Shown here: piece after piece, positions 1-64,000 of the stretch
How the letters are laid out: every line of letters begins with the position of its first letter
Position numbering within the stretch: the first letter of the stretch is position 1
Origin: Candidatus Krumholzibacteriota bacterium
Lineage (GTDB): Bacteria; Krumholzibacteriota; Krumholzibacteriia; JAJRXK01
Assembly (NCBI GenBank): GCA_024276305.1
Contig: JAJRXK010000111.1
Coordinates: forward strand, 1 to 64,000
DNA: 64,000 nt
Reading direction: 5' to 3'
Notes under the pieces: generated by a model
The model's database searches: none
What the model was told of the DNA's origin: nothing
What the model saw: only the letters and a program-made list of their open reading frames with translations
Position numbers and translations under genes: made by a program

Positions 1-175
1 CGGAGTGGTCGGCAGCCCCCCGGTCTTCATAACTCGCGGAGAAGACTCCCCGCGTGGCTACCGAGAATTCCGGAGTGACCTGAGCCCCCGCCATCGAGGC
101 CGCACAGAGAAGGACCCCCGCGCAGCCCACGACGCCGACGATATTCCTGGGGCCGCAGTGCAGTCGGTCACTCAT
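1..175 (-). CDS. Exported protein, N-terminal part only (runs off the left edge)
   Basis: A reading frame opens with ATG at 175-173 and stays open for 58 codons to the window edge. It overlaps the end of the multicopper oxidase by 8 bases (ATGAGTGA), the usual sign of translational coupling. The N-terminus has a few polar residues, then a hydrophobic stretch (IVGVVGCAGVLLCAASMAGA) with a plausible signal-peptidase site near AGA-Q. The visible mature part begins VTPEFSVATRGVFSASY. By position it should be co-transcribed with the oxidase; a periplasmic or outer-membrane partner (for example a CopB-like barrel) would fit, but the visible residues do not identify a family. Confidence 0.6.
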   Translation of the reverse strand, partial: MSDRLHCGPRNIVGVVGCAGVLLCAASMAGAQVTPEFSVATRGVFSASYEDRGAADHS

Positions 176-1385
176 CGAGGGCTACTTTCGGGAGCAGGTT
201 CATCTCTCCGGCATCTCCCATGGCCATCCGACCCTCGCTCCCCACCATGCGCTCCCGCTCGGGGAGATCTTCGTAGGCCAGCACGAGCAGATTCCCTCCG
301 GGGTAAAGTCCGTTGTTGGTCACTCTGCGAGTGTCGTGGTCGTGAAAGGTCCAGAGCCCCCGATTCGTACCCTCGATCACGATGTCGAGAGTCTTCCCCG
401 GACTCAGTCGCAGGGTGTTCATCTGTTGAGGTTGCGGAATCGGGATGCCGTCGTTGCACACCAGCCAGAAGTCGTGACCGTGGAGGTGAAGATAGTGTTC
501 CTCGGTTCCCGCATTGACGAGGCGAACGCGAATGTTCTCGCCACTGTTGATGAACAAGTTGGGAGTGCTGGGATAGGACTTCCCGTTCACCGTGAACCAA
601 TTGGGCTGGGGCAAATCCGCGCCCGATCGCCGATTCACCACATAGGGTGGCTGATAACCCTCGCTCATGGCATCGAGGAGCTTGTCCTTGGAATCGAAAA
701 GCGCGAAACGCTGGGGGTCGAAGCGACCGGTCTGCATCAGGTAGCGCCGCTCCTTCATCCGGTCGAGCATTCCATTGAGCTCTTCTCGCAAGAAATTCAC
801 GTCGTGAGCGGAATAGATGAGGGTGTATTCACGATCGTAGGAGAAGCGCTCTCGGATGGGATCGTCGTCGTCCTCGACGATGAAGCTCCCGAACATTCCC
901 GCCTGCATGTGAAGCAGGGTGCCCCAGTGGCAGTGATAGAAGTGTGTGCCATAGGGCTCGGCCACGAACTCGTAGACGAAGGTCTGGCCCGGCATCACCG
1001 GCATCTGCGTCACGTAGGGAACGCCGTCCATGCGCCAGGGAACGTACAAGCCGTGCCAATGGATGGTGTGGTTGAGATCGGTTCGGTTCTCGAAGAGCAC
1101 CCGGACCTTGTCTCCGCGCTGGACCCGTATCTCCGGTCCGGGAACCGAGCCATTGAACGCCAGGGTGTGGATGGTCATCCCCGGAGCGAGCTCGTGTTGC
1201 ACGATGTCGATGTAGAGTTCGAACTCCTTCACGTCTCCGGACATCGTAGGAGCGAGGGGCAGCGGAAAGCGCGACGGATCGGCAGAGGCCGCCCGGGCCA
1301 GAAGCGAAGCCGGGGCGAGCGCCCCCATGGCCACCGTCCCGGCGGCGAAGGTCCCAGTCATCGCGATGAACTCTCGTCGTTTCAT
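168..1385 (-). CDS. Tat-exported two-domain multicopper oxidase
   Basis: 405 residues. The start is the ATG preceded by AGGAGGT. The N-terminus is a Tat-like signal (KRREFIAMTG, then a hydrophobic, Ala-rich stretch to about residue 35), so the enzyme should fold with copper in the cytoplasm and act in the periplasm. Domain 1 has HWHG (109-112) and a full type-1 copper motif: H151-C152-H153, H159, M164. Domain 2 keeps the trinuclear ligands HLHGH (300-304), but the segment that usually reads HCH is H348-D349-H350, so it has lost the type-1 cysteine. The type-1 site is therefore only in domain 1, as in type C two-domain oxidases. The likely reaction is four-electron reduction of O2 with oxidation of Cu(I) or phenolics; the substrate cannot be read from sequence. 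The last 8 bases overlap the next gene. Confidence 0.9.
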   Translation of the reverse strand: MKRREFIAMTGTFAAGTVAMGALAPASLLARAASADPSRFPLPLAPTMSGDVKEFELYIDIVQHELAPGMTIHTLAFNGSVPGPEIRVQRGDKVRVLFENRTDLNHTIHWHGLYVPWRMDGVPYVTQMPVMPGQTFVYEFVAEPYGTHFYHCHWGTLLHMQAGMFGSFIVEDDDDPIRERFSYDREYTLIYSAHDVNFLREELNGMLDRMKERRYLMQTGRFDPQRFALFDSKDKLLDAMSEGYQPPYVVNRRSGADLPQPNWFTVNGKSYPSTPNLFINSGENIRVRLVNAGTEEHYLHLHGHDFWLVCNDGIPIPQPQQMNTLRLSPGKTLDIVIEGTNRGLWTFHDHDTRRVTNNGLYPGGNLLVLAYEDLPERERMVGSEGRMAMGDAGEMNLLPKVALDE

Positions 1386-1417
1386 GGCCGGACCTCCTGA
1401 GACGCCACCTCTGAGGC

Positions 1418-1446
1418 CATGATGCTCTCGATCGAAGAGGAGTCAA
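1418..1446 (-). promoter_or_regulatory. Weak sigma70-like promoter for the multicopper oxidase
   Basis: On the minus strand TTGACT (1446-1441) is followed after 17 bases by ATCATG (1423-1418), a poor -10. A CCGCA-ct-TGCGG inverted repeat lies upstream at about 1475-1486 and could be an operator. Only the -35 is convincing. Confidence 0.25.
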
Positions 1447-1500
1447 GTCGGGTCTGGGGCGGTCGGCATCTCCGCACTTGCGGCTTCGAGCCTCCAACAG

Positions 1501-1527
1501 AGAAGCCCCCGACTCGCGGGGGCTTCT
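1501..1527 (-). terminator. Intrinsic-terminator-like hairpin after the 1578-2633 gene
   Basis: Perfect 10-bp inverted repeat AGAAGCCCCC / GGGGGCTTCT with a 7-base loop. It lies about 50 bases beyond the stop of the minus-strand gene at 1578. The U-tract on that side is weak (CTGTTGG), so termination may be imperfect. Confidence 0.6.
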
Positions 1528-1577
1528 CCTGTCGGCGCATTCGAGAGAGAACCCTTGCCGACTCGACCTGCAGGGAC

Positions 1578-2633
1578 CTAGGCCACGAGGTTGATCGAGG
1601 CCTCGAAGGTGTAGGAAGCCGAGATGCTCAGCTGGGCCTGGAAGGACGCGAACTGCGGAGTCGCACCATCCACGACTGGATCGCGAATCGGGTCGGTGAC
1701 CGCGGGAGTGGTGGGATCTGCGTTCGGCTGCAGCGAGGCCACGAGATCCTCCAGCTGCGAGGTGATGCGGTCGAGGAGAGTCGAGAACTGGCTCATCCCA
1801 CCTCGGGAAGACCGGAATCCCCCGAATCCTCGATTTCCTTGGACCCCACGGTCGTGATCCTTCTCTCCGTCATGGTCGTCGTCGTCGATTCGAGGAGCGA
1901 CCGTGGCCACGGGGTCGGAGGCCGCTGGAGCAAAACGGGGATCCACCTTCGAGACCAGCGTCGGCGTATTCTCCACCGCGACGAAAGGAGCGGGCAAGGG
2001 TGCCGCGGTGGCCCCTCCCCTGCTTCCGCTGCCCGCATTCGGGGAATCGGCGGGGAGGTCGACCCCGCCCGAGGCATCGGCCATGAAGGCGCCGAAGCCC
2101 TCCGCGAAGTTCTGCACCGCTCCCAGGGCGTCCGCGGCGAAGGCAGCAAGGTCGACTCCACCCTCGCTGCGATTGGATTTGAAGGCGTCCTTGAGGGCAC
2201 TCTTGAGCTCGTGCTCGAGCTCCTTGAGCTGCTTGCGATCCGCCTTGGAGAGCTGGTCCTCGTCCCCGAATGCGGCCTTCAAGCCTTCGTGAATCGCTTT
2301 TCCGAGGGCCTTGGTCATGCTCTTGGCGAGCTGGTTCACCCGATGGTCGTCTTCGTCGCCATCGTTCTCGTAGGCTTCGATCGCCTCGCCATCCCGACGG
2401 GTGGACGCGACCTTCGTGTCGAGGCTCAACCGCACCCCGAAGTCGAAGGCCAGGCGAATCTGCACTTCTGCCCGGCGGGTGGCGGTGTCGCTCCCCGGGG
2501 CCGAAGCCTCGGAAGAGGCCGCGGGCTTGGCCTCCGTCGCGGGATCGGCGGGGGTGGCGACGGGCGCCGGAGAGGTCGGCGCAGCCGGGGCCGGGGTTCT
2601 TCCGAGGGGCATTCCGAGTTCAGAGACCATCAT
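1578..2633 (-). CDS. Low-complexity hypothetical protein
   Basis: 351 residues; the ATG is preceded by GGAGG. I do not recognise a family. There is no signal peptide or membrane segment. Residues about 13-50 are Pro/Ala/Thr-rich; about 55-75 read like a beta strand pair (VQIRLAFDFGVRLSL); about 90-150 form a charged helical region (LSKADRKQLKELEHELKSAL). A Gly/Pro/Ala/Asp-rich linker follows, and the last about 30 residues are again strand-like (LSISASYTFEASINL). The two alternating-residue segments resemble beta elements flanking a disordered middle. It is transcribed divergently from the GspE/KaiC pair across about 290 bases, so a link to that system is possible but unproven. Confidence 0.75.
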   Translation of the reverse strand: MMVSELGMPLGRTPAPAAPTSPAPVATPADPATEAKPAASSEASAPGSDTATRRAEVQIRLAFDFGVRLSLDTKVASTRRDGEAIEAYENDGDEDDHRVNQLAKSMTKALGKAIHEGLKAAFGDEDQLSKADRKQLKELEHELKSALKDAFKSNRSEGGVDLAAFAADALGAVQNFAEGFGAFMADASGGVDLPADSPNAGSGSRGGATAAPLPAPFVAVENTPTLVSKVDPRFAPAASDPVATVAPRIDDDDHDGEKDHDRGVQGNRGFGGFRSSRGGMSQFSTLLDRITSQLEDLVASLQPNADPTTPAVTDPIRDPVVDGATPQFASFQAQLSISASYTFEASINLVA

Positions 2634-2782
2634 TGTGCTTCCTCCGCAAGGGCCATGGGGGCCGAGGCTAGGGACAGAGAGCAGGACCGGCCTGGCGGGC
2701 GATCTTCACACAGAGGTGTCGACCGAGGCGGAGATCCCTTGAGAGAAATGTTGAGGAATCCTGAGAAAGCCTGGGATGGGCT

Positions 2783-2798
2783 TTGGCACGAATCCAGC
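2783..2798 (+). promoter_or_regulatory. Candidate sigma54 (RpoN) promoter upstream of gspE-kaiC
   Basis: The sequence TTGGCACGAATCCAGC keeps the TTGGCACG -24 element and the GG-N10-GC spacing (GG 2785-2786, GC 2797-2798). The -12 element is imperfect (CAGC for TTGC). It points towards the ATPase gene, with a predicted leader of about 110 bases. RpoN promoters are common for type IV pilus genes, but no activator gene is visible here. Confidence 0.35.
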
Positions 2799-2921
2799 GA
2801 CCGGATCTCCGAACCCCTGCGGACGGGCACTCCGGGGCCCGGATCGCGGTCTGGGCCCGATTCGTCGGAGAACCGACCCTCCCCGGGGCAAGAATTCCCC
2901 TGTCGTCGAGGAAGCATCTAC

Positions 2922-4925
2922 TTGGCCGTCGCACTCGAAAGCCGCCTCGCTCAGCTGCTCGCTCAGCACCAGATCCTTCCCATCTCCCAGGTGGAGGAGA
3001 TGAGCCAGCGTGCGATCGACGAGGGCAAGGAGCTTGACGAGATCCTCCTCCGTCACGGCGTCTTCACTCGAGAGCAACTGGTCCAGATCCTCGAGAACCA
3101 GACCTTCTGCCCGAGCGTGGAGGTCGGAGAGATCGAACCCTGCATCGAGGCTCTGCAGCGCATTCCCCATCGGGCCGCTCAACGGCACCTCGCGCTGCCC
3201 TTCGCCGTGGACGGCAGCTCGTTGAAGGTGGCGGTGCTGTGGCCCGACGATCGTGAGCTCCTCGAGCAGATTCGATCGGTCGCCCACGGTCAGATCAGCC
3301 CCTTCCTCGCTCTGAGTTTCGAACTCGAAGCCGCCATCGAGGACCACTATCGGGCCCTGGCCGAGGCCATGGGCAGGCTGACCCCCGAAGCCCCCTCGAC
3401 GGGAGAAGCACTCCCCCCCGGCCCTGCCCCCTCGGATCCTTCTCCGACCCCACGACGCGACCGGACCGCTTCCCTCGATCTCTCCCCCGAGCTCCGTCGC
3501 AGATTCGCCCCCCAGGACCTCGACGATGCCCCTCGGGTGGTCGACCGACTTCTCTCCGAAGCGGTCCGTCTCAACGCGACCGACCTCCATCTCCAACCCG
3601 AAGAAGACGGCCTCTGGTGTCGACTCCGCATCGACGGGGTCCTGCAGAACGCGGCGCGGTTCCCCCTCGAAAGCGCGGCCGCCATCACCTCGAGAGTGAA
3701 GATCATCGGCGACATGGACATCGCCGAACACCGACGTCCTCAGGACGGTCGATGCCACCTGGAGGTCGCCGGACGAAGCCTCGACCTGCGGATCAGCGTG
3801 ATGCCATCTCAATGGGGCGAACGAGTCGTTGCGCGCCTGCTCCAGCAGGATCTCCAGCTTCTCGACCTCGAAACGCTGCGCCTGCCCCAGGCGGTCCGGG
3901 CCGCCTATCAGACGGTGATCGACAGCCCCCAGGGCTTCTACCTCGTCACCGGTCCGACCGGCAGCGGGAAGACGACCACCCTCTACGCAACGCTCTCGAG
4001 CCTCGACCGAGATCGTCTGAACATTTCGACCCTCGAGGATCCCATCGAGTACAGCCTGGCCGGGGTTTCTCAGATGCAAGTCCACGAGGACATCGGATTC
4101 GGATTCTCCAGCGGTCTCCGGGCATTGCTGCGCCAGGACCCCGACGTGCTTCTGGTGGGAGAAATCCGCGATGTCGAGACCCTGGACGTCGCCTGCCGAG
4201 CCGCGCTGACCGGACACAAGGTCCTGAGCACTCTGCACACCAACGACGCCTGTCAGGCCATCACTCGACTCCTGGAAATGGGAGCGGAGCCCTATCTCAT
4301 CTCCGCCACTCTCCGTGGCGTTCTCGCCCAACGTCTGGTTCGTACTCTCTGCCCGGACTGCCGCGAAGAATACGAGATGACCGAAATCGAGCGGGTCGTC
4401 CTCGGTTATCCCCGGCAATCGACATTGCAACGCGGACGGGGATGCAGCAGCTGCTCGGGGACCGGCTATCGCGGACGAGAGGGCATCTACGAGTACTTCC
4501 ATGTCGACGAGTCGATCCACGCCCTCATTCAGAGTGGGGCTTCCCCCCACGCGATTCGTTACGCCGCTCGCAAGTCGGGAATGCTGACTCTCGCGGACTT
4601 CGCCCGGCGAGCCGTCCTCGAAGGGAGAACCACCGTCGCCGAGATCCAGCGTGTGGTCCTCTCCGAGGAAACCAAAGAGCAGCTCTGTCACAACTGCAAG
4701 CGGGTCGTCGACCTCGACTACAAGGTCTGTCCCCACTGTCACGCCCTCCTCAAGGAAGAGTGCCCCAGCTGTCACCGGCCCGTGGAATCGAGCTGGGAGG
4801 CCTGCGCGCACTGCGGTGAACCCCTCGAGCAGCAATGGCAGAAGAAGTACTGCCGCAGCTGCCTCGCCCCGGTGCAGCCGGAGTGGGATCGTTGCCACTA
4901 CTGCCATACGGAGCTCTCGTCATGA
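2922..4925 (+). CDS. GspE/PilB-type secretion ATPase with three C-terminal zinc ribbons
   Basis: 667 residues from the TTG at 2922, chosen because CGAGGAAG lies 7 bases upstream and the frame before it only crosses the opposite-strand gene. Residues 1-about 145 match the GspE N-terminal (MshEN-like) domain; a Pro-rich linker follows. The ATPase core has Walker A GPTGSGKTTT (344-353), Walker B LLVGEIRD (410-417) and the family's internal zinc finger (C477/C480, C508/C511). Family members are hexameric motors for type IV pilus assembly or type II secretion at the inner membrane. Unusually, the protein continues with six CxxC pairs (589/592, 603/606, 614/617, 628/631, 644/647, 658/661), which would make three zinc ribbons. 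The stop overlaps the KaiC-like start (ATGA), so the two should be made together. No pilin or pilus-assembly genes are adjacent. Confidence 0.9.
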   Translation: MAVALESRLAQLLAQHQILPISQVEEMSQRAIDEGKELDEILLRHGVFTREQLVQILENQTFCPSVEVGEIEPCIEALQRIPHRAAQRHLALPFAVDGSSLKVAVLWPDDRELLEQIRSVAHGQISPFLALSFELEAAIEDHYRALAEAMGRLTPEAPSTGEALPPGPAPSDPSPTPRRDRTASLDLSPELRRRFAPQDLDDAPRVVDRLLSEAVRLNATDLHLQPEEDGLWCRLRIDGVLQNAARFPLESAAAITSRVKIIGDMDIAEHRRPQDGRCHLEVAGRSLDLRISVMPSQWGERVVARLLQQDLQLLDLETLRLPQAVRAAYQTVIDSPQGFYLVTGPTGSGKTTTLYATLSSLDRDRLNISTLEDPIEYSLAGVSQMQVHEDIGFGFSSGLRALLRQDPDVLLVGEIRDVETLDVACRAALTGHKVLSTLHTNDACQAITRLLEMGAEPYLISATLRGVLAQRLVRTLCPDCREEYEMTEIERVVLGYPRQSTLQRGRGCSSCSGTGYRGREGIYEYFHVDESIHALIQSGASPHAIRYAARKSGMLTLADFARRAVLEGRTTVAEIQRVVLSEETKEQLCHNCKRVVDLDYKVCPHCHALLKEECPSCHRPVESSWEACAHCGEPLEQQWQKKYCRSCLAPVQPEWDRCHYCHTELSS

Positions 4926-6592
4926 GCGATCACATCGGACGCATGCCCACCGGGATTCCCGGACTCGACCAACTCTTCGAGGGCGGAATCATTCGGGGCA
5001 ACAGCTTGCTCCTGGAAGGCGCTCCGGGGTCGGGGAAGACGACCTTCGGAGTCCGCATGATCGCCGAAGGTGTTCGACGCTATGACGAACCCGGGTTGAT
5101 CATTTCCTTCGAAGAGTTCCCGCGCCAGATCTACGAGGAGGCCAGGGCTCATGGCATCGACCTCGAGGCCCTCGAGGCCACGGGAAAGCTTCGGGTGGTG
5201 TGGACTCCTCCGCAGCGGATTCTGGATTCCTTCAATGGTCGCAGCGACCTCGTGGATTCACTCATCAAAGAGATGGGCGTCCGTCGCGTACTGATCGACA
5301 GCGTGACCCACTTCCGGCGAGTGTCGAGCGATGAGGCAGCGCTGCGAGAGGTGCTGGCCAATGTTCTCAACTACCTGAAGATCAATGGCGTGAACTCCAT
5401 CCTGGTCAAAGAGCTCGAGCGTCAGGACGAGCGAGACATCGCCTTCGAAGAGTATTTGGTAGATGCATCCATGCGAGTCCACAATGCCCCCCGGACCAAG
5501 GGGGGAGAGAACATTCGCCTCGTGGAGATCCGCAAGACCCGCGGACAGAGCCACACCTCGGGCCGGCATCCCTTCACCCTCTCCAGCGAGGGGCTCCAGG
5601 TCTTTCCTCGCCTACGGCCGCAGGACGTACGATTCGGACTCGACGACATCCATGACCCTTCACGAGCCCGAATGCAGACCGGAGTCGCGGGCCTCGACGA
5701 AATGCTCGGCGGAGGAATCTGGGAACACTCGGTCAATGCGGTGAGCGGATACCAAGGTACCGGAAAGTCCGTGCTGGCATATCACTTCCTCGACACTCAA
5801 CTCTCGGAGGGTCGAAGCGCACTCTACGTGAGCTTCTACCGCAGTCCGGGACAGATCGTCTCGGACGTGGCTTCGCTGGGCATGGACTGGACTCGCGCCC
5901 TGGACCAAGGCCGACTACACCTGATGAGGGCGGACTGGGTGGGAGTCGCGCCCGAGATCTTCCTCAACCGCCTCTTTCAGAAGGTCTCCGAATCCGGGCC
6001 CGATGCCGTGGTCATCGACTCGCTGAACGACTTCATCGGACTCTGCGACGACGGCCGGAGAGTCCGAGACGACATCCTCGTATTGGCCGAGATGTTTCGC
6101 TCTGTCGGTGCCACCACTCTCCTCCTCCAGCGACTCACCCAGATGCGAGGCGATGCGACCACTTCGGACGAGAGCTTCGGTGAACTCATGGATGCCCATG
6201 TCCAATTCACCATGGCCGAGAGCGAGGGCCGACTGCAGCGCTTCGTGAGCATCCGCAAGCACAGTGGGAGCAGCCACGTGACGGAGCTCCGAGAGGTCGA
6301 CATCGGTTCGAAGGGGATGACCGTCGCCCATCGAGCGACTTCCAGAACCGGGATCCTCACCGGAGATGCCCGCCGAGGATACGAAGACCCCGCCACCGAG
6401 ATTCTGCCCCGAATCGAACACATTCTCGGAGTCTTTCGAGGGGTGTTGGATTCGCTCCCCGCCGATGAAGAGATCAGTGAACGCCTGGCCGAAGCTCGCA
6501 ACGAGTTGGCCATCGCCGATGCGGTCCTGCGCGAGCATTTCGGAGTGACCGAGTACTACCGACTGGCGGAGGACCGCGCCTCTCGGGATTGA
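4922..6592 (+). CDS. Tandem KaiC-like RecA-superfamily ATPase
   Basis: 556 residues starting at ATG 4922, inside the GspE stop. There are two KaiC/RecA domains. Domain 1 has Walker A GAPGSGKT (33-40) and the KaiC catalytic Glu pair E64-E65 (SFEEFP). Domain 2 has Walker A GYQGTGKS (276-283), but the matching position reads Y306-R307 (SFYRSP), so the Glu pair is lost. A helical tail (about 500-556) follows. By hand alignment the cyanobacterial KaiC phosphosites fall at G420-E421 (SFGELMDAH), so autophosphorylation is unlikely. No kaiA or kaiB is nearby. KaiC-like ATPases outside cyanobacteria commonly act as signalling or regulatory partners, including of pilus and archaellum motors. Coupling to a GspE-type motor suggests this one controls or assists that motor. 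Confidence 0.88.
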   Translation: MSDHIGRMPTGIPGLDQLFEGGIIRGNSLLLEGAPGSGKTTFGVRMIAEGVRRYDEPGLIISFEEFPRQIYEEARAHGIDLEALEATGKLRVVWTPPQRILDSFNGRSDLVDSLIKEMGVRRVLIDSVTHFRRVSSDEAALREVLANVLNYLKINGVNSILVKELERQDERDIAFEEYLVDASMRVHNAPRTKGGENIRLVEIRKTRGQSHTSGRHPFTLSSEGLQVFPRLRPQDVRFGLDDIHDPSRARMQTGVAGLDEMLGGGIWEHSVNAVSGYQGTGKSVLAYHFLDTQLSEGRSALYVSFYRSPGQIVSDVASLGMDWTRALDQGRLHLMRADWVGVAPEIFLNRLFQKVSESGPDAVVIDSLNDFIGLCDDGRRVRDDILVLAEMFRSVGATTLLLQRLTQMRGDATTSDESFGELMDAHVQFTMAESEGRLQRFVSIRKHSGSSHVTELREVDIGSKGMTVAHRATSRTGILTGDARRGYEDPATEILPRIEHILGVFRGVLDSLPADEEISERLAEARNELAIADAVLREHFGVTEYYRLAEDRASRD

Positions 6593-6689
6593 GGTTGTCC
6601 TCTCCCAGCTTCTGGATAAACTCAGCCCACCTTTGCGCTGCGCGTCTCGGCTCCACGCGCGATCCCCTCCCTGCGATGAGCGAGGACCC

Positions 6690-8636
6690 ATGTCGGAAGT
6701 TCACAAACCATATATAGCCAACGAACAGAACTTGGCCGAGCTGACCGTGACCGCGCTGAGCCTGGGTTTGGTGCTGAGCGTGATCATGTGCGCGGCGAAT
6801 GTCTACGTCGGATTGTACGCAGGGATGACGGTGAGCGCAGCGATTCCGGCGTCGGTGATCTCCATGGGGGTCCTCCGGGGGATCCTCAAGCGGGGAACCA
6901 TTCTGGAGAACAACGTCGTCCACACCATCGCGAGCTCGGGAGAGAGCCTGGCCGCCGGGATCATCTTCACCGTGCCCGCGCTGGTCCTCCTCGGACTCTG
7001 GGACAGCTTCCACTTCTGGGAGACGACGCTCATCGCCATGGCCGGGGGCGTGATGGGAGTGGTCATGATGATCCCCCTCCGGCGGCCCATGATCGTCGAG
7101 CAGAAGGAGCTGCGCTTCCCCGAGGGCGTCGCCTGCGCAGAGGTCCTCAAGGCCGGCGATCGGGGAGGCGCGGAGATGAAGGGCATCTTCACCGCCCTGG
7201 GGGTCGGGCTCGGCTTCAAGGCCCTGGTCCAGGTCGTCGGAGCCTTCAAGGGTACGGTGGAAGGCGCCATCCAGGTGGGCAAGACGGGGCTCTACATCGG
7301 AACCGATATTTCTCCCATGCTCATGGCGGTGGGTTTCATCGTGGGATGGGAAGTGTCGCTGCTGGTCTTCCTGGGAGGCGCGGTGAGCTTTGTCGGCGCC
7401 ATCCCCTTCCTGGCCCACGGGGCCGACTTCAGCGGTGGAGCGGCTGCGGTGATCAACGACATCTGGGACGCCAAGATCCGCTTCTTCGGCATCGGCGCCA
7501 TGGTGGTGGCGGGGATCTACTCCATCATCAAGATCTCGGGAAGCATGGGCAACGCGCTGCGCACCGCCGCCGCTGGAGTTCGGGGCAAGACCGACCAGTC
7601 CAACGTCCCCCGCACCGAGCGCGACATCACGGGCAAGACCCTGGGGACCCTTCTCATCTTCAGCATGGTGCTGAGTGCGGTGGTCTACTTCATCATGACC
7701 CGCAGCGGAGTGGTGACTGCGATCACCACCGTGGTGATGTTCGTCCTGGCCTTCTTCTTCGTGGCCGTGGCCAGCTATATCGTGGGTCTGGTCGGATCCT
7801 CCAACAGCCCGGTTTCGGGAATGACCATCTGCACCGTGCTGGCGACCGCAGCGCTGCTCCTCGTCCTGGGCTTCACCGGTCCGGCCGGCATGCTGGCGAC
7901 CTTGGGAGTGGCCGGCGTGGTGTGCTGCGCGGCTTCGACCGCCGGTGACATCTGTCAGGATCTGAAGATCGGCCACATCGTCGGTGCGACCCCGCGAGCA
8001 CTCCAGGCCGGAGAGGTCCTGGGGGCCATCGTTCCCGCTCTGGTCATCGCCCCCACCATGCAACTCCTCTACGAGGCCTATGGAATCGTCGAACCGGCAC
8101 GGGAGGGTGTTCAAGCGCTGAAGGCCCCCCAGGGAGTGATGTTCGAAAAGCTCGTCGGAGGGATCTTCGGAGCCGGTGAAGCGATTCCTTGGGACCTCGT
8201 CTTCTGGGGCGCAGCGGTGGGAGTGATCGCCATCGTCATCGACCGCCTCTTTCTCGAGCCGCGCGATGCGGCCTTCCGTCTGCACGCCATGCCCCTCGCG
8301 GTGGGAATGTACCTGCCCTGGACCGTGACCGTGCCCATTCTCATCGGGGGTGCAGCCTATCGCTACGTGGACCAGCGCAGCCGCCGGGCCGGCGACAGTC
8401 CCGAGCTGCGGGAGAAGAAGATCCACAAGGGCCTTCTCTTCTCCTCGGGCCTGGTAGCCGGTGAGGCCATCGGGGGAATCCTGATCGCAATCCTCGTGGT
8501 CTCGAACATGAAGATGCCGCTGTTGCCCTCGAGCTGGACCGAGAGCGGCCCGGTGATCGAAGTCGTGTCCTTGGCCGCACTCTTTGCGATCACCGCCTGG
8601 GTCATCCAGAAATCGCTCTCGGTCAAGGAGAGCTGA
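6690..8636 (+). CDS. OPT family oligopeptide/metal-chelate transporter
   Basis: 648 residues. The start at MSEVHKPY was chosen because GAGG lies just upstream, and residues before it are Arg/Pro-rich rather than membrane-like. The protein is almost entirely hydrophobic helices. It has the OPT-type first helices (ANVYVGLYAGMTVSAAIPAS) and repeated conserved segments such as FPEGVACAEVLKAG and CCAASTAGDICQDLK. OPT proteins import small peptides or metal-siderophore complexes across the inner membrane using the proton gradient; the substrate cannot be predicted here. It lies about 100 bases after the KaiC-like gene and ends at a strong terminator, so it may have its own promoter. Confidence 0.9.
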   Translation: MSEVHKPYIANEQNLAELTVTALSLGLVLSVIMCAANVYVGLYAGMTVSAAIPASVISMGVLRGILKRGTILENNVVHTIASSGESLAAGIIFTVPALVLLGLWDSFHFWETTLIAMAGGVMGVVMMIPLRRPMIVEQKELRFPEGVACAEVLKAGDRGGAEMKGIFTALGVGLGFKALVQVVGAFKGTVEGAIQVGKTGLYIGTDISPMLMAVGFIVGWEVSLLVFLGGAVSFVGAIPFLAHGADFSGGAAAVINDIWDAKIRFFGIGAMVVAGIYSIIKISGSMGNALRTAAAGVRGKTDQSNVPRTERDITGKTLGTLLIFSMVLSAVVYFIMTRSGVVTAITTVVMFVLAFFFVAVASYIVGLVGSSNSPVSGMTICTVLATAALLLVLGFTGPAGMLATLGVAGVVCCAASTAGDICQDLKIGHIVGATPRALQAGEVLGAIVPALVIAPTMQLLYEAYGIVEPAREGVQALKAPQGVMFEKLVGGIFGAGEAIPWDLVFWGAAVGVIAIVIDRLFLEPRDAAFRLHAMPLAVGMYLPWTVTVPILIGGAAYRYVDQRSRRAGDSPELREKKIHKGLLFSSGLVAGEAIGGILIAILVVSNMKMPLLPSSWTESGPVIEVVSLAALFAITAWVIQKSLSVKES

Positions 8637-8676
8637 GCCGCGACCGCTCCCCGCTCGAACCGAGACCGAATGGAGA

Positions 8677-8700
8677 AGCCCGCCACGGAAGTGGCGGGCT
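8677..8700. terminator. Bidirectional terminator between convergent genes
   Basis: Perfect 10-bp stem AGCCCGCCAC / GTGGCGGGCT closed by a GGAA tetraloop. It lies between the OPT gene (plus, ends 8636) and the Asp-rich lipoprotein (minus, ends 8728), so it can serve both. Confidence 0.75.
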
Positions 8701-8727
8701 CTCTCGTCGGTGAATGTGTCGCAGGAA

Positions 8728-9174
8728 TCAGGCGGGGAAGCCCGTTCCGGTGAACGGACCGTTGCCGCCGCCCGTGCCCCCGCCGTTGTCGTCGCAGCCG
8801 CAGTCATCGTCGTCGCTGTCGCCGTGGTCGTCGCCATCGTGATCGTCACCGTCGTGGTCGCAGTCGTGGTGATCTCCGCCGTCGTGATCGCCGTCATGAT
8901 AGGACCCATCGTGATCGTCTCCGTCGTGGTCACCATCCTCCTCGTCGTCGCAGTCACAATCGCAGTCCTCGTCGCCACTCTCGTCGTCTGCGTCGACATC
9001 CTGATCGCCGTGGGGAGATTCGATCGAAGCCGACGCGGAGGCGGTGGAGTTCTCCAGGCCGACCGGACTACCATCGCTGCAACCGCTCACGAAGAGAGCG
9101 GCCATCATCAGCAGCACCAGAAGCAGGATCGAAGAGCGGAGAGAAGAAAAACGGAGTTCGTAACTGCGAGCCAT
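8728..9174 (-). CDS. Asp/His-rich lipoprotein
   Basis: 148 residues. Residues 11-31 are a hydrophobic signal ending in a lipobox (FVSG-C32). A Ser/Ala linker follows, then about 70 residues (about 55-125) almost entirely of Asp, His, Gly and Glu in repeats of the DHDGDD kind, with a few CDCDC-type cysteines. The tail is Gly-rich. The polyanionic, His-containing tract is what one expects of a cation-binding surface (Ca, Zn, Ni or Cu) on an envelope lipoprotein; that role is inferred from composition only, with no family recognised. The low-complexity DNA gives long open frames on the opposite strand, which I regard as shadows. It is a single gene with a structured leader. Confidence 0.8.
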   Translation of the reverse strand: MARSYELRFSSLRSSILLLVLLMMAALFVSGCSDGSPVGLENSTASASASIESPHGDQDVDADDESGDEDCDCDCDDEEDGDHDGDDHDGSYHDGDHDGGDHHDCDHDGDDHDGDDHGDSDDDDCGCDDNGGGTGGGNGPFTGTGFPA

Positions 9175-9223
9175 CGGGACCTCTTTCGTCGTAGCCTACG
9201 CCAAGGATCCCCCCCAGAACCGT

Positions 9224-9268
9224 GTCTCCCGATCCGCCGAACTGGGCAGCCCGAACCGGGCGGGAGAC
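9224..9268 (-). repeat. Inverted repeat in the lipoprotein leader
   Basis: Perfect 8-bp arms GTCTCCCG (9224-9231) and CGGGAGAC (9261-9268) around 29 bases that can form smaller hairpins. It lies about 50 bases before the lipoprotein start, so it would be in the mRNA leader. It does not match a riboswitch class I know. Confidence 0.4.
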
Positions 9269-9511
9269 AGAGGAAGCATAGCAGATCTGTGATCCAACCT
9301 TCGCGGCCGGATGCGGGGCTGCGACGCAGCCCGAAGGCCTCCTCCCTTCTCCGGAAGCATGGTCCCTCGCGCGCAGTCCTCGCGACGCGAAACCATCCAC
9401 CACCACCGGCGGCCTGGGGGCTACGCGGGCTCTCCCGCCGCTCCGCGGGCTCTCGGCGCACGAGAGCACACCGACCGGAGCGGCATCGTGACCGAGGCCG
9501 TGCTGGCCAAA

Positions 9512-9541
9512 TTGACACCTCTTCTCGGACTGACATAGGAT
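9512..9541 (+). promoter_or_regulatory. Sigma70-type promoter for the FG-GAP gene
   Basis: Consensus -35 TTGACA (9512-9517), an 18-base spacer, then -10 TAGGAT (9536-9541). Transcription would start near 9548, a short distance before the gene. Confidence 0.65.
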
Positions 9542-9565
9542 AGACGGACGTCCCGAGGCCCCCCC

Positions 9566-11698
9566 TTGCGAACGGTGAACGCCATGCCCGGATTCTCTCG
9601 CCCTGGGCCGGCCCACCTCAGTGCCGGCATTCTCCTTTCTCTCTCCATCTTCGCCCACGTCGCTGGAGCTCAAGTCGTCTACGTCGAACAAGCCGTGGCT
9701 CGGGGAATCGACCTGACCTGGTCGAACAACTATCCCGTCGGTGACTTCGGATCGGGCATCGCCATGGAGGACTTCGACCACGACGGAGACCTCGACGTCT
9801 TCGTCGGAACGAAGAAGGGCCAAGGGCTCGGAATCTACCGCAACAACGGAGCAGGCTCTTTCTCTCCGGTCACCACCCTCGACATCAGCCCCGACCGCGA
9901 CATCAAGCAGGTCCTCTTCGCGGATCTCGACAATGATGGCTGGCGAGACCTCGTGCTGACGGTCTGGAACCCCAATCCGACCGGCACGTCCTTCGTCGAA
10001 AGCACGATCCGCCTGTACCGTGCACTCCCGGGAGGAGGATTCGCCGCCCACCACGATGCCGTCGTCGACTCCTCGATGGCCGGCCTCGCCACCGGAGTGG
10101 CGGCGGGAGATGTGGATCGGGACGGAGACCTCGACCTCTACGTCAGCGTCTGGAAGCCGGGAACTCCGGATGACACCAGCCGCAACCGCTACCTTCGCAA
10201 CGATGGCAATTGGACCTTCGTGGACCGCGCCGGTGCCCTGGGCATCGATGACCGCAAGAAGAGCTTTCAGGTCATGATCGCCGACCTCAGTCTCGACGGC
10301 TGGCCCGACATCGTGATCGCCGAGGACAAGCGAGGAGGAGCCACCTACTACGAGAGCAATGGCGACGGAACCTTCACCGATCGCACCGTAGCCAGCGGTC
10401 TCGACGGTTACCTCTTCGTCGGCGGCCGGTACATCGATGGAATGGGATTGGCGGTGGGAGACTACGACGGCGATCTCGACCCGGATGTCTACATCACCAA
10501 TATCTTCGACGGAAACATCCTCTACCGGAACGACAACGGGACCTTCGTCGATCGGTCCATTCAGACTGGCACCGAAAGCACCCGCATCGGCTGGGGATGC
10601 ACCTTCTTCGACTGCGACAACGACCTCTTCCAAGACCTCTTCGTAGTGAACTTCGGAATGAGCGGCGCCGCGAACAGCCAGGACCGTCTCTACCGCAACC
10701 AAGGAGACCAGACCTTCGTCGACATCGGTCCGGCTTCGGGAATCACGCTCACCGAGGATGGCTTCGGAATGGCCGTGGGCGACCTCGACGGCAATGGCGC
10801 GGTGGACATTCTGGTCAGCCAGGGGAAGGCTCCCATTCGGCTCTGGATGAACGAGGGCAGTGTCGGCAACTGGATGCAGTTGGAATTGGTGGGCACGACT
10901 TCCAACCGAGATGCGGTGGGGGCCACCGCCACGGTCTACACCGGCGCCCAAGCGCAGTTCTTCGAGCAGCACGCCGGAGAGAGCTATCTCAGCACCCATT
11001 CCCACGCCATGGATGTCGGCCTGGCTTCCTACACCCGCGCAGATTCGGTGCGAGTCTGGTGGCCATCCGGTCACACCGAAGTCTGGACCCAACTCGTGGC
11101 CGGGCAACGACACCTTCTGGTCGAGGGGAGTTCGGCCGTGCCCGCGGTCACCGCGCCCGCCTTGACCGCCCAATGGACGGCTTCGCGCCTCGAACTCTCC
11201 TGGGAAGTCTTCGACCCCGAGCTCTTCGATCGCTTCGAGCTCTGGCGCGATGGTCCGGCCCCCACGCTCATGGTCAGCCTTCCTTCGGAGATGCAGAAGA
11301 CCCGCTACCGATGGACCGACCTCGACCCCCGCAGCGAGGGCTCCTACATCCTGCGTTCGGTGTTGAGGCAGACCGGCGAGGTGCTGACCACGATCTTGCA
11401 GGCTCCGCGAGCTCCTCGGGTGGGAGAGCTGGTGGTCGACCCGCCGCGCCCCAATCCCTTCAATCCGCGAGTATCGCTGCGCTTCTACTTGCCGGACCAC
11501 CAACGTCCGGTTCTGCGAATCCTGGATCGCCGCGGCCGCGAAGTGACCCGGCTCACCGCCCCCCAAGGTCCGGGTTGGCACAGCGTGATCTGGGATGGCC
11601 GGGACCGCAGCGGACGGAGGGTTGCCAGCGGCACCTATTCCCTCGAGGTGCGATCGGGAGCCCGAGCCCGAAGCGTCACCATGTCTCTGGTGCGTTGA
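9566..11698 (+). CDS. Secreted FG-GAP/ASPIC-UnbV repeat protein with FlgD-like C-terminal domain
   Basis: 710 residues from TTG 9566 (GAGG 7 bases upstream); ATG 9584 is an alternative that keeps the signal peptide (LSAGILLSLSIFAHVAGAQ). The body has repeated FG-GAP/VCBS blades with Ca-binding-type loops, for example DFDHDGDLDVFV, DVDRDGDLDLYV and DYDGDLDPDVYI, predicting a beta-propeller. An ASPIC/UnbV domain covers about 430-505 (NWMQLELVGTTSNRDAVGA). After a fibronectin-like region comes a C-terminal domain starting PRPNPFNPRVSLRF (about 627) and ending in WDGRDRSGRRVASGTYSLEV. This FlgD-like sorting or attachment domain is common on secreted proteins of FCB-related phyla. It is probably an extracellular or surface-bound protein; the ligand is unknown. 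Single gene, own promoter. Confidence 0.88.
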   Translation: MRTVNAMPGFSRPGPAHLSAGILLSLSIFAHVAGAQVVYVEQAVARGIDLTWSNNYPVGDFGSGIAMEDFDHDGDLDVFVGTKKGQGLGIYRNNGAGSFSPVTTLDISPDRDIKQVLFADLDNDGWRDLVLTVWNPNPTGTSFVESTIRLYRALPGGGFAAHHDAVVDSSMAGLATGVAAGDVDRDGDLDLYVSVWKPGTPDDTSRNRYLRNDGNWTFVDRAGALGIDDRKKSFQVMIADLSLDGWPDIVIAEDKRGGATYYESNGDGTFTDRTVASGLDGYLFVGGRYIDGMGLAVGDYDGDLDPDVYITNIFDGNILYRNDNGTFVDRSIQTGTESTRIGWGCTFFDCDNDLFQDLFVVNFGMSGAANSQDRLYRNQGDQTFVDIGPASGITLTEDGFGMAVGDLDGNGAVDILVSQGKAPIRLWMNEGSVGNWMQLELVGTTSNRDAVGATATVYTGAQAQFFEQHAGESYLSTHSHAMDVGLASYTRADSVRVWWPSGHTEVWTQLVAGQRHLLVEGSSAVPAVTAPALTAQWTASRLELSWEVFDPELFDRFELWRDGPAPTLMVSLPSEMQKTRYRWTDLDPRSEGSYILRSVLRQTGEVLTTILQAPRAPRVGELVVDPPRPNPFNPRVSLRFYLPDHQRPVLRILDRRGREVTRLTAPQGPGWHSVIWDGRDRSGRRVASGTYSLEVRSGARARSVTMSLVR

Positions 11699-11730
11699 GG
11701 GCGGAGGACCGAGACCGGCCGCACCGGGCT

Positions 11731-12810
11731 CTAGACCCCGGCCCCGATCTCGAAGCGGCGTAGCTTGGAGTAGATGAGGTCGATGTCGCGTTCTCGAGCT
11801 TTGCGCGAGAGTTCCTCGTTCACGCGCAGCGCCTCTGCGGCCCGCGGTCCGGCCTCGCCGTGGTAGGCGTAGAAGGTGTCGCGGTAGTACTCCCGGCGAT
11901 CGCGGTGACGGGCGGGATGATCGATCGCCTCGAACACCGCCTTCACCAATGCTTCGCCGGATTCCACTCGATCTCCCGCATCGCGGTAGACTCTCTCCAC
12001 ACAGTCGGTCATTTCCAAGCCTGGCTGATCGAGGAGGACCACCGGCGTATCCGTGGCGCAGGCCTCGAAGATCACGCCGCTGTAGTCAGTCAGCACCACA
12101 TCGGCCGCCACCACCGCTTCGATCCCCGCCCGAAGCGGAGAGATCATCCGGGTGCGGGATCGGAGTCCCTCGAATCTCGGTCCTTCCTTGAGGTAGCTCA
12201 CGGGATGAAGCTGACTGAGTACTTCGACGCGAGATGCGACTTCGGTGAGAGCTTCGGCGTAGATCTCATAGGTGCACAGATCCCCGAGGGTGGGGGCGTA
12301 GAGGACTACGGTGGCATCCCCATCGATGCCCAACTCCTGCCTCGCGGACTCGCGGGTGAGCACTCCATTGAAGTAGTCATCCAGTTTCGGATAGCCCACC
12401 ACTCTGGCCGACACTCCCTGCCGCTCCATCAACTCCCGTCCGAAGTCCGAAGCCACGAAGATCTCGTCGTAAGGAAGATTCTTGTCGCTGTAGGTGTATT
12501 GCTTGCTGATCACCGCATAGAGCATCCGGACTTGTCGGGTATAGGTCTGTCCCACCATCCGCGGCTCGATTCCCAAGGTGGCGAAGACATTGGGCTCGAC
12601 CTCCAGCGAACCGCAGATCGACCGAACTCCCCGCTCGGCCAACCACACCATGGTCTCGCGAACGTGCTGGGCGTGGATGGCGGGATCTTCGGGAAGGTGC
12701 CACTTCCAGGGAGAGACGTGGATCGTGAACTCCTCGGGGGAGAGATGGCGGAGTACCGGCTCCCAGTTGCGGTAGTGCCAGGGTTCGTTGATGCTCAACA
12801 GGATGGACAT
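11731..12810 (-). CDS. CDP-glycerol glycerophosphotransferase-like (TagF family) transferase
   Basis: 359 residues from MSILLSINEPW; the longer frame before it only overlaps the previous gene. The C-terminal half matches the glycerophosphotransferase fold: VVLYAPTLGD, then LHPVSYLKEG, then the nucleotide-binding signature VLTDYSGVIFEACATDTPVV. Family members move a polyol-phosphate from a CDP carrier onto a glycan or lipid acceptor at the cytoplasmic face of the membrane. Here it is the last gene of the phosphoramidate-like operon and overlaps the formyltransferase-like gene by 16 bases. A CDP-linked donor made upstream makes it the best candidate for the transferase that uses that donor, but it could equally use CDP-glycerol or a related polyol. 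Confidence 0.8.
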   Translation of the reverse strand: MSILLSINEPWHYRNWEPVLRHLSPEEFTIHVSPWKWHLPEDPAIHAQHVRETMVWLAERGVRSICGSLEVEPNVFATLGIEPRMVGQTYTRQVRMLYAVISKQYTYSDKNLPYDEIFVASDFGRELMERQGVSARVVGYPKLDDYFNGVLTRESARQELGIDGDATVVLYAPTLGDLCTYEIYAEALTEVASRVEVLSQLHPVSYLKEGPRFEGLRSRTRMISPLRAGIEAVVAADVVLTDYSGVIFEACATDTPVVLLDQPGLEMTDCVERVYRDAGDRVESGEALVKAVFEAIDHPARHRDRREYYRDTFYAYHGEAGPRAAEALRVNEELSRKARERDIDLIYSKLRRFEIGAGV

Positions 12811-13532
12811 GACCGAACTTCCGGAAGGGGGGAAGCGGCGGACCGACAACATTCCAAGGACCGCGCCGCCAAATGCTTGAGAACGGGATGGATGACGTAG
12901 AACATCTGACCCTCTTCGGAGTCCTGGTTCTGGCCGGAGAAGTGGGGCTGGGCCAGGAGAAGTTGGAGCGCCTCTACCAGAACCGTCGCTCGAACCCACG
13001 CGTCGAGATTCTGATCGAGGTCTTCGGCCCGCCACTGCGCAGTGGGCCGGAATCGACGTCGGCAGACGATCGCCCCGGCATCGAGGCCGGCTTCGAGAAA
13101 GAAGGCCGTCGCCTCGATCGCGCCCTCCAGGAGCAATCCGTAGTAGTGGCAAGTGCTCCCCCGCCAGTCGGGCAGCCGGCCGGGGTGGACGTGGAGCCAT
13201 CTCCCCGCGGCGTCCAGGGTCGAGGGACGAAGGATCCCCCCCCCGCTGAACACCGCCAATTCGGCTCCGCACTTCCGGACCGCCTCGACGACCTCTCCGT
13301 GATTCGGATCGAGAGACACACCCTCCTGGTAGGGCCACCCCGCCCGAGCCAAGGTCTGGCGCAGGGACTCCCCGGGGTCGAAACCCGGCAGGTGCGAAGA
13401 GGAGGCGATGCTGCGGTCCTCCGCTTCACTCCCTTGGAGGATCACCATCTGCGGCCGCAGACCGGCCCGGTGGACGAATTGGAGATAGGCCCGCCCGCGG
13501 GGAGTGGGACTGGCCAACAACACCCAACCCAT
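12795..13532 (-). CDS. Formyltransferase-like protein (Fmt fold, altered active site)
   Basis: 245 residues from MGWVLLASPTPRG. The region HVHPGRLPDWRGSTCHYYG (114-132) with LDAGAIV (150-156) matches the folate-dependent formyltransferase fold (methionyl-tRNA or sugar formyltransferases). In that family Asn-His-Asp is catalytic. Here His116 and Asp151 are present, but the Asn position is His114. The usual C-terminal tRNA-binding domain is missing, so it is not the housekeeping Fmt. It may formylate an amino-sugar or have become another acyl or one-carbon transferase. Its start touches the stop of the previous gene (TGATG), so it belongs to the same operon. Confidence 0.72.
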   Translation of the reverse strand: MGWVLLASPTPRGRAYLQFVHRAGLRPQMVILQGSEAEDRSIASSSHLPGFDPGESLRQTLARAGWPYQEGVSLDPNHGEVVEAVRKCGAELAVFSGGGILRPSTLDAAGRWLHVHPGRLPDWRGSTCHYYGLLLEGAIEATAFFLEAGLDAGAIVCRRRFRPTAQWRAEDLDQNLDAWVRATVLVEALQLLLAQPHFSGQNQDSEEGQMFYVIHPVLKHLAARSLECCRSAASPLPEVRSCPSC

Positions 13533-14254
13533 CAGATACCCCCTCCTGCGACCCGAGCCTCGAGAGATTCGACGAGGCGACGCTCGAGGTGAATGGCCGC
13601 CGCCAGGCGGGCTCGATCTGCAGCCGACAAGATCCATCCTCCGAAGCGAACCCCGGCCGAAGCCAAGTCGAGGAGTTTGAGGCAAGCGTTGACTTCGGCC
13701 ACCGACCGGTCGCGGTGCAAGGGCGAGTCCACCCAGGCCAACCAGGCGCAGAGCAGGGCCAGACGCACCACCACTTCGGGGGGGTTGGGATCGGACTTCC
13801 GGCGTCGCCAGCGATGATCGTATTCGGAGTGCACACAGCCGAAGGCTTCGAAGCGTCTCAACAGGAGCGTGATCCGTTCGCGGGCCCACTGCGATTCCTC
13901 GGCGAAGCCCGCGAGTTGATCCGGCCGAGGAGCCAATCCCTCGATGAGCTCTTCCAACAGCTGGCCGGCAGAGCGAAGTCTTCCCGGGGACATCGACTCC
14001 CACTTCTGGCGCAGAGAGGAGAGGGCCGCGCAGCGACCGGCCACGGAATCGGGGCGCGCAGGGCTGCGAGAGACCGACGAGTAGCGATCGACTTGGCCCG
14101 AGACCTCGAGCTGGTCGGCGTCGATGGCCCGCAGAGCAGCATCCCGAGCGGAGACGAAGGCCTTCAGGAAGTCCGGCCCCTGCAGGGGAGAGAAACTGTA
14201 GGGCTTGCGCTCTTCCAAGCGCGGAGGCTGATCATATGCGTAGGCCGGGTTCAT
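13532..14254 (-). CDS. Unknown protein of the phosphoramidate-like operon
   Basis: 240 residues from MNPAYAYDQPPRLEERKPYS. I do not recognise a family. It looks cytoplasmic and mostly alpha-helical, with many Arg, Ala and Leu; a partly hydrophobic helix (VVVRLALLCAWLAWV) lies near 165-180, and a His/Arg-rich segment (HSEYDHRWRRRK) precedes it. There is no signal peptide. It sits between the GATase and the formyltransferase-like gene. The ATG overlaps a TGA in the frame that continues from the GATase (ATGA) and its own stop overlaps the next start. Its position argues for a role in making or transferring the modification. The longer upstream frame (to 14458) was rejected on codon grounds. Confidence 0.7.
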   Translation of the reverse strand: MNPAYAYDQPPRLEERKPYSFSPLQGPDFLKAFVSARDAALRAIDADQLEVSGQVDRYSSVSRSPARPDSVAGRCAALSSLRQKWESMSPGRLRSAGQLLEELIEGLAPRPDQLAGFAEESQWARERITLLLRRFEAFGCVHSEYDHRWRRRKSDPNPPEVVVRLALLCAWLAWVDSPLHRDRSVAEVNACLKLLDLASAGVRFGGWILSAADRARLAAAIHLERRLVESLEARVAGGGI

Positions 14255-14364
14255 GTCTCGACCACCTCCAGTCTCGCCCCCGCAGCGACGGGCAGGAGAT
14301 GGTCGAGGACATCCTCGACGCGACGACCGCGCAGGAGCCCTCCCAGAAGGGGAAGAGCCAACCA
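14251..14364 (-). other. In-frame extension of the GATase beyond its TAG stop
   Basis: After the GATase TAG (14367-14365) the same frame stays open for 37 codons (WLALPLLGGLLRGRRVEDVL and on, ending ARLEVVET). It ends in a TGA that overlaps the next gene's ATG as ATGA. Codon third positions are about 70% G/C, unlike the other open frame here. It is either the true C-terminus cut off by a nonsense mutation or sequencing error, or a tiny separate ORF from TTG 14361. Confidence 0.45.
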
Positions 14365-14979
14365 CTACACCGAACCCGGACGCTCCGGGTGCCACATCAA
14401 GCCGGTGATCGGATCGGTCGCGTGAGTGAAGAGTTCCACCGACCCGTCGGTGCTCCATCCCCAGGGCTCCAAGCCCCCCCCGAGCTCCTCGGGGGGAAGG
14501 ATCCAGCGATGGAAGCTGTTGACGAAGAGGCCGGCTTGGCCCCGGCGACCTCGCACTCGAAGTTCGTGGCGGACCGCGACATGAGATCCCGGGACGGCAT
14601 CCGGCCGCATCGCTCCTCCGAAGTAGCGATTCAGCATCTGGGCGCCCCGACAGACTCCCACCACCGGGAGATGGCGGTCCCGGGCCAGACCAATCAGCCT
14701 TCGCTCCGTCTGGTCGCGCTCGGGTGCAGAGTCTGCAGCGGGAGACGAGCCCGCCGTGGCCAGGTCATTTCCTCCGGTGAGCAGCAGCGCATCCACCTGC
14801 GCCGCGGCGAAGATCCGGCGGGCGAGTTCGACCTCATTGGGAATGAGAAGGGGGAGGAGGTGAAGGCGCCGGAAGCAGTCGGTCCAGTCCTGGGCCAGAG
14901 CGTCGCGACGCTCTCCGTACTCGGGATCCACCAGGACCCGTTGGGAGACTGCGACCCGGATCGGATCATCCCAACACAT
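14365..14979 (-). CDS. Class I glutamine amidotransferase, gamma-glutamyl-CDP-amidate hydrolase-like
   Basis: 204 residues from MCWDDPIRVAVSQRV, overlapping the upstream fusion gene by 14 bases. It is a class I glutamine amidotransferase / peptidase C26 fold with nucleophile elbow GVCRGAQ (Cys110) and catalytic His197/Glu199 in MWHPER. PuuD-type enzymes hydrolyse gamma-glutamyl amides. In Campylobacter the Cj1417 enzyme of this family cleaves CDP-L-glutamine to glutamate and cytidine diphosphoramidate. Its place right after a glutamine kinase-like and a cytidylyltransferase gene supports that reaction here. The frame ends at TAG only a few residues after the catalytic His/Glu; an open, coding-like extension of 37 codons follows, so the C-terminus may be truncated. 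Confidence 0.82.
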   Translation of the reverse strand: MCWDDPIRVAVSQRVLVDPEYGERRDALAQDWTDCFRRLHLLPLLIPNEVELARRIFAAAQVDALLLTGGNDLATAGSSPAADSAPERDQTERRLIGLARDRHLPVVGVCRGAQMLNRYFGGAMRPDAVPGSHVAVRHELRVRGRRGQAGLFVNSFHRWILPPEELGGGLEPWGWSTDGSVELFTHATDPITGLMWHPERPGSV

Positions 14980-17900
14980 GGATCTGCTCCTGACCGCAGT
15001 CGAGCTCGATGGACGAAGCCCGAGTACAGGCCTCGAACCGGGCGGCGCCGCAACCGATGGCGGCCGGCAATCCGAATTCCGCACAGCGGATGGTCATGTG
15101 GGAATTCGCGCCCCCGAAGCGAGTGATCAGTCCGGCGATGGAACGGGCGAAGATCCAGTCATAACCAGGGTCTGCGCTCTCGATGAGCACGATGTGTCCA
15201 GAGAGGTCCGCATCGAAGGACCGCACCGAAGTCTCCCCCTCCATCGGACCGATGCAAACGACGGGAGCCGACACGCTCTGGGAGGTGACGAAATTGGGGC
15301 GTGATTCGGGCTGGCGCACGATCTCCAGATCCTCCGGCCCACAGAGCAATTCCCCCAGCAGGATGGCGGCGTCGGACTGCCTCCGGATTCGCGCTTCGGC
15401 GACCTGGCGCAGCAGCTTGTCTCCCAGACGAGAGGGGAAGGGCCGTCCGCAAAGGGCGAGGAGATCGTGGATGTCGAGCATGGCCACCTCGCCGCGGCTC
15501 AAGCCGTGACGGTCTCCGAATTCGGCCAGGAGTTCGAGGGCCGCGCTGAGACTGTGAGTGAAACCGAACTTGGCCTCCTCGCGCCCGCGGATCGCCTGCG
15601 CGACGAAGGCGAAGAGCTCGTCCACTCCGATCTGGAGGGGGGAGGCCTCGAGCCGTTCGCCGATCCTTCTCCGGCTCTCTTCGCTGAGAACGAAGGCCGA
15701 GGACCTCCGCTCCGAAGTGGCCGGCTCCGCCCCCTTCCCCAGACCATCGGCCGGCGGCGGAAAGTAGAGTCCCGGATCCTGGTCGTAGCGCTGGGAGAGG
15801 ATGTCGTAACTCCCGGGGCGCAGGTGACAGTAGCGATGAAGAAAGGCTTCGCGCGAAGCCTCTCCCCGGCGCACGGCCTCGAGTTCGTCGAGCATCTCGG
15901 AACTGACCGTCCGCACGCTCGTCAAGAAGTCCTCGAGTTCTCGGGGCCGCAGCGCCTCGACGGCCACCAGTGATCGCAAGAGAGACGTTCCCACGAAGGC
16001 CAATCGGGCCATGGTCGCAAAGGGCAGCGTCCCGTCGCGAATGGTGAGGGCCAAGAGCTCCGAAATCCGGGCCAGCAAGGCGGGCGAGACCGCCCCCTCG
16101 GTCAACGAGGCATGCACTTCGGAGAGCGACGAGGTCCGCGAGAGGAGCCCCTCCATGATGGATCCACCGCAGCGCAAGAGTTCCCGGGTGTGCTCGGCCA
16201 CGGCCCGTTCGCAGCGCCGGGCATCTTCGCAAGAGAGTCCCTCCTCTTCCAAAGCCTTCAGCACTCGGTCCAGCTCGAAGTTCCAGGCGGTGGGAAAGAC
16301 TTCGAATTCGATCTTGTCGTGGAGCTGCGGTCGGTGACGCAGACGACTTAGGCCGGCATCGACCACCCGGCTTCGCACTCCGGCGTCGAGGTGAGCCGGA
16401 AGCAGGTTGTTCGCGCTGAGACGAACATCGATGTAGGGACGACTCGCCAACTCCACCATCAGGGCGTGGGGGAAGGGATCGGCGTAGCCAATCGCGCTTC
16501 GGCCCAATCTCCAAGTGTGGTCGGTGATCAACAATTCGTAGAGCGATCGGGCCAGGGGGCGGGGAAAGGGGCCGATCATCTCCGCCGGATTCCAATCCGG
16601 CATCTGACCGAGGATCGTGGTCTGTCCCCCGACCTTGGGCCAAGGGGAGAAACGATGGTCGAGGAAGTCCCGGAGCGCGGCCAGGGATGAGCTCTGCGCC
16701 TCCGCGTCCACCGAAGTCCACGAAGACTCGGTGGCGATGGGTCGCACTTGGAGCACGTGCAATTCGCCATCGGCGGTCTGGGCGAATTCCACGTCGAGGG
16801 CGTCGGAGCCGGTGATGGCCTCCAATTCAGCGGCCGTAGTCCAGAGTGCGGCCAGAGTCGCATCGTCGGGGGGTGAGGAGGCATCCCGGCGAATCTTCAC
16901 CACCTGAGTCTCGGCGGAGTTGCCCGCGGTGACACTGTCGGTCCGTCCGCTGGCTGCATCGTAGTGGATGACGAGATAGTCTGCGCCGGTGTCCAGATCG
17001 CGGGTCATCATCACTCCGCTGAGGACGACTTCCTCGAGGCAGGGCTGGATGAGGACTTGATTGGCAACGTTCTGTCCGTCCCGGCCGTAGCTGTCGACCA
17101 CCTGCTGTACCGCCGACGCGATCGAATCCACATCGTCGCTCTCGACTCCAATGACGCTTTCGTAACGGCCGGCCTGACTGGCCGTCGCCGAATCCTCGGT
17201 CAAGGCGCTGCTGCGAATGGCGAGAGGCTGCCCGCCGAAGCGCTCCGCGAGAGCGGTGGCCACTCCCGAACGATCCTGCATCCACTCGGCCACCTGAACG
17301 CGTACCCCGTCTTCGATGCGCGCGCTGGTCAGATGGGGTCTCAATCTCTCGAGGGTCTCCGCCTTGGTCCCGAAGACGAAGTGCGACAAATCGCGTGCGG
17401 TGTCGAGCTCCGCATAATCGCCTTCGACCCACACCACCTCCACCCGTCCTCCCTGGTCGACGATCTCCTGCAAGAGATCGGTCAGATGCCCGTCGCGAAG
17501 ATTGCGTCGGTCCTGATAGGGTCGATCCCGATAGACCTCTTCGAGGGAGTGATAGACCGAACGCAGAGCGCGAGCTCCCCTCTCGGTGAATTTCGCCAGA
17601 CCGATGAACTCCCCGTCGGCTGCGATCCCGCCGGGCAATCGCTTGCCGATCCACCGGACCGCATTGCCGCTCACCACGACCTTTTCCGCCAGGGCCAGCG
17701 AAGCTTCGGCCCGTCCCTCGTAACGCGACTTCCAAGAGCGATCGACGACGATGGCCAGATCCGCTTCGCAATCTCGGAGCGACCGCACGGTTTCCGGACG
17801 GTAGACGATGTCCGAATAGGAGAAGTAGAAGGCGCCGTCCATTTCCGACTCGGCCGCAAAGAGGGAACCCAGGACATGCTCCTCTTCCCACCGAGGATTG

Positions 17901-18112
17901 TGGACATAGCGCAATTGGGGGTAGTGCTGGCGAATCTGCTCCATGGCATCTCCGCCCACGAAGACCACCTCGTCCACTCCCCCACCTTCGCTCAGCGCAT
18001 TGAGGAGCCAATCGAGGACCCGCCAGCCGGTGATTCCTTCCACCAGGCACTTCGGCGTGGTCGAACCGGATACCCGGATTCCCCGACCTGCTCCCAGAAG
18101 AATCGCCTTCAT
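14966..18112 (-). CDS. Cytidylyltransferase-glutamine kinase fusion (Cj1416/Cj1418-like)
   Basis: 1048 residues from MKAILLGAGRG. Residues 1-about 250 are a nucleotidyltransferase (GAGRGIRV with PKC, Lys21). Residues about 270-500 are the PEP-synthase/PPDK ATP-binding domain (AIRSSALTEDSATASQAGRY near 300). The C-terminus is the mobile phosphohistidine domain FGGANSHMTIRCAEFGLPAA with catalytic His1005. A PEP or pyruvate-binding barrel is absent, as in Campylobacter Cj1418, which phosphorylates the amide nitrogen of L-glutamine via phosphohistidine. The N-terminal domain would then join phosphoglutamine to CMP. Both steps on one chain would channel an unstable phosphoramidate. The start overlaps the previous stop (ATGA). 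An antibiotic kinase or other PEP-synthase-like kinase is the alternative, made less likely by the neighbours. Confidence 0.85.
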   Translation of the reverse strand: MKAILLGAGRGIRVSGSTTPKCLVEGITGWRVLDWLLNALSEGGGVDEVVFVGGDAMEQIRQHYPQLRYVHNPRWEEEHVLGSLFAAESEMDGAFYFSYSDIVYRPETVRSLRDCEADLAIVVDRSWKSRYEGRAEASLALAEKVVVSGNAVRWIGKRLPGGIAADGEFIGLAKFTERGARALRSVYHSLEEVYRDRPYQDRRNLRDGHLTDLLQEIVDQGGRVEVVWVEGDYAELDTARDLSHFVFGTKAETLERLRPHLTSARIEDGVRVQVAEWMQDRSGVATALAERFGGQPLAIRSSALTEDSATASQAGRYESVIGVESDDVDSIASAVQQVVDSYGRDGQNVANQVLIQPCLEEVVLSGVMMTRDLDTGADYLVIHYDAASGRTDSVTAGNSAETQVVKIRRDASSPPDDATLAALWTTAAELEAITGSDALDVEFAQTADGELHVLQVRPIATESSWTSVDAEAQSSSLAALRDFLDHRFSPWPKVGGQTTILGQMPDWNPAEMIGPFPRPLARSLYELLITDHTWRLGRSAIGYADPFPHALMVELASRPYIDVRLSANNLLPAHLDAGVRSRVVDAGLSRLRHRPQLHDKIEFEVFPTAWNFELDRVLKALEEEGLSCEDARRCERAVAEHTRELLRCGGSIMEGLLSRTSSLSEVHASLTEGAVSPALLARISELLALTIRDGTLPFATMARLAFVGTSLLRSLVAVEALRPRELEDFLTSVRTVSSEMLDELEAVRRGEASREAFLHRYCHLRPGSYDILSQRYDQDPGLYFPPPADGLGKGAEPATSERRSSAFVLSEESRRRIGERLEASPLQIGVDELFAFVAQAIRGREEAKFGFTHSLSAALELLAEFGDRHGLSRGEVAMLDIHDLLALCGRPFPSRLGDKLLRQVAEARIRRQSDAAILLGELLCGPEDLEIVRQPESRPNFVTSQSVSAPVVCIGPMEGETSVRSFDADLSGHIVLIESADPGYDWIFARSIAGLITRFGGANSHMTIRCAEFGLPAAIGCGAARFEACTRASSIELDCGQEQIHVLG

Positions 18113-18924
18113 GCCGACTCCCGGAGGGCGGGCCCACGCACCAACTCCCGCAGAGCCTGCCACTCAGTGCCGGCCGCGATGCGCTCGGCCACTCGTTGGT
18201 CCGCCAGAGAGTCGACCTCGGTCCACCCTCCGTGAATGGGAATGGCTTGGACCGCCACCCCCTCGCGGATGAGCCCCATCAGGAGGTCCGTGAGGTAGGC
18301 CTGTCCGAAGGTGCGGGAGGATCCGAAGGCCTTCTCGCCTCGGTCTTCGGCCTCCTTGGCTTCGACGAGAGCTCGGCGGAAGGTCTCGCATCCCGCCGGC
18401 GAAAGGCGGATCATTCCGATGTACTGCGCGTCGATCTGATCGAGGCTGGTGGCGACCTGTCCCACTTCGAGGATCTCTCCGCCGGGACCCAGCCGCAGGG
18501 TCTCGGCATCGGCCAGGGGATCTTCCATGCGCTGACGCCAGAGTTGGTGCCAGTCGTGGTCGACCACCACCCCGATGGGCGCACTGCAGGCCTTGGCCGC
18601 GTCGACCACCGAAGGCTGGTAGAGCAGATCGGTGTAGGCGACGAGCAGATCTCCGCGCAACTCGTCGAGAGCACAGTAGAGGCTCTGCACCATGTTGGTG
18701 TGGTTCCAGTCCTCATTGTCGATGAGACGCAGGCCCCGACCTCGGATGCGGGTGCGACAGTAGCCCCGCACCACCACCACCTCCTTCACCCCCGCGGCGC
18801 GCAGAGCTTCGAGTTGCCAGCTGAGCAGGGCGGCTCCCCCCACTTCGACCATGCACTTGGGCCGGTCGTCGGTCAGGGGGGAAAGTCGTCGACCGCGGCC
18901 GGCGGCCAGGAGAATTGCCTTCAT
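18109..18924 (-). CDS. Nucleotidyltransferase (Cj1416/phosphocholine cytidylyltransferase-like)
   Basis: 271 residues from MKAILLAAGRGRRLSPLTDD. It has the nucleotide-binding loop AAGRGRRL (7-14) and PKCMVE (Lys23), then NHTNMVQSLYCA and the metal-site region AYTDLLY, typical of cytidylyl/uridylyl transferases such as LicC and Cj1416. It resembles the N-terminal domain of the next gene, so the operon carries two related domains. One may activate phosphoglutamine and the other a second phosphorylated compound (a phosphocholine- or polyol-phosphate-like molecule), or one may be redundant. First gene of the operon; its stop overlaps the fusion gene start by 4 bases. Confidence 0.83.
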   Translation of the reverse strand: MKAILLAAGRGRRLSPLTDDRPKCMVEVGGAALLSWQLEALRAAGVKEVVVVRGYCRTRIRGRGLRLIDNEDWNHTNMVQSLYCALDELRGDLLVAYTDLLYQPSVVDAAKACSAPIGVVVDHDWHQLWRQRMEDPLADAETLRLGPGGEILEVGQVATSLDQIDAQYIGMIRLSPAGCETFRRALVEAKEAEDRGEKAFGSSRTFGQAYLTDLLMGLIREGVAVQAIPIHGGWTEVDSLADQRVAERIAAGTEWQALRELVRGPALRESA

Positions 18925-18989
18925 GGGGGCGCTCCCACTGCGAGAATGTCGAGGCGGGTCCGCCCCGGTAGCGCAAGGGAAGTGCCGTC

Positions 18990-19035
18990 TTGTCTTTGAT
19001 ATAACAGCAATTACGACAATGAGTTGTGGCTAGCG
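18990..19035 (-). promoter_or_regulatory. AT-rich promoter-like segment of the phosphoramidate-like operon
   Basis: A short AT-rich island in GC-rich DNA lies about 70-100 bases before the first gene. On the minus strand it contains TATATC (19003-18998), a likely -10, and TTGTCG (19019-19014), but their spacing is too short to pair. A clear -35 was not found. Confidence 0.3.
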
Positions 19036-19130
19036 ATCCGATCTCGGACTGGCGGAGGACTGTCCACCCTGGCCGAGCCCTGGTCGGCCCCTCGTCCGCG
19101 GCCGCGGCAGGGAATGCCCCCCAAACGAAC

Positions 19131-19154
19131 GGCCCGCCCCACGAGGGGCGGGCC
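19131..19154 (-). terminator. Terminator of the Cys-rich secreted protein gene
   Basis: Perfect 10-bp stem GGCCCGCCCC / GGGGCGGGCC with an ACGA loop, followed on the minus strand by GTTCGTTT. It lies 36 bases after the stop at 19190. Confidence 0.75.
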
Positions 19155-19189
19155 GAAGGCACCTGGGCAGGGCCTAGGTCTGTTTCGAT

Positions 19190-19729
19190 CTACTCTTCGC
19201 CGGCCTCGTCGCCGGTCGAGGTCGCCACTGCGAACTGAGCCTCGTACTTGTCGAGAGCCGCTTCGTCCTTGGCGGTGACCAGGATCATCACTCCGTGCTC
19301 GGTCTTGGCCATCTCGGTGGTCAGGCTCTCATCGGCAGCCATGCCCTGAGCGAGAGGACAGGCAAAGGCGGAGATGCCCTCTTCGGCGCTGGCCTGGAGC
19401 ATCGCCGTCGATTTCTCGCAGGAACCGGTGTAGAACACGGCGAGTGCGCCCGAAGGCATCCGCACCGTCTCCACCTGGATGGCCTGGGTCCAAGATGCCG
19501 CTTCGGCGTCGCCCGCCTTGCACGAAGCTCCCGCGGTCTTCACCGCGGCCTTCGAGGCACAACTACTCGCGGTGGTGGCAGCCGCAGCACTGACCTCGGC
19601 CTTCGCGGAGCAACCCGCGTGCTCCGACGCCGAGGCGTTCTTGGCATTCTTGCCGTCACAGGCGAGGGCCAAACTCGCGGTGGCCAACACAAAGATTGTA
19701 GAGAGAGCGATGGTCTTCAAAATGCGCAT
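19190..19729 (-). CDS. Small secreted Cys- and Ala-rich protein
   Basis: 179 residues. A clear signal peptide (MRILKTIALSTIFVLATASL) is cleaved near ALA-CDGK. The mature N-terminal half (to about 75) is Ala/Lys/Ser-rich and carries five cysteines spaced along it; the second half looks globular (VRMPSGALAVFYTGSCEKST, GVMILVTAKDEAALDKYEAQ) and ends in an acidic tail. I do not recognise a family. The scattered cysteines suggest metal or redox handling in the periplasm, and the promoter layout points the same way, but no function is shown. It has its own promoter and terminator. Confidence 0.75.
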   Translation of the reverse strand: MRILKTIALSTIFVLATASLALACDGKNAKNASASEHAGCSAKAEVSAAAATTASSCASKAAVKTAGASCKAGDAEAASWTQAIQVETVRMPSGALAVFYTGSCEKSTAMLQASAEEGISAFACPLAQGMAADESLTTEMAKTEHGVMILVTAKDEAALDKYEAQFAVATSTGDEAGEE

Positions 19730-19812
19730 TCGAAAAAACCTTCCGATGGTAGGGGGACACGGGGGTCCTCAGAACCAGGGTGAGTGCGATAGTGCACCCG
19801 CATCATATGGGG

Positions 19813-19844
19813 AGTATACGCACAATCCGGGCCCGGGATGTCAA
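19813..19844 (-). promoter_or_regulatory. Long-spacer (MerR-type) promoter with palindrome
   Basis: On the minus strand a consensus -35 TTGACA (19844-19839) and a near-consensus -10 TATACT (19818-19813) are separated by 20 bases instead of 17. The spacer contains the perfect palindrome CCGGGCCCGG. An over-long spacer with a dyad inside is the hallmark of MerR-family controlled promoters. The dyad is off-centre by about 3 bases and no merR-like gene is in the window. Confidence 0.5.
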
Positions 19845-19886
19845 AGGATCGTCACAGAGTGGCCCGACGGGCGTCGACTCCCTCAA

Positions 19887-20636
19887 CTAGTTGGACGACA
19901 ATACCTTGGATTGACGTCGGGCCACCACGAGATGAGAAATCCCCGCCGTCTGAGGCCGAAGCAGGACCTGGGAGCCGAATCCGGAGCGCTCCAGGGCCTC
20001 CACGAAGGCCCGAGGGCTGACGAAGCGCCCCATCGATTGGGGCAAGTAGCGGTAGGCGTCGGGAGACTGCCCGAAGAGTCGTCCCAACAGGGGGACGATC
20101 TGCGAGAGGTAGAAGCGAATCGGCGCTTCCATCCATCCTCGTTCGACGTGGAAGAATTCGAGCACCAGGAGTTGTCCGCCGGGGCGGAGAACCCGCGAAA
20201 TCTCTCGCAGGCCCTTGTCCAAGTCGCCCAGATTGCGGAGTCCGAAGCCCACCATCACCGCGTCGAAGGACTCGTCCTCGAAGGGCAAGCACTGGGTGTC
20301 GGCCGCCAGAATCTGGACCTCCCGATCCAGCCCATTCGACGCCACCCCCGCCCGGAGCATGGGCTCGCAGAAGTCCGAAGCGACCCATCGCTGCCCCTTC
20401 CCCGACCTCTTCGCGGTCAGGATGAGTTCCCCCGTACCGCAGCAGGCGTCCAGGAGATCCTGGGCCTGGTCATCGATCTGCGCGGCGAGGGCGCGACGCC
20501 ATCCGGCGTCGAAACCGAAGCTCAGCAGGCCATTCATGCGGTCGTAGACCCCCGCGATGCCCGAGAACATCTCGCGAATCTGGCGATCGTGGACCGCCGC
20601 TTGCTGACCGGTGGTATTTCGAGGAGAGAGGGCCAT
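19887..20636 (-). CDS. ubiE: Demethylmenaquinone/ubiquinone C-methyltransferase
   Basis: 249 residues from MALSPRNTTGQQAAVHDRQI (ATG 20636); the longer frame is a shadow. It has the UbiE family signatures: N-terminal MFSGIAGVYDRMNGLLSFG, SAM motif LLDACCGTGE and GFGLRNLGDLDKGLREISRVL followed by PGGQLLVLEF. The enzyme transfers a methyl group from SAM to the quinone ring in menaquinone (or ubiquinone) synthesis, on the cytoplasmic side of the membrane. It stands alone, divergent from the methyltransferase gene with only about 70 bases between. Confidence 0.9.
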   Translation of the reverse strand: MALSPRNTTGQQAAVHDRQIREMFSGIAGVYDRMNGLLSFGFDAGWRRALAAQIDDQAQDLLDACCGTGELILTAKRSGKGQRWVASDFCEPMLRAGVASNGLDREVQILAADTQCLPFEDESFDAVMVGFGLRNLGDLDKGLREISRVLRPGGQLLVLEFFHVERGWMEAPIRFYLSQIVPLLGRLFGQSPDAYRYLPQSMGRFVSPRAFVEALERSGFGSQVLLRPQTAGISHLVVARRQSKVLSSN

Positions 20637-20705
20637 GGTCTGCGCATGGTAGCCCCTGCGGCGGAAAGACGCCATGCGTGGTCTTTCGAGGCGACTCCGA
20701 CTAGA

Positions 20706-21695
20706 ATGCGGCGGATGTTGAATCAGGAGATCGAGGTACTGCCCCCCCCGCACGTGCGCAACCGCTTCCACCACGGAGCCGGCGTGCTCATCCTTGCGCT
20801 CAACGCCATTCGCCATCGGATCCGAGGTTATCGGACTCCCCGCCCCCGCGGCACCTCGAGGTTGAAGGCGGCCCTGGGTTACGACCGCGCGGTCTTCGAC
20901 AACTGGCAGAGCCACTACCTGGACTACTTTCCCCACGGCGGGGGCTTCGAGAATCGCCAAGTCCTCGAGATCGGGCCGGGGCCGGATCTCGGGACCGGAC
21001 TGCTCTGCCTCGCCGCGGGGGCCGCAAGCTATACCGCCGTCGACGCCCATCGGCTGGTCACCCCCCGCACCGGCGGAGTGCACGCGGATCTGGCCACGCT
21101 CATCGCTTCCGATTTTGCCCACGGACACGAAAGGCTCGAACTCCAGGCCCGACTGCTCCACGCGGTCGAAGCCCTGCACGCCGATCAGGAGGGCCCGCTG
21201 CGCTACCACCACCTTCCGGACTTCGACCTGAGTCCTCTCGCCGGTCAGGACTTCGATCTGGTGCTCAGCCATTCCGCCTTCGAACACCTCACCCATCCCC
21301 GGCGCACCTTGCACCAACTCAGCTCCGTGATCAGCGAGCGTGCTCATCTCGTGGCCGAGATCGACCTCCAGACTCACACCCGATGGATCCGAGACGTCGA
21401 CCCTCTCAATATCTACCGCTATCGTAGCCCGCTCTACGATGGCTTCCGCTTCTCGGGATCGCCCAACCGCTTCCGTCCCGACGAGTATTTGGAGACCCTC
21501 GAATCGGAGAATTGGGTAGACTTGAGGATCTATCCCCAACGGGTGCTCGACCCCGAATACGTCGCACGGATCGAACCGAGCCTCGACCCCGCCTTTCGCG
21601 GAGATCTCGAGCACCTGGGGTGGATGACCATCGTGCTCTGCGCCTCTCGGAAGGGCGAACGGAGCTGGAAGAAGCCCGAAGAGAGCGCATCGTGA
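20706..21695 (+). CDS. SAM-dependent class I methyltransferase
   Basis: 329 residues from ATG 20706 (MRRMLNQEIEVL); ATG 20715 is nearly as likely, since neither has a clear ribosome site and TAGAAT at 20702 looks like a -10. Motif I reads VLEIGPGPDLGTGL, followed by VDAHRLV; the later LVLSHSAFEHLTHP segment matches the motif 4 region of class I methyltransferases. The substrate is unknown. The stop overlaps a GTG start of a glycosyltransferase-like membrane protein, so it may methylate a glycan or its precursor. First gene of a long plus-strand run. Confidence 0.75.
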   Translation: MRRMLNQEIEVLPPPHVRNRFHHGAGVLILALNAIRHRIRGYRTPRPRGTSRLKAALGYDRAVFDNWQSHYLDYFPHGGGFENRQVLEIGPGPDLGTGLLCLAAGAASYTAVDAHRLVTPRTGGVHADLATLIASDFAHGHERLELQARLLHAVEALHADQEGPLRYHHLPDFDLSPLAGQDFDLVLSHSAFEHLTHPRRTLHQLSSVISERAHLVAEIDLQTHTRWIRDVDPLNIYRYRSPLYDGFRFSGSPNRFRPDEYLETLESENWVDLRIYPQRVLDPEYVARIEPSLDPAFRGDLEHLGWMTIVLCASRKGERSWKKPEESAS

Positions 21696-22984
21696 ATTCT
21701 GTCACCGACCCCCGAACGCCTCCCCCGGTCCGCATTTCGAGACTGCGGCTACTGATGGCCTTCCTCGGCTTTCTCGCCCTCTCCCTGGCCTTCTACCACG
21801 ACGCTCTGGACAACGACTTCTGGCACGCCGAGGACTACGAGGTCATCCAGAAGGTGCAAGACATCTCCCACAACGCTTCGCGCATCTGGAATCCGGACAT
21901 CAGCGGACGCCATCATCCCGTACCCCTGGCCCTCTTCTACTGGGAGTACTCGCGCTTCGGACTGAACGCGACCGGTTGGTACCTGACGAACCTGGTTCTC
22001 CACGCCTTCAATGCCTGGCTGGTCTTCTGGATGGTGATCGCGCTGCTGCCCGATCGCAGAATCGCGGTTCTCGCGGGGATCCTCTTCACGGTCGGAGTGG
22101 GGAGCTACGGCAAGGCGGTGCTCTTCGCGGCGGGATCGGAGAATCTGCTCATCACTTCGCTCTACTTGCTGGTGCTGAATCTCTACATCCGCAACGATCT
22201 CTTCGGACACGGAAGGGTGCTGAGTTTCCGCTACGCCATGGTGTTGCTGCTCTTCGTACTGGTCAGCCTTGCCAAGCCCACGGCCTTCAGCCTCCTGGGA
22301 GGCATCATGGCCTACAAGATCTTCTTCCGGGGAGAGAGAGGACGAGGGAGGGCCCTGCTGGAACCCCACTTGGTCATCCTCCTTCTGACCGCCCTCGCCT
22401 TCTATGTCGCAAGGCAGAGCACCGGGGTCGTGGATCTGACCCTGGACATGGCAGGGTCCAATCCCTTCGACTTCGCGGTGGCGGTGGTGAGGAACATGAT
22501 CGCCTACCTCACCCACATGTTCTTCCCCATTCACTTCTCCCGATTGGTGGAGGCTTCCCATCCCTTGGTGAAAACCATCTACTCCACCGCGCCGGTGGTC
22601 CGAGTGGTGGTGGGGTTGTCGGTGATCAGTTACAGCCTCTTCGGATTCGTCTTCGGCAACCGCACGCTCCGCTTCTTCCTCTCCTGGACCTTCATCAGCG
22701 TGTTGCCCTATTGCATGATCCGCTTTCCGGCGGATTGGCTGAACATCCGTTATCTCTACCAAGTATCCATCGGCTTCGTCTTTCTCATGGCCGCGGGAAC
22801 GATCCTCTCCATCGACCTGCTCCACCGGCGTCGGTGGAGACGCTTCGTTCCCATGCTCGTGCCCCTCGCCTTCGTGGTCCTCTCGGCCTACATCACCCAG
22901 AAGCTCGACCACAAGTACGAAGCCCAGGCCCAGTGGCCCTCCAGCCAGCAGGAACGCGCGGCTCTGGAGCGACGGGCCCACTGA
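21692..22984 (+). CDS. Multi-spanning GT-C-like membrane protein
   Basis: 430 residues from GTG 21692, which overlaps the methyltransferase stop (GTGA) and follows GAAGAGAG. The first loop after helix 1 has the acidic pattern DALDNDFWHAEDYE seen in GT-C glycosyltransferases (PMT/ArnT-like and related TPR-linked families). About ten hydrophobic helices follow. GT-C enzymes move sugars from polyprenyl-phosphate carriers to proteins or glycans on the outer face of the membrane. The family is inferred from topology and the acidic loop; the donor and acceptor are unknown. A second protein of the same general kind lies at 27660. Confidence 0.65.
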   Translation: MNSVTDPRTPPPVRISRLRLLMAFLGFLALSLAFYHDALDNDFWHAEDYEVIQKVQDISHNASRIWNPDISGRHHPVPLALFYWEYSRFGLNATGWYLTNLVLHAFNAWLVFWMVIALLPDRRIAVLAGILFTVGVGSYGKAVLFAAGSENLLITSLYLLVLNLYIRNDLFGHGRVLSFRYAMVLLLFVLVSLAKPTAFSLLGGIMAYKIFFRGERGRGRALLEPHLVILLLTALAFYVARQSTGVVDLTLDMAGSNPFDFAVAVVRNMIAYLTHMFFPIHFSRLVEASHPLVKTIYSTAPVVRVVVGLSVISYSLFGFVFGNRTLRFFLSWTFISVLPYCMIRFPADWLNIRYLYQVSIGFVFLMAAGTILSIDLLHRRRWRRFVPMLVPLAFVVLSAYITQKLDHKYEAQAQWPSSQQERAALERRAH

Positions 22985-23059
22985 CGGCACGAAGCATGCG
23001 CGGCGCGAGCTGGACTCTCTTGGCCATCCGCTACGGTGGAGGCCCCTGGAGCGGTGTAG

Positions 23060-23977
23060 ATGATTCGAATTGCAGGTCTGAAGAAGTCCTTCCAGGACGG
23101 AGATCAACGCCACGACGTGCTCTGTGGCGTGGATCTGGACATTGCTGCGGGTGATTTCGTTGCACTCGTGGGACGGAGCGGAAGCGGAAAGAGCACCCTC
23201 CTCCACTGCCTGGCGGGCATCGAATGCGCCGACGCGGGCACCATCCACATCGAAGAGGTCGAGATCACTTCCCTGGACGAGGCCGCGCGAACTCGTCTGC
23301 GCCGGGATCGCATCGGCATCGTCTTCCAGTTCTTCCACCTCCTTCCCGGACTGACGGTCCTCGAAAACGTGGAGCTGCCGGCCCAGCTTCGCGGGGACCG
23401 CTCCACCGAGCTGCGGGCCCGAGCCGAGGCCCTCCTCGAGGAAGTGCAGCTCGGAGAACGAAAGCTGCACTTTCCCGATCGCCTGAGCGGTGGAGAACAA
23501 CAACGAGTGGCGATCGCCCGAGCGCTCATCAACGACCCCGCTCTCATCCTGGCGGACGAGCCCACGGGAAACCTCGATGCCGAAACCGCGGACGCCATCC
23601 TCGACCTCTTTCGCAGGATTCGGGAGAAGCACGGAGTGACCATTCTGATGGTCACTCACAGCGCTGCCGCCGCCGCGGTGGCCACGAGGACCGCCAGATT
23701 GGTGGAGGGGATCATCGAAGGAGCGACTCCACCCCAGGTCATCGAAGGTACCGACGAAGGGGAAGGTGCCGACGAGATCGCCGAAGCAGTCGACGAAGCC
23801 ATCGACGAACCACCGGAGGAAGGCGCCGGCGAGGAGGCCGAGGAAGCGGAGACCCCCTCGACCTCGGACACTCCCGGCGGGGTGCGGGCCAGCGCCCGCG
23901 CCACCGAACTCCTGAACCATGCCGCGACCGGGACCGAGGACGCGACGGTGCCCGAGGACTCCGAGAAGGACTCATGA
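23060..23977 (+). CDS. LolD/MacB-type ABC transporter ATPase with acidic tail
   Basis: 305 residues. It has Walker [10 protein letters not shown] (38-46), signature [15 protein letters not shown] and Walker [10 protein letters not shown], the LolD/MacB/FtsE type. These ATPases drive mechanotransmission permeases that release lipoproteins or export substrates from the inner membrane. The usual length is about 230 residues; here about 75 more follow, a Glu/Asp/Ala-rich low-complexity tail ([16 protein letters not shown] and similar) that does not resemble the family. The stop overlaps the permease start (ATGA), so the two form one transporter with AttH. Confidence 0.9.
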
Positions 23978-26535
23978 TCGCCCTCCTGCGACTCGTTCAC
24001 CTGCGATACTGGCGACATCATCCGGTGCAGGCCCTGTTGCCAGCCCTGGGAATCGCCATCGGAGTGGCAGCGATCCTGGCCGTGGACCTCGGCAGCCGTT
24101 CCACCGTCGACACCTTCGAGACCACACTCCGTCGCCTCGAGGGTCATGCCACCCACCAGATTCGCGGGGGATCGGAACCCCTGGATCCGCGTCTGGCCGC
24201 GCGCATCGCCGCCCTCCCGGGAGTGAGCGGAGCGGCGCCGGTTCTCGAAACCATTGCCCTCTACGAGGAACCCCTGCGCATCTACGGGATCGATCCCCTG
24301 GCCGAGGCCACGGTTCGCAACCTGGGCCTGGAGACGGAGACCGGCGAAGACGGCAGACTCTTCGCATTCTCCCCGCGCAGCGCGCGGCTGATGGCCGACC
24401 CCGGGGCCATCCTCCTCTCGCAGCCCTTCATGCGCCGACGCCACATTGCCGTGGGCGACACCCTGGAATTGGCGGTGGGCTCCCGCCGGGAACGAGTCTT
24501 CGTCCTCGACGCCCTTCCCCTCGAAGTGGGGGGGCTCGAAGTTCCCGACAACCTGGCCCTCTGCGACCTGGCCACCGCCCAGGAAATCACCGGGCGCTCC
24601 GATGTCGATCGCATCGACCTCGTCATTTCCTCACTCCCGCAGCGTCCGGTCCTCCGCAACATTCGGGAGCTGCTGCCGGGGGGAGTCGAATTGACCCGGA
24701 CCGGTTCGGCGACCCGGGGCGTCGAAAAGATGCTCGGGCCCCTCCAACTCAACCTTCGAGCCCTGAGCTATCTGGCCCTCTTCGTCTCCCTCTTCTTGAT
24801 CTACAACGCCATGGTCATCGCGGTTCTGCGCCGCCGCACCACCATCGGGATCGTGCGTTGCCTGGGGGCCACCCCTCGGGCGGTGCTCGGAGCGTGGCTC
24901 CTGGAGGCCCTGGCCATCGGGGCGATGGGCACCGCCGTCGGCTTGGTCCTGGGCCTGGTCGGAGGACGCATCGCCCTCTCGGGACTCTCCCAGACCACCA
25001 CCGATCTCTACGGTTGGGTCCAGGGCGCGCGTTTTGGCGTGGACTCGAATTCGGTGGCCAAAGCCGCGGCGGTCGGTCTTCTCGCCTCCCTCGCCGCGGC
25101 CGTAGGTCCCGCCTTGGAGGCCGCGGGCACCTCCCCTCTCCGCACCACCATTCGTAGCGAGCTCGAGGCCAAGACCGCAGGACAGATCTGGAGTCGGGCT
25201 CTGTGGATCACCGGCCCGCTGGTCCTGCTCCTGATCGTCTTCCTGGCCTGGCCCACCCAACACCCTCTCCCCGGATATGGAGCGGCGGTGGTGGTCGCCC
25301 TCCTGGCTGCGGCCGCGGTCCCCCCCCTCGGAAGCCGGTTGCTCCTGCGACTCGCACCTCTCCTCCAACGCTACGGCGGCATCGTGGTCGCCATGGCCGC
25401 CCGCAATATCGAGCGCTCTCTCAGTCGAACCGGAATCGCCCTGGCCGCCCTGACCGTCGCCCTCTCCATGTCCGTGGCCATGGGGACCATGGTCTCGAGC
25501 TTCCGCGGGGAATTGCACCAGTGGATCGAGAGGGTCGTGCGCGCCGATGTCTACATCTCTCCCGCCACCGCAGAAGTGGACCGGGACAACGGCCGTCTCG
25601 AGTCCTCCTTGGTCGAGGTCCTGCGAAGCTGGCCCGGGGTCGAGGCGGTCGATACCTACCGCTCCATCGCGGCCCGCTTTCGCGGGCAGGACACCCGCTG
25701 CGCCGCGGTGGAGGTGAAGATCTACCGTCGCTACACCGAGGCCGACGTCATCGATGGCACTGCTCCGCGGGATTATTTCGATCGTCTCGAACAGGGTCAG
25801 GTCGGAGTCTCCGAAAGCCTGGCTCGGCGTTTCGGAATCCAGGCGGGGCAACGCATCGAAGTGCACGCGGCCGGGAAGTCGGTGGAGTTCCGGGTGGCGG
25901 GGATCTACCGGGACTACACCAGCGATCGCGGAATCCTGATGCTCGATCGTCGCAGCTTCGAAGTGCACTTCGGTCGGTGGGAAGCTCAGGGAGCGGCCCT
26001 CTACGCCGAGCCCGGACAGGAAGTCGCGTCCCTGGTCGAAGAGTTGAAGCGCCAGGTGGGCCCCGAATACGCGGTGATGATCCGCAGCAACCGTGACCTT
26101 CGACAGAGGGCCTACGCGATCTTCGAACGCACCTTCCGAGTGGCCCGGGGAATGGAATTCGTGGGGATCGCCGTCGCCGCCATCGGCATTCTGGCCGCGC
26201 TGTTGGCCCTCCTGCTCGAGCGAGGCCGCGAACTGGCGGTCATGCGAAGTCTGGGCCTCGAGCCCAACGGCCTCCGCACTCTGTTGGTGACCGAATCCAT
26301 TCTGATCGCGGTGCTGGCCTGGATCTTCGCCCTCTTCGCCGGGGCCGCCTTGTCCTGGATTCTGCTCCACGTGATCAATCTTCGGAGCTTCGGATGGCTC
26401 CTTCCCTTCCGCATCCCCTGGGGCGATTGGCTCCTGACCTTGGGGTGGAGTCTGGCCGCCGCGCTTCTGGCGAGCTGGGTCCCCCTGCGTCAGCTCCAAA
26501 CCCTCAGCGTGAGCCGCGCGCTGCGAGAGGAGTGA
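23974..26535 (+). CDS. FtsX/MacB-like ABC permease
   Basis: 853 residues from ATG 23974 in the ATPase stop. The layout is one N-terminal helix (LLPALGIAIGVAAILAVD), a large periplasmic domain, a three-helix FtsX unit around 265-370, more helices and a second periplasmic domain, then a final three-helix FtsX unit (about 715-840) ending WVPLRQLQTLSVSRALREE. This doubled layout is that of the large ABC permeases (YbbP/DUF214-like) found with AttH proteins. It should move a lipid, lipoprotein or hydrophobic compound out of the inner membrane together with the ATPase upstream. It is spaced two bases from the AttH gene. Confidence 0.9.
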   Translation: MIALLRLVHLRYWRHHPVQALLPALGIAIGVAAILAVDLGSRSTVDTFETTLRRLEGHATHQIRGGSEPLDPRLAARIAALPGVSGAAPVLETIALYEEPLRIYGIDPLAEATVRNLGLETETGEDGRLFAFSPRSARLMADPGAILLSQPFMRRRHIAVGDTLELAVGSRRERVFVLDALPLEVGGLEVPDNLALCDLATAQEITGRSDVDRIDLVISSLPQRPVLRNIRELLPGGVELTRTGSATRGVEKMLGPLQLNLRALSYLALFVSLFLIYNAMVIAVLRRRTTIGIVRCLGATPRAVLGAWLLEALAIGAMGTAVGLVLGLVGGRIALSGLSQTTTDLYGWVQGARFGVDSNSVAKAAAVGLLASLAAAVGPALEAAGTSPLRTTIRSELEAKTAGQIWSRALWITGPLVLLLIVFLAWPTQHPLPGYGAAVVVALLAAAAVPPLGSRLLLRLAPLLQRYGGIVVAMAARNIERSLSRTGIALAALTVALSMSVAMGTMVSSFRGELHQWIERVVRADVYISPATAEVDRDNGRLESSLVEVLRSWPGVEAVDTYRSIAARFRGQDTRCAAVEVKIYRRYTEADVIDGTAPRDYFDRLEQGQVGVSESLARRFGIQAGQRIEVHAAGKSVEFRVAGIYRDYTSDRGILMLDRRSFEVHFGRWEAQGAALYAEPGQEVASLVEELKRQVGPEYAVMIRSNRDLRQRAYAIFERTFRVARGMEFVGIAVAAIGILAALLALLLERGRELAVMRSLGLEPNGLRTLLVTESILIAVLAWIFALFAGAALSWILLHVINLRSFGWLLPFRIPWGDWLLTLGWSLAAALLASWVPLRQLQTLSVSRALREE

Positions 26536-26537
26536 GG

Positions 26538-27635
26538 GTGAAACGACGGTTCTGGCCTCTCCTCGCGTGGGCCATCTCGGCCTGGGTCTCGCCCCTCTGG
26601 GCCCAGGCCCCCCAATTCGAGATCGCCTCGACTCCGCGGAGCTGGTCCTTCCCCCGCGACCACGCGAGCCATCCCGACTATTCCACCGAGTGGTGGTACT
26701 TCACCGGAAGCGTCTTCGACACCCACAGCCGCCGTTATGGTTACGAGCTCACCTTCTTCCGGGTGGGCCTGCGCCCCGATCTGCCCGAGGGCTCGGAGTG
26801 GAGAGCCCGCGACCTCATCGTGGCTCATCTGACCTTCACCGAAGTGGAGTGGGAACGCTTCCACCAAGCGGAGCGCATGCAACGAGCCGCCGCCGGCTTG
26901 GCCCAGGCGAGGTCGGATCGTCTCGAGCTATGGATCGGCGACTGGAGTGTGACCTACCAAGCGGGGGGCACCTTCCGGCTGAAGGCCTCCCACGAGGACT
27001 TCGGCCTGGATCTGGAGTTGCGTCCGACTCGGCCTCCCATTCTCCACGGCGACCAGGGCCTCTCGTGGAAGGACGCCGACCGCACCATGGCCTCCCATTA
27101 TCTCAGCCAACCACGAATGCAGACCACCGGAGGGATCACTCTGGGCGGGTTGCGTCGGCCCGTCTCGGGCAGCACCTGGATGGACCACGAATTCTTCACC
27201 GGACCCACTCCCCGAGAAGGGTTGGGTTGGGATTGGTTCAGCGTCCGCCTGTCGGACGGCCGTGACCTGATGGTCTACCGCGTCCGTCAGGATGGGCGCG
27301 AGTCCGCGGTCTTCGGTACGGTGGTGGAACCGGACGGCCAATCCCGTCCCCTCGTCACCGAAGGCCTACGCCTGACCCCCACTCGGTGGTGGTCGAGTCC
27401 CCGCACTCGCATCCGCTATCCCATCGAGTGGACCATCGACGTCCCCGCCGAGGAGCTTCGCCTCTCGGTCCATCCCACCCTGGACGAACAGGAAGTCGAC
27501 GCGCGCCGAACGGTGGGCTTCAGGTATTGGGAAGGGCTCTGCGACTATGACATCCGCTGGAAGGGTCAGGATCTGATCGGAGAGGGATATGTGGAGCTCA
27601 CGGGATACGATCGATTGACCATGTCACAACCCTGA
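26538..27635 (+). CDS. AttH/CrtC-like lipocalin-fold protein
   Basis: 365 residues from GTG 26538, which follows GAGAGGAGTGAGG. An N-terminal signal (FWPLLAWAISAWVSPLWAQ) is followed by the family's EWWYFTG (near 53) and later a characteristic WMDHEFFTG segment. AttH and hydroxyneurosporene synthase (CrtC) share a double lipocalin-like barrel that binds hydrophobic molecules. AttH-type genes often accompany an ABC ATPase/permease, as here, and are thought to bind the exported or imported lipid in the periplasm. The CrtC reaction cannot be assumed; no carotenoid genes are in the window. Confidence 0.82.
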   Translation: MKRRFWPLLAWAISAWVSPLWAQAPQFEIASTPRSWSFPRDHASHPDYSTEWWYFTGSVFDTHSRRYGYELTFFRVGLRPDLPEGSEWRARDLIVAHLTFTEVEWERFHQAERMQRAAAGLAQARSDRLELWIGDWSVTYQAGGTFRLKASHEDFGLDLELRPTRPPILHGDQGLSWKDADRTMASHYLSQPRMQTTGGITLGGLRRPVSGSTWMDHEFFTGPTPREGLGWDWFSVRLSDGRDLMVYRVRQDGRESAVFGTVVEPDGQSRPLVTEGLRLTPTRWWSSPRTRIRYPIEWTIDVPAEELRLSVHPTLDEQEVDARRTVGFRYWEGLCDYDIRWKGQDLIGEGYVELTGYDRLTMSQP

Positions 27636-27659
27636 AGCGGTCGAGTAGGATTGCGACCC

Positions 27660-29117
27660 ATGCGTCCGTCCGTCGCCAAGCTCGTTTTCGTGCTGGGCCT
27701 CCTGGCCCTGCGCGCGCCTCTGTGGTGGAGGCCCGGACTGGGCCGAGACGAAGCAACCTATGTCTACTGGGCAGCTCACTTCGAGTCTCGTTATGCGCCC
27801 TTGGTCGAAGGGGGACTGGCGGCTCTGCGCTTGGTGGGAGCCCACTCTCCCGCCATGCTTCGAACTCTCTCTCTGCTCACCGGCGTGGCGGTGCTCTGGC
27901 TCTTCCACCAATGGCTTCGCGAACGGGGGATCTCCGAGAGAGCCCGTGCCCTGGCCGTGGCGGCGATCGCACTCAGCCCCTGGCAGAGTTATGTCGCCTC
28001 GCTGATCCACCCCGATGGACTCCTGACCGTCGCCGCCCTCGCCTTTGCCCTGAGTCTTCGGCGAGGACAGCTCTTGGGCGCCGCCGGCGCCGCCGTGCTG
28101 GCCCTCTGGGCCAAGCCCAGCGGCTTGGTGGTGGTCGCCGTCGCACTCCTGCACTTCGTCCTTCCTCCCTGGACCACGCAGCTCGGACGTCGCACCTCAG
28201 CAGCTGCGATCCTTCTGGTCTCCACCGCGTGGAGTCTGCACCAGTGGACTCCCGAAATGCTGCAGGCGCTGCGGAGCTTCGGCCGGATCTCCGCCGATGT
28301 CGGCCCCCTCTCGCGCGCATTCCTGGGCGCCGGGAGTCTGGCCTTCCTGGCCGGACCTCTGCCCCTGTGGGCCGGAGTCCGGGCGGTGCGCAACCCCCAA
28401 CTCCGCTCCCTTCTCGATCCCCGACGGGCCGGCGAGCTTCTGGGATGGGTCTACCTATTGGCCTTCGGAGTGGCGGCCCTCGGCCTGGGCCAGATCAAAG
28501 CGAATTGGATTCTCCCCTCGCTCCTGCTGCTCTGGCCCGAGTTCTCCATCGATCGTCGCTCGCTGCGGTGGGGAATGCTCTTCGTGCCCGCCCTCTTCTC
28601 GGGAGCCATGGTGGTCGCCTTCGTCTCTCCGGCCACCCTGGCGAAAGTGGAAGAGCGGATCGGAGACCACGCGCCGCACTACCTCACTCTGGCCGGAGAG
28701 CGCGAGGCCGAAGTCGCGGGAGCGAGCCGGTGGTGGCATCGCACCGCCGAGTACCGCTCCCTTCGCCCCTGGACCCTCCAGCTATTGGAGGAGCACCCCG
28801 AATTGCGAAGCGTCGAGACCATCGTGAGCGACGACTACGGTCTGGCCGCACAGTTGGCGATGGAATTGGAACGAATCGGTCCCACCCCCGTACCCCAGCT
28901 CGTACTGCCCCTCGACCCGCTCTTCGCCCGGACCTCCTCCGACGCGCGGGCCGGGCGAACGCTGGTCCTGGCGCTGCACCATGCAGTCTCCGAACTCAGC
29001 GAATCCGCGGGGGCGGAGTTTTCCTGGCCCCACCCGATCACCGGACGGCCCCTGCGCTTGTCCTGGCACGAAACCGCTGCGGCGACGAGAGAACACGACT
29101 CGAGGAATCTCCCATGA
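27660..29117 (+). CDS. ArnT/PMT-like GT-C membrane glycosyltransferase
   Basis: 485 residues from ATG 27660 with AGGA 9 bases upstream. The first loop contains the catalytic-type acidic motif PGLGRDEATYVYWA (Arg-Asp-Glu), as in ArnT/PMT GT-C enzymes, and HPDGLL appears later. About ten membrane helices precede a soluble C-terminal domain (about 345-485). It would transfer a sugar from a polyprenyl-phosphate donor to a lipid or protein acceptor on the periplasmic face. The stop overlaps the DUF547 gene start (ATGA). Confidence 0.75.
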   Translation: MRPSVAKLVFVLGLLALRAPLWWRPGLGRDEATYVYWAAHFESRYAPLVEGGLAALRLVGAHSPAMLRTLSLLTGVAVLWLFHQWLRERGISERARALAVAAIALSPWQSYVASLIHPDGLLTVAALAFALSLRRGQLLGAAGAAVLALWAKPSGLVVVAVALLHFVLPPWTTQLGRRTSAAAILLVSTAWSLHQWTPEMLQALRSFGRISADVGPLSRAFLGAGSLAFLAGPLPLWAGVRAVRNPQLRSLLDPRRAGELLGWVYLLAFGVAALGLGQIKANWILPSLLLLWPEFSIDRRSLRWGMLFVPALFSGAMVVAFVSPATLAKVEERIGDHAPHYLTLAGEREAEVAGASRWWHRTAEYRSLRPWTLQLLEEHPELRSVETIVSDDYGLAAQLAMELERIGPTPVPQLVLPLDPLFARTSSDARAGRTLVLALHHAVSELSESAGAEFSWPHPITGRPLRLSWHETAAATREHDSRNLP

Positions 29118-29908
29118 ACCATCGCATCCTACGATCCACCTTCGCCACTCTCGCGACTCTGATCTGGGGACTGAGCTCCGTCGCCCAGGCGGCTCCCTCC
29201 CACGAAGTCTTCGACCGGCTGCTCGGCACCTATGTCGTCGATGACCGATTCGTTCAATACGATCTCTGGTATTCGAATCCCGAGGATGTCGAGGCCCTCC
29301 ACGATTACATCCGTTCTCTGGAGAAGGTTCACCCCCAGGATCTCCCACGCAACGAGGCCCTGGCCTATTGGATCAATCTCTACAACGCAGTGACCCTCGG
29401 GCTCATTCTCGATCACTATCCGGTGACATCGATCAAGGATCTCGGGGGTAGGTTGAGCTCTCCCTGGGACCAAGAACTCGTCCGGGTGGATTCCGAAGCT
29501 CTGACCCTGAACAAGATCGAGAACGAGATCCTGCGTCCGAAGTTCCGAGAGCCCCGGATCCACTTTGCCATCAGCTGCGCTTCGCAGAGCTGCCCTCCCC
29601 TGGCGTCGACGGCCTACACCGGCGACCGCATCGAAGAGCAGCTCGAAGCAGCCGCACGCCGGACCATCACCGATCCCTATTGGGTGGATCTCTCGCATTG
29701 CGGCACCTATGCCAAGGGCTCGATCCGTCTCTCCAAGATCTTCGGGTGGTACAAGGACGACTTCGGTGGAGAGAAAGGAGTGCGCAACTTCTTGGCCCAC
29801 TATCTTCCCGCTCAGAAACTCCCTCTGCAGAACGGAGGGTGTTCGCTAGACTACAATGACTACGACTGGACCCTGAATCTCCCGCCGGGAGACTCCGACT
29901 CGAGGTGA
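29114..29908 (+). CDS. DUF547 secreted protein
   Basis: 264 residues from ATG 29114. A signal peptide (FATLATLIWGLSSVAQAAP) is followed by the DUF547 hallmarks: NEALAYWINLYNAVTL, then HYPVTSIKDLG, and HFAISCASQSCPPL with conserved cysteines. The role of DUF547 is not established; the fold has been linked to papain-like or thioredoxin-associated functions, but I cannot assign a reaction. Only one member is present, in an operon with a membrane glycosyltransferase and a DUF456 protein. Confidence 0.85.
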   Translation: MNHRILRSTFATLATLIWGLSSVAQAAPSHEVFDRLLGTYVVDDRFVQYDLWYSNPEDVEALHDYIRSLEKVHPQDLPRNEALAYWINLYNAVTLGLILDHYPVTSIKDLGGRLSSPWDQELVRVDSEALTLNKIENEILRPKFREPRIHFAISCASQSCPPLASTAYTGDRIEEQLEAAARRTITDPYWVDLSHCGTYAKGSIRLSKIFGWYKDDFGGEKGVRNFLAHYLPAQKLPLQNGGCSLDYNDYDWTLNLPPGDSDSR

Positions 29909-29914
29909 TGGCGA

Positions 29915-30457
29915 GTGTGGGAGAACCTATCGAGCTGGCTGGCGACCGTCGGAGACCTCGGCCTTCTACTTCTTCTCGCACTGCTGCTTCTCACCAGCAC
30001 CGCGACCATCCTCGTCTCCCTCCCCGGAGGATGGATGGCCCTGGCCGTCGCCTTCCTCTATGACCTGGCCTTCGGATTCACCCGGATCGGTTGGACCTGG
30101 CTGGGAATCTTCGCCGGCCTATTGGTCCTGGGAGAAATCCTGGAGTCACTCCTCGGAATCCTCTACGTGGCGCGAAAGGGAGCCAGCCGCGCCGGCGTGG
30201 TCGGAGCATTCCTGGGAGGGATGGTCGGAGCGCTCCTGGGCAGCACCGCCCTTCCCGTGGTGGGGACCATCCTGGGCAGCTTCGCCGGGGCCTTCGCCGG
30301 AGCGGTGCTCGGCGAGTACTGGAAGAATGACCAACTCGAGCCGTCGCTGCGCGTGGGCTGGCATGCGACGGTGGGCAGAATCCTCGCCACCGTGGTCAAA
30401 CTCGGCCTCAGCTTGACCGGAATCGTATTCGTCCTGCGAGCGGCGTGGGCGTCGTGA
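29915..30457 (+). CDS. DUF456 small membrane protein
   Basis: 180 residues from GTG 29915, 6 bases after the DUF547 stop. It has five or six hydrophobic helices with Gly-rich glycine-zipper segments (GAFLGGMVGALLGSTALPVV and ILGSFAGAFAGAVLGEYW), the DUF456 pattern. Function is unknown in the family. Last gene of the plus-strand run, facing the hemerythrin-like gene. Confidence 0.8.
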   Translation: MWENLSSWLATVGDLGLLLLLALLLLTSTATILVSLPGGWMALAVAFLYDLAFGFTRIGWTWLGIFAGLLVLGEILESLLGILYVARKGASRAGVVGAFLGGMVGALLGSTALPVVGTILGSFAGAFAGAVLGEYWKNDQLEPSLRVGWHATVGRILATVVKLGLSLTGIVFVLRAAWAS

Positions 30458-30493
30458 CGCCCCACCACTCGCATTTCGATGACGAAGCCGCAG

Positions 30494-30949
30494 CTACGAA
30501 GCGTAGCCGCCCTCGAGCCAATACACATCCATGGTCAGTTCGCGTTCGGCCTGTTCGTGACGCCCGAACAGGCGGATGAGCTCCACGAAGTCCTTCTTGA
30601 ACTCGCGCATCAGATCTTCGCTGCCGACGAGATCATGGGAGAGTTCCTCGCGCAGGCGCTCGATGCCGGTGCGGAGGAGGTCGTGTTCGCGACGTAGTTT
30701 CTCGACCTCGGCGGTGTGGTGAGGTCGACGATCCACGACGAAGTTCATGTAGCCGCCCGCTTCTTCGAAGTCGAAGTGGCGTTCGAGACTGGCCGAGAAA
30801 TGCTCGAGGGCCTCTCGGAATCGTTCCCCGTGGTGGGGAAGGGGGTCTTCGCAGAAAGCTTCGAAGGCGGTGACCAGATCCTCTTGGAGGATTCGAAGCT
30901 CCTGGTGCTCTTTGTGCATCTGGCGCCGGAGATCCTGCGTTTCTGTCAT
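30494..30949 (-). CDS. Hemerythrin-like (HHE) protein
   Basis: 151 residues from ATG 30949 with GAGG just upstream. It forms a four-helix bundle with the HHE-type ligands spaced as expected: His15, His58, Glu62 or Glu63, His89, and H131-x3-E135 in the last helix. Such proteins hold a di-iron centre that binds O2 or NO, or senses iron and oxidative state, in the cytoplasm. It lacks a signal peptide and any fused output domain. It is co-directional with the secreted protein upstream but separated by about 130 bases. Confidence 0.82.
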   Translation of the reverse strand: MTETQDLRRQMHKEHQELRILQEDLVTAFEAFCEDPLPHHGERFREALEHFSASLERHFDFEEAGGYMNFVVDRRPHHTAEVEKLRREHDLLRTGIERLREELSHDLVGSEDLMREFKKDFVELIRLFGRHEQAERELTMDVYWLEGGYAS

Positions 30950-31082
30950 ACACCTCACCTCTCTCGCGGCGGGCCACCGTGGACACGATGGCCACTGCGT
31001 CTGTCAGGAGTGGAATCGCAAGCCGGAGATCGATTGAAGCACAGAAGGTGCACAATTGCACTCATTGCCGCGCGACGGTCCA

Positions 31083-32261
31083 TCAAGGGGCGAGGGAGAA
31101 CGACTCCAGTTTCAGCTCGGAGTGGTCGTCTCCGGCCAGGAGCAGCTCATCGCCCAAGACAATGGCACTCTTGCACCAGGCCGGAAGTTCCGACGACAAC
31201 TCCGACCATTGACCACTTCTGCGTTGGAGAATCCGGCCGTAGGGACTTCCGGGCACCAACAACAAGGGGCGACCCGCAGAATTCCCCGCGACGAATCGAG
31301 GGGAGGCGGTCATCGTCCAATCCGAAGTCTCGCGAATCACCTTTCGCAACACCGTCGCTCCGGCCGAAGCCTCGACGATCCGGGACACCCCGGTGGAACC
31401 ATCCCGCCACCAGATGAGATTGCCGTCGCTCACGGCACCCGACATGGGACAGGCTTCGATCTTCCAGGTCGGGGGGCCCACTCTCTCGAACAATTCCAGT
31501 CCATTCTCGATCGTACCCACGCCTCGGTGGATGTCCCGATATCCATCCTCTCCGACATTGCGGACGAGGACCTCGATGCCATCTCTGCGCGCCCGCACGA
31601 AAGGACGACAGCACCCGCACACACTCTCGGTCCACTCCGCAGTGAGGTTGTGTTCCTTCGCCCGGGCCCGAGGCCCCTTCAACTGCACCGCGTAGAGTTG
31701 GGCCGGTTCCTCCTCGCCCACCTCGGCCGCACGCGCATCCAACCACACCGCAACCAACGATCCTCGTTCGTCGAAGTCGAGGCTCACGAAGCCCCGCACC
31801 GCATTGCCACCCGGAGTGTTCAGTCGCCACCGATCGAATTTCCCCCGCGCCGGATCGAAGATGGCGACTCGAATGTCGGCCTGATCATCGAGCCAGCCGA
31901 CCGCGGCACGGCCCTTCGGCCCGGCGCTCAGCGCTGGGCGCAATTCGTCGATGGCGCTGTAGTTCACGCTTCCGGGAAGCTCGTTGACCCTGCGTGCGGC
32001 CCCCAGATGACTCCCCTCCTCTCGGACCGAGAGAAAGAGATCGAAGCCGTCGCCGTTCGCCTTGGCCCACAGAAGATAGACGGTGCCGTCTCCAGCCCGT
32101 GCGAGCTGCGGACCCAAGAATCCCGTGCGGCGCAGAATCTTCTTGCGGCCGGAGGACTCCTGCGCGGTGGCGAGGCTCAGTCCGAAACCGAGGGACCAGA
32201 CCGCCAGCACCAGGAGTGCCATCGCCCGCCTCTTCCCATCCCAAGCCATCCATCCTCTCAT
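31083..32261 (-). CDS. Secreted propeller-like protein with CxCC motif
   Basis: 392 residues from MRGWMAWDGKRR; the longer frame before it lacks a good start. A signal peptide (ALLVLAVWSLGFGLSLATAQ) is followed by repeated blade-like strands (GTVYLLWAKANGDGFDLF, RAAVGWLDDQADIRVAIF, VRGFVSLDFDERGSLVAVWL), as in sialidase-type or related six-bladed propellers. A striking CGCC (in ESVCGCCRPFVRARRDG) sits in the middle. No catalytic Asp-box signature is clear, so it is more safely a binding or structural propeller than a sialidase. Confidence 0.7.
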   Translation of the reverse strand: MRGWMAWDGKRRAMALLVLAVWSLGFGLSLATAQESSGRKKILRRTGFLGPQLARAGDGTVYLLWAKANGDGFDLFLSVREEGSHLGAARRVNELPGSVNYSAIDELRPALSAGPKGRAAVGWLDDQADIRVAIFDPARGKFDRWRLNTPGGNAVRGFVSLDFDERGSLVAVWLDARAAEVGEEEPAQLYAVQLKGPRARAKEHNLTAEWTESVCGCCRPFVRARRDGIEVLVRNVGEDGYRDIHRGVGTIENGLELFERVGPPTWKIEACPMSGAVSDGNLIWWRDGSTGVSRIVEASAGATVLRKVIRETSDWTMTASPRFVAGNSAGRPLLLVPGSPYGRILQRRSGQWSELSSELPAWCKSAIVLGDELLLAGDDHSELKLESFSLAP

Positions 32262-32393
32262 GCCTTCACCTCGGAATCGCAGAAGCAGCTCGATCGCGCT
32301 CGCCGACGGTATCAGATTCCAGAGGAATTGGGCAGCCAGGCCTCGATCCCTTAGACTCCCACGGTCCACCCTCGACCCGGAGATCGCAACGCC

Positions 32394-33248
32394 ATGTCCC
32401 TTTCGGTCCAGCCCTGGATCTGGTCCGCCCTCGCGTGGACCTTCCTGGCCCCGAACGCGCAGGCGACCGAGACCTTCCATTACGGTTGGCCCGACTCGGG
32501 TCAGGTGGTCCTCGAAGTGCAACGGCTGAGCATCGAGCGGCGAGTGGCGACCCGGTGGACCCTCCGATGGGCGCCCCACCAAGGGGAAACCCGTTTCGAA
32601 GTCGTGGATCCTCAGCTGATCGGACTCTTTGCCGCCGGCCGTGAATTGTCCCTGACCTCGTCCCTGGGGGAGAGCGTTCTCGCACTCGAATCCGTCCTGC
32701 CGGCCTGGGAAGTGGGGCCGGCCGGCGAATTCCGGGGAATCGACGGAGACTCCCTGGATCGAAGCGTGGCCAAAGCCCTCGATCGCTACCGGGCCCGGGT
32801 CGACAGCACCCAGGCCCTGTTCGAGACGACCCTTGCGACTCTGACCAGCGAGGGGCTACGCCTCCAATCTCGCCAGCGCATCCGACAGGCCTGGCGGGCC
32901 TGGGTCTCGGAGTGGAGAGCGATGCCGGTCGAAGCGGGTTGGGTCGGCGCCGACAGCGTCTCGGTCCTCTACCGCAACGAGTCCCTTCGAGGGGAGCGCC
33001 TCCGCCAAGTCGAGGCTCTCCCCCATCTGCGAGGATTCGCCTTGGCGCACCTGCGCAGCAGCTTCTCGGTGGAGGGACGGCGGTCCGAAATCCTCCAAGC
33101 CCGGGTCGAGGTGGCGACCTTGCGCCCCCTCCGCGCAAGCCTGCGGGTCTCGGTTCCCCGCGACTCCTCGGCCGTGGGCCCCGACGTTCCCGAGCTCTAC
33201 GAGGAGGAGCTCTTCACCTTCCGCTGGCCCGGATTGCCGGCCCGCTGA
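32394..33248 (+). CDS. Secreted hypothetical protein
   Basis: 284 residues. A signal peptide (WIWSALAWTFLAPNAQAT) is followed by a mixed beta and alpha protein without recognisable motifs. It has one central helical stretch (SVAKALDRYRARVDSTQALF) and a C-terminal strand-rich part. I do not recognise a family. It is divergent from the propeller-like gene (about 130 bases between starts), which may mean shared control. Confidence 0.65.
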   Translation: MSLSVQPWIWSALAWTFLAPNAQATETFHYGWPDSGQVVLEVQRLSIERRVATRWTLRWAPHQGETRFEVVDPQLIGLFAAGRELSLTSSLGESVLALESVLPAWEVGPAGEFRGIDGDSLDRSVAKALDRYRARVDSTQALFETTLATLTSEGLRLQSRQRIRQAWRAWVSEWRAMPVEAGWVGADSVSVLYRNESLRGERLRQVEALPHLRGFALAHLRSSFSVEGRRSEILQARVEVATLRPLRASLRVSVPRDSSAVGPDVPELYEEELFTFRWPGLPAR

Positions 33249-33252
33249 GGAC

Positions 33253-33300
33253 TTTTTGATAATCCAAAGCTATCTTATTGGTCCAATCTATAAATTGGCG
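33253..33300. promoter_or_regulatory. AT-rich segment with CCAA/TTGG half-sites
   Basis: This is the most AT-rich part of the window. It contains alternating half-sites CCAA (33264), TTGG (33278), CCAA (33283) and TTGG (33295), including the near-palindrome ATTGGTCCAAT, plus TATAAA at 33289. It lies about 210 bases before the CBS gene. It could be an operator and promoter; no spaced -35/-10 pair is convincing. Confidence 0.3.
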
Positions 33301-33507
33301 ATATTGCGAGACTGGCCTGAATCTGTGTGGGTCATCGCAATAGGGCGCGTTCGTGGCGCCGAAGCCCCATTGCCCCTCTTCGGACGGCCCGCCCGCGTGA
33401 ATCCTGATCGGGCGTGGAAAGGCGGACCGGGCCGTCCGAGACATTCCCCTCTGCGCTCCGACCCAGTAGAATGGAATTCCCCTCCGCCCCCCCTTCAGGA
33501 GACGGAC

Positions 33508-33936
33508 ATGAAGACCTTGAGAACTCTGCTCGCCGCCAAAGGAACCCAGGTGTGGTCGGTCGCCCCGTCGGACACGGTCTTCCGTGCGATCGAAGTCATG
33601 AGTGAACGCCAGATCGGAGCGGTGCCGGTTCTCGACGGGGACCGCCTCGCGGGAATGCTCTCCGAACGCGACTACGCCCGTAAGGTGATCCTCGCCGGAC
33701 GCTCCTCCCGAGAATGCCGGGTCGAGGACATCATGACCCGGAAGGTCGTCTGCGTTCACCCCGACCGGACCGTCGAGGAGTGCATGGCGGTGATGACCGA
33801 CAAGAAGATTCGGCATTTGCCGGTGGTCGAAGACGAACGCATCGTGGGGATCGTCTCGATCGGTGACCTGGTCAAGACCATCATTGCCGATCAACAATTC
33901 CTGATCGAACAGCTCGAAGCCTATATCAGCAGCTGA
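33508..33936 (+). CDS. Two-CBS-domain protein
   Basis: 142 residues from ATG 33508, with AGGAGACGG just upstream. It consists of a tandem pair of CBS motifs and nothing else (VMSERQIGAVPVLDGDRLAGMLSERDYARKV and a second with KKIRHLPVVEDERIVGIVSIGDL). CBS pairs bind adenine nucleotides or NAD-type ligands and regulate partner proteins. It converges with the PhoB-type regulator with only 6 bases between stops. The partner is unknown. Confidence 0.88.
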   Translation: MKTLRTLLAAKGTQVWSVAPSDTVFRAIEVMSERQIGAVPVLDGDRLAGMLSERDYARKVILAGRSSRECRVEDIMTRKVVCVHPDRTVEECMAVMTDKKIRHLPVVEDERIVGIVSIGDLVKTIIADQQFLIEQLEAYISS

Positions 33937-33942
33937 GACTTC

Positions 33943-34653
33943 TCAGTCGGGATCGCGAAAACGGTAGCCCACGCCGCGAACAGTGTGGATGAACTCGCGG
34001 TCCTCGCCTAGCTTCTTGCGGATGGCCCGGACATGCACATCGATGTTGCGGTCGAGAATCACCACGTTCTCTCCTCGCGTCTCTCGGACCAATCGCTCGC
34101 GGGTATAGACCCGGCCCGGATGTGAAGCCAAGAAGTGCAGCAGCCGGAATTCGGTCGCGGTGAAGGTGAGCACTTGCCCGTCGAGCTTCGCTTCGAAACG
34201 TGATGGATCGATCTCCAGACCTCCAATGCAGATCCGGACCCCGAGTCCATTGTCGGCCACTTCGGCTTCGGAGGACTCCGGGAGGCGCCGGAGCAGAGCC
34301 CTCACCCGAGCGACGAGTTCGCGGGAACCAAAGGGCTTGGCCACATAGTCGTCCGCTCCGAGGTCGAGACCCTTGACCACATCGCTCTCGTCGCCCTTGG
34401 CAGTGACCATGATGATGGGAATGGCGCTGGTCTGGGGATCGTCCTTCAATTGGCGGCACACCTCGAGTCCATCCATGCCGGGCAGCATGAGGTCGAGCAA
34501 GACGAGCTCGGGCAAGTGTTGGCGTACGAGGTCCAGACCGCGCTCTCCATCGGGCGCGGTGAAGACCTCGAAACTCTCGCGGCGAAGGTTGTAGGCGATG
34601 ACCTCGGCAATGTCGGGCTCATCTTCGACGACGACGATTCTGGGCCGAACCAT
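33943..34653 (-). CDS. OmpR/PhoB-type response regulator, orphan
   Basis: 236 residues. The receiver domain has the acidic pocket (VVVEDEPD), the phospho-acceptor Asp in LVLLDLMLPGMDG, the switch Thr (MVTAKG) and Lys in VAKPFG. The C-terminal winged helix is typical (TATEFRLLHFLASHPGRVYT, DVHVRAIRKKLGED, TVRGVGYRF). It binds DNA after phosphorylation. No histidine kinase lies in the window, so it is an orphan. A TTGACG -35-like box is found upstream near 34754-34759 on the minus strand, without a clear -10. Confidence 0.9.
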   Translation of the reverse strand: MVRPRIVVVEDEPDIAEVIAYNLRRESFEVFTAPDGERGLDLVRQHLPELVLLDLMLPGMDGLEVCRQLKDDPQTSAIPIIMVTAKGDESDVVKGLDLGADDYVAKPFGSRELVARVRALLRRLPESSEAEVADNGLGVRICIGGLEIDPSRFEAKLDGQVLTFTATEFRLLHFLASHPGRVYTRERLVRETRGENVVILDRNIDVHVRAIRKKLGEDREFIHTVRGVGYRFRDPD

Positions 34654-34777
34654 ATTCTTCGCTCCCGGGCGGCGAGAATCCCACTCTTGGCCGAGGGGCT
34701 CGAGTCGAGCTCCCCGCTGACTGCATCATGGTAGGAACCCTCGATGAACATAGCGTCAAGATTCGAGGAAGATCGAC

Positions 34778-36505
34778 TCAAATCGCGGGCTCGGATCCCA
34801 TTCCCGGTCCTTCCCCATCCCAGGCCCGCTCGTGACTCGCAATCGCCCGTCCCGAGGGATCCGCCGCCGATTCCCACTCGGCGTCCCAGCGCAAGGCGGT
34901 GGCCGAACTGCACGCAATGCTTCGCTCCGCGTCCACGCAGGTCGCCGCCGAGGGCTGTGGGTAGAGCTCCTCGAAGATCCGCCGGTAGAGGTACCCCTCC
35001 TTGGTCAGAGGAGAATTCATCGGAAATCGGTGCTCACGGAGTTCGAATTCCTGATCGCTGACTCGGTCTTCGGCCAAGTCCCGGAGCGCGTCGATCCACC
35101 CATAGCCCACTCCGTCGGAGAATTGTTCTTTCTGACGCCACAGCACCGATTCCGGCAGGTAGGGGTCGTCCGCCACATCGAAGGCCTGCCGCAGAATGTG
35201 TTTCTCCATCCTCCCCGACCCCACATCACACATCTTCGCCTCGGGATCGAGGCTCATCACATGGTCGAGGACCTCTCGATCGAGGAAGGGCACCCGGGCT
35301 TCCACTCCCCACGCCGAAGTCGACTTGTTGGCCCGGAGACAATCGTAGTAGTGCAGCTTCTCGACCTTGCGCACGCACTCCTCGTGGAGCTCGCGAGGGT
35401 TGGGCGCCTTGTGGAAGTAGAGATAGCCTCCGAAGATCTCGTCCGATCCCTCTCCCGAAAGAACCATCTTGATCCCCATCGCCTTGATCTGCCGCGCCAT
35501 CAAGAACATCGGTGTCGACGCGCGAATGGTGGTGATGTCGTAGGTTTCGAGGTGTCGGATCACTTCACGCAGGGCATCGAGACCATCCTGCAGAGTGAAG
35601 GTCAGAGAGTGGTGCACGGTTCCGATGTGAGCGGCCACTTCCTCTGCGGCCTTCAGGTCTGGTGAACCCTCGAGGCCGATGCAGAAGGAGTGGAGTCGTG
35701 GCCACCACGCCGCCGAACGTTCCTGATCCTCGACCCTCCGCTCCGCATGCCGCGCCGCGATCGCAGCCACCACCGAGGAATCGAGCCCTCCCGACAGCAA
35801 GACGCCGTAGGGGACGTCTCCCATCAATCGCTTCACGACCGCTCGTTCGAGAACCTCGCGCAATTCCCCCGGATCGAACCCCCGATTTGCGGCTTCGACC
35901 TTCCGCCAAGCCGGGTCATAGTAGCGATGGAGCTCTCCATCGTAGTAGTAGTGCCCGGGAGGAAAGGGTTCGAAGCGGGTGCAATGGTCGGTCAACGCCT
36001 TCATCTCCGAGGCGAACCACACCGCACCCATGGCGTCGCGACCCCAGTAGAGAGGCACCACGCCAATCGGATCGCGAGCCGCCAGCACCGCGCCGCTTCG
36101 CTCATCGGAAAGGACGAAGGCGAAGACCCCGTCCAGGTCGGCCACCGCTTCGCTTCCACGTTCCTCGAAGAGATGCAGGATGATCTCGCAATCCGACTCG
36201 GTCGCGAAGCGATGCTCCTCGCGAAGCCCTTCCCTCAGAGAGTGGTGGTTGTAGATCTCGCCGTTCACGGTGAGCGCGACCGCCCCCGACTCGTCGATCA
36301 GGGGCTGGGCCCCATCCTGGGGAGCCACGATGCCCAAACGTTCGTGGGCGAGCATCGAATGGTGGCTTCCCCCATCGAGGGATTGCACCCGAAGCCCGCT
36401 CCAGTCCGGACCTCGGTGGCGGAGACTGCGGGAGGCCTTGAGAACCTTGGTCCGGAGGCTCGACGCCTCTTCGGGCGATTGCAGGACAGCGACGATTCCA
36501 CACAT
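34778..36505 (-). CDS. asnB: Glutamine-dependent asparagine synthetase
   Basis: 575 residues from ATG 36505, so that the mature protein begins with the nucleophile Cys2 (CGIVAVLQ); a good AAAGGAG lies upstream. The N-terminal glutaminase domain shows RHRGPDWSG and TVNGEIYNH; the C-terminal synthetase has the PP-loop GVLLSGGLDSSVVAAI and LSGEGSDEIFGGY. It makes asparagine from aspartate, ATP and glutamine in the cytoplasm. It is slightly longer than the roughly 554-residue E. coli enzyme, the excess being a C-terminal tail. Confidence 0.92.
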   Translation of the reverse strand: MCGIVAVLQSPEEASSLRTKVLKASRSLRHRGPDWSGLRVQSLDGGSHHSMLAHERLGIVAPQDGAQPLIDESGAVALTVNGEIYNHHSLREGLREEHRFATESDCEIILHLFEERGSEAVADLDGVFAFVLSDERSGAVLAARDPIGVVPLYWGRDAMGAVWFASEMKALTDHCTRFEPFPPGHYYYDGELHRYYDPAWRKVEAANRGFDPGELREVLERAVVKRLMGDVPYGVLLSGGLDSSVVAAIAARHAERRVEDQERSAAWWPRLHSFCIGLEGSPDLKAAEEVAAHIGTVHHSLTFTLQDGLDALREVIRHLETYDITTIRASTPMFLMARQIKAMGIKMVLSGEGSDEIFGGYLYFHKAPNPRELHEECVRKVEKLHYYDCLRANKSTSAWGVEARVPFLDREVLDHVMSLDPEAKMCDVGSGRMEKHILRQAFDVADDPYLPESVLWRQKEQFSDGVGYGWIDALRDLAEDRVSDQEFELREHRFPMNSPLTKEGYLYRRIFEELYPQPSAATCVDAERSIACSSATALRWDAEWESAADPSGRAIASHERAWDGEGPGMGSEPAI

Positions 36506-36831
36506 CGAGGAAGCTCCTTTGGGGCTGGGCTGATGGGCGACCTTACAATAGGGGTGCGCTCGGTGGGAAGGGTGCACCCAGGGGTAGGCAAGACCCGTTG
36601 GCGACCAAGGCATGGGTCTGGATGACGTGCTGTCCCCCGGCACCGTCCGAATGGACGCCCAGATTGACCTGGTCCGCCTGTGCGCCGCAGGCTGCGGAAC
36701 TCCGGAACCAACCCACCCACGCACAGGACGGGAGTGCCACATGGCACCCCCGCCTGCATGCTCAAGGGGATGGACTGCCAGCCATGCCTTCGAATCCCTG
36801 AAAGCAAATCGGCTGGGCTGTCGAAGGAACG
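36506..36831. other. Intergenic region without a gene (about 326 bases)
   Basis: It lies between the start of asnB and the end of a minus-strand lipoprotein gene. It should hold the asnB promoter, but no convincing boxes were seen. Open frames are short and of biased composition. The sequence looks ordinary. Confidence 0.5.
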
Positions 36832-37569
36832 CTACTGCTGCCCGCAGACCAAGAAGGCCACGGTAAAGAGCACCGTGCCAGCGGGTAGGGTGTGCGCAGC
36901 GATGTAGTTGCTCATGCACGCCTTGCTGAAAGAAATACCACCTTGGGCGATCTGGCAGTTGGGAGGCGTCGCGTAGTTGTGCACCAGCAAACCGAAGTCG
37001 CCATTGCAGATCTCCTCGATCTGCTGGTGGGTCCCGTCATAGGCCAACGCACGCGCGCCGATTCCCGCCAGATCGTAGAAGTAGATCTCCTGGGTGTCGC
37101 TCTCCAGGCCCGAGAGGATCGTGATATTGCCCTCAGGATCCGCAGAGGCGGTCTGGATCAGCGCTTGGAAGTCGGCCACCGTGAAGGTGTACTCGACCAA
37201 GTCATAGGTCTTGTTGAGGGACCCGGTCGTGGGGTAGAAGCCGTGCTGAATGGGCTGGCGACTCATGGCCCCCTGCGCGTACTGGACGACCAGTTGAGGG
37301 GAGATCGTGAACGACCCACACGAGGGCGGGGATGAACACCCAGAACTCTGGAAGGGGCCGGCCACCGTATCCCCCGGTCCGTTGTACGAACCGCCAGGAT
37401 CTGTCGGGCGCGTCCCCACCCTGTACTGCAGCGAACCGGAGTCCGCTGAACCCATGGGAGATGCGGGGCGCTCCGCGCCGCAACCGGTCATGATCATCAA
37501 CAGGGCCGCGAGACCAAGCGCCGCAAGAAAGAAAACGTTTCGTCGGTGCATGCTGGACATGGTGGACAT
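36832..37569 (-). CDS. Lipoprotein next to the S8 protease
   Basis: 245 residues from ATG 37569, 8 bases after GAGGAG. A signal with lipobox (LLMIMTGC) predicts an outer- or inner-membrane lipoprotein. The mature part is Gly/Ser/Pro-rich to about 80 (with a CSSPPSC pair), then has no known motif; YEYTFT-like strands (VEYTFTVADFQALIQTASAD, EIYFYDLAGIGARALAYD) suggest a small globular domain with four more cysteines, ending VCGQQ. It is the next gene after the S8 protease on the same strand, about 110 bases on, and may be part of the same system. Confidence 0.7.
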   Translation of the reverse strand: MSTMSSMHRRNVFFLAALGLAALLMIMTGCGAERPASPMGSADSGSLQYRVGTRPTDPGGSYNGPGDTVAGPFQSSGCSSPPSCGSFTISPQLVVQYAQGAMSRQPIQHGFYPTTGSLNKTYDLVEYTFTVADFQALIQTASADPEGNITILSGLESDTQEIYFYDLAGIGARALAYDGTHQQIEEICNGDFGLLVHNYATPPNCQIAQGGISFSKACMSNYIAAHTLPAGTVLFTVAFLVCGQQ

Positions 37570-37681
37570 GAAGAACTCCTCGATGAATAGGGGCGACTGT
37601 CCCTCGTTCGCTTGTGCCTGGACAGCCGCCCCAAGGGGCCACCATGTCTGGTTTTCGTGCATGCCGCGGGGTAAGAAAAAC

Positions 37682-39028
37682 TCAGGGGGTCAGTCCACCA
37701 CCACCGAACGACAACGACACCCGCTCCGCGGCTTCCTTTGGATCGATGCGTCCGTACTGCGTCATGTTGGTCGGACTCGTTGGGTCGCACACCGCGCGCA
37801 TCTTTCGATAAGCCCTGCGCGGACCCCATCCGCCGATCTCCATCAAGCTCGCTACACTTCCGGACACCAGCGGTACCGCAAATGACGTTCCCGACCCCGT
37901 CGTATAGCCAGGACCCATGGACCCCACCCCGGGGATCGCGCATCGTATCCCCACGCCGGGCGCAGCCACGTCGATCGTCAGACCGCTGAACCGACTGAAC
38001 CAGGCCAGTTGATCGACGGCATCGACGGCAGCGACACCGATGACCCGAGGGGACGTAGCCAGAGGGGATGGGGTGGTCAGCAGGGTGTTCGTGGTATTGC
38101 CCGCCGCAGCCACCACTAGGACACCTTCGTCGGCCAACAGGGTCGCCGCCCGATCGATCAATTCGATCGGGCGGGAAATCGACATGCTGAAGTTGAGGAT
38201 GTCCACGTCCAGCGCGGGATCCAGTGCCGCCACCACGACCTCGACGAGGTCGTAGAGACTGCCCACGCCGGTGGAGTCCAGGATCCGGGCAGGAAGCACC
38301 GTGGCATCCGGCGCCGCCATGAGCACCAGACTGGTCACCGCGGTCCCGTGCCCGTAGGCCGGAGCCAGGGAAAGATCCTGTGGTTCCGGTTCCACCGAAC
38401 CCAGTCCATGGAGCTGCGCATCGAGCAGTTCCAGGTGCCCCAGGAGGGCCGGATGGGTGGGGTCGACCCCGCTGTCGGCCACCAAGACGCGCACCCCCGA
38501 CCCCGTGCCGTGGCTGTGGACCGCCCCGAGACCGAGTCGGGCGGTGGCTGCCTGTGATCCCGTGATCGTGTCCGTCCATTCACCCTCATAGAACCCGAAG
38601 GTGAGGTCCGCTCCCTCCGTGCCCACCGCATCGTTCGAAGCTGCGGCCAGGATGTCAGGATCGGCGATGAGTGCGTCGACGGAGTAGCTTCCCTGCAGGA
38701 CCGCATAGTGCGAATCCAGCTGCTCGACCACATTCAATCCCTGTTCGGTTGCGATCTGCGTCAGGGGGCGGGAAGGCGGCACCGCGACCTCGACGATGAC
38801 CTGCGACAGATCCACCGCGTGCAATACCACGATCGGATCGGTGGGAACCGGCTGGGTTGGCTTGGCCCATAACGGACCGGCGTCCGGTGCAACCACCGAT
38901 GCCGGTTCGTCACTGCAAGCCCCCAGCCCGATCAGGGCGAGGCCCAGGACCAGTGAGAGCCAGATCTTCGTCGAACACCCCCTCAGGTGCTTCCGCAGGT
39001 GCCTCCACGGCTGATCGGCATGGTTCAT
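37682..39028 (-). CDS. Subtilisin-family (S8) lipoprotein protease
   Basis: 448 residues from MNHADQPWRH (ATG 39028, GAGG upstream). The lipobox is LGA-C38, so the protease should be anchored in the envelope. A propeptide-like part (about 60-140) precedes a complete catalytic triad: Asp185 (VADSGVD), His227 (GHGTAV) and Ser382 (GSGTSFAVP), with the oxyanion Asn311 (AAAGNTT). It is therefore likely active. Subtilases of this type mature by self-cleavage. It is divergent from the sigma/anti-sigma/CHAT operon, and an ECF-type promoter points at it, so it is the predicted output of the circuit. Confidence 0.9.
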   Translation of the reverse strand: MNHADQPWRHLRKHLRGCSTKIWLSLVLGLALIGLGACSDEPASVVAPDAGPLWAKPTQPVPTDPIVVLHAVDLSQVIVEVAVPPSRPLTQIATEQGLNVVEQLDSHYAVLQGSYSVDALIADPDILAAASNDAVGTEGADLTFGFYEGEWTDTITGSQAATARLGLGAVHSHGTGSGVRVLVADSGVDPTHPALLGHLELLDAQLHGLGSVEPEPQDLSLAPAYGHGTAVTSLVLMAAPDATVLPARILDSTGVGSLYDLVEVVVAALDPALDVDILNFSMSISRPIELIDRAATLLADEGVLVVAAAGNTTNTLLTTPSPLATSPRVIGVAAVDAVDQLAWFSRFSGLTIDVAAPGVGIRCAIPGVGSMGPGYTTGSGTSFAVPLVSGSVASLMEIGGWGPRRAYRKMRAVCDPTSPTNMTQYGRIDPKEAAERVSLSFGGGGLTP

Positions 39029-39092
39029 TTCGACCTCGGTTTCGTTGGGGATTCGGCAGGGAAGTCTTTCCAGGACAATGGGTTGTCGATCG

Positions 39093-39117
39093 GACTGCGT
39101 CTCTGACGAGACGTTCC
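39093..39117 (-). promoter_or_regulatory. ECF-type promoter for the S8 protease gene
   Basis: On the minus strand GGAAC (39117-39113) is followed after exactly 17 bases by GTC (39095-39093, in GTCCGA). This matches the usual ECF sigma layout (GGAAC -35, GTC -10). The start would be near 39085, leaving a leader of about 57 bases. A CGTCTC-tgac-GAGACG hairpin lies inside the spacer. Confidence 0.5.
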
Positions 39118-39144
39118 GGCACCGGAGGGGCCACCTCAAGCCGT

Positions 39145-39180
39145 TTTGATGCACCCTGATTCGAGGCGAGATGCATCAAA
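39145..39180. promoter_or_regulatory. Inverted repeat between S8 gene and sigma operon
   Basis: Perfect 9-bp arms TTTGATGCA (39145-39153) and TGCATCAAA (39172-39180), 18 bases apart, about 50 bases before the sigma factor gene. The spacing (about two helical turns centre to centre) suits a dimeric regulator. It could control either or both divergent genes. Confidence 0.45.
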
Positions 39181-39228
39181 CGCCCGCCTGGTCGCCCCTC
39201 TCCCGTAGGCCCCGGTCGAGAGGATCCC

Positions 39229-39828
39229 ATGCACGCCGAACCCGCACCCGAGACGACCCGCGAGTCGGTCCCTTCTTCGACGGACTCCCCGGGGCTCGAC
39301 GACACCACCCTCTTGGCGCGTTGCCAGCAGGGGGATGAACTCGCCTGGGCAACGGTGGTCGAGCGCTACCAGGGGCTCGTCTACTCGACCGCCATCGAGG
39401 TCGGTCTCGATGGCGATGATGCCGCCGATGTTTTTCAATTCGTGTGGATCGAGTTGTACCGATCCATCCCGAGATTCCGGGATCCCATCGCCTTGCCGCG
39501 GTGGCTCATGGTCGCCACCCGCCGCTGCAGCTACAAGGTCGCGACCCGAAACCGCAGACACATCCGCGGAACATTCGAGGATCTGACCGATCCGGCCGCT
39601 CTGGCCCAAGAACAGGTCGAGGCCGCAGAAGACCGCCTTCGAGTCGAGAACGCTCTCCACCGGCTCGACCGGCGGTGCCGGTGGTTCCTGCGACGCCTGT
39701 TCTTCTCCAGCGAGAAAATCACCTACGACGAGTTGGCCCGTCAAACGGGTCTGGCGACCGGAACGATCGGCCCCTTGCGAGTCCGCTGTCTCAACAAACT
39801 CCGCCGGATCCTGGGAGAGGACCGATGA
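39229..39828 (+). CDS. ECF RNA polymerase sigma factor
   Basis: 199 residues. Sigma2 region: ATVVERYQGLVYSTAIEVGL with DVFQFVWIELYRSI and LPRWLMVATRR; sigma4 region: ITYDELARQTGLATGTIGPL ending RCLNKLRRIL. There is no sigma3, as in ECF factors. The first about 25 residues are a disordered Ser/Thr/Pro-rich stretch. It should direct RNA polymerase to a small regulon, including probably the S8 protease gene. The stop overlaps the anti-sigma start (ATGA), the classic pairing. Confidence 0.92.
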   Translation: MHAEPAPETTRESVPSSTDSPGLDDTTLLARCQQGDELAWATVVERYQGLVYSTAIEVGLDGDDAADVFQFVWIELYRSIPRFRDPIALPRWLMVATRRCSYKVATRNRRHIRGTFEDLTDPAALAQEQVEAAEDRLRVENALHRLDRRCRWFLRRLFFSSEKITYDELARQTGLATGTIGPLRVRCLNKLRRILGEDR

Positions 39829-40421
39829 CTGTGAAATCCCTTCATCTGGACGACCAGGAATGGCTGGATTGGGTGCTCGGCAACACCGATCCAGAGCGCG
39901 AGCGTTCCATGAAGGACCACCTGAAGGTGTGTTCCCGTTGCGCGCAGGAGCTTCCGGCCTACTCGCGCCTGCGCCGCTCACGCCAGATGCCCCATTGGGT
40001 CGACGCCCCGGTCGCCCTTCGCAAGAAGAGCCGTAGCCGGCCCCAGGTCGCACGGGCCCCGGTTCCTGGAGTCCACGACCATCGGATGGGATTCGCCCCG
40101 GCGGACATGCGCGGACACACGCTCGTCGCAGCCGCAGAACCCGGAAGTCTGCACGCCATGCTCTCCAGTGCGGAGATCGGGATCGTGGCCCATCCACCCA
40201 CCAATGACCCATACTGGGAGATCGAGGGGCGTGTGTGGCTGCATGAGCCCACCGATGCCCCCATCGACATCATGGTCTTTCACGAGACCCACGTGATCGC
40301 CCATGAAAACACTCGCGACGGCGAGTTCTTCCGCATTCGGGAGATCCTACCACGCGGGTGGGCCCTCGAAATCCACCTTCCCGATGAGCACACCGTCACC
40401 CTTCAGGCCCAAGGATCATGA
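39825..40421 (+). CDS. Soluble zinc-finger (ZAS) anti-sigma factor
   Basis: 198 residues from ATG 39825. The ZAS motif H32-x3-C36-x2-C39 (HLKVCSRC) binds zinc and caps the sigma factor. Unlike most anti-sigma factors there is no transmembrane helix: a basic linker (RKKSRSRPQVARAP) is followed by a beta-rich C-terminal domain (TLVAAAEPGSLHAML, WEIEGRVWLHEP, VMFHET-like strands). It should therefore act and be removed in the cytoplasm. The stop overlaps the CHAT gene start (ATGA), so all three proteins are made together. Confidence 0.85.
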   Translation: MTVKSLHLDDQEWLDWVLGNTDPERERSMKDHLKVCSRCAQELPAYSRLRRSRQMPHWVDAPVALRKKSRSRPQVARAPVPGVHDHRMGFAPADMRGHTLVAAAEPGSLHAMLSSAEIGIVAHPPTNDPYWEIEGRVWLHEPTDAPIDIMVFHETHVIAHENTRDGEFFRIREILPRGWALEIHLPDEHTVTLQAQGS

Positions 40422-43189
40422 ACCGGGACAGGTCTGACCTTCCCATCGAACGGAATGCGGCAACTCGACCTCAGCCGCAGGCCGCGCCCGCGGGCGACAT
40501 GGGTAGACCAGAATCCGCCGATCCCCACTTCGATGCGCTCTTGTCCCAACTGACCGCGCGCCTGTGGTCCGAACCCAGCGAGGTCCTCCGAACAGTCGAC
40601 GAGTTGGAACGGTCTCCCCTGCGTCCGGCACTGTCCGGTATCGCTAACGCCAAGCTCCTTCGTTTGCGCGCCCACGGGTTGCGGGCAGTCGGTCAGTGCC
40701 GGGCCGCGGTCCAAGCCTACGAACGCGCCACCGCCGCCTTCGTGCGTTGCGGGGCCGAGTCGGAAGCCGGACGGACCGCGATCGGACACGTCTTCGCCCT
40801 GGCGCTCCTTGGCGACCTTCGCACCGCAACCAGGATCGCTCGTATTGGTCGACACCGGCTTCCGCCTCCGGACCCACGCTCTCGTTCGCGACTCGAACTC
40901 AACCTCGGTCACGCGTACTTCCATGCCTGTCGACTCGACGATGCCGAAGACCTCTACGGTCGAGCGCTCGACCTGGCGCGACAGGCCGGCGATGGGGCGT
41001 CCATCGGAGCCGCCCTGCACCATCGGGGACTGGTGAAGTCGAAGCAGGGCGCGAGCAAGGAAGCCGCGGATCTGCACCGGCAAGCCATGCAGCTTCTCCG
41101 GTCGCACGGGATGGAATCTGCAGCGATGTACGCCGAAGCGTCTCTGGCCTTGGCAGAATTCGCTCTCGGTCACGAGCACGAAGGCTTGCAAACGCTGCAG
41201 CGCGTACGCCGGCGTATCGATTCGGGCGACGACCGCCGGGCCAAGGGTCTGCTGCGACGCGAGCTGGCCACTGGCTTCGCCGCCCTCGGTGCCTGGGGAG
41301 CTGCCCGCCACGAGGCGACTCTCGCCCTGCAGGAGATTCGCGGAACCGGGCTCGAAGAGGATGAGGCACGGCTGTCCTGTCTACTGGGGAGGGTGCAGTG
41401 GGCTCTGGGCTGGTACTCCGAAGCACGCACCCATCTCGAACAAGCCCGCCGCTTCTACGCCTCACGCGACAATCGCTGGCGCTTTCACCTCGCAGGTCTG
41501 GATCTGGCTCGGGTGTTCCTGGCCACTGGACGCGACGACGAGGCGGGAGCCATCCTCCGCGCCTCCGTGCGCTTCCTCCGCCGGAAGGATCCCCACGGCG
41601 ACGGCGCATTCGCCGAGGCGGTTCTCGCCGAGGACCACCTTCGCCACCACCGCCTCGGCCTCGCAATCCGCATGGCTCGTCGCGCTCGTCGATGGGCCAC
41701 TCACTTTCCCGCTTCCTCCTGCCGCCCCGCATTGGCTCTGCTGCTGGCCCGTGCCCATGGACGGCGCGAGCAGCCCGAGCTAGCGCGGCGTTGGGCGCAC
41801 CGCGCCGTCCGGGAAGCGGAGACCGTTCTCGATCGCTTCGGACCTCACCACTTGCAAGATGTCCTCGGGGAGTCCCGGGACCGTTTCCACGGAGCCGCGT
41901 TCGATCTCGTGCTCGAACACGGCGGTCGGCGCGCCCTCGTAGAGGCCGTACAGCTCCTCGCCCATGCTCGACGCGGTCCCCTGGTGGATGTATGCCTCAG
42001 CGAGAAGGACGGCATGACCGTCCGGTCCTTGCGTGGATCGATCTCCCGGCTGCGGGATGACCTCCTCAGCACGAGCCCCCACCCTGCGCACCACCGACCG
42101 TCGGCGGTACGCAGAGAGATCGAGCGTCTGGCTCAGGTCCTGGATCGTCGGGCGCATCGAGCTCGCGCTCGTGTCGACCGTGTCGTCGCAGACCCTCCCG
42201 TGCGGGAATGGGTCCGTTCCCTCTCTGGTCGCGAACTCGTGCTCTTCGATCGTAGTCACGAGGGAGGGTGGCGTGCTTTCCTCGTGCGCAGCGACGGAAG
42301 CGTCGAACTCCACGCACTTCCCGATCTCGAGCGTGCCCTGCACGACCATTGGCAGCCCCTGCACTTGACCTTCCAGACGGCTGCGTATGTCGATGCCGGT
42401 CGGCGACCCGTATTCTTGGAGCGCACGCTCGCCGACAGCGAGCGCTGCTTCCAAGAACTTGCTGAATCGATCTGGAGACCCCTACCACTGCGGACCTCCG
42501 AGGTGGTGGTCGTACCCCATGCATCACTGCACGGTCTGCCACTCGGCGCACTGGCATTGGACTTCGCATCGAATGTGTCGCGGGTTCCACACCCTGCCCT
42601 GCTCCGTCGGCCCTCGCCCGTGAGCCGGAAAGGACACGCCCTCCTCCTGCACGGAATCACGGAGGGGGCTCGCCGCGAAGCCAACGACCTCGGCCGGCGA
42701 CTTCAGCAGAGCGGATTCGAAGTCGAGATCTCTGATCGTCGCGAAATGCTCCTGCGCTCCCGCGCGCGATGGTCGGTCCTGCACGTCGCCGCGCACGGGG
42801 TTCGGCCTCCCGAGGCGATGCTCCCCGAAAACTGGCTGCTGTCGGGGTTGCAGCTCGAGGACGGATGGCTGGGATTCGAGTCGCTCGACCGCCGCACGCT
42901 CAGGGGCGCATTGATCTACTTGTCGAGCTGTGAATCTGCTGGCGCCGGTGCCGACGGAGGGGCGGGCCTGCGGGGATGGACTGCGGCAGGCCTGATGGCC
43001 AGCGCCCAGGAACTCCTACTGACGGCATGGAGAATCGACGACACGACGGCCTCCGATCATGCCCGCGCCTTCTACGAGCACTGGTGCGCGGGTGATTCCG
43101 TGGCCGTCGCTGCGGATCGCGCACGCCGCGCTCTCCGTCGGCAGCACCCACATCCATTCTGCTGGGCGGGGTTCGTGGCCGTGGGATGA
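40418..43189 (+). CDS. TPR-CHAT caspase-like protease
   Basis: 923 residues. The N-terminal about 450 residues form TPR repeats (for example AALHHRGLVKSKQGASKEAAD, ARTHLEQARRFYASRDN). The C-terminal about 300 residues form a CHAT domain with catalytic His793 (LHVAAHG) and Cys838 (YLSSCESAG), so the caspase-like active site is complete. CHAT domains are cysteine proteases used in bacterial signalling and conflict systems; in type III-E CRISPR a TPR-CHAT cleaves a partner that releases a sigma factor. Here no CRISPR is present, but the gene is coupled to a sigma/anti-sigma pair, suggesting the anti-sigma factor as substrate. Confidence 0.9.
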   Translation: MNRDRSDLPIERNAATRPQPQAAPAGDMGRPESADPHFDALLSQLTARLWSEPSEVLRTVDELERSPLRPALSGIANAKLLRLRAHGLRAVGQCRAAVQAYERATAAFVRCGAESEAGRTAIGHVFALALLGDLRTATRIARIGRHRLPPPDPRSRSRLELNLGHAYFHACRLDDAEDLYGRALDLARQAGDGASIGAALHHRGLVKSKQGASKEAADLHRQAMQLLRSHGMESAAMYAEASLALAEFALGHEHEGLQTLQRVRRRIDSGDDRRAKGLLRRELATGFAALGAWGAARHEATLALQEIRGTGLEEDEARLSCLLGRVQWALGWYSEARTHLEQARRFYASRDNRWRFHLAGLDLARVFLATGRDDEAGAILRASVRFLRRKDPHGDGAFAEAVLAEDHLRHHRLGLAIRMARRARRWATHFPASSCRPALALLLARAHGRREQPELARRWAHRAVREAETVLDRFGPHHLQDVLGESRDRFHGAAFDLVLEHGGRRALVEAVQLLAHARRGPLVDVCLSEKDGMTVRSLRGSISRLRDDLLSTSPHPAHHRPSAVRREIERLAQVLDRRAHRARARVDRVVADPPVREWVRSLSGRELVLFDRSHEGGWRAFLVRSDGSVELHALPDLERALHDHWQPLHLTFQTAAYVDAGRRPVFLERTLADSERCFQELAESIWRPLPLRTSEVVVVPHASLHGLPLGALALDFASNVSRVPHPALLRRPSPVSRKGHALLLHGITEGARREANDLGRRLQQSGFEVEISDRREMLLRSRARWSVLHVAAHGVRPPEAMLPENWLLSGLQLEDGWLGFESLDRRTLRGALIYLSSCESAGAGADGGAGLRGWTAAGLMASAQELLLTAWRIDDTTASDHARAFYEHWCAGDSVAVAADRARRALRRQHPHPFCWAGFVAVG

Positions 43190-43335
43190 GGAATGCACGG
43201 GAGGGAGCTCGAACTTCAGTGTCCCCCCAAGAATCCTGACCGGGGAAAGCCCCCGGCAGTATCCCTTCCACGGGGAAGCTCACGCCAGTAAGTCAGCCTC
43301 GTCGGAGTCAGACCCCACACACTCCGACTGCGAGA

Positions 43336-43791
43336 GCCACCTACACCTTGAAGCTGGCCCCGGATGTACGGTGGGAGACTGGTGGATCGATAGCCTATCG
43401 GGAAACCGACGGCCTCCCTGCCCCAGAGCTTCTGGGAGATGAGGAAGAGTTCTCCGGAAAGGACTTTCGATGGGGACTCGAGACGCGTCTCTCGGCTGCC
43501 AACTGGGAACTCCAGGGAGAGTACATCCAGGCCGACCTGGATGGTCGACTGGCAACAGGCTACTACGTCTTCGCGGGGCGCGATCTGGGAACCCGCGACC
43601 AAGTGGTTGCCTCAGTGGAGCGGTTGGAGCTCCCACGCCCGGAGTCTACCGGGGATCCCTGGTACATCCTGGGGTTCAACCACTTCTTCTCGCAACACAC
43701 GAGCAAGGTGATGGTCGATGTACGTGTCCAGTTCACCAAAGAGAGCTCCATCTATCTGGCCACGATCCAGTACCAGCTCTTCTTTCGCTGA
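43336..43791 (+). pseudogene. Remnant of an outer-membrane porin (C-terminal part)
   Basis: The frame is open from 43240, but the recognisable part starts near 43336 (YTLKLAPDVRWETGGSIAYR) and ends in a strand-like C-terminus (IYLATIQYQLFFR), as in phosphate-selective (OprO/P) or related porins. It has only about 150 residues against several hundred for a porin. There is no signal peptide, no ATG/GTG start and no ribosome site near TTG 43348. It is best read as the 3' remnant of a porin gene that lost its 5' part, next to the CHAT gene. Confidence 0.55.
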
Positions 43792-43940
43792 CGATTCGAA
43801 GCGTCGGTCCGTCGGACGATCCTGGCCACCGTCATCCCTGCCCAGGAACGACGCCTTAGGTCGTGAGGGACTCGGTTCGGATTCGATCGGCCGCATGCTC
43901 GAGCGGCTCGGATACCCATCTCGCGAGCGGAGATGAAAGT

Positions 43941-46900
43941 CTAGTCCAGACGGTCGGCCTGCGGGGAGAGAGCCACCTTTCCAGGTCCCATCTCTCTGGC
44001 GGGTCCCAAGAGCCTTCGCATCCAATTCCACATCCGCCGAAAGATCCATCCCACCTGCACGCAACCGTAGTAGAGAGAAGGCAACACCACCAAGAGAAGA
44101 AGAGTGCTCGAGATCAATCCCCCGATGGAGGAGAGCGCCAAGTTCACCCAGATGTCCTGGTTCTCGGTATTGAGCCAGCTCAGTTCGAAGGGAAGGTGAA
44201 TACCCAGAAGCGTCGATGATACCCAGCGAAAGCTGATGAGCAGGGGAAGAAGCCCGACCACGGTGGTCCCACTCGTGAGCAGAACCGACCGAATGCGAAT
44301 ACGGGTCCCCCGAACCACCGCCCGTCTCAACATCGACCCGCGCTCGCCCGCGGGCAGATTCCACAGATCGCTACCTCCGAGCCGGCGCGGCATCCCTTCG
44401 AAGATTCCGGCCTCGGCTTCGGGATTTCCCCCGAAGCGGGACTTGAGAATGAGGGCTGCTTCATGCCGGAATCGACTCACGAGCAGAATCGCATTGTTGA
44501 CCACAATGCCGAAGAGCAACACCAAACCGATTTGAGCCGACGAATCAAAGGTGCTGCCGCTCTTCCAATAGGCGAAGACCACTCCGACCAGGGCCATCGG
44601 AACCGAAGTCAGGACCAGAACCGGAAGGGTGACACTCTCGAAGAGCGCAGCCAGAACCATGAAGATGAAGAGAACAGCCAGGATCATGGTGCGACGAAGA
44701 TCCTCTTCTTCTTCCTCGGTGAAGAACTCTCGCCGCGCCTCCTCCGCCGAATAGCCGTAGGGAAGGTCCATGCTGTCGAGAATGGAACGAATGTAGGCTC
44801 TCCGCATCTTGTCCGTACCCACATACTCCCAGTTGACATACATGGAATAGCGCTGATTCTCACGGGTGATCGAGTCGGAAAGAGGAACGGTCTCCATCGT
44901 GACCAGACTCGCCAGTTGCACTCGTTTGCCCGACGCGGTCTGAATTGTGGTTCCCGCCACGTCGGAAAACTCGATGTCATCGGCATCGGAATAGGCCAAC
45001 TGCATCTGTTCCTGTTCGCCGTCGACGATCATCCGCCAGGGAGTGTCGACTCCGAGAAGACGACGCAGATATCCCACGACATCCATCACCGAGAGCCCGG
45101 TGTCGGCCAAGACGTCGCGGCGTAGGGTGATCACCGTCTCCTCATTGGTCGCACGGCCGAATCGGGCAGTGCTGGTGATCCTGGCATTGCGGGCGCGCCG
45201 AGCGCGCTCGACCTTTCGGAGCGTTTCCTCGGCGATGTTCGTGAGGATCTTCGAATTGTATCCGGTGATCTTGATCAACGAATTGTCGTTGGATCCTCCG
45301 AAGCTCCCCTTCACGTAAGGCTGGTCGCTGAAACCCGCGATGTAAACAGTCGAGCCGCCGGTTACGTCCGCCTGCTCGGTCAGGAGATTTCGGTAGAGCA
45401 TCGGAATGCCCGTGGCCAGGACATCATCTTCGAACTCGATTTCCATGTAGGCCTGGTTCCCGAAGACATTCGTCCGCATGGTCACGCCATCTTCGAGGGG
45501 CAGGAGCGCCGATTCGAATTTGAAGAAGGTCTCACTGGTGACGCGCACATCGGTGCCATCAGGCATCCGGAGATAACAGATCAACTTCTCCCGATCCGGA
45601 ATCCGAAAGAATCCTCCTTTGATCACTTTGGTGTCGTAGGTCGTCCAACCAAACCAGCAGAGCGCGACGAGACCGATCACCGGCAACGGCCACAGACGTT
45701 GGGTCCAGCCCATGACCTTCTCCCACCGATCCAGCGGGCGATTCAGATCGGGAAGGGTGTGCACGATCTCTTCGAGTTGGTCGGGACCCTCGAGCTCGTT
45801 CGGGCCATCGACGGATCGCCGGACCAGACGCTTGGCCCAGGTCTGCTCCAGCACCACCGGAATCCAGGCGAAGGCCACGAAGACCGACGCCATCATCGCG
45901 GTGGCCACGCTGATGGCCAGAGGCACGTAGTAGAGTGCGAGCCGTCCAGAAAGAAAGATGAAGGAGAGGAAGGCCACAATGGTGGTCAGGGTCGTGGCCA
46001 GGATGGGAAAGATGACCTCTCCCGTTCCTTGCACCACGGTCTCGACAACCACCCGCATCTTGGCACGGCGTGAAAGTCCCGCCGCATCGGCCCGGGTCAA
46101 CGAGCTCAAACGCCGATGGATGGAATCGAGGACGAGAATGCTGTTGTCCAACAGCATCCCGAAACAGATCGTCAGCCCCGAAATCGTGATGAAATTGACC
46201 GAGAGCTCCAGGAAGTAGAACAGGCTGAGACAGATGACCAGAGCAAAGATCACCGAGCCGATGACGATCGCAGTGAGTGCGACCTGACGGAGGGAGATCG
46301 AGAGCAAGAGGAAGAGCACCACGAGGATGATGAGCGAACGCCACAGGAGCTCCTTCAGCTTCGACTCGAGCTCTTCTCCTTGGTCCGTATCCACGGTCAG
46401 CTTGGCCGAGAAGGGAAGGTCGGCCTCGATCTGCGGCAGCTTGGCCCTCAGGTTTCGGCTGACCACCACCGAGTTTCCGCCGCTGCGTTTCTCGACCTGC
46501 ACCTGCACGACATTACGACCGTTGGACCGAACGAAGTTGGTGGGATCTTCATAGGTCGCCTCGACCGATCCCAGCATGGCCAGGCTGAAGTTCTGGTTCC
46601 CCCGACGGACCACGACAGTCTGGGCCAAGTCCCTCAAGTTCACCCGGGGGCGCAGAGCCACGATCTTCTCGACTCCCGCTTCTCGGACCACTCCCGCCGC
46701 CCCGAGAGCATCGAGGTTCCTGAGAGCATTGAACACTTCATCGGCGGTGATCTCGTAGATCCGCAGCCGCTCCCGATCCAGCTTCACCTTGACCAGTGGA
46801 AGCGCTCCCCCGACCACATGGGCATCGGCCACCCCATCGACGCCCAGAATCTGGGGCAACACCCACTGCTCGACATCTTCACGCAGCTCGTTGGGAGTGA

Positions 46901-47342
46901 GTTCCGACTCGACGCTGAAGGTGAAGAACTGCTGTTCCCCGAACTCCTCGGGAACGAAAGTCTGGATCACCGGCTGGCTTGCGTTGAGGGGCAGATTCCG
47001 TCGCACGGATCCGAGTTGTTCGTTCAGGTTCAGACGGGCGAAATCGATGTCGGTGTCGCGACTGAATTCGACCTTGACCGTCGATACGCCTCCGCGGCTG
47101 GTGGACTCGATCTCCTGCGCTCCCTTCAGGCCACGCACCGCCTCCTCGATGGGAATGGTAATCGAGCGCTGAATCGCCTTGGGCGAAGCACCATTCCAAG
47201 CGGTGACCACGGTCAACGAGGGCAAGTCGACTTCCGGAATCGCCTCGACTTCCATCTTGGGCAACGCGTAGATCGCCAGCACCACGAAGGCCCCGAAGAT
47301 CATCCACGTTGTGACCGGATGCCGGACGAAGAAGCGCGTCAT
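43941..47342 (-). CDS. RND efflux permease (second of the pair)
   Basis: 1133 residues. It has the RND layout: an N-terminal helix (MTRFFVRHPVTTWMIFGAF), a large periplasmic domain, a central helix block, a second periplasmic domain and a C-terminal helix block. The TM4 region reads FGMLLDNSILVLDSIHRR, an Asp-Asn variant of the AcrB Asp-Asp pair. The protein is longer than usual (about 1030) because of an insert of about 60 residues between the periplasmic halves (VDGPNELEGPDQLEEI and onwards). It exports drugs, metals or lipids using the proton gradient. It overlaps the upstream permease by 4 bases. Confidence 0.92.
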   Translation of the reverse strand: MTRFFVRHPVTTWMIFGAFVVLAIYALPKMEVEAIPEVDLPSLTVVTAWNGASPKAIQRSITIPIEEAVRGLKGAQEIESTSRGGVSTVKVEFSRDTDIDFARLNLNEQLGSVRRNLPLNASQPVIQTFVPEEFGEQQFFTFSVESELTPNELREDVEQWVLPQILGVDGVADAHVVGGALPLVKVKLDRERLRIYEITADEVFNALRNLDALGAAGVVREAGVEKIVALRPRVNLRDLAQTVVVRRGNQNFSLAMLGSVEATYEDPTNFVRSNGRNVVQVQVEKRSGGNSVVVSRNLRAKLPQIEADLPFSAKLTVDTDQGEELESKLKELLWRSLIILVVLFLLLSISLRQVALTAIVIGSVIFALVICLSLFYFLELSVNFITISGLTICFGMLLDNSILVLDSIHRRLSSLTRADAAGLSRRAKMRVVVETVVQGTGEVIFPILATTLTTIVAFLSFIFLSGRLALYYVPLAISVATAMMASVFVAFAWIPVVLEQTWAKRLVRRSVDGPNELEGPDQLEEIVHTLPDLNRPLDRWEKVMGWTQRLWPLPVIGLVALCWFGWTTYDTKVIKGGFFRIPDREKLICYLRMPDGTDVRVTSETFFKFESALLPLEDGVTMRTNVFGNQAYMEIEFEDDVLATGIPMLYRNLLTEQADVTGGSTVYIAGFSDQPYVKGSFGGSNDNSLIKITGYNSKILTNIAEETLRKVERARRARNARITSTARFGRATNEETVITLRRDVLADTGLSVMDVVGYLRRLLGVDTPWRMIVDGEQEQMQLAYSDADDIEFSDVAGTTIQTASGKRVQLASLVTMETVPLSDSITRENQRYSMYVNWEYVGTDKMRRAYIRSILDSMDLPYGYSAEEARREFFTEEEEEDLRRTMILAVLFIFMVLAALFESVTLPVLVLTSVPMALVGVVFAYWKSGSTFDSSAQIGLVLLFGIVVNNAILLVSRFRHEAALILKSRFGGNPEAEAGIFEGMPRRLGGSDLWNLPAGERGSMLRRAVVRGTRIRIRSVLLTSGTTVVGLLPLLISFRWVSSTLLGIHLPFELSWLNTENQDIWVNLALSSIGGLISSTLLLLVVLPSLYYGCVQVGWIFRRMWNWMRRLLGPAREMGPGKVALSPQADRLD

Positions 47343-50300
47343 GTCAGGACTTTCTTCCTGGTCGGAGACGAGAGAATGGTCGGTGGCGCTTCTTCCAGAT
47401 CACCACCCCGACGAATCCGATGCGCGGTCATGTACAGAACCGGAGTGTAGACTAGGGTCATGGTCGTGGTGAGAAAGAGGCCGCCGATGATGGTGATCGC
47501 CAAGGGCCGTTGGAGCTGCTCTCCCCCTCCCAACCCGACCGCCATCGGGATCATGGCCAGAATGGTGGTTGCGCTGGTCATGATGATCGGTCTCAGTCGC
47601 AACCTCGAAGCAAGAAGGATCGCAGTCCAGGCATCGCTTCCCTCATCCCGCAGCCGCCGAATGGTGTCGACCTTGACGATGGCATCGTTCACTGCGATGC
47701 CGAGCAACGCCAGAATTCCGATCATCGAAAGGACGTTGAGAGAACCATGGGTGAGGCCGATGGCGATGATCGATCCCGCCAGACCGATGGGGATGACCAC
47801 CGCAATCAACAGGGGATCGAGGAAACTCTCGAATTGGGCAGCCAGGATCATGTAGACCAGAATCACCGCCAAGATCATCGCCAGACCCAAATCGTGGAAG
47901 GACTTCATCATCTCCTGCCGTTCACCGCTCTCGACCACGCGAATGTAGGCCGGCAATTGCAGAGAAGCGACCCTGGCGTTCGCATCTTCCCAGACATCGT
48001 CCAGGGATCGTCCGGAGACTTCTGCGCTCACCGTGACCATGCGCCGTTGATTCCGCCGCACCAATTCGCGCACCGGCTGTTCTTCGGAGATCACCAGGAA
48101 GTTTCGCAGCGGGACCTGTTTGCCGCCGGGAAGAGTCACCGGCGACCGCAGTGCTGCGGCCAAGTCCTCACGCACGCTCTTGGCGTAGCGGACACTGATG
48201 TCGATGCGCTGTTCGATCTCGTTGAAGGTCGTCGCTTCCACCCCGGCAATACGAGCCTGCAACTCGCGAGAGAGCACGTCGGGATCGAGTCCAGCCCGGA
48301 GCACTTCATCCCGGTTCACTCTCACCACCACGTTGGGAGTGCCCAACACTCGGTCCACCTGCAGATCGACCAGTCCTTCGACTCCTTCGAGGACGTCGGC
48401 GATCGATTGGGCGGCACGCAGAGCTTCCGCCGGTTCGTCCGCGACCACTCCCATCTGAAATGCCCCCACGTCACCTCCGCCCAGAATCTCTCCCAGACCG
48501 ATTCCTTCTTCACGAAACACCCAGCTCATCTCGGTGGAGGTGCGCTCGAGACGATCCACGATCTCCTGCTGTAGTCGTTGTCCATGAGCACTCGCGTGGC
48601 GGCCGGGCTCCATGATGATGCGGATCTTGGCGGTATGCGGCGCACTGTAGTCCTGCATCGCGGCCAGGGTGCGTTCGGTCTGTCCCACCTGCGAGAACAC
48701 CGATCTCACCTGGGGATCGGCGGAGATCCACGCCGCGAGGTCGGCGGTCACCCTCTCGGTGTCCTCGAGCGGAGTGCCGGCGGGCAACTCGAGATCCAAG
48801 CGCATATCTCCTTGGGACCGCGCGGGCATGAAACTCCGGTTCAGCTCCGCCGCCCAGAGCCCCGCGCCCGCGAGGCCCAATCCCAACATCAAGAGCATCG
48901 CGGACGGGTGATGCAGCGCCCACATCAACCGTCGATGATAGAAGTGGTAGAAAGCATCGAAACCCCGATCGAAGATCCGAAACACCCCCCGCGGCGCACC
49001 CCGACTCACGCGCAACACCCGAGCTGCGATCACCGGCTGCAGCAAGAGTGCCGTGCAGACCGACACCAACAGAGACAGGGTCACGGTGAGGGCCTGGTCT
49101 CGGAAGAAGGCTCCCGCGATGCCCGGCACATAGACCACCGGAAAGAACACCGCCACCGTGGTGAGGGTCGCCGCAATCACCGGCCGTGCCATCTCCGAAG
49201 TTCCGCGAAGCGAGGCTTCGGCCACCGTCCGACGGTCGGCAGAGGGCGCAACCGGGGACTCCGAAGCGAGAGCCTTGCTCTGGGTCTGCGCCCGCGACAG
49301 ATGTCGATGAATGTTCTCGAGCACCACGATGGCATTGTCCACCAGCATGCCCGCCGCCAACGAAAGCCCTCCCAGGCTCATGAGATTGAGCTTCACACCG
49401 CCGAAGTAGAGCAGCCCGAAGGTGATCACGATCGACACCGGAATGGAGAGGCCCACGACCAGGGGGCTGCGCAAGTCACTCAGGAACAGGAACAGAATGA
49501 AGATCGCCAGCAGGCCACCCACGAGAAGGGATTGCTCGAGACCAGAAAAGGACTCGCGGACATATTCCGCATCACGATAGACGAATGCGAAGTCGATGCC
49601 CGCGAAGTCACCCCGAACCGCCTCGAGGGCTTCGTCGACGGCCTCGCTCACTCGAATGGTATTGGCGTCGGGCTCCTTGTAGATGAGCAGCGAAACCACC
49701 GGGTCGTCGCCGAGCATCGTGGCCCCCTCGGGCTCCTTGATGGTGTCGAGAACCTCGGCCACATCGCCGATGCGCACCGCCGCACGGTTTCCGGGACGAA
49801 TGATGTCGGTCTCGCGGATCTCCTGGAGATCCTCGTATTCGCCGTCGATTCGCAAGCTCAAGTGGAGCGGCCCCTGCTTCACCTGTCCCCCGGGGAAACT
49901 GATATTCGATCGCACCAATGCAGCAGAGATGTCCGAGAGATCGATGCCGTAGACTGCGAGCTTGCGGGGATCGGGGCGAACCAGAATCTCGCGGTCCGCG
50001 CCTCCGACGACCTCGGCCTGGCTGACTCCGTCCACCTGTTCCAGGGCTGGCTTGACCACCTCCCGAGCGAATTCGGTGATCGCTTCGATCCGGCCCTCTC
50101 CTTCGAGGACCAGAATGCTGATGGGTCTCGAAGTGGGATCCCAGCGGAGGATCACCGGGCGTTCGGCCCGCTCGGGGAAATCATCCCGAAAGGCGACGCG
50201 GTCCACCCCTTCTCGCAAATGCAGATTCGCGAAGTCCATCTGGGTGCCCCACTCGTACTCCACGGTGACGATGGAGACTCCCTCACGGGTCCGTGATGAG

Positions 50301-50533
50301 ACTCGGCGCACGTCGGCCAGAGCGGTCACGACCTCTTCGATGGGTTGGGTCACCAATCGTTCGAGGTCTTCGGCGGGAATGTCTTCGTAGGTGGTCATCA
50401 CCGTCAGTCGCGGATAGGTGATCGACGGGAGAAGGTCCACCGGGAGGCGGTTGTAACTCAGCCCTCCGATGAGCAGGAGGGCCGCGAAGAGCATGGAGAT
50501 GGCAATGGGGCGATGTATCGCGAGCCTCAGCAT
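47339..50533 (-). CDS. RND efflux permease (first of the pair)
   Basis: 1064 residues, HAE1-like. N-terminus MLRLAIHRPIAISMLFAALL; TM4 region LAAGMLVDNAIVVLENIHRH with the Asp-Asn variant. It sits between the adaptor and the second permease, all on one strand, with 19 bases to the adaptor. Two different RND permeases with one adaptor suggest a mixed trimer (as in MdtBC) or two alternative pumps. No TolC-like outer-membrane channel is encoded nearby, so one must be supplied elsewhere. Confidence 0.92.
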   Translation of the reverse strand: MLRLAIHRPIAISMLFAALLLIGGLSYNRLPVDLLPSITYPRLTVMTTYEDIPAEDLERLVTQPIEEVVTALADVRRVSSRTREGVSIVTVEYEWGTQMDFANLHLREGVDRVAFRDDFPERAERPVILRWDPTSRPISILVLEGEGRIEAITEFAREVVKPALEQVDGVSQAEVVGGADREILVRPDPRKLAVYGIDLSDISAALVRSNISFPGGQVKQGPLHLSLRIDGEYEDLQEIRETDIIRPGNRAAVRIGDVAEVLDTIKEPEGATMLGDDPVVSLLIYKEPDANTIRVSEAVDEALEAVRGDFAGIDFAFVYRDAEYVRESFSGLEQSLLVGGLLAIFILFLFLSDLRSPLVVGLSIPVSIVITFGLLYFGGVKLNLMSLGGLSLAAGMLVDNAIVVLENIHRHLSRAQTQSKALASESPVAPSADRRTVAEASLRGTSEMARPVIAATLTTVAVFFPVVYVPGIAGAFFRDQALTVTLSLLVSVCTALLLQPVIAARVLRVSRGAPRGVFRIFDRGFDAFYHFYHRRLMWALHHPSAMLLMLGLGLAGAGLWAAELNRSFMPARSQGDMRLDLELPAGTPLEDTERVTADLAAWISADPQVRSVFSQVGQTERTLAAMQDYSAPHTAKIRIIMEPGRHASAHGQRLQQEIVDRLERTSTEMSWVFREEGIGLGEILGGGDVGAFQMGVVADEPAEALRAAQSIADVLEGVEGLVDLQVDRVLGTPNVVVRVNRDEVLRAGLDPDVLSRELQARIAGVEATTFNEIEQRIDISVRYAKSVREDLAAALRSPVTLPGGKQVPLRNFLVISEEQPVRELVRRNQRRMVTVSAEVSGRSLDDVWEDANARVASLQLPAYIRVVESGERQEMMKSFHDLGLAMILAVILVYMILAAQFESFLDPLLIAVVIPIGLAGSIIAIGLTHGSLNVLSMIGILALLGIAVNDAIVKVDTIRRLRDEGSDAWTAILLASRLRLRPIIMTSATTILAMIPMAVGLGGGEQLQRPLAITIIGGLFLTTTMTLVYTPVLYMTAHRIRRGGDLEEAPPTILSSPTRKKVLT

Positions 50534-50552
50534 CGGACGACCGTTTCCTTTC

Positions 50553-51875
50553 TCATGAACTACCGGGATCGGCGTCGGACTGAGACCACGGATCCTCCAG
50601 AGCCTCCACCTTGCGCACCTTGACCTTGGCGTCGTGGGTCAAGGTCAGGTGATTGCCGGTGACCACCTGAGTCCCTGGCTCGAGAGGACCGCCCTGCACC
50701 ACGCGCTTGATCTCCACCGCATATTCGTTCTGTGCGCCGAGCTCCACGTAGACCCACCTCGACCTTCCGTCTTCGATCTTGAAGAGCATGGGGCGCTGGC
50801 TTCGCGTGAGGATGGCCGCACGCGGCACGATGAGCTTGTTGCGGTGGATTTCGCCGGCCAAAGAAGCTCGGACGAACATACCGGGTTTGATGCGCCCGTC
50901 CTCACTGCGGATCCGCAGGAGCACCTGGCAGGTGCGGCTCTCGGTGTCGACCTGCGGGCTGATCACCGTAATCGTCGCCGGAATGGTCTGACGCAGCGCC
51001 GGCAAGTCCAGAAGTGCCCGCCCTCCGACTCGCAACGCGGAGAGATCGGATTCGAGAACCCCGATCTCCGCCTCGAGGTCGACATCGTCGACGATCGAGC
51101 AGAGAAGATCTCCCGCCTGCACTCTCTCGCCGGCATCCAGATAGAGGCCGCTCACCACTCCGTCGAAGGGTGCCCGGAGGATCGTCCGCTCGAGGTTGAG
51201 TTCCGCCCTCGCCTCGGCCGCGCGAGCGGTGGCCAGGCCGCTCCGCACTTCCAAGAGCTCGGTGCGATAGGCCCCATCCTTGACCGCCCGAACCCCAAGC
51301 TCGAGCTCCCGTTCTCGCCTCTCGGCTCTGGTGATCTTGCCGTCCTTTTCCAGGCGATCGAGCTCCGCAAAGAGGTCTTCGTACTCCTGCTGAACCTCGC
51401 GATCCGCACCGCCGACCCTCTCTTCTTCGACCGCGATCTTGCCCAAGGACTGAAGGTAGTTCGAATGCGCTTCTTCCAGCGCAACCTCGTATTCACGATT
51501 GTCGAGACTGGCCAGAACTTGGCCCCGGTGGACTCGCTGTCCTTCTTCCACGCGGATTCTCACGATCCGACCCGCGAGCTCGAAGCGTAGGTCTGCATCG
51601 CGGCGGGCCCGAATCCTGCCTTCGGCTTGGACCGGAACCACGAGATCGGCCCGCTCGACCAACGATGCAGTGACGGCCACCGGGCGCTCTTTGCGCTGGG
51701 GCGTTTCGTCCTTCCCCGTGCCCTTGGCGTCGCCCGACTTCGTCGACTCCGTGGTGGTGGCGGTCGAATCCGCCCCATCTCCTTCGGATCCATCCCCGGA
51801 CCCGCAGGCGATGAGCATCACCGACAGCAAGGAAAGGATCAGCCACGAGGAAGAGAACTTCCAATGGATCGACAT
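50553..51875 (-). CDS. RND membrane-fusion (adaptor) lipoprotein
   Basis: 440 residues. A signal with lipobox (MLIA-C24) is followed by a Ser/Thr/Asp-rich linker, then the adaptor domains: a barrel-sandwich lipoyl part (AGRIVRIRVEEGQRVHRGQV, and FDGVVSGLYLDAGERVQAGD), a coiled-coil hairpin between them (about 125-215, rich in Glu/Arg) and a beta-barrel C-terminal part. It links the inner-membrane pump to an outer-membrane channel. First gene of the three-gene pump operon. Confidence 0.9.
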   Translation of the reverse strand: MSIHWKFSSSWLILSLLSVMLIACGSGDGSEGDGADSTATTTESTKSGDAKGTGKDETPQRKERPVAVTASLVERADLVVPVQAEGRIRARRDADLRFELAGRIVRIRVEEGQRVHRGQVLASLDNREYEVALEEAHSNYLQSLGKIAVEEERVGGADREVQQEYEDLFAELDRLEKDGKITRAERRERELELGVRAVKDGAYRTELLEVRSGLATARAAEARAELNLERTILRAPFDGVVSGLYLDAGERVQAGDLLCSIVDDVDLEAEIGVLESDLSALRVGGRALLDLPALRQTIPATITVISPQVDTESRTCQVLLRIRSEDGRIKPGMFVRASLAGEIHRNKLIVPRAAILTRSQRPMLFKIEDGRSRWVYVELGAQNEYAVEIKRVVQGGPLEPGTQVVTGNHLTLTHDAKVKVRKVEALEDPWSQSDADPGSS

Positions 51876-51954
51876 GGTGCGACTCCGCGATTCGAGAGAG
51901 TGCCCGGACCATGCAGGATGGGTGTGCCGGCCAAAGATGGAATAGCTGCAGGAG

Positions 51955-51969
51955 CGGCCCCACGGGCCG
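51955..51969 (-). terminator. Possible terminator hairpin after the propeller gene
   Basis: Short stem CGGCCC / GGGCCG around CAC, about 25 bases past the stop of the minus-strand gene at 51994 and before the pump operon. There is no U-tract, so it may only be a hairpin. Confidence 0.3.
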
Positions 51970-51993
51970 CCCCCTCAGGGTGATTTCGGAGGC

Positions 51994-53310
51994 TCAACGA
52001 CTGTCGGCAGACTTCCCTCCCGGGATTCCGGCTGCCTTCAACAACTGATCCGAGCGGTAGCAGATCACGGACATCGGCTCGGCGTCCTCCTCGGCATCTT
52101 CCTCGTCTGCTCCCCCACCCTGTGCCGCCATCGCAGCATTGAGGAATTCGGTGATCACGTAGATGTGATCGTTCACGAAAAAGACCGCATCGTTGAGGCT
52201 ATCTGCCTGACCTTTCAGAATCACTCGCCGGATGTATCGGCCCTTGGGGTCGAAGACATCGAAGGCTCCGACTTCGTCCTCCGGACCATTGACGGTCCCC
52301 AGGCTGGTTCGGACCCAAAGACTCCCATCAGGCCGCTTGTACAAGCCACCCCAGGCCACCGGAGGATGATTGGGCTCGATGTCGTAGGACTCCACCGGGA
52401 AGGGCATGTTCTTGGTGAATCCCTCGTAGATCGTCTTCACTCGGTCCAGTTCTTCCGAAGAACGTTCGAAGGTGTCGATCTCCCTCTCGATGATCCGGTC
52501 CACGCTTCCGTCGGGACGGTAGACGGTGATCGCATAGTCCGACAGATCGTTCACGCTGTAGACTTGACCGCTCTCCGAGCCGGACCACCGATTGCGAAAA
52601 CTGTCCCACTCCTTCTCACTGATCACAACGTTGGTAAAACTCATGTGTGAAGAGGCCTTGTGAAGCGGCGTGTAGGTCTCAGTCTCGGGATCGAAGATAT
52701 TCAGAAGATTGATCTGCTCGAAGGAGGTCTGCGAGGGCTTGTTCACGCCTTCCACCACCGCCAACTTGTCGCCGACCCGGCGCGCTCCGAAGAGGAGCCG
52801 AAAACCGGTCTCATTGTCGGGAAGAGCCGGCAAAGTAAAGTCATCGTAAGGGGTTCCATCGGTCCCGATCTGAACGATGCGACCGGGGAAGGTCTGCAGA
52901 ATCCCGATCTTCCCGTCGGGCATCCAAAAGATGGACGCCGCGTTCTGGAACTCTCCCGGCGCTTCTCCCTCGCGTCCGATGGTGCGCAGCAGGTTTCCCG
53001 CAGGATCGAAGACTTGAACCTCTTTGAGCTGGGAGTCGAGGAGGTAGACATTGCCTTCCTCGTCCTCGAGCATCCCCACGATCACTCCGAAGAACTCGTC
53101 CTCACTCCAACCTCCGAGACGGTAGACCTCTTCGAGTTCGATGGTCATGGGCTTGTCGATGCCCTCCGAGGGATTCTTGACATGGAGAACCCCGTCGATC
53201 ATTTCTTCGCTCCCCTTCCACTTGCCTGCCGAAGCCGCCGCGGGAGCAAGGGCGGTGACGGAAAAGAGGAGCATCCACGTGAAGAGAAGGCTCCGGGTGG
53301 GGCGGATCAT
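51994..53310 (-). CDS. Secreted six-bladed beta-propeller protein (paralogue 1)
   Basis: 438 residues. A signal peptide (LLFTWMLLFSVTALAPAAAS) precedes NHL-like/6-bladed propeller repeats: NVYLLDSQLKEVQVFDPAGN, LLRTIGREGEAPGEF, IGILQTFPGRIVQIGTDG. The C-terminus has an acidic insert (GGADEEDAEEDAEP) followed by MSVICYR. It resembles the next gene in order of elements. Proteins of this type are abundant in FCB-related and acidobacterial genomes; ligands are mostly unknown. It lies just upstream of the RND operon on the same strand. Confidence 0.8.
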   Translation of the reverse strand: MIRPTRSLLFTWMLLFSVTALAPAAASAGKWKGSEEMIDGVLHVKNPSEGIDKPMTIELEEVYRLGGWSEDEFFGVIVGMLEDEEGNVYLLDSQLKEVQVFDPAGNLLRTIGREGEAPGEFQNAASIFWMPDGKIGILQTFPGRIVQIGTDGTPYDDFTLPALPDNETGFRLLFGARRVGDKLAVVEGVNKPSQTSFEQINLLNIFDPETETYTPLHKASSHMSFTNVVISEKEWDSFRNRWSGSESGQVYSVNDLSDYAITVYRPDGSVDRIIEREIDTFERSSEELDRVKTIYEGFTKNMPFPVESYDIEPNHPPVAWGGLYKRPDGSLWVRTSLGTVNGPEDEVGAFDVFDPKGRYIRRVILKGQADSLNDAVFFVNDHIYVITEFLNAAMAAQGGGADEEDAEEDAEPMSVICYRSDQLLKAAGIPGGKSADSR

Positions 53311-53400
53311 GATTCGTAACTCCTGGTCAAGGTTGGGGCTCGCACTGGCGATCTGGGACCTTTACGGTCCTCGCGTCCCCATGGTTTCAGAATTGTCAAC

Positions 53401-54663
53401 TCATCCATCGACCCCTGGCAAGCGATAACAGACCACCGAGAGTGGATCCGGCTCCTCGTCCTCTTCATCGGCTCCGTCGATGACCACCGCTCCTCCGAAA
53501 CCTGCGAACATGTTGCGCATCGCGCTGATCGCCTCCTCGACCACGTACAGGCGGTCTCCCCGAATGTAGAATCGATCTCGGCCGGGGTGAAAGGGAGCCT
53601 CGATTCGCACTCGCCGAACCATCTGTCCCTGGGGATCGTAGACCACGAAAGTCCCCAGATGATCGTCGGTGTCGCGTGCCCGCCCCCGGCTGTCCAAGAC
53701 CCAGAGATCCCCGTTGGGCCGCGAAATCAGGCGCGAGATATCTCGGTCGTATTCCGGGATCTCGGGCGCCTCGCCTCGGCCCGGGCCTCCTCTCCCCGCC
53801 TCTTGCTTTTTCAGCGAGGCCATCTCTTTGGCGGTGCGCTTGCGATGCTCGTAGGGCCGCTGGATCACCCGGACCATCTTTCCCGACGCATCGTAGGAGT
53901 CGATCCGGTACTCGTCCTCGGCATTGGACACATGAAGGAGACCGTCGTAGCCCAGAGCCCAGGCTCCCGCGAACGAGTTGTCGAGATTGATGGTGATCCC
54001 CGGACCCAACCTCTGGTTCTCGGAGACCTGCTCCAGATAGATGGTTCCCAAACTGCCATCCTCTTCGATGCCCACCACCTCGGCCCGAGTGGTGATCTTC
54101 TTGTCATCGATGGTCATGGACCGCCGGTTCAGCACGACCGTACCGTTGACCGAGGCCGCACCCATGACGAAGCTCATGGACTCGCCCGATCCGACTCTCA
54201 GCGACTCGAGGATTTCTCCCTCCGGCGAGAATCGTTCGAATCTCTGAGGGCGGCCATGAAGAACCCCGATGGATCCGTCCGGCAAGAGCAGCATCGTCTG
54301 CGGACGCAGGAATTCCCCCGGGCCTTCCCCCGCGCGTCCAAACTTGTTCAGGTAATTCCCTTCGGCATCGTAGGCCTTGATCTCGCCGAGCTGGCGGTCG
54401 AGAAGGTAGGTCGTGCCCTCCGGCGTGCAGACCACATCGCTGACATAGCCGAAGAAGTCCGACTCCTCCTCTCCGAATCCACCCACCCGCCAAAGTTCCT
54501 CGGCCTGGACTGCGAGGAACTCTTCGCTGTCGTCGGCGGGCGCGGTTACGATGGTTTGGGCTCGAATGAGCGCCGGCAGCAGTAGAATCGATATCGTCGA
54601 ACAGAGAGGAAGGAGCCAAGGTCGGCGCGACACGATGTCGCTCCGATTCGCTTTCGATGGCAT
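53401..54663 (-). CDS. Secreted six-bladed beta-propeller protein (paralogue 2)
   Basis: 420 residues from ATG 54663 (MPSKANRSDIVSRRPW), with GGAGG 12 bases upstream; ATG 54708 is possible but lacks a ribosome site. A signal peptide region (LLPLCSTISILLLPALIRAQ) precedes the same repeats as its downstream neighbour (TTYLLDRQLGEIKAYDAEGN, LNKFGRAGEGPGEF). The C-terminal acidic insert (IDGADEEDEEPD) is again followed by LSVVCYR. The two genes are tandem paralogues about 90 bases apart. Confidence 0.78.
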   Translation of the reverse strand: MPSKANRSDIVSRRPWLLPLCSTISILLLPALIRAQTIVTAPADDSEEFLAVQAEELWRVGGFGEEESDFFGYVSDVVCTPEGTTYLLDRQLGEIKAYDAEGNYLNKFGRAGEGPGEFLRPQTMLLLPDGSIGVLHGRPQRFERFSPEGEILESLRVGSGESMSFVMGAASVNGTVVLNRRSMTIDDKKITTRAEVVGIEEDGSLGTIYLEQVSENQRLGPGITINLDNSFAGAWALGYDGLLHVSNAEDEYRIDSYDASGKMVRVIQRPYEHRKRTAKEMASLKKQEAGRGGPGRGEAPEIPEYDRDISRLISRPNGDLWVLDSRGRARDTDDHLGTFVVYDPQGQMVRRVRIEAPFHPGRDRFYIRGDRLYVVEEAISAMRNMFAGFGGAVVIDGADEEDEEPDPLSVVCYRLPGVDG

Positions 54664-54788
54664 GACAGTGATTGCCTCCGGACGGAGAGTGAAGTCGGTC
54701 GTCTTCATGAAACAGGCCGCACGGGAATCGGTCAATGTGGGTCCGCAAAAGGGTCTACGCCGGGCCGGAATCGGGAGTTCCCGATTTA

Positions 54789-54804
54789 TGCTAAAACCTT
54801 AGCA
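54789..54804 (-). promoter_or_regulatory. Small inverted repeat before the propeller pair
   Basis: TGCTAA-aacc-TTAGCA, 6-bp arms in an AT-rich stretch 130 bases before the propeller gene and 140 bases after the end of hflX. It may be an operator or a hairpin; which gene it serves is uncertain. Confidence 0.3.
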
Positions 54805-54945
54805 CAGCCGGATCTGATCGCTTCGCTTACTGTTCGGAGTCGACGCCCACATTCCTAGCCCGAAACAGGGACAACGTCCGGATCGGTCGTCGGCTAGAAG
54901 ACGGCTCGAAGTAGAGAGTAGCTATCGCGTGTAACTCGAGGGCCA

Positions 54946-56295
54946 TCACTTCCGACTGCGGCCGACGACCTCCAGGATCTCCAGTCCGGGGAGTTGCACT
55001 ACGCGTCCGTAATTCGGACCCAGTACCCGCAGGGCCACCGTAGCTCCCGCATCCTCCCACTCCACTTCGGAAACCTGAGCCAGCTCGTGGAGCTGGGCCA
55101 TGCTGCGCGCGCAAGCGGTGGGGACGAATACCTTCAGATGCCGTTCATTTCGTCGGAGACGCGCTTGGATGGCCTCGAGCAATTCCGGGAGACCCTGGCC
55201 ATTTCTGGCGCTGGTGAAGATGGCTCCGTCGTGGTGACCCTCGAGCGAACGGAGAGCGGCATCACTGATGACGTCGCACTTGTTGAAGACCAACAATTCC
55301 TCTCGGTCCTCCTGAGCGACAGTATCGAGAACTTCACGCACAGACCGGATCTGCAAGTCGTAGTCCTCCGCGCTGACGTCTACGACATGGAGCAGAAGTT
55401 CCGCATCGCGAACCTCGCCGAGAGTCGCCCGAAAACTCTCCACGAGATGGTGTGGCAACTTGCGAATGAACCCAACCGTGTCTGTCAGCAGAAAAGTGTG
55501 TGCGTCACTGTCCTCCACTCGCCGAGTCGTGGCATCGAGGGTCGCGAAAAGCTGGTCGCGCACGTAGACCTCAGCCGCGCTGAGACGATTCATGAGCGAG
55601 GATTTTCCTGCATTGGTATAACCAACCAACGCGACTCGGTATTGATCGCGGCGGCGTTTGTGCTGGGTCTCCATACGGCGATCGATTTCCCGTAAATCCC
55701 GTCGCAGCTGCGTAATGCGATTGCGAATGAGACGGCGATCGGTTTCGATCTGAGTCTCTCCCGGACCTCGGGTACCAATTCCGCCTGCCTGCCTCTCGAG
55801 ATGGGTCCAGAGGCGCGCGAGGCGAGGAAGCATGTACTCGTACTGCGCCAGTTCCACCTGAAGACGGGACTGCCGAGTCCTCGCGTGCCGCACGAAGATG
55901 TCCAGGATCAATTCGGTCCGGTCGAGAACGCTGACATCGAGCGCCTTCTCGATATTCCGTCCCTGAGCCGGACTCAGTTCGTTGTCGAAGAGGACCAGAT
56001 TGGCGTCGAGGACCTCGATCATTTCCTCGAGCTGCTCGAGCTTCCCCTTGCCCAGCACCGACCGCACGTCGGGACGTTGGCGACGCTGTTCGAGACGCCC
56101 GACAACGGTGGCCCCAGCGGTTTCGGCGAGCCGGCCGAGCTCCTCGAGATCCGCAAACACCGGCTCATCGCCCGGGCGCGCCCCCAGGACATGGACCCCC
56201 ACGAGGATGGCGCGTTCGACTGGAGTATCGTCTGCAGGAAGGTGAAAGCCGCCGCGGCGGTAAGGGGCTTCGTGGTCTGAAGAAAGGCGGCCCAT
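54946..56295 (-). CDS. hflX: Ribosome-associated GTPase HflX
   Basis: 449 residues from ATG 56295 (MGRLSSDHEAPYRRGG), with GGGAG upstream. It has the HflX N-terminal domain (VRSVLGKGKLEQLEEMIEVL, VRHARTRQSRLQVELAQYEY), the linker GGIGTRGPGETQIETDRR, and a GTPase domain with G1 GYTNAGKS, G3 DTVGF and G4 NKCD. HflX splits stalled or heat-damaged ribosomes. It is the last gene of the Tol-Pal-like run, 69 bases after the OmpA-like gene; its functional link with envelope genes is not obvious. Confidence 0.93.
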   Translation of the reverse strand: MGRLSSDHEAPYRRGGFHLPADDTPVERAILVGVHVLGARPGDEPVFADLEELGRLAETAGATVVGRLEQRRQRPDVRSVLGKGKLEQLEEMIEVLDANLVLFDNELSPAQGRNIEKALDVSVLDRTELILDIFVRHARTRQSRLQVELAQYEYMLPRLARLWTHLERQAGGIGTRGPGETQIETDRRLIRNRITQLRRDLREIDRRMETQHKRRRDQYRVALVGYTNAGKSSLMNRLSAAEVYVRDQLFATLDATTRRVEDSDAHTFLLTDTVGFIRKLPHHLVESFRATLGEVRDAELLLHVVDVSAEDYDLQIRSVREVLDTVAQEDREELLVFNKCDVISDAALRSLEGHHDGAIFTSARNGQGLPELLEAIQARLRRNERHLKVFVPTACARSMAQLHELAQVSEVEWEDAGATVALRVLGPNYGRVVQLPGLEILEVVGRSRK

Positions 56296-56364
56296 GGGCT
56301 CCCGAAGGGATCGAGGTGGTGATCGCGAACCCTGGGAATATAGCACAATGCTTGCGGAGCACGA

Positions 56365-57330
56365 TCAATCGGCGTGCCGAATCACGATCTTCACGTGTCC
56401 GTCCATCTCCGACCGCAAGTCGGACTTCTGCTCGAAGGCCACCTCCACTTGCTCCTGCGGAAGAATCATTTGCTCGGCAAGATAGTGCGCCACAGCGGTG
56501 GCACGGGCCTCGGCCAATCCAGCGTCTTCCGCCACGCAGACCACCTCGAAGGGCGAATAGGGGTGCTGGCGCATGATATCCGTCGCCCGCAGCAACCACT
56601 GGGTCGCACCCTCGCGCATCGCAGAATCACCCTGCACAAAGAGTTCGCTTCCACTCATCTCGAGAACGCGGTCATCTCGATCCGTGTAGTCGAGGGCGGG
56701 AAGACGAAAACTCACTCCCGCGTGATTGTAGGTATTCGTGCCCTTGTCGGTCTGGGTGAAGACGTAGCTGTAAGGATACCCCGTCTGGATCATCTGGCCT
56801 TCGTCACCCCGTCCGTCCCACTCCAACCGGCGCGGGGGCGATCCCTTCCCATCGAAGACCCGGAATGGAGATCCTCGAAAGTCGGTGATGGTCAGATTCC
56901 AGTGCTTCAACTTCCGACCTGGCTCGGGCTCGGGATAGAAGGTCGCCACCGGAGTACCCGGGATTTCCGGCAGCCAAAGGTGCGGAGTCTGGTCGCTGCC
57001 CAGATCCTCGAGGTTGTTCAGATGAGGTTGGAGGCCACTCACCGGGCTCACCTCCAACGCCTCGGCATCGACATCACTCAGAAATGAATCGATCATCGCC
57101 GCGCTGAGTTCGAACTCGAAGGCCGTCTTCTCGACTCCCTGTCGCACTTCGTTCTCTGCTTCGACCACCATGTCGTCGAGCACCGCACCACTCTCGCCAG
57201 CCTCGGTGAACTCTTCCCCCGACCGCGGCTCCACTTCGCTCTGCTGGGCGATCTCGGCCTCGGCACTCGGCGGCAACAGCACGATCCACGCGAGAATGGC
57301 CACCGTGGCGAGCTTCGTTGAAGGATTCAT
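56365..57330 (-). CDS. OmpA-like peptidoglycan-associated protein
   Basis: 321 residues from ATG 57330 (GAGGT 6 bases upstream). A signal peptide (LATVAILAWIVLLPPSAEA) is followed by an acidic region, a FlgD-like or Ig-like part (PFRVFDGKGSPPRRLEWDGR, YPYSYVFTQTDKG) and an OmpA-like C-terminal domain (FEVVCVAEDAGLAEARATAV). The Arg of the peptidoglycan-binding pair (EARATAV) is present, but the matching Asp (the TD of Pal) is missing, so peptidoglycan binding may be weak or altered. It lies 21 bases after the TonB gene, in the place Pal occupies in Tol operons. Confidence 0.75.
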   Translation of the reverse strand: MNPSTKLATVAILAWIVLLPPSAEAEIAQQSEVEPRSGEEFTEAGESGAVLDDMVVEAENEVRQGVEKTAFEFELSAAMIDSFLSDVDAEALEVSPVSGLQPHLNNLEDLGSDQTPHLWLPEIPGTPVATFYPEPEPGRKLKHWNLTITDFRGSPFRVFDGKGSPPRRLEWDGRGDEGQMIQTGYPYSYVFTQTDKGTNTYNHAGVSFRLPALDYTDRDDRVLEMSGSELFVQGDSAMREGATQWLLRATDIMRQHPYSPFEVVCVAEDAGLAEARATAVAHYLAEQMILPQEQVEVAFEQKSDLRSEMDGHVKIVIRHAD

Positions 57331-57351
57331 TGTCGACCTCATTCCATGTGC

Positions 57352-58638
57352 CTACTTCAGGCGAAATACGAAGGTAATGATGCCCCACTGTTCGACTTGT
57401 GGCTCTTCGCCGGGCAAGGGCGCGAATCGGAATTGCCGAATCGCTGCCATCGCCGAACGGTTGAGATCCCGATGAGCCGAGGTCTGCTCGAGGTAGAAGT
57501 TGTCCTTCACCCGGCCGTCGGGAAGCACGGTGAAGTGGACCGCGACCACTCCCTCCCAACCCTTCTGCTTCGCACTCCGGCTGTATTCCGGAGCGACCAC
57601 TCGGAGGATCTTGCGGCCAGAGATCTGGCCACTGACGCTCATGTCCATCCCTTGGGCGCTGAGGTCCATTGCCTGGGCTTCTGCAATGCGAGCCGGAGTC
57701 TGGTCTTCCCCGCCCCCCGTGGGATCGACAGCGCTGCGATCCGCTGCCAGCGCCCCCCCCCCGGGGCGTCCTCTCAACCCGCCCCCTTGGCCGCTGCCAT
57801 AGTCGAGGATGGTGCGCCGGCCGCTGCGGTCGTCGCTTCCTCCACCCCGGGAGGCCGCGATTCCCTTGGCTCCAACGTCGGCGATGCCACCGCCGGAGCG
57901 GCGGGCCGGGGTGAGCCCCACTCGCGCATTCCCGAGGGCGGCACCCTTCCGCGCCCCCTCGAGGGTCGCCTTCGCCGGAGTCCGAGTCCCGATGTCGGCC
58001 ACTCCGCTCGCCGAAGTCGACGAGCTCCGCCCCGGGGGATCGATCTCTCCGCCGGCAAGGTCCAGTCTCGCGCGTTTGTTCTCGAGCCCGGGAGGCGATC
58101 CCTCGAGGCGACGCGGAACCACCTTGGCCTCCAATCGGGGCACCGCCGTGTCTGCGGCGTCTTCGACGGATGAGGCCCGCCGCGACTGCGGCGTGGCCAC
58201 CTGAACCCGCGCCAACTCCTGGGCATTGGCCTTCAGCCGAGGAGCGACCGCGAGCTGCCGCGGCTGAGTCTGGCGAGGGGCGGGCATGGGAGTGGCGATG
58301 TCCGTCACGGTTTCGCGCGTCGAGCGTTCGATCCGTGGCACCTCCCCAACTTTGGTCATGGACTTCGGCTTTTGAGCCGAACGTGTTGATATTCCTCTGC
58401 CTTCAGCAAGTTTCGGATGACGGGTGGCTCGGGTACGCGTTCGGATCTTCTGGGCCAGGTTCTCGTCCGGCCGCGCCTCGATGTAGGTGATCTTGGTCAG
58501 CTCCTCGGGTGAAATGGGCAGGGGAACCTCCTCACGGAGGGCCATGCCGAACAAGAGCAACAGCAGCCCGTGCACGGCCACGCTCGTGGCCATCCCTCCC
58601 CCGGTGGGACGCGATCGATCGACGGCTTGCCGGATCAT
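57352..58638 (-). CDS. TonB/TolA-like energy-transducing protein
   Basis: 428 residues. One N-terminal helix (MATSVAVHGLLLLLFGMAL) is followed by a long Pro/Arg/Gly/Ala-rich periplasmic linker (about 50-330) and a TonB C-terminal domain (VVAPEYSRSAKQKGWEGVVA, VHFTVLPDGRVKDNFYLEQT). It should carry ExbB/ExbD energy across the periplasm to an outer-membrane receptor or Pal-like partner. The start overlaps the ExbD stop by 4 bases. Confidence 0.9.
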   Translation of the reverse strand: MIRQAVDRSRPTGGGMATSVAVHGLLLLLFGMALREEVPLPISPEELTKITYIEARPDENLAQKIRTRTRATRHPKLAEGRGISTRSAQKPKSMTKVGEVPRIERSTRETVTDIATPMPAPRQTQPRQLAVAPRLKANAQELARVQVATPQSRRASSVEDAADTAVPRLEAKVVPRRLEGSPPGLENKRARLDLAGGEIDPPGRSSSTSASGVADIGTRTPAKATLEGARKGAALGNARVGLTPARRSGGGIADVGAKGIAASRGGGSDDRSGRRTILDYGSGQGGGLRGRPGGGALAADRSAVDPTGGGEDQTPARIAEAQAMDLSAQGMDMSVSGQISGRKILRVVAPEYSRSAKQKGWEGVVAVHFTVLPDGRVKDNFYLEQTSAHRDLNRSAMAAIRQFRFAPLPGEEPQVEQWGIITFVFRLK

Positions 58639-59066
58639 CGTGCCACGACCCCTTCGGGCGTCGACTCGCCGGCTCCCTCTGGACTGGTAGCCAGAGAGAT
58701 TTCCGAGGGATGGGCCTTTTCGACCTCGGCCAGAATCTCCTCGATCTTGCCGTAGAGCAGATCGCGATCCGCCCTCACCACGGTGATCGCACCGGGATTG
58801 TCCCGGAGAATCTCCCCCAGCATGGGCGCGATCTCCGAGGGAACGACCTCCAATTCACCCACGAAGATCTGCCCTTCCAGATTGCAGGTGATCTCGATCT
58901 TGTTCTCTTCCTCGGACTGGGTGGCACGAGCCTCCGGAAGGTTGATGTCCGTGTCCGCCTGATTGATCGATTGGGCGATGATCATGAGAGTGAGCACCAC
59001 AACCAGAGAAACGTTGATCACCGGGACCACATCGGTCTTGGTCGACAGTTCGATTCTGGACTTCAT
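58635..59066 (-). CDS. ExbD/TolR-like protein lacking the membrane Asp
   Basis: 143 residues. One helix (PVINVSLVVVLTLMII) and a periplasmic domain of ExbD/TolR type (EVVPSEIAPMLGEILRDNPG, ITVVRADRDLLYGKIEEILA). The essential proton-path Asp in the helix of ExbD is replaced by Asn18 (PVINVS against PLADVT in its neighbour). It overlaps both flanking genes by 4 bases. It may assemble with the Asp-carrying copy as a hetero-dimer. Confidence 0.85.
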   Translation of the reverse strand: MKSRIELSTKTDVVPVINVSLVVVLTLMIIAQSINQADTDINLPEARATQSEEENKIEITCNLEGQIFVGELEVVPSEIAPMLGEILRDNPGAITVVRADRDLLYGKIEEILAEVEKAHPSEISLATSPEGAGESTPEGVVAR

Positions 59067-59530
59067 CTGGCCCCCGTCCCCTCAGCTCCCCGGGAAGATT
59101 CCGAACGCTGACGCAGGTTCAGAAGGGCAAGATCCGAAGCGCCGCTGACCTTGGCGATGTCCAGAACGGTAACCACATCTCCCAGACGAACAGCATCGTC
59201 GGGTACGATGACCACGGTCCGGTCCGTCCGAGATTGCAGCCGCGTGGTGAGCTCCTGTTCCAGATCTCTCATCGCAATGGGCCTCTCATTGAGCGTGATT
59301 CCTTCCGGCTTCACGGCGATGGTCAGGAGGCCCGATTTCTGAGTGGAGGCCGGTTGCACGACCTGTTGTGATCCCTGAGGCGCGGGCTTGCTCTGAACCT
59401 CGATGCCACTCCACAGGAGAGTCGGCAAGGTCACGAGAAAGACGACAATCAACGTCGTCGTCACATCCGCGAGCGGCGTGATATTCGCCTCGCTGATACC
59501 TGTCTGAGAGATGCTGTATCGTGATGCCAT
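59063..59530 (-). CDS. ExbD/TolR-like protein with the membrane Asp
   Basis: 155 residues. One helix containing the functional Asp22 (PLADVTTTLIVVFLVT), then a periplasmic ExbD domain (GLLTIAVKPEGITLNERPIA, RTVVIVPDDAVRLGDVVTVL). It should form the proton channel with ExbB. 28 bases separate it from the exbB gene; it overlaps the second ExbD by 4 bases. Confidence 0.88.
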   Translation of the reverse strand: MASRYSISQTGISEANITPLADVTTTLIVVFLVTLPTLLWSGIEVQSKPAPQGSQQVVQPASTQKSGLLTIAVKPEGITLNERPIAMRDLEQELTTRLQSRTDRTVVIVPDDAVRLGDVVTVLDIAKVSGASDLALLNLRQRSESSRGAEGTGAR

Positions 59531-59558
59531 CGATTGCGTCCTTCCCCGGACTGGCGAA

Positions 59559-60275
59559 CTAGCTCAGGAATCCAGCCGGAGCCGGTTCCTGCTCGACTGC
59601 CGGACGAACGTTTTTGGTCGGAATCGGTGGCTGTGGCTGGGAAGCCCTCTGGCCCGCCAACACATCGGCCATCACCACCAAGAGCTCCTCGCGCGCATCC
59701 TCGAGATCGACGGTGCGCGTCCGAATCTTCCTGACGAAGATGTTGAAACAGACCGTGGCGATGACCGCGACGATGATCCCGGCAGCCGTGGTCATGAGGG
59801 CCTCGGCGACACCCATGGCAACGACCTGACTCCCTCCGGAGCCGGTCCTCGCAATCGCCGAGAACGCCCGAATGATACCGACTACCGTCCCGAACAGGCC
59901 AATCAGCGGGGCGATGTTGCTCATGGTGCCGAGCACGTTGAGAAAGCGCTCCATCTCGACTTGCTCGACCTCGATCGCGGTATTCATTCGCTGCTGCAGA
60001 TCACTGCGACGAAGATGCGCGTGATCGAGGCCCTGAGACACCACTCGAGAGACTGCGCTCTGGTTTCGCTCACACAGATCCTTGGCGGCAACCATGCTGC
60101 CGACCTTCAGCTTCTCCGCGATCTGCTTCATGAAGGCGGGAGCATCAGTTGCGCTCCGCATGAAGAAGAGCCACCTCTCCACTGCAAAGCCCACGGTGAT
60201 GATGGAACAGAAGAGCAGCACCGCCATGGTGGGAGAGCTGCGGAAGAGATCGAGTAACGAGAGATCACCTATCAT
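59559..60275 (-). CDS. ExbB/TolQ proton-channel protein
   Basis: 238 residues with three helices: MAVLLFCSIITVGFAVERWL, SNIAPLIGLFGTVVGIIRAF and AEALMTTAAGIIVAVIATVC. The last two form the ExbB/TolQ/MotA signature. It makes the inner-membrane motor with the ExbD pair and powers the TonB protein. It follows the TPR gene by 24 bases in one operon. Confidence 0.92.
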   Translation of the reverse strand: MIGDLSLLDLFRSSPTMAVLLFCSIITVGFAVERWLFFMRSATDAPAFMKQIAEKLKVGSMVAAKDLCERNQSAVSRVVSQGLDHAHLRRSDLQQRMNTAIEVEQVEMERFLNVLGTMSNIAPLIGLFGTVVGIIRAFSAIARTGSGGSQVVAMGVAEALMTTAAGIIVAVIATVCFNIFVRKIRTRTVDLEDAREELLVVMADVLAGQRASQPQPPIPTKNVRPAVEQEPAPAGFLS

Positions 60276-60299
60276 GCGAGCGTTCCTCCGAAAGGTCGG

Positions 60300-63200
60300 T
60301 CAGCGACCGACCGCCTGCTGCTGCTGGAGTGAGTCGACGCGGGATTGCGCCAAGGACGTCCATTCCTGCTTGGATGCTTTGTTGACGATTTGTCGATATG
60401 CCGTGAGCGCACCGGCGTAGTCTCCTCTGGCCTCGAGCAACTCACCGACGCGAACCAGCGCCGCAATCACGAATGCGTCAGAGCCCGATCCAGCCCCGGC
60501 CAATCGGTAACTCTCGAGGGCGCTGTCGATGGCGCCGTCCTTTTCGTAACATTCGCCCTGGCGATATCGAACCTCCGCCATCTCGCCGTCGCCCGCCTCG
60601 AGGGCGTGGTCGTAGGCAGCGACCGCCTGACTGTAGTCGCCCAGCTCATCCTGATAGATCCCGGCAACCTCGAGCCAAAGACCCTGGGTCTTCTCATGGT
60701 CGGGGTACTCGCTGATGAACTGCCGGTACGACTCAATGGCCGCGGTCCAGTCCTCGATCTGCTGATAGCTGACGGCAACATTGAAGAGACCCAGAGCTGC
60801 GTATTCGCCCGATGGAAAGCGATCACGCATGGTCTCGTACTCGCGTGCGGCAGCCTCGTATTTTCCGAGCTTGAACAGAGTGGTCCCGATGCGGAAATGT
60901 GCCAGTTCGGCGAGATCATGCGCGGGATGAGTGGTCACGAAGTTCCGGAAGCCCGCTAGCGCGGGGTCGAACTGCTCCATCCGATAGTAGCTCTCGGCCA
61001 GATAGTAGAGCGCCCGCGGTCCGCTCTCGGACTCGGGATAATCCAAGGTGACCTTCTCGAAGGCCCGTGCGGCTGTTGCATAGTCTTCGGCCGCAAAGGC
61101 ATCTTGGCCCTTGTTCCAGAAAATGTCGGCCGCGAGTGCGCTGTCGGGGAACTTGGCCAGGTATTCCTCCATGTCCTTGCCACTGCGGTAGTAACAGGAC
61201 TGGATACCCAACTCCGCGTCCTCCGCCCTGTCGTCACGAGGGTAGGTCTGAAGGAAGTTCGTGAAGGCCCCGATTGCGGCGGCATCTTCTCCCAAGTTGT
61301 AGGCGGTGTTCGCCAACCCGAAGGCCGCGTCCGCCGCATGTTGGCCATCGGGATACTGCACGAGCAATTGTCGGTAGGTCGTCCGAGCCGCATCGAATTC
61401 TCCCAGACCGAACTGGGTGTCGGCAACGCGATAGATCGCCTCTTCCCGCTTCGACGAATCCGGGAATCGAGTGGTCAGATCCCTCCAGGTCTGGATCGCC
61501 TGATCGTAGTACTGCAGGCGATAGTAGGACTCCGCCAGATTGGCCAGGGCGGACGCGGCCTCTGCATCCTCGGGGTGGGCCTCGAGGAACTGTTGGTACT
61601 CGCGCACCGCGTCTTCGTACTTGCGTTGATTGAAGTAGATGGACCCCACGGCCAGCGAATTCGTTCCCTCTTCGCTGTCCGCATTCGCCAACGCCAAAAG
61701 GAACGTCTCCTGTTCTCGAAGAGCCAGCTCGTACTCGCCCATCTGGGAATAGCTGGCGACGAGTCCTTGCAGAGATGCAGCGGCCACGTTGCTGCGTGGA
61801 TAACCCGTCAGGACCAGCCGGTACATCGATCCCGCCGCTTTGTACAAGCCCTGGCGGTAGTAGGCCTCTCCCAAGTAGTAGTAGGTCCGCGCTCGCCAGT
61901 GGCTCGGAGTCGGCAGCAACCTCTTGGCAATGAAGTTGTAGTTCGTGATGAGCCGATCGGACTGACCTGATTGGTAGTAGGCAAGAGTCGACAGGAAGAG
62001 CGCCCGCTCCGCCACGTCGGTGTTGACGTGCTTGTCGAGAACGTTCTGGAATGCCCGCACCGCCCGATCCTGGTCGTCGGACATGAGGTAGGCGAATCCC
62101 TCGAGAACCAGAACTCTCGCAGCCAGAGGATCGCCCGGAAACTGATCCAAGAACTCCTCCGCCATCTGGATCGCCTGGCCGTAGTTCTCTTCTTCCGCAT
62201 ATCCGTAGACGATCTTGTGCAACGCCGCAGATGCGATCCGAGAATCACCGAAGTCGCGAACCACCTCGGTGTAGGAGAAAATCGCGTCGGCGACGCGACC
62301 CAGGCTCATGTAGGCGTCGCCGATGAGATAGCGCGAATAGGCACAAATCGTCTGCCCAGGAAACAACGTACAAACTTCTTCGAGTTGACGAATGCTCTCG
62401 TCGAAGCTTCCCTCGCGGTAGGTCACGCATGCCAACTTGTATCTCGCATTGGCCAGGAAGGGGCTGTCCGGATACTCCTCGATGAAGGATCGGTAACTTC
62501 GTACTGCCACCGCGTTCTGATTGCTTCGGTAAAATGCTTCGGCGATGCTGAATGCCACGTCGTCGCGCAAGGGACTCTCGGGATACTTCCGAAGCACCTG
62601 ACGATAGCGCTGGATCGCCAAGATGTACTGACCCATATCCTCGAGGGTGCGCCCCGTGTAGTACAAACCACGATCGCTGGGGACTTCCGAGAAGTAGGAC
62701 AGGGCCGTCTCGAAGTCTGAGTCCCGATAGGCGAATAGGCCCAGCGCGAATTTCACTTGGGGAAGATCTGCGTATCCGGGTCGTGACTCGATCAGGCGCC
62801 GGTAGCTCGATTCGAGCTTCATCCAGTTACCATCGGCGATGTACGCGGATCCGACTTCGAAGAGCGCTTCGGCCACCAGGAAGTTGTCCTCATACTTGCG
62901 AATGATCTGGTCGTAGAGACGGATCGCGGCCGGGAATTCTTCGAGGTTGAATGCACATTCTGCACGTCGCAACAGCACTGATGCCTTCAAGTAGTCGTCA
63001 GCGCCCTTGAACTCGTGTACCCGAGCGTACTCCTGACGAGCGGCCTCATAGTCTCCGATGTCGAAGTAGCACTCGGCCAACATGTATTGGGCACTTGCGG
63101 CCCGAGAACTGCCGCCATAAGTCTTGACGAAGAGGCGATACTGCTGCATCGCGGCAGACTTGTCGGTGCCGCGGGTGTAGGCTTCACCCGCCGCGGTCCA

Positions 63201-63329
63201 CAGGGCCTCCTCCGACGGCACGCTTTGCTCGGTGTCGCTGGCTCTACCGATGCCAGTCCACGTGGACACGATCACCAGACTGACGATCATCGGTAGAGCG
63301 CAATGGCGAATTCGCCACATCGTGGTCAT
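60300..63329 (-). CDS. Very long TPR protein of the Tol-Pal-like operon
   Basis: 1009 residues from ATG 63329 (MTTMWRIRHCALPMIV). After a signal peptide (LPMIVSLVIVSTWTGIGRAS) the whole protein is about 25 TPR/YbgF-CpoB-like repeats, each with an aromatic Y/F and the pattern of AAIRLYDQIIRKYEDN, ALSYFSEVPSDRG, AVRAFQNVLDKHVN and so on. CpoB (YbgF) in E. coli Tol-Pal is a single short TPR protein, so this is about four times longer. It should form a long periplasmic solenoid, perhaps scaffolding the motor to the wall. It overlaps the upstream barrel gene by 4 bases. Confidence 0.88.
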   Translation of the reverse strand: MTTMWRIRHCALPMIVSLVIVSTWTGIGRASDTEQSVPSEEALWTAAGEAYTRGTDKSAAMQQYRLFVKTYGGSSRAASAQYMLAECYFDIGDYEAARQEYARVHEFKGADDYLKASVLLRRAECAFNLEEFPAAIRLYDQIIRKYEDNFLVAEALFEVGSAYIADGNWMKLESSYRRLIESRPGYADLPQVKFALGLFAYRDSDFETALSYFSEVPSDRGLYYTGRTLEDMGQYILAIQRYRQVLRKYPESPLRDDVAFSIAEAFYRSNQNAVAVRSYRSFIEEYPDSPFLANARYKLACVTYREGSFDESIRQLEEVCTLFPGQTICAYSRYLIGDAYMSLGRVADAIFSYTEVVRDFGDSRIASAALHKIVYGYAEEENYGQAIQMAEEFLDQFPGDPLAARVLVLEGFAYLMSDDQDRAVRAFQNVLDKHVNTDVAERALFLSTLAYYQSGQSDRLITNYNFIAKRLLPTPSHWRARTYYYLGEAYYRQGLYKAAGSMYRLVLTGYPRSNVAAASLQGLVASYSQMGEYELALREQETFLLALANADSEEGTNSLAVGSIYFNQRKYEDAVREYQQFLEAHPEDAEAASALANLAESYYRLQYYDQAIQTWRDLTTRFPDSSKREEAIYRVADTQFGLGEFDAARTTYRQLLVQYPDGQHAADAAFGLANTAYNLGEDAAAIGAFTNFLQTYPRDDRAEDAELGIQSCYYRSGKDMEEYLAKFPDSALAADIFWNKGQDAFAAEDYATAARAFEKVTLDYPESESGPRALYYLAESYYRMEQFDPALAGFRNFVTTHPAHDLAELAHFRIGTTLFKLGKYEAAAREYETMRDRFPSGEYAALGLFNVAVSYQQIEDWTAAIESYRQFISEYPDHEKTQGLWLEVAGIYQDELGDYSQAVAAYDHALEAGDGEMAEVRYRQGECYEKDGAIDSALESYRLAGAGSGSDAFVIAALVRVGELLEARGDYAGALTAYRQIVNKASKQEWTSLAQSRVDSLQQQQAVGR

Positions 63330-64000
63330 CGCTGCTTCCCCTCGTTCGTCGAATTCTCCTTGCCACCACTGATCTCGACTCGAATGGGAGACCGGGTGCG
63401 ATCGGCGAATCCGAGAACCTCCACCGAAGATTCGTAGTCCCACTCCTCGCTCATCCCGTCGAGCACGGTGATGTGAACCTGGTAGCGCCCATCGGCGACC
63501 AAACGTCCCTGATCATCATCACCCTTCCACTCCACGCCTTCGGGGGGCGGCCCGTTTCCGGAGAGAGTGCGCACCAGATTCCCCTCGGGATCGACGATCT
63601 CGAGTCTCCAGGACTCCACTTTTCCGGTCACCGCGGTGTCGATTCCGAAGTGGACAGAACGATTCTCGCCCGAGGGGCTGAAGAGGCCACGATCCCGTCG
63701 CATCTTCACACCGTAGGGAACTCCGAAGCGGAAGGTCGCGCTGACGACCTGGGTCCCGCCGAGGTCATGGTCGAGGTAGGTGTAATCCAGCTGCCAATTC
63801 TCCCACCGGAATGCCGCTCCGAACCCGGACTGCTCTCGAACCGCGTCGTATCCTGTCCTCAGTCCGAACTGACGCGTGGGCCACACTTCGATTCCACTCC
63901 GAAGATTCACGTCCATGTTGTCGGTCCGGACCAGATCAGTGCTGACCACGATGCGATTACGGAAGAGGTGCAGTGCAGTCCCTGCACGCATGGTGCGCGC
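63326..64000 (-). CDS. C-terminal part of an outer-membrane barrel protein (PorV-like), cut by the window edge
   Basis: The frame is open beyond the right edge, so the start is outside. 225 codons are visible. They begin with strand-like segments (NLRSGIEVWPTRQFGLRTGY, WQLDYTYLDHDLGGTQVVSA, TFRFGVPYGVK), as in PorV/UPF0164-type barrels, and end with a FlgD-like domain (WRLEIVDPEGNLVRTLSGNG, WKGDDDQGRLVADGRYQVHI). It is the first visible gene of the Tol-Pal-like run. Confidence 0.7.
   Translation of the reverse strand, partial: ARTMRAGTALHLFRNRIVVSTDLVRTDNMDVNLRSGIEVWPTRQFGLRTGYDAVREQSGFGAAFRWENWQLDYTYLDHDLGGTQVVSATFRFGVPYGVKMRRDRGLFSPSGENRSVHFGIDTAVTGKVESWRLEIVDPEGNLVRTLSGNGPPPEGVEWKGDDDQGRLVADGRYQVHITVLDGMSEEWDYESSVEVLGFADRTRSPIRVEISGGKENSTNEGKQR

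Follow-up and report, generated by a model that had tools for sequence, protein, structure and literature searches.

Enzymatic formation of P-N bonds for glycans has, by our literature search, apparently been worked out biochemically for Campylobacter capsules only, and a 2022 review labels the glutamine kinase C. jejuni-specific (PMC9561416). PMC3907429 cites unmethylated phosphoramidate in the lipopolysaccharides of Xanthomonas campestris and Shewanella. We analysed a 64,000-nucleotide stretch of DNA from a Candidatus Krumholzibacteriota bacterium, here called the window. We propose, with a probability of roughly 0.68, that a six-gene block in it would make cytidine diphosphoramidate and decorate a glycan, a domain fused to its kinase being an eroding paralogue that serves this enzyme. 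Like the Campylobacter jejuni genes Cj1415-Cj1418 (MeOPN), the block clusters a kinase, one nucleotidyltransferase and a glutamine amidotransferase (GATase) whose best-scoring family is the one named for the third enzyme, a likeness drawn from family profiles and cluster partners. Unlike the C. jejuni system, the operon has neither a Cj1415-type kinase nor a methyltransferase, its kinase bears an extra N-terminal domain, and TagF-like, formyltransferase-like and unknown genes are added.

All six genes were confirmed as real and lie on the minus strand from 18924 to 11731, in the transcription order P1, P2, P3, P4, P5, P6 (Table 1). An earlier description of six overlapping genes is right as to the six genes and as to four overlapping junctions (P1/P2, P2/P3, P4/P5 and P5/P6), but P3 and P4 are separated by ~110 nt, the P4 start at 14254 being backed by two orthologues. 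The block is not a chance arrangement: all six genes recur with their order kept in two relatives, where the flanks are unrelated and the fusion is 57% and 51% identical. The three full-block genomes all come from one family.

Table 1. Coordinates of the operon and its surroundings in the window.
Feature	Position	Strand	Remark
P1, stand-alone nucleotidyltransferase, 271 aa	18109..18924	-	NTP_transf_3 (Pfam)
P2, fusion, 1048 aa	18112-14966	-	PPDK_N + PEP-utilizers (Pfam)
P2 residues 1-241, nucleotidyltransferase-fold domain	17389..18112	-	probably not step 2
P2 residues 241-1048, predicted L-glutamine kinase part	14966..17392	-	ATP-binding, middle and swivelling His1005 domains
P3, class I GATase, 204 aa	14365..14979	-	Peptidase_C26/GATase (Pfam)
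P4, 240 aa, mostly helical	13532..14254	-	no family above cut-off
P5, formyltransferase-fold protein, 245 aa	12795..13532	-	Formyl_trans_N, 26.8 bits (Pfam)
P6, TagF-like CDP-X phosphotransferase, 359 aa	11731..12810	-	Glyphos_transf PF04464, 53 bits, cut-off 22.1
Terminator-like hairpin	19130..19155	-	upstream of operon; 11 G-C pairs; pattern match only

The kinase part of P2 is, as predicted from its sequence, a PPDK-like L-glutamine kinase without a PEP barrel. It matches NF004508 over its full length in a profile search (798 bits, cut-off 501), a family titled 'hypothetical protein' whose equation with the glutamine kinase Cj1418 comes from cluster partners. The motifs quoted in the sequence-only reading are present (AIRSSALTEDSATASQ, and His1005 within GGANSHMTIRCAEFG). 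His1005 is invariant in all 15 aligned homologues, and P2 carries the residues that are invariant across the kinase family. That a PEP barrel is missing also holds, the mobile His domain (972-1039) stopping nine residues before the stop codon.

Steps two and three of the pathway find candidates in P1, to which no role had been given, and in P3. The nearest PDB entry to P1 is LicC, a CTP:phosphocholine cytidylyltransferase. The signature of P1 is complete and common to the stand-alone cluster enzymes (92 compared), and P1 falls in a single clade with the nucleotidyltransferases of canonical clusters (support 100/99). By this comparison with cluster enzymes, P1 is the orthologue of the single nucleotidyltransferase of those clusters and most likely the CTP:phosphoglutamine cytidylyltransferase of step two. 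P3 has the Cys (VCRGAQ) and His/Glu (WHPER), and its best family is NF045546, gamma-glutamyl-CDP-amidate hydrolase, at 113.8 bits, the runner-up scoring ~31; the NF045546 score is below the cut-off of 250 and within the range of other cluster GATases (75-141). P3 is probably the gamma-glutamyl-CDP-amidate hydrolase of step three.

In one-genome-per-species data we find at least 559 related kinase loci, with a module of kinase, GATase and one nucleotidyltransferase that spans many phyla and in which the kinase is fused in three or more different ways. The module is widespread, contrary to the C. jejuni-specific label of PMC9561416. Because the kinase, the GATase and P1 form this widespread module, synthesis of cytidine diphosphoramidate by the operon is a well-supported prediction; the NF004508 match, the P1 clade and the best family of P3 uphold the CDP-amidate module proposed in the sequence-only reading. 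The search for the fusion in related genomes that it advised yielded the two relatives with the full block, and 12 fused loci were examined. A separate stand-alone nucleotidyltransferase and a GATase occur in all 12; where the fusion is absent, most clusters carry just one P1-type enzyme. Clusters on Vibrio alfacsensis plasmids (L039, L040), in Pseudohalocynthiibacter (L046) and in six genomes of Paraglaciecola's family (L150-L155) share with the window a nucleotidyltransferase-like domain fused to the kinase, which is followed by the GATase and then by the separate nucleotidyltransferase; in some of them a TagF-like or LicD gene is present as well. Unlike in the window, the fused domain is more decayed in these clusters, P4 was not found and a P5-like gene occurs in L154 only.

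The fused N-terminal domain of P2 has a well-predicted fold that resembles CTP:inositol-1-phosphate cytidylyltransferase (Foldseek with the predicted model, TM up to 0.78 of target), and GMPPA/GMPPB are also among the matches. Regulatory nucleotidyltransferase paralogues are familiar from GMPPA/GMPPB and from the subunits of ADP-glucose pyrophosphorylase. The parallel is that a nucleotidyltransferase fold with altered catalysis accompanies an active enzyme; in contrast to those systems, the altered domain here is fused to a kinase, and a regulatory role is our proposal for it. The domain falls outside the well-supported clade of stand-alone nucleotidyltransferases, and its residues tell a similar story in a survey of 13 fused domains against 92 stand-alone enzymes (P1 alignment numbering). 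The active-site Arg13 is kept in 2 of the 13, and Lys23 and the second metal Asp238 in 3 each, against at least 91 of the 92 stand-alone enzymes; Asn77-Met78, Trp129 and Gln167 are each found in none of the 13 and in at least 90 of the 92. The clade, the loss of conserved step-two residues and the separate nucleotidyltransferase in 12/12 fused loci leave unsupported the earlier proposal that a single chain carries the first two steps. The fused domain is probably a separate, mostly degenerate lineage that appears not to perform step two. P1 and the fused domain were also considered as recent duplicates, an idea rejected at 32% identity and with separate lineages. In the kinase tree, which has long branches, a single origin of the fusion was neither established nor rejected (p-AU 0.106); a viral origin was set aside, with one partial contig only.

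The window's own fused domain retains, on its well-predicted fold, Arg13, Lys23, Asp99 and Asp238, which seem to correspond to residues that PMC12275187 reports as critical for enzymes of this family. Even with these four residues kept, step-two activity of this domain is unlikely, and we hold it very unlikely that P2 performs both steps as an active phosphoglutamine cytidylyltransferase while P1 activates something else: Arg13 is gone from its two closest relatives, the domain lacks Asn77-Met78, Trp129, Asp139 and Gln167, all present in P1 and in at least 90 of the 92 stand-alone enzymes, and the canonical clade includes P1 and excludes it, one P1-type enzyme being all that most fusion-free clusters have. 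The retained residues could also suit an active cytidylyltransferase for another phospho-compound, which would provide P6 with a second CDP donor. The TagF-like nature of P6 agrees with this, as does the sequence of the domain, which after its two orthologues is nearest to LicC-like enzymes outside kinase clusters. Such a donor is highly improbable in our estimate, since most of the 13 fused domains have lost catalytic residues in loci that still keep the fusion together with the GATase and a stand-alone enzyme, and the operon has no kinase for another substrate.

The acceptor of the kinase has to be weighed as well. By predicted structure the closest fold to the kinase part is rifampin phosphotransferase, and Agrobacterium vitis and Cupriavidus have related kinases in non-glycan surroundings. 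Both points would fit a kinase that phosphorylates pyruvate, an antibiotic or some other amide, with a small-molecule product in place of glycan decoration. We consider this improbable in view of the full-length NF004508 match, the CDP-amidate GATase and nucleotidyltransferase that accompany the kinase in 12 of 12 fused loci and most plain ones, and the position of the Vibrio and several Paraglaciecola-family fused clusters among polysaccharide genes. Our preferred reading remains that P2 is a glutamine kinase whose fused domain most likely has a regulatory or scaffolding role, either sensing a ligand for the kinase or offering P1 a surface to dock on.

As had been suggested, the final product may be something other than MeOPN, with neither a Cj1415-type kinase nor a cluster methyltransferase in the operon by profile searches. 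The sole APS-kinase domain of the genome, the type expected of a Cj1415-like CDP-amidate kinase, lies within a 956-aa frame of a different contig; a relative with the whole six-gene block (G007) has no APS-kinase domain anywhere. The cluster methyltransferase profile has no match within 8 kb. At 19887-21695 there are two other methyltransferases, a UbiE-like one encoded on the minus strand and a second on the plus strand. Across loci that are not independent of each other, a Cj1415-like kinase occurs in 1 of 12 fused and 70 of 85 plain loci, a cluster methyltransferase in 0/12 and 62/85, and a TagF-like gene in 6/12 and 5/85. A TagF-like gene also adjoins the fused kinase in Vibrio, and other CDP-X transferase classes (LicD, CDP-alcohol transferase) lie beside the module elsewhere. 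Our best reading is that an unmethylated phosphoramidate would be moved by the TagF-like P6.

The nearest PDB entries to P6 are TagF (best), Cps3D and TarL, and we consider it a candidate transferase that would take phosphoramidate from CDP-amidate and place it on a glycan; counting against this role, TagF-type enzymes usually take CDP-glycerol or CDP-ribitol as donors. P5 keeps the His and Asp of the formyltransferase Asn-His-Asp triad, which is incomplete in it, LHVHPG replacing the NxH motif with His for the catalytic Asn; in Pseudomonas, Verrucomicrobia and Treponema, relatives are found close to kinase clusters. In Pfam, NCBIfam and PHROGs no family reaches its cut-off with P4, its orthologues (32% identical) occur in two relatives only, and its model (pLDDT 50) is not usable. 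Among 80 genomes, P5- and P6-type genes are limited to the three with the fused kinase.

We propose that the P2 kinase would use ATP to N-phosphorylate the amide of L-glutamine via His1005, that P1 would convert N-phosphoglutamine and CTP to CDP-glutamine, and that P3 would hydrolyse off the gamma-glutamyl group to leave CDP-NH2. P6 may then pass the phosphoramidate, still unmethylated, to a hydroxyl group on a surface glycan with release of CMP, P4 and P5 being accessory. The fused domain, a paralogue of nucleotidyltransferase fold whose catalytic residues are eroding, would act as the ligand sensor or P1 docking surface. No glycan-assembly genes closely flank the operon within the window, so its surface location is something we infer.

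More tentatively, and at less than even odds, these clusters may form a distinct phosphoramidate branch that extends over at least three classes of bacteria. In this branch a built-in pseudo-cytidylyltransferase would control or couple the glutamine kinase, methylation and 3'-phosphorylation would be absent, and glycans would receive bare phosphoramidate from an enzyme of TagF or LicD type. The lipopolysaccharides of X. campestris and Shewanella share the proposed end product without O-methyl, a likeness at the level of the product. For bare phosphoramidate glycans of this sort, the variant without methylation is a candidate route, and the fusion of a pseudo-nucleotidyltransferase to a kinase offers a possible means of keeping a labile intermediate under control or of channelling it.

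Homology and gene context support assignment of the operon to the CDP-amidate pathway, as the sequence-only reading had proposed from its kinase, amidotransferase and nucleotidyltransferase. The kinase part of the fusion protein P2 gives a full-length hit to NF004508 (798 bits; cut-off 501). NF004508 carries the title "hypothetical protein", so the kinase owes its designation as glutamine kinase to the partner genes, namely the class I amidotransferase (GATase) P3 and a cytidylyltransferase-like enzyme. The top NCBIfam match of P3 is gamma-glutamyl-CDP-amidate hydrolase (114 bits; next match ~31; cut-off 250), a low score that does not single P3 out, since GATases of other clusters score 75–141 bits, a range that includes it. 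In C. jejuni, Cj1415–Cj1418 convert glutamine, ATP and CTP to 3'-phospho-CDP-phosphoramidate (PMC11800397), and glutamine kinase activity was demonstrated for Cj1418 (PMC10971088).

The proposed order of the six genes was borne out, as were the quoted P2 motifs, His1005 and the missing PEP barrel; the described overlap holds at four junctions but not between P3 and the unknown protein P4, which lie ~110 nt apart. Counterparts of all six genes, arranged in this order, occur in G008 (a genome of the same genus) and G007 (same family) between unrelated flanks, and the block therefore travels or persists as a unit. No polysaccharide genes closely flank the operon in the window. An FG-GAP repeat protein gene is convergent with the operon end.

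Coordinates of features in the window and in compared loci
Feature	Sequence	Coordinates	Strand
Six-gene operon P1–P6	Window	18924-11731	minus
FG-GAP/ASPIC-UnbV repeat protein, FlgD-like C-terminus	Window	9566-11698	
Stand-alone nucleotidyltransferase, shortened	L039, Vibrio alfacsensis pVa1	15611-16237	
MeOPN-like gene set	L041, Deltaproteobacteria bacterium Smac51 plasmid	11773-18265	
Kinase–GATase fusion	L045, MT837632.1	652-3687	

A fused bifunctional kinase-cytidylyltransferase, with steps one and two on the P2 chain, is not supported, although the sequence-only reading had assigned step two to the fused domain. Phylogeny places 41 stand-alone nucleotidyltransferases, including P1, in one clade (100/99). 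The fused domains are excluded from this clade and lie together on one side of a branch with 89/83 support. Most canonical clusters hold a single stand-alone P1-type enzyme, and a separate one accompanies the fusion in 12 of 12 fused clusters examined. In P1 numbering, the G-loop Arg13 is kept in 2/13 fused domains, Lys23 in 3/13 and the second metal ligand Asp238 in 3/13, each against at least 91/92 stand-alone enzymes; Asn77-Met78, Trp129 and Gln167 occur in none of the 13. Critical residues have been reported for this family (PMC12275187), and this Arg and Lys appear, from our reading of the alignment, to be their equivalents. The window's own fused domain retains Arg13, Lys23, Asp99 and Asp238, so that residual activity, though unlikely, is conceivable; Arg13 is gone in its two nearest relatives. 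Clade membership, the co-occurring stand-alone enzyme and residue loss together point to P1 as the candidate for step two.

In the AlphaFold model of P2 (pLDDT 83.9, pTM 0.75), the nucleotidyltransferase domain is well folded, with lower confidence (~60) at residues 11–30, the G-loop stretch, and resembles CTP:inositol-1-phosphate cytidylyltransferase closely; the kinase part is nearest to rifampin phosphotransferase. Retention of fold and association while catalytic residues decay suggests that the fused domain may be a ligand sensor or docking surface. GMPPA, with GMPPB, offers an analogue, and both are among the matches of the model.

Sought in other genomes, the fusion was found in G008 and G007 and, beyond the window's family, in Vibrio alfacsensis plasmids, Pseudohalocynthiibacter, one alphaproteobacterial genome, six genomes of Paraglaciecola's family and, as a tblastn match only, Roseovarius pelagicus. 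The kinase tree neither rejects nor establishes one common origin of the fusion (p-AU 0.106). On pVa1, the stand-alone nucleotidyltransferase is 208 aa, against 259 aa in the L040 locus, its frame broken near the end.

One scan of one-genome-per-species data gave at least 559 confirmed kinase relatives, which do not fit the description of the kinase as C. jejuni-specific in a 2022 review (PMC9561416). The best 80 of these, a biased sample closest to a non-fused query, usually carry kinase, GATase and one stand-alone nucleotidyltransferase, mostly with an APS-kinase-like gene and a methyltransferase; the nucleotidyltransferase–kinase fusion occurs in 0 of these 80.

Other arrangements exist. 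An APS-kinase-like (Cj1415-type) domain is fused to the kinase in Acidobacteria and others (L054, L057-L060, L063, L067, L068, L077, L124). The L045 contig, whose record describes it as a human faecal phage, looks bacterial because of its thioredoxin-reductase-like and MurC-like frames. The Smac51 plasmid set, from a cockroach hindgut isolate, includes a methyltransferase and an adenylyl-sulfate kinase-like gene. In Pseudomonas and relatives (L053, L055, L070, L126), kinase, GATase and nucleotidyltransferase lie on the strand opposite formyltransferase-like, APS-kinase-like and TagF-like genes. A Cupriavidus taiwanensis plasmid (L044) carries an orphan kinase of the family near nif genes, with no GATase or nucleotidyltransferase nearby. 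On an Agrobacterium vitis plasmid (L043), kinase, GATase and nucleotidyltransferase sit beside LysE-type exporter and CDP-alcohol transferase genes with no polysaccharide genes near the module, and the product is possibly a small-molecule phosphoramidate.

Unlike the Cj1415–Cj1418 system, fused loci mostly lack a Cj1415-like gene (1/12 vs 70/85 plain loci, p = 8e-7) and all lack a methyltransferase (0/12 vs 62/85, p = 1e-6), and TagF-like genes are commoner there (6/12 vs 5/85, p = 3e-4), these p-values being a guide only, as the loci are related and non-randomly sampled. The G007 genome, with the whole block, has no APS-kinase domain. Among 80 genomes of the phylum, P5- and P6-type genes occur only in the three with the fused kinase. 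Formyl transfer by P5 is doubtful, since His stands where the formyltransferase Asn should be, in P5 and aligned relatives alike. Elsewhere, LicD (L152) or the A. vitis CDP-alcohol transferase adjoins the module, different enzyme classes with CDP-linked donors in common. We infer that the TagF-like P6 transfers unmethylated phosphoramidate, a group reported from lipopolysaccharides of Xanthomonas and Shewanella (PMC3907429; PMC3210612 for Shewanella).

Follow-up and report, generated by a model that had tools for sequence, protein, structure and literature searches.

CHAT proteases, which are caspase-like, are widespread in bacteria, and much of the functional knowledge about them comes from members linked to CRISPR. 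In a genome of Candidatus Krumholzibacteriota, a phylum about which little is known, one such protease is encoded in a row with a sigma factor and a soluble candidate anti-sigma factor, beside a divergent gene for an exported protease. This locus raises the question of whether the CHAT protein could act as a trigger that frees the sigma factor by cutting its inhibitor, and what the freed sigma factor would then switch on. We address it for a stretch of 64,000 nucleotides (GCA_024276305.1 JAJRXK010000111.1:1-64000), here called the window, and for related loci. An earlier, sequence-only reading of the same DNA had proposed such a cleavage, with the S8 protease as output and a stress or phage-defence role as a possibility.

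Gene layout and domain content

Three genes on the plus strand, each overlapping the next by 4 bp, make up the core of the locus. The first (39229..39828) encodes an ECF sigma factor with regions 2 and 4 and without region 3, matched above cut-off by Sigma70_r2 (PF04542) and by TIGR02937 (67.9 against a cut-off of 42.9 bits) and below cut-off by PF04545. The second (39825..40421) encodes a partner protein whose model (pLDDT 79, four helices and nine strands) comprises a helical N-terminal part with a zinc finger, a linker that is variable and poorly ordered, and an Ig-like β-sandwich. The third (40418..43189) encodes a TPR-CHAT cysteine protease without a signal peptide or N-terminal transmembrane segment (PF12770, E value 2e-22; TPR_12; model pLDDT 84.5).

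On the minus strand, an S8 subtilase lipoprotein (37682..39028; PF00082, E value 1e-26) carries a signal peptide and an LGAC lipobox with Cys38. Its start is likelier the ATG at 39028, which gives a protein of 448 residues with signal peptide and lipobox, than the GTG at 39154. The catalytic triad Asp185/His227/Ser382 is invariant in 15 module S8 proteins, which places the enzyme among the S8 subtilases. Beyond a gap of 112 bp, 3' of the S8 gene on the same strand, lies a small lipoprotein (36832..37569, TGC lipobox) that matched nothing in family-model searches and lacks a homologue at the remaining module loci. The gene set first described for this locus, with its short overlaps, intact CHAT dyad and divergent, triad-complete S8 lipoprotease, is therefore confirmed by the sequence and the domain matches.

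The partner protein calls for more care. At its N terminus it has the H-x3-C-x2-C zinc-finger helical domain of class I (ZAS) anti-sigma factors, with a zf-HC2 score just below threshold (17.9 against 22.2 bits), and no membrane helix was found in it (best 17-residue hydropathy 0.98). The initial description of a ZAS anti-sigma factor without a membrane helix thus holds for the window protein but fails as a rule for the family, as the zinc finger is kept in only 5 of 14 homologous partners, the window's included, and missing in the other 9. From its sequence the anti-sigma role is firm for those five members alone, and we infer that the partner inhibits the sigma factor. We sought a specific identity for the β-domain and set this aside, as structure comparison returned only generic Ig-like sandwich folds (Z 7-8). 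A search of the partner profile against the sequences of PDB chains gave no match.

Conservation of the gene set

We fetched and annotated 20 CHAT-bearing stretches from the window genome, one genome of the same genus and two more of the same family, all of which hold full-length relatives of the window CHAT. A contig search with an alignment of three sequences returned matches in the Candidatus Krumholzibacteriota MAG OFTM315 (one of the family members) and, at 53% identity, to a fragment from a MAG that bears the label Gemmatimonadetes; the same search with the window protein as sole query returned no match. The order sigma, partner, CHAT is retained at most loci of the window CHAT's subfamily. 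Outside the family a further 20 stretches were retrieved, 15 of them with a sigma gene. More than 15 loci carry the set, with about ten paralogous ones in one genome, and in a genome of another family (G017) a sigma factor, ZAS partner and CHAT again stand beside a divergent S8 gene. CHAT and the sigma pair therefore co-occur well beyond the window genome, and the proposal withstood this survey of Krumholzibacteriota neighbourhoods, which could have refuted it.

The S8 gene follows the module closely. It adjoins a CHAT of the cytosolic clade at 16 of 17 Krumholzibacteriota loci (the exception being L051 in genome G002), whereas none of the 25 other CHAT loci of the phylum has an S8 gene of its own, and the S8 neighbours at module loci belong to one lipoprotease subfamily. 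They lie divergently upstream in the window, L039 and L045, convergently downstream in L042, L044, L046, L047 and L049, and co-directionally downstream in L040, L041 (twice), L043, L048, L050, L052 and L053. Since the linkage is found in every orientation, it appears to have been selected, beyond mere inheritance of gene order. Pairwise distances between the components are also correlated (sigma and CHAT, r = 0.65, p = 0.0004; anti-sigma and CHAT, r = 0.63; CHAT and S8, r = 0.45, p = 0.002); in genome G003 alone, that of sigma and CHAT is the sole clear correlation (r = 0.81).

A promoter-like motif before sigma and S8 genes

Both the sigma and the S8 gene of the window are preceded by a bipartite motif, TGYATCAR-N15-CCYYT, the intergenic region holding TGCATCAAA twice, once per strand, with one copy facing each gene. 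The site of the sigma operon (39172..39199, plus strand) consists of TGCATCAAA at 39172-39180 and CCCCT at 39195-39199, that of the S8 gene (39126..39153, minus strand) of TGCATCAAA at 39153-39145 and CCCCT at 39130-39126. The entire 3.5-Mb genome has eight copies of TGYATCAAA. As the motif was first spotted in the window, it was tested at other loci. An unbiased enumeration of words in the regions upstream of sigma genes put GTATCAR on top (7/16, compared with 5/135 for other genes). With a leave-one-locus-out matrix, trained on all other loci, the window sites before sigma and S8 rank 1 and 2 among the 127,932 positions of the window; at all loci tested, the module sites fall within ranks 1 to 5.

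When a matrix built solely from sigma and S8 promoters was applied to 369 upstream regions, a set that is partly selected in that some loci were fetched for containing the motif, the best 21 all stood before genes for a sigma factor, an S8 protease or an exported protein; those of the 21 that had played no part in training comprised one orphan S8, six lipoproteins and one secreted protein. Genome G003 has two orphan S8 genes, which lie far from any CHAT, were identified independently through a protein profile and had no part in training; each has a near-consensus site (22.0 and 22.5 bits). No motif site was found before the orphan S8 of G002.

That the sigma factor drives S8 transcription is supported by these sites for the window and for part of the family. 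The idea that sigma turns on the S8 protease gains from the motif in the window, at three further module loci (L039, L045 and L048) and before the two G003 orphans, but does not extend to the 13 of 17 module S8 genes that lack a site of their own. Seven of the latter come after a CHAT gene in the same direction, which would allow co-transcription with it. For the other six, five convergent and the divergent gene of G017, co-transcription does not account for the absence. Genome-wide, the motif was not enriched over a reversed control (25 versus 28; 33 versus 46), and any regulon must therefore be small; a large one was dropped on these counts, and the claim is limited to local and a few distant targets.

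The CHAT protease and its candidate substrate

The catalytic residues of the window CHAT, His793 (codon 42794..42796) and Cys838 (codon 42929..42931), are invariant in the family alignment and present in all 42 aligned CHATs. Fold and dyad place the protein in the CHAT family of clan CD, with H793 and C838 aligning with the HG and CE motifs of Csx29. Profile searches matched the Craspase TPR-CHAT (7.9e-10), separase (6e-5) and DdvA (8rot, 5.3e-7), and structure comparison found similarity to DdvA (Foldseek E value 1.8e-11) and also to Csx29.

A candidate for the substrate lies in the neighbouring partner. In its linker, all 14 homologues, those without a zinc finger included, share D94-x-R96 with G, A or S after it, whereas most neighbouring columns of the partner alignment have an entropy of 2-3 bits. 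In the window this corresponds to the codons of D94-M95-R96-G97 (40104..40115), in a low-confidence segment of the model. As the sole invariant motif of the linker, D-x-R-[G/A/S] is a candidate cleavage site, with the cut predicted after Arg96. At the other CHAT loci of the phylum, where the anti-sigma factor has a membrane helix, an LRG-type motif stands just after the helix in 11 of 16 sequences; shuffled sequences gave a mean of 0.57, and 0 of 5,000 shuffles reached 11/16.

Protease and partner also agree in their predicted compartment. Under hydropathy thresholds set by the analyst and with L054 left out as unclear, 14 loci combine a soluble partner with a signal-less, cytosolic CHAT, 18 a membrane partner with an exported CHAT, and none of the 32 is mismatched; both types occur in the window genome. 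In the CHAT tree the soluble forms group together, and a single evolutionary switch, or a few, may lie behind the match. Given the linker motif, the compartment match and the precedent of DdvA, in which the two functions are fused, cleavage of the anti-sigma factor by CHAT is plausible. The enzyme itself offers no support for arginine specificity, because the Asp that binds the P1 Arg in separase, 41 residues after the catalytic Cys (PMC10317155), aligns with Ser879 of the window CHAT; an argument for P1-Arg specificity from separase homology was dropped for this reason.

Comparison with known systems

A literature search returned no paper describing a sigma–CHAT–S8 module, and judged by sequence the module resembles several known systems in its working and belongs to none. 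The three that come nearest are DdvA/DdvS, Craspase and CalpL/CalpT/CalpS. In Myxococcus xanthus DdvA/DdvS (PDB 8rot, 8rw5; PMC4374960), an ECF sigma factor is likewise paired with an anti-sigma factor physically tied to a TPR-CHAT; DdvS becomes active upon inactivation of DdvA, the signal being unknown, and it has a sigma-dependent promoter, PddvS, as the window has a promoter-like site before its sigma operon. The CHATs are homologous, but DdvA is a single polypeptide of anti-sigma domain, transmembrane helix and TPR-CHAT, whereas the window encodes two soluble proteins in overlapping genes, with an S8 lipoprotease besides. Type III-E CASP/Craspase (Csx29, Csx30 and CASP-sigma) also sets a His/Cys TPR-CHAT beside an ECF sigma factor and its inhibitor; in DiCASP, Csx29 cleaves Csx30, the inhibitor of CASP-sigma, and cleavage of the inhibitor in type III-E CASP is thought to free sigma (PMC10028731). 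The window differs in having no adjacent CRISPR array, in the lack of a detected sequence relation between its partner and Csx30, and in an output that looks like surface lipoproteins, and none of its neighbouring genes stood out as a Cas7-11/gRAMP effector.

Proteolytic release of an ECF sigma factor in the cytosol is known from CalpL/CalpT/CalpS, where CalpL cleaves CalpT and CalpS is released (PMC11417357), and would be the common trait with the window; CalpL, however, belongs to the Lon family of proteases, carries a SAVED domain, is switched on by cyclic oligoadenylate and is linked to CRISPR. Separase likewise joins helical repeats to a clan CD protease and cuts a flexible segment C-terminal to Arg (D/ExxR), but it acts in eukaryotic cohesin cleavage, and the window CHAT does not conserve its S1 Asp. 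RseA/DegS and RsiW-type systems share the proteolytic inactivation of an anti-sigma factor that we propose for the window, yet theirs are membrane proteins cleaved first on the periplasmic side and next within the membrane, whereas the window pair is soluble. Krumholzibacteriota also have many exported CHATs beside membrane anti-sigma factors, and these relatives look closer to the RseA/RsiW type.

Alternative explanations

The protease need not be what frees the sigma factor. The TPR-CHAT could act on the partner without proteolysis, binding it in the role of sensor or scaffold, with sigma set free through a conformational change or a different protease and with CHAT cleaving something else or only itself, a reading that we consider unlikely. 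It would suit DdvA, which holds its CHAT inside the anti-sigma factor and has no known signal; the conserved D-x-R could serve for docking; and the separase S1 position of the window CHAT is not acidic. A pure scaffold, though, would hardly need a His/Cys dyad kept without exception across the aligned CHATs, and the one invariant linker motif resembles a scissile site and lies on the same side of the membrane as CHAT. Direct cleavage by CHAT stays the preferred reading. In another reading the S8 lipoprotease would not be the output but would stand upstream, as a surface-side signalling part that makes or trims an extracellular signal. Linkage in any orientation, together with most copies lacking a sigma-type site of their own, could mark a signalling partner rather than just a regulon member. 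We regard this as quite improbable given the sigma-type sites before S8 in the window, at three more loci and before two orphans far from CHAT, and given an S8 that is exported where sigma, partner and CHAT are cytosolic.

A phage-defence or abortive-infection module analogous to the type III-E CRISPR Craspase would account for the relation of the CHAT domain to Csx29 and for the resemblance of the sigma/inhibitor/TPR-CHAT set to DiCASP (PMC10028731). It is very unlikely, however: PADLOC found no defence system (only weak matches to generic TPR and subtilase models), PHROG gave no match for partner, CHAT or small lipoprotein, the 64 kb hold no CRISPR-like repeats, and the candidate regulon consists of exported lipoproteins. 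The suggested role in phage defence is left unsupported by these searches. Since ECF operons are numerous in bacterial genomes, the genes could also adjoin by chance or inheritance, without functional coupling; this is hardly credible in view of the near-complete S8 linkage at module loci and its absence at the others, the varied orientation, the common promoter motif and the paralogous copies in one genome.

A proposed CRISPR-free sigma circuit

These observations can be arranged into a circuit. At rest, the soluble partner would hold the ECF sigma factor. A signal in the cytosol, received through the TPR superhelix, would activate the CHAT protease, which would cut the partner linker at D-x-R|[G/A/S], after Arg96, parting the sigma-binding portion from the β-sandwich and freeing sigma. 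The free sigma factor would transcribe its own operon from TGYATCAR-N15-CCYYT and, from the same promoter type, an outward-facing regulon of the S8 lipoprotease and other exported lipoproteins, for which part of the family provides sequence support. In the history of the clade, both components would have come to lie in the cytosol, the S8 gene would have been gained and the module multiplied into paralogous copies.

A conserved module, intact active sites and a common promoter-like motif form the basis on which this picture stands, and we lean, with modest confidence, towards a self-contained, CRISPR-free proteolytic sigma circuit as a whole. More tentatively, as something possible rather than probable, we propose a family of CRISPR-independent cytosolic CHAT sensor circuits in which the protease itself cleaves the soluble anti-sigma factor at D-x-R|[G/A/S] and launches a surface programme of S8 lipoprotease and lipoproteins, and which would have arisen when a pair of periplasmic CHAT and membrane anti-sigma factor moved to the cytosol, and been copied to about ten loci in one genome.

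The module offers a simple candidate CHAT substrate in the neighbouring anti-sigma factor, together with a predicted scissile site, a predicted promoter and predicted targets, and it suggests that Craspase-like control of a sigma factor can do without CRISPR. Should the circuit be confirmed, it would stand as a CRISPR-free relative of protease-triggered switches, which have so far been described chiefly in CRISPR defence.

Lipoprotein genes behind the sigma-type motif and split modules

Three lipoprotein genes on different fetched stretches of DNA (L126:2108-3451, L128:2865-3956 and L058:1865-2797) have the sigma-type motif upstream, and their products, none of which matches a Pfam family, have in common a hydrophobic, Gly-rich segment close to the C-terminus. 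Such proteins might act as effectors that insert into membranes, or they might be structural lipoproteins. At L128:2128-3956, in the related genome G003, two lipoprotein genes diverge, and the DNA separating them bears the motif on each strand, as does that between the sigma and S8 genes in the window. The same genome carries a sigma factor gene and its partner without CHAT or S8 (L132:4212-5227), as well as a CHAT and an S8 gene without sigma or partner (L046:5587-9387), and these split modules may function jointly.

A metagenome-assembled genome labelled Gemmatimonadetes (L095, JAGQIB010000655.1) encodes a CHAT protein 53% identical to the homologue at locus L040. There, a 19.7-bit motif site lies upstream of an exported protein gene, which is divergent to a lipoprotein gene broken off at the contig end.

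S8 proteases and sequences flanking the modules

Most module S8 proteases in our alignment (A3) have a GFYEG motif, or a near variant, N-terminal to the catalytic domain (residues 145-149 in the window S8), which may mark the border of a propeptide or serve in interactions. The S8 match found by genome search at L052:4009-5364 (genome G000) contains one in-frame TAG; possible readings are damage to this copy and a match that extends too far.

Directly 3' of the window CHAT gene, a 147-amino-acid reading frame (43348-43791, forward strand) with no good start codon and no Pfam match resembles the C-terminal half of a barrel protein of the outer membrane, and is possibly a remnant. Near the module at locus L041, tandem 48-bp repeats run from L041:12738 on, within or beside a predicted gene; they do not resemble CRISPR repeats.

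Exported CHAT proteins of other families

In the exported CHATs of other families at L164, L171 and L178, a second membrane helix follows C-terminal to the protease domain. These proteins therefore seem to be anchored in the inner membrane and to face the periplasm, the side on which the LRG motif of the anti-sigma factors sits.
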